Shown here: one piece after another, positions 1 through 11,071 of the stretch
Layout: every line of letters begins with the position of its first letter
Position numbering within the stretch: the stretch's first letter is position 1
Assembly: GCA_938016505.1 (NCBI GenBank)
Contig: CALLWN010000221.1
Location: forward strand, 1-11,071
Direction of reading: 5' to 3'
Length of the DNA: 11,071 nt
DNA from: an uncultured Sphingomonadaceae bacterium
GTDB taxonomy: Bacteria; Pseudomonadota; Alphaproteobacteria; Sphingomonadales; Sphingomonadaceae
Translations under genes and position numbers: made by a program
Notes under the pieces: generated by a model
What the model saw: only the letters and a program-made list of their open reading frames with translations
The model's database searches: none
What the model was told of the DNA's origin: nothing

Positions 1-615
1 GAGCTTCGCACCGCCGACGGCGCGGTCTTCCGCGCCGGCCAGGTCATCCTCGCGCTTCCAGCAAGCGCGCTGCGCCGCGTCACCATCGATCCCGCGCTCC
101 CCGCCGGCCAGCAGGAGGGGGTCGATCTCCTGCCCTACAACCGGGTGTTCCAGGCCCATTTCGTGCCCCGCCGCCGGTTCTGGGAGGCCGACGGCCTGCC
201 GCCCTCGATGTGGACCGACACCCTCGCCGGCCGGTTCGTGGCGCTGCGCTACGGGCCCGACCGGCAGGAGGTCACCAGCCTCGTCGCCTTCGTCTCCGGC
301 TTCCAGGCCGACCGGCTCGACCGCATGGAGCCGGCCGCCGCCGTCGCCGCCATCCTCGACGATCTCGCCATGCTCAGGCCCTCGACCCGGGAGGCGCTCC
401 GCCCGGTCCGCACCCTGTCCTGGGCGCGCGACCCCTTCGCCGGCGGGGCCTATGCCTGCTGGGCCCCGGGCCAGGTCGCCCGCTTCGCCAACCTGCTGCC
501 GCGCGCCCACGGCCGGATCCACTTCGCCGGCGAGCACACCGCAGAGGTCGCCCGCGGCATGGAGGGCGCGATGGAATCCGGCCAGCGCGCCGCCCTCGAG
601 ATCCTCACCGCCTGA
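1..615 (+). CDS. Flavin-containing amine oxidase, C-terminal part (5' truncated by window edge)
   Basis: The reading frame is open from the first base to a TGA at 613-615, giving 204 residues. The N-terminus, with the Rossmann GxGxxG motif and any export signal, lies outside the window. The C-terminal stretch HFAGEHTAEVARGMEGAMES (bases 520-579), followed by GQRAALEIL, matches the last FAD-binding segment of the monoamine oxidase / L-amino-acid oxidase superfamily: AGE-T, then a Gly-rich turn and SG-xAA helix. GGAYACWAPGQ, before it, resembles the G-Y-x-x-W-x-PG segment of the same fold. The family uses FAD to oxidise an amine to an imine, with H2O2 as the usual by-product; the substrate cannot be told here. 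The gene sits 32 bp upstream of a DUF1838 gene in the same direction and probably leads or continues that operon. A GTG at 145 is internal, not the start. The superfamily call is firm; the sub-class is open. Confidence 0.88.
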   Translation, partial: ELRTADGAVFRAGQVILALPASALRRVTIDPALPAGQQEGVDLLPYNRVFQAHFVPRRRFWEADGLPPSMWTDTLAGRFVALRYGPDRQEVTSLVAFVSGFQADRLDRMEPAAAVAAILDDLAMLRPSTREALRPVRTLSWARDPFAGGAYACWAPGQVARFANLLPRAHGRIHFAGEHTAEVARGMEGAMESGQRAALEILTA

Positions 616-647
616 CCCGCCCAGGCCGAACCCCGAAAGGACCTGCC

Positions 648-1526
648 ATGGACCGCCGTGACGCCCTTCACCTCCTCGGCCTGACCGCAGGCGCGCTCGC
701 CGCCCTGCCCGCTTCGGCAGCCGCCGCCCGGCGCGGCCGACGGGCCGCCCCGGCCGCGCTCCCGCTCGATGATCCGCGCTTCCACATGCACACCCTCGCC
801 AGGCTCCAGGGCGATCTCTCCGGCCGCCCGCTCTACGGTTACAGCCGCGGCAAGGTGTTCGGCCTCACCCCCGGCGCGGGCCTGCCGATCGCAGACTATG
901 GCCGCCGCCTCTACGACTATGAGGGCGGCAGCGTGTCGCGCTCGCGCCTCCTGCCAGACGGCAACATCGAGACCGTCTCGAGGAGCTTCCTCTTCTACAC
1001 CGACCCGGAGACCGGCGCCTATCTGGCCGAGTGGACCAACCCGGTCACCGGCAGGACCGTGCCGGTGCCGCCCTTCCGCGGCGGCATCTCGGGCTCGGTG
1101 CTCACCCCCATGGGCCCGAAGGTGAGCGCCAGCTTCACCATGGAATCGACCGTGTTCGGCCGCCCGCCCCGGCTCGAGTTCGTGACCATGGGCGATGTCA
1201 CCTTCGTCAGCCGGGTCGCCTTCACCCGCTGGACCCCGAAGGGCGAGTCGCGGGCCCGCACCGAATATACCCAGGACGACTGGGTGGTCCGAACCGCCGA
1301 CCTCCTCGACAGCCGCCGCACCACCCTGTCCGCCACCAGCGCCTGGACCAGCCAGACCGAATGGCAGACCTGGCTCGAGATGCCGCCGGGGACGCCCGGC
1401 GCCCAGCTGTGGCGCGCCAATGGCATGAAGACCCACCGGCTCGAGGATCTTCCGCCCGCCTTCCTTGCCGAGGTCGAGGCGAAGCACCCCGGAATCCTGA
1501 CCGATCCGCTGGAGTTCACGGCATGA
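648..1526 (+). CDS. DUF1838 family protein, copy 1, Tat-like signal
   Basis: This 292-residue protein starts at ATG 648 with a good ribosome site (GAAAGGA at 635-641, six bases upstream); longer in-frame starts overlap the amine oxidase. Residues 1-33 form a Tat-like leader: twin Arg at 3-4 (RRDALHLLGL), an Ala-rich hydrophobic stretch, then AAAA, so export to the periplasm is likely. The mature part resembles DUF1838, a family of unknown function. Shared landmarks with copy 2 at 4936-5841 are DPRFHMHTLARL near residue 42, a FxDPxTG-A-W-NPxT block in the middle, PFRGG, and a C-terminal WRANGMK / LPPAFLAE block. No catalytic motif I recognise is present. Its stop overlaps the start of the nitrilase-like gene (ATGA), which implies translational coupling and possibly a shared complex. 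I recognise the family from pattern memory and cannot assign a reaction. Confidence 0.82.
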   Translation: MDRRDALHLLGLTAGALAALPASAAAARRGRRAAPAALPLDDPRFHMHTLARLQGDLSGRPLYGYSRGKVFGLTPGAGLPIADYGRRLYDYEGGSVSRSRLLPDGNIETVSRSFLFYTDPETGAYLAEWTNPVTGRTVPVPPFRGGISGSVLTPMGPKVSASFTMESTVFGRPPRLEFVTMGDVTFVSRVAFTRWTPKGESRARTEYTQDDWVVRTADLLDSRRTTLSATSAWTSQTEWQTWLEMPPGTPGAQLWRANGMKTHRLEDLPPAFLAEVEAKHPGILTDPLEFTA

Positions 1527-2692
1527 GCAACATCCCACCCGACCCTGGCCCCGACCTGTCCCGCCGGGCCCTGCTCGCCAGCCTCCCGCTCGGCGCCGGG
1601 GCCGCCGCCACGCTTGGCCCCGCGCCGGCCGATGCGGCGACGGGGCGCGGCCCCGACACGGTCAGCGTGCGCGCCGATGGCACCTACCAGACGGTGCCGC
1701 TCGCAAGACCGGTGGTGCGGCTCGGCATCGTCCAGAGCCGGGTCCGCCCGATCGACGGCACGAGCGCTGCCGCCGCCCGGCGCGGCCGGGCCGAGAATCT
1801 CGCCCACATGCTCGAGCTCGTCGATGCGGCGCAGGCCTATGGCGGCGGCGCCGACCTGCTCTTCTTCCACGAGTTCCCCATCACCGGCTGGTCGTGGGAG
1901 TGGGACCGGCGGCAGGCGCTCAACGTCGCGATCGACATCCCCGGCGAGGAAACCCAGGCGATCGCGGCAAGCGCCCGCCGCCACGGCTGCTGGATCGTGT
2001 TCGGCTCCTATGCCCGCGATCCCGACTGGCCCGGCCACCTCCTCTCCATCACCACCCTCATCGACAGCGACGGCCGGATCGTCGACCGGCACTGGAAGGC
2101 GCGCAACATCATCGGCGTGTTCGCCGGGTTCGAGCTGTTCACCACCACCATCCACAATGTGCTCGACCGCTATGTCGAGATGTACGGCCGCGACGCGGTG
2201 GTGCCGGTCACCCGCACCCCGCTCGGCAACCTCGCCACCACCTCGACCCAGCGCGAGTTCGAATATGTGCGGGCGATGGCGATGAAGGGCGCCGAGATCA
2301 TCCTGCGCACCGCAAGCGGCGGCTTCTCCGAGCTCGATGTCCAGGCCACCAGCTACTACAACGGCGTCTACACCGCGATCTGCAACAACGCCATCTCGCC
2401 CGGCATCCGCGGCTTCTTCGAGGATGCCGGCGGCGGCGGCTCGGCGCTCTACGGCCCGCGCGGTGAACTGGTGGCCCGGGCCAAGACCCAGGTCGAGGAG
2501 CTGGTGCTCGCTCCCATCCCCATCGCCGACTTCAGGGCCCGCCACCGCCAGCCCAACGTCCACACCGATCTCGTGCTGGCCGAGTATCAGGCCCACCGCT
2601 CGCGCCACGCACCAGGCCTGTTCCAGCAGCAGCTCCCGCCCGACGGCAAGGCCGCGCTCGACTTTCTCTCCCGCCAGAGCCGGTGGAAATAG
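1523..2692 (+). CDS. Nitrilase-superfamily (carbon-nitrogen hydrolase) protein, copy 1, exported, catalytic Cys missing
   Basis: The protein has 389 residues and starts at ATG 1523, overlapping the DUF1838 stop, with GGAG at 1511-1514 as ribosome site. A Tat-like leader is visible (SRRALLAS, residues 13-20, then a hydrophobic Ala/Gly stretch ending near ADAATG). The nitrilase fold is suggested by HEFPITGW (residues 116-123; Glu117 fits the first catalytic Glu), DRHWKARN (Lys192 fits the catalytic Lys) and GNLATTSTQREFEY leading into AMAMKGAEIILR (251-262), which resembles the aliphatic amidase AMKGAE segment. In active relatives the Cys nucleophile lies just before this last segment; here the aligned positions are Thr240/Ser241. 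The only cysteines left are Cys156 (GCWI) and Cys287, both elsewhere. It may be a binding protein, a partner subunit, or an enzyme with a Ser/Thr nucleophile. Its homologue at 3786-4916 shares DPDWPGH, HWKA and RTPxGN motifs. Confidence 0.85.
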   Translation: MSNIPPDPGPDLSRRALLASLPLGAGAAATLGPAPADAATGRGPDTVSVRADGTYQTVPLARPVVRLGIVQSRVRPIDGTSAAAARRGRAENLAHMLELVDAAQAYGGGADLLFFHEFPITGWSWEWDRRQALNVAIDIPGEETQAIAASARRHGCWIVFGSYARDPDWPGHLLSITTLIDSDGRIVDRHWKARNIIGVFAGFELFTTTIHNVLDRYVEMYGRDAVVPVTRTPLGNLATTSTQREFEYVRAMAMKGAEIILRTASGGFSELDVQATSYYNGVYTAICNNAISPGIRGFFEDAGGGGSALYGPRGELVARAKTQVEELVLAPIPIADFRARHRQPNVHTDLVLAEYQAHRSRHAPGLFQQQLPPDGKAALDFLSRQSRWK

Positions 2693-2695
2693 GGC

Positions 2696-3778
2696 TCAGC
2701 AGGCGGCAGGCGCGCGGCGGCCGACCAGCTCGATCCGGAACCCCTCGGCAGTCGCAAGGACAAGGCTCTGCCGGCAGCCGCCGGGCTCCGGCACCTCGGC
2801 AGGGCCGGCCACCACGCGCACCCCCGCTGCCCGCGCCGCGTCCGCCCGCGCCGCAAGATCGTCCGCCTCGAAGGTCCACATCATGAGGCCGCGCGCGTCA
2901 GGCGCGCCGTGCGCTGCCGGCCGGCCTGCCCCGTCCCGGTAGTGGATGACGACCACATAGCCGGTCGCAGCTCCCGGCGCGAACCACTGCTGGAAATCGA
3001 ACCGGGTGCCCGCCGGCAGGCCAAGCCCCCCCTCCGGGCCGGCGCTCCCGAGCTCGACCTCCCGCCGCTTCTCCAGCCCGACCACGTCGCCGAGCAGCCG
3101 GGAGAGCGCCGGAAGATCGGCGACGACGATGCCCGAATAGGCCGGCCCGCCCGCGCCCGCGGCCGGATCGATCGGCCCGACAGGGGCCATCTCGCCCCGG
3201 TCGATGCCAAGCACATAGAGCCCGTCGGGCGCCAGCAGATGGACTTCGCCCACGCTGTAGCTGCTGCCGTCGCCGCGCGGCAGGGTGATGCTGGTGAGGC
3301 CGGCGGAAGACCGGAAGCCGAGCCCCTCGAGGCGCGCCAGCAGCGGAGCATTGCCGGCCGAGGGAAAGCCGAGCGAAAGCCCGCCGGGCAGCCGCGCATC
3401 ATGCCCCGGCCTGACCATCGGCGCATCGGCGCCGAGCGCGATCGCCCGCACCCGCGCCGCCCCGGCAACGGCCGGGCGGGTGCAGGCGAGCATCTCGAGC
3501 GGGCCATCGCCCGCCATCCCGTAATGGCGGCGGAACCGCGCTGCCGGCCCGGCCTCGAGGCGTTCGCGCGTGCACGCCATGCCGAGGCCCTCGCCATAGA
3601 AGCGGGCAACCGCGTCGAGATCGGCCGCGCCGAGCGTCACCTCGGCCAGCGGGGAGACGCGCGCCTCGGCCCCCGCGACCGGGGCAAGCGGGTCCACCGC
3701 GCCGCCGCCGGCTGCTCCGGCCGTGGCCACAGACGCCATCAGCAGGGCAGCAGCTGCGCGCACCGGCTTGCCGATCAT
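2696..3778 (-). CDS. Exported VOC (glyoxalase/bleomycin-resistance fold) protein 1, two VOC domains
   Basis: This 360-residue protein starts at the ATG at 3778-3776, 7 bp after the stop of the nitrilase-like gene. Its ribosome site is weak, so coupling to the upstream gene is likely. Residues 1-24 look like a Sec signal peptide (MIGKPVRAAAALLMASVATA, then GAAGG). The rest holds two VOC domains, roughly 43-195 (LAEVTLGAADLDAVARFYGE, GLGM) and 213-355 (YSGIVVADLPALSRLLGDVV, GLEKR, and near the end EGFRIELVG). VOC enzymes bind a divalent metal through His/Glu and catalyse isomerisations, epimerisations or dioxygenations. Here the first strand of domain 1 has Glu46 rather than the usual His, and domain 2 also lacks it (SGIVV), so metal chemistry is doubtful. 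It is last in a four-gene leftward run. The fold call is good; the function is unknown. Confidence 0.82.
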   Translation of the reverse strand: MIGKPVRAAAALLMASVATAGAAGGGAVDPLAPVAGAEARVSPLAEVTLGAADLDAVARFYGEGLGMACTRERLEAGPAARFRRHYGMAGDGPLEMLACTRPAVAGAARVRAIALGADAPMVRPGHDARLPGGLSLGFPSAGNAPLLARLEGLGFRSSAGLTSITLPRGDGSSYSVGEVHLLAPDGLYVLGIDRGEMAPVGPIDPAAGAGGPAYSGIVVADLPALSRLLGDVVGLEKRREVELGSAGPEGGLGLPAGTRFDFQQWFAPGAATGYVVVIHYRDGAGRPAAHGAPDARGLMMWTFEADDLAARADAARAAGVRVVAGPAEVPEPGGCRQSLVLATAEGFRIELVGRRAPAAC

Positions 3779-3785
3779 GTCCGGC

Positions 3786-4916
3786 TCACAGCTTCCAGCG
3801 TCGCCTGGCAGCGACCAGGCGCGAGGCGTCCTCGAGCGTCTCGGGCACGCGGGTGGCATAGGCGTTGGGTTCGAATCGGGAGCGATACTGGGCATAGACC
3901 GGGGCATAGAGATCCCACGACATGTCGGGAATGAGCCCGCCCTCGCGGCGGCCGGCGATGTCGAGCGTCGCACTCACCGCCGTCTCATGCTCGCGCGCGG
4001 TGGCCAGCCGCTCGCCCCTCAGGCCATAGATGGCCGTGTTCCCCAGCATCCCGTTGTCGGGGAAGTAGCGCGGGTTGCCCGGCGACAGCGCGTTCGACAT
4101 GTAGAGCGTGTAGGCCCGGTTGACCCTTGACGTCAGCTCGCCGTCGGCCTCGGTGTAGCCGCCAAGCCCCGAGCGCACGAAGATCTCGGCGCCCTTCATC
4201 GCCAGCGCGCGGTAGAGTTCGGGCTCGCGGAACACCGACGACATCGCGATGTTGCCAATGGGGGTGCGGGCGACGGGCAGCACGGCATCGGCCCCGTAGC
4301 GCTCGACATAGGCATCGAGCACGTCGACGACATGGGTCACGAAATAGTCCACCCCGGCGCGCTGGCCGCGCTGGGTGGTCGCCTTCCAGTGGGTCGCGGC
4401 GATCCGCCCCTCGGGCGAGGCAAGGAACATCGCGTCGATCACATGGCCCGGCCAGTCCGGCGCAACCATGTAGCCCCCGAACGCGATCCAGCAGCCATAT
4501 TGCTTCGCCCGGGCACAGATCGCCTCGGACTGCGGCCCGGGCACCCGCAGCGCGATCAGCTCCAGCTCGCGCTTGGTCCACTTGTCCCAGCCATGCAGCG
4601 CCTGCGCATGGATGGTCAGAAGATCCTTCTGGCCGAAATAGTTGAGCACGGCATCGATCTGGTCGATCACATGGGCGAGGTTCCGCCTGAGGTCGGCTTC
4701 GCGGCTCGCCACCGAAACGTTCAGAAGCGCGGTCTGGATCGCCGTCGCCCGCACCTGCGGCTGCGCCAGCGGCACCCCGGCATAGCCGCCGTCGGGCGCG
4801 ACCATCGCCGGCGTGTCGCCGGTGGCCGGCTGCGCCGAGGCGTCGCCGGCACGGCCGGCGCCCGCCAGCCCGAACAGCGAGACAAGGCCAAGCAGGCGTC
4901 GGCGGTCGATCGGCAT
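3786..4916 (-). CDS. Nitrilase-superfamily (carbon-nitrogen hydrolase) protein, copy 2, exported, catalytic Cys and Glu missing
   Basis: The protein has 376 residues. The ATG at 4916-4914 is chosen over longer frames because GAGGAGGGGGAGA precedes it and the Tat-like leader begins there: Arg5-7 (DRRRLLGL), a hydrophobic stretch, then GDASAQPA. It is homologous along its length to the product of 1523-2692: GCWIAF (141-146; GCWIVF in copy 1), APDWPGH (152-158), THWKAT (175-180, Lys178 retained), ARTPIGN (216-222), ALAMKGAEIFVR (237-248) and a C-terminal RRWKL. The segment matching the first catalytic Glu is HAQALHGW (103-110), with Ala104 where copy 1 has Glu117. The nucleophile position is NIAMSSVF (222-229), Ser226/Ser227 instead of Cys. 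Only Lys of the Glu-Lys-Cys triad remains, so amidase or nitrilase activity by the usual mechanism is unlikely. It follows DUF1838 copy 2 by 19 bp. Confidence 0.85.
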   Translation of the reverse strand: MPIDRRRLLGLVSLFGLAGAGRAGDASAQPATGDTPAMVAPDGGYAGVPLAQPQVRATAIQTALLNVSVASREADLRRNLAHVIDQIDAVLNYFGQKDLLTIHAQALHGWDKWTKRELELIALRVPGPQSEAICARAKQYGCWIAFGGYMVAPDWPGHVIDAMFLASPEGRIAATHWKATTQRGQRAGVDYFVTHVVDVLDAYVERYGADAVLPVARTPIGNIAMSSVFREPELYRALAMKGAEIFVRSGLGGYTEADGELTSRVNRAYTLYMSNALSPGNPRYFPDNGMLGNTAIYGLRGERLATAREHETAVSATLDIAGRREGGLIPDMSWDLYAPVYAQYRSRFEPNAYATRVPETLEDASRLVAARRRWKL

Positions 4917-4935
4917 GGCGGTCGTCTCCCCCTCC

Positions 4936-5841
4936 TCAGCCGCCGGTCCAGGCGGCGAACTCGGCAATCGTGCCCGGCCAGCGCCGCTCGGTCTCGGCAA
5001 CGAACGCCGGCGGCAGGGCGTCGATCCGGTCGAGCTTGCGCCCCGAGGCCCGCCACACATGGTGGCCCGGCCAGTTGCCCATCCGCATGAAGGGCATCCA
5101 GTCGTTGGTCATCACCCAGGTCTCGATCACCGGCACGAACGGCCGCGCGGTGTCGAGGAGCGCGCGGCGGCTGAAGGCGAAGCTGCGCACCTGCATCTCG
5201 TGCCTGACCGCCCCGGTCGAGGCGACCGGATCCTGCTCGGGCGTCACCTGGGCCGGAAAGGCGATGAACTGCTCGATCGTGCACACGCCCCGGTCGCCAT
5301 CGAAGTCCCACTGGTAGAGCTGCGGGGGAAGCGGCTTGGCAAGCGCCTCATGGCCAACACGGCCCTGGCCCGCGACGGTCCACAGATGCTTCATGCCGCC
5401 ACCGCCGCGGAAGTGCGGCAGCGGGCCCTCCTGCCGGGTGTAGGGGTTCTGCCAGCGCTCGGCGACAGCACCCGTCCCGGGGTCGCGGAACAGCAGCCAC
5501 TCGCGCAAGCCCAGCGCATAGCCGCTGCCATCGGCAAGCGGCCGGAACAGCCGCGCCGCGCACCCCTCGAAGCCGAGCAGCGCCCGGGCATGCTCGCCCG
5601 GCCGCCTCCCGAACAACATCCCCCGGGCATGAAAGAAGCTGACCCGGCCGTCGGTCCGGCCGAGCAGCCGGGCGACCGCGTGCATGTTGAAGACCGGGTC
5701 GGCAAACCGCGGGTCGGCCGCGGCCATCGCTGCCGCGTCGGCCGCCGGCACCGCCACGCCGCCAAGCCCGAGGCCGAGCCCGAGAAGCTCCCTGCGGCCG
5801 AGGCCGGCGCCAGCGTCTGCCGGGGGCGCGTCAGGCGTCAT
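4936..5841 (-). CDS. DUF1838 family protein, copy 2, Tat-like signal
   Basis: The protein has 301 residues. Its ATG (5841-5839) overlaps the TGA of the VOC gene (5840-5838) in an ATGA arrangement. No Shine-Dalgarno is seen, so translation is probably coupled. The leader is Tat-like: LGRRELLGLGLGLGGVAVPA, with Arg16-17, ending in ADAAAMA. The mature region is homologous to the protein at 648-1526: DPVFNMHAVARL near residue 48, FRDPGTGAVAERWQNPYT in the middle, PHFRGGGG, and near the C-terminus WRASGRKLDRIDALPPAFVA. Conserved aromatic and Arg residues suggest a ligand-binding fold, but no known active site is seen. The gene order DUF1838 then nitrilase-like repeats that of the plus-strand operon. 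The reaction is unknown. Confidence 0.82.
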   Translation of the reverse strand: MTPDAPPADAGAGLGRRELLGLGLGLGGVAVPAADAAAMAAADPRFADPVFNMHAVARLLGRTDGRVSFFHARGMLFGRRPGEHARALLGFEGCAARLFRPLADGSGYALGLREWLLFRDPGTGAVAERWQNPYTRQEGPLPHFRGGGGMKHLWTVAGQGRVGHEALAKPLPPQLYQWDFDGDRGVCTIEQFIAFPAQVTPEQDPVASTGAVRHEMQVRSFAFSRRALLDTARPFVPVIETWVMTNDWMPFMRMGNWPGHHVWRASGRKLDRIDALPPAFVAETERRWPGTIAEFAAWTGG

Positions 5842-6455
5842 CGCGGCGGGTAGGCCAGCTCGATCGCCTCGCGCTCGGTCAGCACGAAGCGAACCCCATT
5901 GGGGTCGACCAGCCAGGCCATGCGGTTGCGCCCCGGGCTCGGCGCGCCCGGCGGCGAGAGCAGCGTGCAGCCGGCAGCGACAAGGCGCGGCACCACCTCG
6001 TCCATCGCCGTCGTCTTGACGAACAGCGCCGCCATGCCGGTGCCGGGCGCGGCCGGCGCAACCCCGCCGCCCTCGGGCACCAGAAAGCCGATGTTGCCGG
6101 TCGCGACATTCCCCGAGACGAGGACGAACAGCCGGGCCCGCGCAGCAGCCTCGAGGCCGAACAGCGCGCCAAGCCGGGCGTCGCCGAGCGGGGATCCGCC
6201 CTCGTAGGCGAGGCTGAAGCCGAGGATGTCGCGCCAGACCGCGAGCGCCGCGCCGGCATCGCCCACCACGAAGGTCACCCGCCACAGCGCTGCCGGACCC
6301 GGCACCGGCACCGGCGCCGGCACTGGCACCGGCACTGGCACTGGCGCCGGCACTGGCGCACCATCCGGCGCAGCGTCGGCAGCCGCAGCGCCCGAGGCGA
6401 GGAGAAAGCCGCAGGCCAGCGCCCGCGCGAGTCGTCTTGTCATGCCGAAGATCAT
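5838..6455 (-). CDS. Exported single-domain VOC protein 2 with an (Ala/Val)-Pro repeat linker
   Basis: This 205-residue protein starts at the ATG at 6455-6453, because GGCGGAG lies eight bases upstream; an inner ATG at 6443-6441 has no such site. Residues 5-28 form a signal sequence (TRRLARALACGFLLASGAAA). Next come ten (Ala/Val)-Pro dipeptides at residues 33-52, a stiff spacer, and then one VOC domain (about 57-200): LWRVTFVVGDAGAALAVWRD and GFSLAYEGG in the first half, and MAALFVKTTAMDEVVPRLVA, AGC and WLVDPNGVRFVLTERE in the second. The first strand has no His where metal-binding VOC enzymes usually carry one. A spacer after a signal peptide could hold the domain away from a membrane or partner, but no lipobox is seen. 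It is first in the leftward run and overlaps the DUF1838 gene by 4 bp. Confidence 0.82.
   Translation of the reverse strand: MIFGMTRRLARALACGFLLASGAAAADAAPDGAPVPAPVPVPVPVPAPVPVPGPAALWRVTFVVGDAGAALAVWRDILGFSLAYEGGSPLGDARLGALFGLEAAARARLFVLVSGNVATGNIGFLVPEGGGVAPAAPGTGMAALFVKTTAMDEVVPRLVAAGCTLLSPPGAPSPGRNRMAWLVDPNGVRFVLTEREAIELAYPPR
6300..6359 (-). repeat. Ten-unit hexanucleotide tandem repeat inside VOC protein 2
   Basis: Ten six-base units of the pattern GGCRCY (plus strand) lie in phase with the codons and encode ten Ala-Pro or Val-Pro pairs (residues 33-52 of the VOC protein). Units differ only at R and Y. Gain or loss of whole units keeps the frame, so only linker length would change. Confidence 0.9.
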
Positions 6456-6510
6456 GGTAAATGCTCCGCCGCACCGGTCCAGACCCAATGACCCGATCGG
6501 CGGAGAGATG
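6456..6510. promoter_or_regulatory. Compact divergent intergenic region with an inverted-repeat pair of ribosome sites
   Basis: Only 55 bp separate the start of the leftward VOC gene from that of the rightward hydrolase gene. CTCCGCCG (6464-6471) and CGGCGGAG (6498-6505) are exact reverse complements 26 bp apart, and each contains the Shine-Dalgarno of the gene next to it. The space is too small for two separate promoters, so at least one should lie inside a coding region or overlap the other. I see no convincing -35/-10 pair. The inverted repeat may be mere matched ribosome sites or may act as an operator or RNA hairpin. Confidence 0.45.
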
Positions 6511-7344
6511 ATGCCAGACCGCAGGACCCTGCTCGCCGCGGCAGCCGGACTCGCTGCTGCCCCCATGGCCGCACCTGCCACCCCTGCCTGCGGCCCGGGG
6601 CCATCCTCCACCCCCCGGGCGACCTATGTCCTCGTCCACGGCACCTGGCTCGGCGGCTGGATCTGGGCCGGGGTCGCCGATCGGCTCCGCGCCCTCGGCC
6701 ACCATGTCTACACCCCGACGCTGACCGGCTGCGGCGAGCGCCACCACCTGATCGGGCCCGACATCGGGCTCGACACCCATGTCGCGGACATCACCGGCGT
6801 GATCGACTGGGAGGGGCTCGAACAGGTCATCCTCGTCGCCCACAGCTTCTCCGGCATCGCCGCAACCGGCGCCGCCGACCGCAGGCGGGCGCGGATCCGC
6901 CGCATCGTCTTCTTCGATGCCCTCATCCCCGTCCCCGGCCGCATGTCCGGCGTGGCCCGCAACCCCGATGGCAGCCTGCCCGACTGGTGGCTGAAGCGCG
7001 CCGAGGGCTTCGAGGGCGGCTACGCCATGGACTTCTGGAAGAGCTACAAGGTGGACATGCTCGTGCCGCCCGAGCGGGAGGATCTGGTCGCCCTCCTCAG
7101 GGCCCGCATCACGACCCACCCGGCCAAGGCCTGGCTCGACGAGCTCGTCCTCGAGAATGGCGGCTGGGAGGGGCTGCCCCGCACCTGCATCCGGGCCATG
7201 GCGCAGCGCTACAGCCCGTCATCCGAGCGGATGTGGGGCCCGGCGCGCGGCCCCGGCTGGCAGCTGATCGAGCTTGCCGTCACCCGCATGGGAATGCTGA
7301 CCGAACCGGAGATCCTTGCCGCATGCCTCGCGTCCCTCGCCTGA
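6511..7344 (+). CDS. Exported alpha/beta hydrolase, hydroxynitrile lyase/methylesterase-like, catalytic Asp and His missing
   Basis: The protein has 277 residues from ATG 6511; ATG 6508 is one codon earlier and too close to the GGAG at 6502-6505. The leader is Tat-like: DRRTLLAAAAGLAAAPMAAP (residues 3-22). The fold is clear from VLVHGTWLGGWIW (40-52, oxyanion-hole region), LILVAHSFSG-type nucleophile elbow (VAHSFSG 109-115, Ser112) and FFDALIPVPG (134-143), all typical of the plant salicylate-methylesterase / hydroxynitrile-lyase-like branch. Against the usual bacterial pattern RTYIRCxxDR, this protein reads RTCIRAMAQR (224-233), with Gln232 at the Asp position. Against TGHxxMLxxPE it reads VTRMGMLTEPE (257-267), with Arg259 at the His position. 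Only Ser112 of the triad appears to remain. It may bind a ligand, or catalyse a reaction that needs no full triad. The next gene overlaps its 3' end by 22 bp. Confidence 0.85.
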   Translation: MPDRRTLLAAAAGLAAAPMAAPATPACGPGPSSTPRATYVLVHGTWLGGWIWAGVADRLRALGHHVYTPTLTGCGERHHLIGPDIGLDTHVADITGVIDWEGLEQVILVAHSFSGIAATGAADRRRARIRRIVFFDALIPVPGRMSGVARNPDGSLPDWWLKRAEGFEGGYAMDFWKSYKVDMLVPPEREDLVALLRARITTHPAKAWLDELVLENGGWEGLPRTCIRAMAQRYSPSSERMWGPARGPGWQLIELAVTRMGMLTEPEILAACLASLA

Positions 7345-8372
7345 ACCCCGCCGCTCTCCCCGTCGCCCTCCTCGCCACCGGCCTCGCTGCCGGCCCCGCC
7401 GTGCCCGCAGCGGCGGCCGAACGGGCCTTCACCCTCCTCGACGATGCGTCCGCCTACCTCGTCATGGACAACCAGTCGGCAGCCGTCAGGACCGAGGACG
7501 GCTTCGTCTTCACCGCCGGCATCACCGGCATGGACCCGAACACCCGCAGGTTCGTCGCCGACGATGCCGCAGCCCAGATGGCCGCCGCGATGGACAATCT
7601 CGAGGCCATATTGAAGGCCGCCGGGGCGACGCTTGCCGATCTCGTCCAGGTCACCTTCTGGACCGCCTCGCTCGACGACTATCGCGCCGCCAACCCGGTC
7701 TATGTCGCGCGCATGGCCGGCCACCGGCCGGCCCGGTCGGTCATGGGCTTCACGCCCTGGGATCCCCGCTTCCGGGTCCAGATCCAGGCCGTGGCGAAGG
7801 TCCGGCCGCAGGCTCCGGCGGGGCGCCCGTCGCCGCCGTCACCGGTGCCGCCTGCAGCCGAAGACCGGGTCCCTGCCATCCTGCCCGCACCCCCCGGGCC
7901 CGGCTGGCAGGCGCCAGCCCGCGCTGCCGACATCGCCGCGTGCAGCGAGCCGGTCCTGATGCTCGTCATGGGCGCGCTCTCCGAACGCGGCTTCGCCAAG
8001 CCCGAGGGCGCGCCAATGTCCTACGGCGAGGCGCTGCGGGCGTCCGGCCTCTACCAGCGGCTCGACGGCTTCTACCTTCTCTCCGGCCGCCCGCTCGAGG
8101 TGTTCGAGGGGGATTGGACCCGGCGCGACATGGCGCTCGTCGCCGAGTTCCCCTGCCTCGAGGCGGCGCGCGCCTTCTACTGGTCGAAGGCCTACCAGGA
8201 GATCATCCCGCTGCGCGCCGGCGCGGGCGATTTCTTCCTCGGCGTCTGGCCCAAGCGCAGCCGCGAGGAGATGGGCCGCCCCCCGGCGGCCGCGCCGGCC
8301 TCTGGCCTCAGAAGCGGGCCCGGGCCGTCACCCCCGCCTGGGGCCCCCGCGGCAATGTCCCCTCGGCGATGA
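7323..8372 (+). CDS. Exported RidA (YjgF/YER057c/UK114)-DUF1330 fusion protein
   Basis: The protein has 349 residues. ATG 7323 begins a Sec-type leader (PAALPVALLATGLAAGPAVP, ending AAAAERAF), with GGAG at 7308-7311. Residues 35-160 form a RidA domain: GFVFTAGITGMDPNT, MDNLEAILKAAGATLADLVQ, then VTFWTASLDDYRAANPVY and RPARSVMGF. Arg138 in PARS fits the arginine that RidA uses to bind imino-acid carboxylates. The usual C-terminal EIEAIA strand is QIQAVA here (Gln153, Gln155), losing the conserved Glu pair. A Pro-rich linker (161-200) leads to a DUF1330-like domain at about 208-309 (EVFEGDW, AEFPCLEAARAFYWSKAYQE, IIPLR). RidA proteins hydrolyse reactive enamines/imines to ketones and ammonia; DUF1330 is a ferredoxin-like fold of unknown role. 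The tail (about 311-349) is Pro/Ala/Gly-rich and low in complexity. Its last 21 residues lie antisense to the receptor gene. Confidence 0.83.
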   Translation: MPRVPRLNPAALPVALLATGLAAGPAVPAAAAERAFTLLDDASAYLVMDNQSAAVRTEDGFVFTAGITGMDPNTRRFVADDAAAQMAAAMDNLEAILKAAGATLADLVQVTFWTASLDDYRAANPVYVARMAGHRPARSVMGFTPWDPRFRVQIQAVAKVRPQAPAGRPSPPSPVPPAAEDRVPAILPAPPGPGWQAPARAADIAACSEPVLMLVMGALSERGFAKPEGAPMSYGEALRASGLYQRLDGFYLLSGRPLEVFEGDWTRRDMALVAEFPCLEAARAFYWSKAYQEIIPLRAGAGDFFLGVWPKRSREEMGRPPAAAPASGLRSGPGPSPPPGAPAAMSPRR

Positions 8373-10617
8373 AATTGGCCGAGCGGCTGGCCGGCAGCCG
8401 GGCGCCGGGGGTCGCATCGAGGTTCAGGAACCGGCCCGAGGCGAGGATGGTGCGGTCGTTGAGCACATTGCGACCGAAGGCCTCGATCTCGAACCGGTCG
8501 AACGAAACGGCCGCGGCAAGGTTGAGCAGGGTCTGGGTGCCGAACCGGTCGGTGTTGAGCTCGGTGCCGTAGCGGTCGCCGGTCACGTTGAGGTCGGCGC
8601 GCAGCCGCCAGCCCAGCCCCCGCGCGGTCTCGTCGGCAACCACTGCCGTGAAGGTGCCCGAATGGGCCGGAATGTAGCGCGGCCGGTTGCCGACCAGGAA
8701 GTCGCGGCTGTCCTGGCCGAGCAGGTCGAATGCCTCGCGCGTGGTGAAGCCTGGGCGGTAGCCGGCGTCCATGTAGGCATAGTTGGCCTCCAGGGTGACG
8801 AGCGGAACCGGGCGGGCAACCAGCGTCGCCTCGAGCCCGGTGATCCGGGCATCGCCCTGGTTCTGGCGGAAGACCCGCAGCGTCGTCGGGTCGCCGGGCA
8901 CCGCCTCGCGCGCGCTCTCGCCGAAGATGTCCTTCCAGTCGATCCGGAACAGCGTCAGGTTCGCGACCAGCCGCCGGTCGAACCAGACCGAGCGCACGCC
9001 CGCCTCCCAGTTGATCGTGCGCTCCTCGCGCACCGGCTTGCCGGTGTCGGAGGCAAGGCTGGTGGCGCCCGGCCGCGCCCCTTCCGCGTAGGAGCCATAG
9101 AGGTTGATGTCGGGGGCCAGCCGCCACTCGACGGTCAGGCGCGGCAGGAACCGCGAGAAGACCACCTTCTCCTTCAGCACCTGCTGGCCGGTCGCGCCCA
9201 CCTGGCGGGTATCGGTGCGGGTGATCTGGTCCTCCTGCAGCCGGCCCTCGGCGGTCAGCGTGACCGGCCCGAACGTGTAGGCAAGGCTGCCGAAGCCGGC
9301 GATGTTCTTGGCGAGGTCGCGGTCGGGGTAGGCCAGGATCTGGGCGCCCTTCAGCCGCTCGAGATCGAAGATCTCCCGATAATAGTTGGCCCCGAACGAC
9401 CAGCGCAGCCCCGAGGTCGCAGTCGAGAGCAGCCGCACCTCCTGGCTCAGGCTCTCGAAGGTGCCGGCGTCGATCGCCTGGCTTCCGGTCGGCAGCGCCG
9501 GCGAGTCGAACACCGAGGCGACAACCCGGCTCTGGTTCGACCGCTGCTCGTAGGTCTGGCGGTTCCACGCCGTGGTCGAAACCAGCCTGACCGGCCCGCG
9601 CTCGAAGGCGATCGTGCCGGTTGCGATATGGGTGTCCTGGTCGAACCCCGGGCCCTTGGGCCCGAGGTCGTCGTCGCGCATGTTGATGACGAGATCGCGC
9701 GAATCAAGCTTGCCGCACACCCAGCCGATCTCGTCGAACACCCCCGGGATCCGCGGCGCGGGGATCGGCGGGCGGGCAGCGCGCTGCAGGCAGTTCTGGT
9801 TCCTGTAGCGCGACGGGAACTGGCCATAGGCGCCGGGGCCGTTGCGGTCGCCCACATAGATGTAGGTCAGCCTCGCCTCAACGCCCGGCGCTGGCGCGAA
9901 GTCGAGCCCAAGGTTGCCGGAGAAATTTTCCTCAGCCCCGTAGACCCGGCCCGAATAGAGGTTTCGGTGCTCGCCGCCGTACTGGTACCAGCTGCCCCCC
10001 AGCCGGAAGCCAAGCCCCGCGATCCCGGTCGGCCCGGCCAGGCTCCCCTGGGCGCGGTAGGTGTCATGGCTTGCCGCCATCACCTCGGCCTGGCCCTCCA
10101 GCCGGTCCCCGGGCCGCCGCGGCACGAAGTTGATCGCGCCCGCATAGGTCGCCCGGCCATAGAGCGCCGACTGCGGCCCGCGGATGATCTCGAGCCGCTC
10201 GATGTCGCCGAGCGGCAGCGTCTGCAGGTTGGCAATCACCGGTGCGCCGTCGATGAAGAAGCCGAGCACCGAGCGGTTGCGATAGGGGTCGAACAGCGGC
10301 GAGGAGATGCCCCTGACCGATGGGCGGAAGTCGGCCGCGTTGGTGCGGGAGTCGAGAATGAGCCCCGGGGTCGCGCTGACGAGATCCTGCAGGTTGGTGG
10401 CGCCGCGCGCGCGGATCTCGTCGGCGGTGAAGGCGCGCACCGAGACCGGGGCATCCTGCAGCCGCTCCTGCTGGCGCCGTGCCGTCACGAGAATGTCGCC
10501 GATGCCGCCGGCCTCGCTGCCGTCTGCCGCCTGCGCACCCGCAGGCCGCGGGGCGACCACAGGCCCCAGCAGCGCGAGCGACGCCAGAAGCAGGGCACGA
10601 ACGGTCGGAAAGGTCAT
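8308..10617 (-). CDS. TonB-dependent outer-membrane receptor
   Basis: The protein has 769 residues. The ATG at 10617-10615 is preceded by AAGGGGAG at eight bases and starts a Sec signal peptide (residues 1-29: VRALLLASLALLGPVVAP, ending AGAQA); a longer in-frame start at 10677 would put charged residues ahead of it. Residues 41-48 (DILVTARR) fit a TonB box. The plug domain (about 53-170) shows QDAPVSVRAFTADEIRARGA, LQDLVSATPGLIL, LGDIERLEIIRGPQSALYG and AGAINFVPRRPG. The rest is beta-barrel with alternating aromatic strands, ending in Phe769, the usual terminal aromatic for barrel assembly. No FecA-type N-terminal signalling domain is present. Such receptors take up large or scarce ligands using TonB/ExbBD energy; this one is of the sphingomonad type often found beside catabolic genes, and probably serves the cluster. 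The ligand is unknown. Confidence 0.93.
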   Translation of the reverse strand: MTFPTVRALLLASLALLGPVVAPRPAGAQAADGSEAGGIGDILVTARRQQERLQDAPVSVRAFTADEIRARGATNLQDLVSATPGLILDSRTNAADFRPSVRGISSPLFDPYRNRSVLGFFIDGAPVIANLQTLPLGDIERLEIIRGPQSALYGRATYAGAINFVPRRPGDRLEGQAEVMAASHDTYRAQGSLAGPTGIAGLGFRLGGSWYQYGGEHRNLYSGRVYGAEENFSGNLGLDFAPAPGVEARLTYIYVGDRNGPGAYGQFPSRYRNQNCLQRAARPPIPAPRIPGVFDEIGWVCGKLDSRDLVINMRDDDLGPKGPGFDQDTHIATGTIAFERGPVRLVSTTAWNRQTYEQRSNQSRVVASVFDSPALPTGSQAIDAGTFESLSQEVRLLSTATSGLRWSFGANYYREIFDLERLKGAQILAYPDRDLAKNIAGFGSLAYTFGPVTLTAEGRLQEDQITRTDTRQVGATGQQVLKEKVVFSRFLPRLTVEWRLAPDINLYGSYAEGARPGATSLASDTGKPVREERTINWEAGVRSVWFDRRLVANLTLFRIDWKDIFGESAREAVPGDPTTLRVFRQNQGDARITGLEATLVARPVPLVTLEANYAYMDAGYRPGFTTREAFDLLGQDSRDFLVGNRPRYIPAHSGTFTAVVADETARGLGWRLRADLNVTGDRYGTELNTDRFGTQTLLNLAAAVSFDRFEIEAFGRNVLNDRTILASGRFLNLDATPGARLPASRSANFIAEGTLPRGPQAGVTARARF

Positions 10618-10679
10618 GGCGGCGCTCCCCTTGGCTGAACCGATCTCCATGAGGATCTGCATGAATTTCTTCTGCAACC

Positions 10680-10692
10680 CCCTGAAACAGGG
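10680..10692. other. Small perfect hairpin in the receptor leader
   Basis: CCCTG-AAA-CAGGG forms a five-pair stem with a three-base loop, about 65 bp upstream of the receptor start. There is no T-run on either side, so it is not an obvious intrinsic terminator. It may be chance in GC-rich DNA. Confidence 0.3.
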
Positions 10693-10825
10693 AGTGGCGA
10701 CCCCCCGCCTCCAGGGGCGCCGGCAACGGCAGCAACAGCCCTGGCGTCATGCCGGCTCCCGCCACGCGCGATCCTCCCGGTGCCGGCCCGGCCGCCAGCG
10801 CGACCCGGGCCGCCAACCAGATTTC

Positions 10826-10845
10826 GGCCGGTGGAACCGCCGGCC
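10826..10845. terminator. GC-rich hairpin downstream of tRNA-Leu, possible transcript end
   Basis: GGCCGGTGGAACCGCCGGCC can fold into an eight-to-nine-pair stem on the plus strand (one G-U pair); on the minus strand the same stem has one mismatch. It lies about 58 bp past the tRNA 3' end in the direction of tRNA transcription. There is no U-tract after it, so a terminator role is only a possibility. Confidence 0.25.
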
Positions 10846-10902
10846 CAGCCGGCCGCCGTCTTCCAGGGGCCCTGCCAGCCTCACCGCCCCATCCGCCATC
10901 GA

Positions 10903-10989
10903 TGGTGCCCAGGAAAGGACTCGAACCTTCACGGCCTCTCGGCCACTGGTACCTGAAACCAGCGCGTCTACCAATTCCGCCACCTGGGC
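10903..10989 (-). tRNA. tRNA-Leu, anticodon CAG
   Basis: Read on the minus strand, the 87 bases start GCCCAGG and end CCTGGGC-A-CCA, a perfect seven-pair acceptor stem with discriminator A and an encoded CCA (10905-10903). The D-arm (GGCGGAATTGGTAGACGC), an anticodon stem CTGGT/ACCAG enclosing the loop TTCAGGT (anticodon CAG), a long variable arm (GTGGCCGAGAGGCCGT) and the TΨC arm (GGTTCGAGTCC) follow in order. The long variable arm and the anticodon make it a class II leucine tRNA. Its 3' end faces the receptor gene. Confidence 0.97.
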
Positions 10990-11023
10990 AGGGGTGCGGT
11001 CCGGCCACATCCGGAGAGGGCGC

Positions 11024-11052
11024 GGCCTAACGCTGGCCGCCCCGGCCGTCAA
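11024..11052 (-). promoter_or_regulatory. Possible promoter of tRNA-Leu
   Basis: On the minus strand a TTGACG (11052-11047) matches the -35 consensus in five of six positions. Exactly 17 bp later comes TAGGCC (11029-11024), a poor -10. The tRNA begins 34 bases downstream. The -35 and spacing are good; the weak -10 keeps this tentative. Confidence 0.35.
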
Positions 11053-11071
11053 CCGTGCCCTGCGGCAACCG

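Follow-up and report, generated by a model that had tools for sequence, protein, structure and literature searches.

Two back-to-back modules of predicted exported proteins, with nitrilase-fold members lacking the catalytic cysteine, beside a TonB-dependent receptor gene

Gene content of the locus

The DNA analysed here, referred to as the window, is one whole contig of 11,071 nt that holds two modules arranged back to back (Table 1). Module A is the series amine oxidase-DUF1838A-nitA-vocA, and module B is nitB-DUF1838B-vocB-hydrolase-RidA-receptor. For all ten protein genes, Pfam matches bear out the positions and family names given in a first-pass annotation that had been made from the sequence alone. 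The host is described as a hot-spring bacterium. Its genome and two comparison genomes, G001 and G002 (T. tibetensis), are treated here as putative members of one genus, Thermaurantiacus.

Table 1 Protein genes of the window, with predicted leaders and Pfam matches
Feature	Position	Strand	Module	Pfam match
Flavin amine oxidase, C-terminal part, cut by contig end	1..615	+	A	PF01593 4e-33
DUF1838A, Tat-like leader	648..1526	+	A	PF08894 67.8 bits (cut-off 25)
nitA, nitrilase-fold (CN_hydrolase) without catalytic Cys, Tat-like leader	1523..2692	+	A	PF00795 1.2e-24
vocA, VOC/glyoxalase-fold, Sec-like leader	2696..3778	-	touches A and B	PF00903 6e-9
nitB, nitrilase-fold without Cys and without first Glu, Tat-like leader	3786..4916	-	B	PF00795 2.2e-8
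DUF1838B, Tat-like leader	4936..5841	-	B	PF08894 74.8 bits (cut-off 25)
vocB, VOC-fold, Tat- or Sec-like leader, Pro-Val-rich linker	5838..6455	-	B	PF00903 6e-7
Alpha/beta hydrolase-fold, Tat-like leader	6508..7344	+	B	PF12697 1e-15
RidA-DUF1330 fusion, Sec-like leader	7323..8372	+	B	PF01042 4.5e-20, PF07045 1.4e-10
TonB-dependent receptor, Sec-like leader	8308..10617	-	B	PF00593 and PF07715 above cut-off

Predicted export leaders

Leaders were called with home-made rules, which for Tat demanded RRx[LFVIMA], a hydrophobic core and an A-x-A-like site, and for Sec a positive n-region, a hydrophobic core and a cleavage site. The first-pass annotation had read Tat- or Sec-like leaders at all nine visible starts and had named a negative prediction for most of them as what would count against it; the rules marked 9/9 at the starts given. 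Six of these proteins (DUF1838A, DUF1838B, nitA, nitB, hydrolase and vocB) are predicted by rule to have the twin-arginine motif, hydrophobic core and cleavage site of Tat substrates, and three of the six (nitB, vocB and hydrolase) additionally pass the Sec rule, while vocA, RidA-DUF1330 and the receptor were marked as Sec-like. As a control from one species, 222 complete genes were taken from 13 evenly spaced T. tibetensis regions, of which 56 (16 Tat, 40 Sec) were marked when all starts were tried and 41 from the called start only. Against the background of 56/222, the binomial P for nine leaders in nine is approximately 4e-6. The vocB, RidA-DUF1330, hydrolase, DUF1838B and nitB proteins in the module B loci of G001 and G002 were marked too, and the full-length T. 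tibetensis counterpart of the truncated amine oxidase has a Tat-like leader. The vocA leader is the least secure of the nine, given that vocA is unmarked in G001 and marked only from an alternative start in T. tibetensis.

For a wider view we used 92 nitrilase-like loci, comprising the window, eleven stretches of the G-numbered genomes and 80 named loci (the top 80 among 161 confirmed relatives), after removal of nine duplicates; several are close kin or come from one genome, and some are short contigs. A further 20 stretches, picked around CpeT or weaker nitrilase-like matches, were used in maps, HMMs, alignments and the tree and excluded from the leader table. Leaders were marked on 76/99 nitrilase-like proteins (23 had none), 23/25 DUF1838 and 23/23 amine-oxidase proteins, compared with 478/1525 of all genes. 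On a tree of 101 rows, leader state changes 6 times, compared with 22.5 after shuffling. VOC relatives in other loci are mostly unmarked (21/25 of family voc3 and 14/15 of family voc13), and exported VOC and RidA proteins appear to be mainly a feature of the host genus.

Altered enzyme families and modelled barrels

Both nitA and nitB belong to the CN-hydrolase family (PF00795 above cut-off), and the model of nitA (pLDDT 91.2) has an amidase fold that resembles aliphatic amidase 2uxy (Foldseek 1.1e-17, profile 7e-18). Unlike known members of the superfamily, the nitrilase-like family lacks the nucleophile Cys and has a Tat-like leader in most members. No Cys stands at nucleophile columns 240-242 in any of the 101 aligned nitrilase-like sequences, and those at column 238 (21 rows) or 239 (one row) lie off the aligned site. 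Glu117 is retained in 98/101 sequences and Lys192 in 90/101, and the Glu column is Ala in the other three rows, the three nitB proteins, which read HAQ. The Glu-Lys-Cys triad of nitrilases is thus broken throughout by the absent Cys and in nitB also by the absent Glu. Ordinary nitrilase or amidase activity was rejected on these grounds, given that a canonical nitrilase paralogue of the same genome has its Cys at the aligned site. New in this analysis are the absent Cys, the barrel model of DUF1838, the overlap of these two families across genomes, and the CpeS, CpeT-like and imide-type neighbours described below.

A further change is found in module B, where the expected His of the hydrolase is Arg in all three Thermaurantiacus copies. 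The RidA domain may also depart from its family: RidA imine deaminases have an active-site Arg and Glu, and, judged by eye against that motif, the Arg of PARS is retained and the expected Glu is Gln in the three aligned copies. With no Cys in the nitrilase-like proteins and no expected His in the hydrolase, some members may bind instead of catalyse. The T. tibetensis amine oxidase matches L-amino-acid oxidase and MAO structures. The TonB receptor has plug and barrel domains, but none of 25 listed NCBIfam models reaches its cut-off, so the scan names no cargo; the best, a TonB siderophore subfamily, falls short at 160 of 223.5 bits.

The AF2 model of DUF1838A (pLDDT 82.8) is a barrel. Among other structures, the modelled barrel resembles bilin lyase CpeS and nitrobindin, which together with CpeT and DUF3598 we take to be calycin-type barrels. 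At 5-11% identity to CpeS/CpeT phycobilin lyases, nitrobindin and DUF3598, the likeness comes from the model, with no sequence relation shown. Outer-membrane barrels (9.4-9.7) and designed barrels score as highly as tetrapyrrole binders against it, and the top Foldseek match, a haemophore, is weak (4.5e-4, TM 0.31). One cyanobacterial homologue sits among three CpeS genes, and CpeS was not seen among the listed neighbours in two other cyanobacterial loci. Relatives' loci add CpeT-like genes, and a CpeT-like neighbour protein matches CpcT; the T. tibetensis CpeT-like protein has no Pfam match, and PF06206 has no match in the window's own draft genome. Two DUF3598-like proteins, in loci L066 and L074, score 21.3 and 23.7 bits against a cut-off of 22, and a third (L066:3944-4444) gave no DUF3598 match in the profile scan. 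In the open-access papers searched, the name DUF1838 occurs in one, within a gene table.

Conservation and possible function

Both modules are present in T. tibetensis at separate places, each with its own receptor, the window's receptor belonging to module B, and they are also apart in G001. Module order is retained in T. tibetensis and G001 and partly in G041. Conservation is full within the genus and partial across phyla; a neighbourhood not conserved in any related genome would have spoken against a common role. That the modules lie apart in G001 and G002, and that the window comes from a draft assembly of 374 contigs, would suit a chance grouping of secreted proteins with no common pathway, or a false join of contig sequence. 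Yet both modules are conserved whole, the genes co-occur across genomes, and vocA adjoins nitA in G002 but nitB in G001, as expected if the gene order of the window is ancestral. We consider such a chance or artificial origin very improbable, and a chimeric contig is disfavoured. The periplasmic pathway or assembly fed by the receptor that was proposed from the sequence stands in part: synteny and matching genome presence back a shared function, but for two modules and not one set, and the receptor may feed the exported proteins.

Across 148 genomes, DUF1838 occurs in 35 and the nitrilase-like family in 34, with both in 32 (P 1e-26, kinship ignored); the 34 include weak matches (from 1e-10), some of a second Cys-less subfamily. 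CpeT occurs in 14 genomes, all 14 inside the nitrilase-like set (P 9e-11). A receptor is found in 38 of the 92 loci, amine oxidase in 23 and DUF1838 in 23, compared with 1, 0 and 0 of the 13 control regions, counts that are conditional on the nitrilase-like family by which the relatives were found. Near homologues there are also PuuE-like, isochorismatase-like, LeuCD-like, HMG-CoA-lyase-like, CoA-transferase and RipC-like genes, although in one scan with subfamily models only LeuC-type and HMG-CoA-lyase reach cut-offs. Enzymes of these kinds act in cyclic-imide, maleamate and itaconate-type degradation, and the PuuE-like, isochorismatase-like and LeuCD-like combination suits cyclic-imide breakdown; none is encoded in the window. 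The PuuE-like protein was tried as a marker and set aside: it occurs in 39/148 genomes, of which 20 belong to the nitrilase-like set, and close copies (69-84% identity) occur in 14, 13 of them within the set; the window genome has a fragment on contig C71.

Host photosynthesis is a weak explanation of the distribution (reaction-centre genes in 21/148 genomes, 10 shared compared with 4.8 expected, P 0.0065, five of the ten from one genus). Breakdown of the host's own heme shows no association (heme oxygenase in 12/148, 2 shared). The latter also bears on the idea that tetrapyrroles or heme are handled to supply iron or a cofactor, and not for catabolism, with exported barrels as haemophore-like carriers for the receptor: the haemophore and siderophore-subfamily matches would suit it, but the missing heme oxygenase link and the catabolic enzymes that recur near homologues make it unlikely.

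We consider that the locus probably encodes two related uptake-and-conversion modules in the cell envelope, which would form the first, periplasmic part of a catabolic pathway. Judging by its family, the TonB receptor would carry a bulky ligand over the outer membrane, and the predicted exported proteins, including the Tat-exported flavin oxidase, would bind and process it in the periplasm. DUF1838 barrels may carry the ligand, the Cys-less nitrilase-fold proteins may use a Ser/Thr nucleophile or hold the ligand alone, the VOC and hydrolase-fold proteins may join the processing, and the RidA domain could handle imines produced by the oxidase. The product would then pass into the cytoplasm. There, in relatives with a larger gene set, cyclic imides could be opened and diacids split by PuuE-like, isochorismatase-like, aconitase/LeuCD-like, CoA-transferase and lyase enzymes.

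Our leading guess for the substrate, held tentatively, is a large ring compound of tetrapyrrole or bilin type, akin to chlorophyll or bile pigments; it is favoured by the barrel matches, the CpeS neighbours, the CpcT match and the imide-type enzymes, and we count against it the unassociated heme oxygenase, the lack of a PF06206 match in the window's draft genome, the T. tibetensis CpeT-like protein without Pfam match, the similarly high scores of other barrels and the two cyanobacterial loci with no CpeS among the listed neighbours. The same periplasmic front end may instead serve another large natural product with an amine or ring nitrogen (an alkaloid, other pigment, or terpenoid or steroid derivative), with CpeT-like, DUF3598-like and DUF1838 proteins as general hydrophobic-ligand carriers. 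Homologues are surrounded by generic amine-oxidase, VOC, SDR, MFS, ADH and CoA enzymes, and the oxidase is closest to amino-acid and monoamine oxidases, as such a substrate would have it, whereas the confinement of CpeT to nitrilase-like genomes, the CpeS genes in one cyanobacterium and the suitability of the enzyme set for cyclic imides speak against it. Held just as tentatively is a widespread, undescribed bacterial pathway for tetrapyrroles (bilins or chlorophyll catabolites), in which receptor, DUF1838/CpeT-like carriers, Tat-exported oxidase and Cys-less nitrilase-fold proteins would act first, and maleimide-type fragments would then be mineralised in the cytoplasm by imidases, amidases, hydratases and CoA lyases.

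Few pigments are as abundant as chlorophylls and bilins, and in the open-access literature searched we met no account of a bacterial gene set that mineralises them, nor of this type of locus. The window resembles TonB-receptor-linked catabolic loci of the SusCD type in placing a receptor beside exported enzyme-like proteins, but differs in that its proteins belong to families of cytoplasmic enzymes, some of them without the catalytic residues, and a Pfam scan found no SusD family among the ten proteins. Even with the substrate left aside, it is unusual to find a conserved set of exported proteins that derive from cytoplasmic enzyme families and are in part altered. If the proposed pathway is true, DUF1838 and the exported Cys-less nitrilase-fold family would gain a testable role, and a step of the carbon cycle would open to genetics.

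Leaders across the gene set and its relatives

By a home-made and permissive rule, predicted Tat- or Sec-like leaders are present on all nine window proteins with a visible start, as the first-pass annotation had claimed, compared with 56 of 222 complete control genes treated in the same way from 13 evenly spaced 20-kb regions of Thermaurantiacus tibetensis (binomial P ~4e-6). No leader is called on nitC, a nitrilase-like paralogue in the same genome; in T. tibetensis the neighbours of nitC are a Rieske oxygenase and a methyltransferase. The family names of the first-pass annotation are matched by Pfam profile results, and among the NCBIfam models listed for window proteins none is at or above its cut-off.

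We compared 92 loci holding the nitrilase-like family, consisting of the window, eleven stretches from the compared genomes and the best 80 of 161 nitrilase-like relatives, the last including Xanthomonadales, Phenylobacterium, Acidobacteria, cyanobacteria and one Dactylosporangium. Here leaders are predicted in 76 of 99 nitrilase-like proteins (72 Tat-like, 4 Sec-like), 23/23 amine oxidases, 23/25 DUF1838 proteins, 8/9 members of the hydrolase family and 8/9 CpeT-like proteins, and in none of the polysaccharide-deacetylase-like (0/23), SDR (0/21), methyltransferase (0/17), f11 (0/16) and SMP-30-like (0/13) proteins. Small DUF1330 (5/21), abh9 (5/21) and voc3 (4/25) are intermediate, and the rate over every gene is 478/1525. 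Permissive though the rule is, the contrast between families is informative. Leader state changes 6 times on a tree of 101 nitrilase-like proteins, 76 of which carry a leader and 25 of which do not, compared with 22.5 when shuffled.

Two modules and their conservation

The window takes up all of contig C221 of a draft genome whose genus is probably Thermaurantiacus. With ten protein genes and one tRNA-Leu, it is two modules, not one: module A (amine oxidase, DUF1838A, nitA, vocA) and module B (nitB, DUF1838B, vocB, hydrolase, RidA-DUF1330, TonB-dependent receptor). T. tibetensis (L033/L053, L035) has module B at one place in the window's gene order, and module A on a different contig. In front of module A there stand DUF1330, cytochrome c, a separate receptor and a protein grouping with the CpeT-like family but lacking any Pfam match. 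In a congener (G001; L036, L037), vocA sits with module B, and module A is without DUF1838. Since vocA adjoins nitA in T. tibetensis but nitB in G001, the joined order of the window is plausibly the older state.

Coordinates of features in the window and in one cyanobacterial locus
Feature	Coordinates	Observation
vocB linker	6298-6360	proline-valine repeat behind the leader
Alpha/beta hydrolase	6508-7344	
RidA-DUF1330 and receptor 3' ends	8308-8372	65-base overlap, opposite strands
tRNA-Leu	10903-10989	anticodon CAG; adjoins receptor
Geitlerinema sp. BBD 1991-9 locus	L061:8319-12613	nitrilase-like homologue flanked by two CpeS genes

In a different genus (G041, L038), receptor, CpeT-like, amine oxidase, DUF1838 and nitrilase-like genes follow in the same order, with one additional gene preceding the nitrilase-like gene. 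One contig of G139 has larger clusters (L161, L162) in which amine oxidase, CpeT, DUF1838 and nitrilase-like genes stand together with imide-type genes. They also hold LeuCD-like, HMG-CoA-lyase-like, CoA-transferase, isochorismatase-like and polysaccharide-deacetylase-like genes and, by eye, two adjacent genes resembling a hydantoinase pair and a TRAP-like transporter.

Among 148 genomes drawn around the window's genome, DUF1838 occurs in 35 and the nitrilase-like family in 34, with both in 32 (hypergeometric 1.2e-26, kinship ignored); all 14 genomes with CpeT (PF06206) fall inside the nitrilase-like set (P 9.5e-11). DUF1838 is found in 5/289 genomes of a class-wide sample.

Catalytic residues

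A structure model and profile group the nitrilase-like family with aliphatic amidases. Cysteine is absent from nucleophile columns 240-242 in all 101 aligned rows, occurring nearby at column 238 in 21 rows and column 239 in one, and in 88 rows Ser or Thr occupies position 240, the strand end at which a nucleophile would be expected. Lys192 is conserved in 90 rows (Arg in 11) and Glu117 in 98, the three with Ala being nitB proteins. In the draft genome (2.30 Mb, 374 contigs, completeness 82.7%) seven CN-hydrolase genes were found, four of Cys-less types (one on C35, two in the window, one on C313); the C35 gene represents a second Cys-less subfamily, with Ser replacing Cys and Arg replacing Lys. 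A canonical paralogue, the one gene of the remaining three that the alignment covered, has Cys at the nucleophile site.

The three Thermaurantiacus copies of the hydrolase carry AHSFSG and TRMGM, whereas six relatives outside the genus carry GHSYGG and [GS]HDAM. This places Arg at the expected catalytic residue, which we take to be the His of [GS]HDAM. Because the same change is present in all three copies, the sequences suggest that catalysis has been lost in Thermaurantiacus.

Neighbours, substrate and pathway

The 92 loci include a receptor in 38, amine oxidase in 23, DUF1838 in 23, PuuE-like deacetylase in 18, DUF3598-like in 13, CpeT-like in 12, type III CoA-transferase in 11, HMG-CoA-lyase-like and isochorismatase-like in 6 each, and LeuC-like and RipC-like in 4 each, and these names are backed by matches that single representatives have in Pfam, NCBIfam and the PDB, several of them under NCBIfam cut-offs. 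The 13 control regions contain one receptor and zero of the other families. In the Geitlerinema locus a tetrapyrrole methylase and one further CpeS, the third, lie nearby; at two other cyanobacterial loci, with one neighbour profile-scanned per locus, no CpeS is among the neighbours listed.

One study (PMC7318184) gives hematinic acid as a product of chemical chlorophyll a oxidation, lists methyl-, methyl-ethyl- and methyl-vinyl-maleimide as heme/chlorophyll products and describes maleimides as undetected in leaves; according to another (PMC8669743), tetrapyrrole pigment degradation products include maleimides. By chemical reasoning, maleimide-type breakdown would require an imidase, an amidase, a hydratase and a lyase, and the enzyme kinds around the homologues appear to be the kind of set needed. 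A tetrapyrrole-type substrate is accordingly our leading guess, though at less than even odds. Against it, there is no association with heme oxygenase and no PF06206 match in the draft genome or T. tibetensis, and generic catabolic families are among the neighbours. In the mainly open-access literature searched, DUF1838 appears as a whole word in one paper, in a gene table, and searches there on tetrapyrrole, bilin and imide catabolism gave no title describing these genes. Two photosynthetic reaction-centre genes on contig C111 of the draft make it probable that the host is an anoxygenic phototroph.

The set of predicted leaders is confirmed, beyond chance. The first-pass annotation had also proposed a shared pathway fed by the receptor; we infer the cargo and every chemical step, and the shared envelope pathway itself is supported because the gene set is conserved. 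Several of the exported proteins may bind instead of catalysing.
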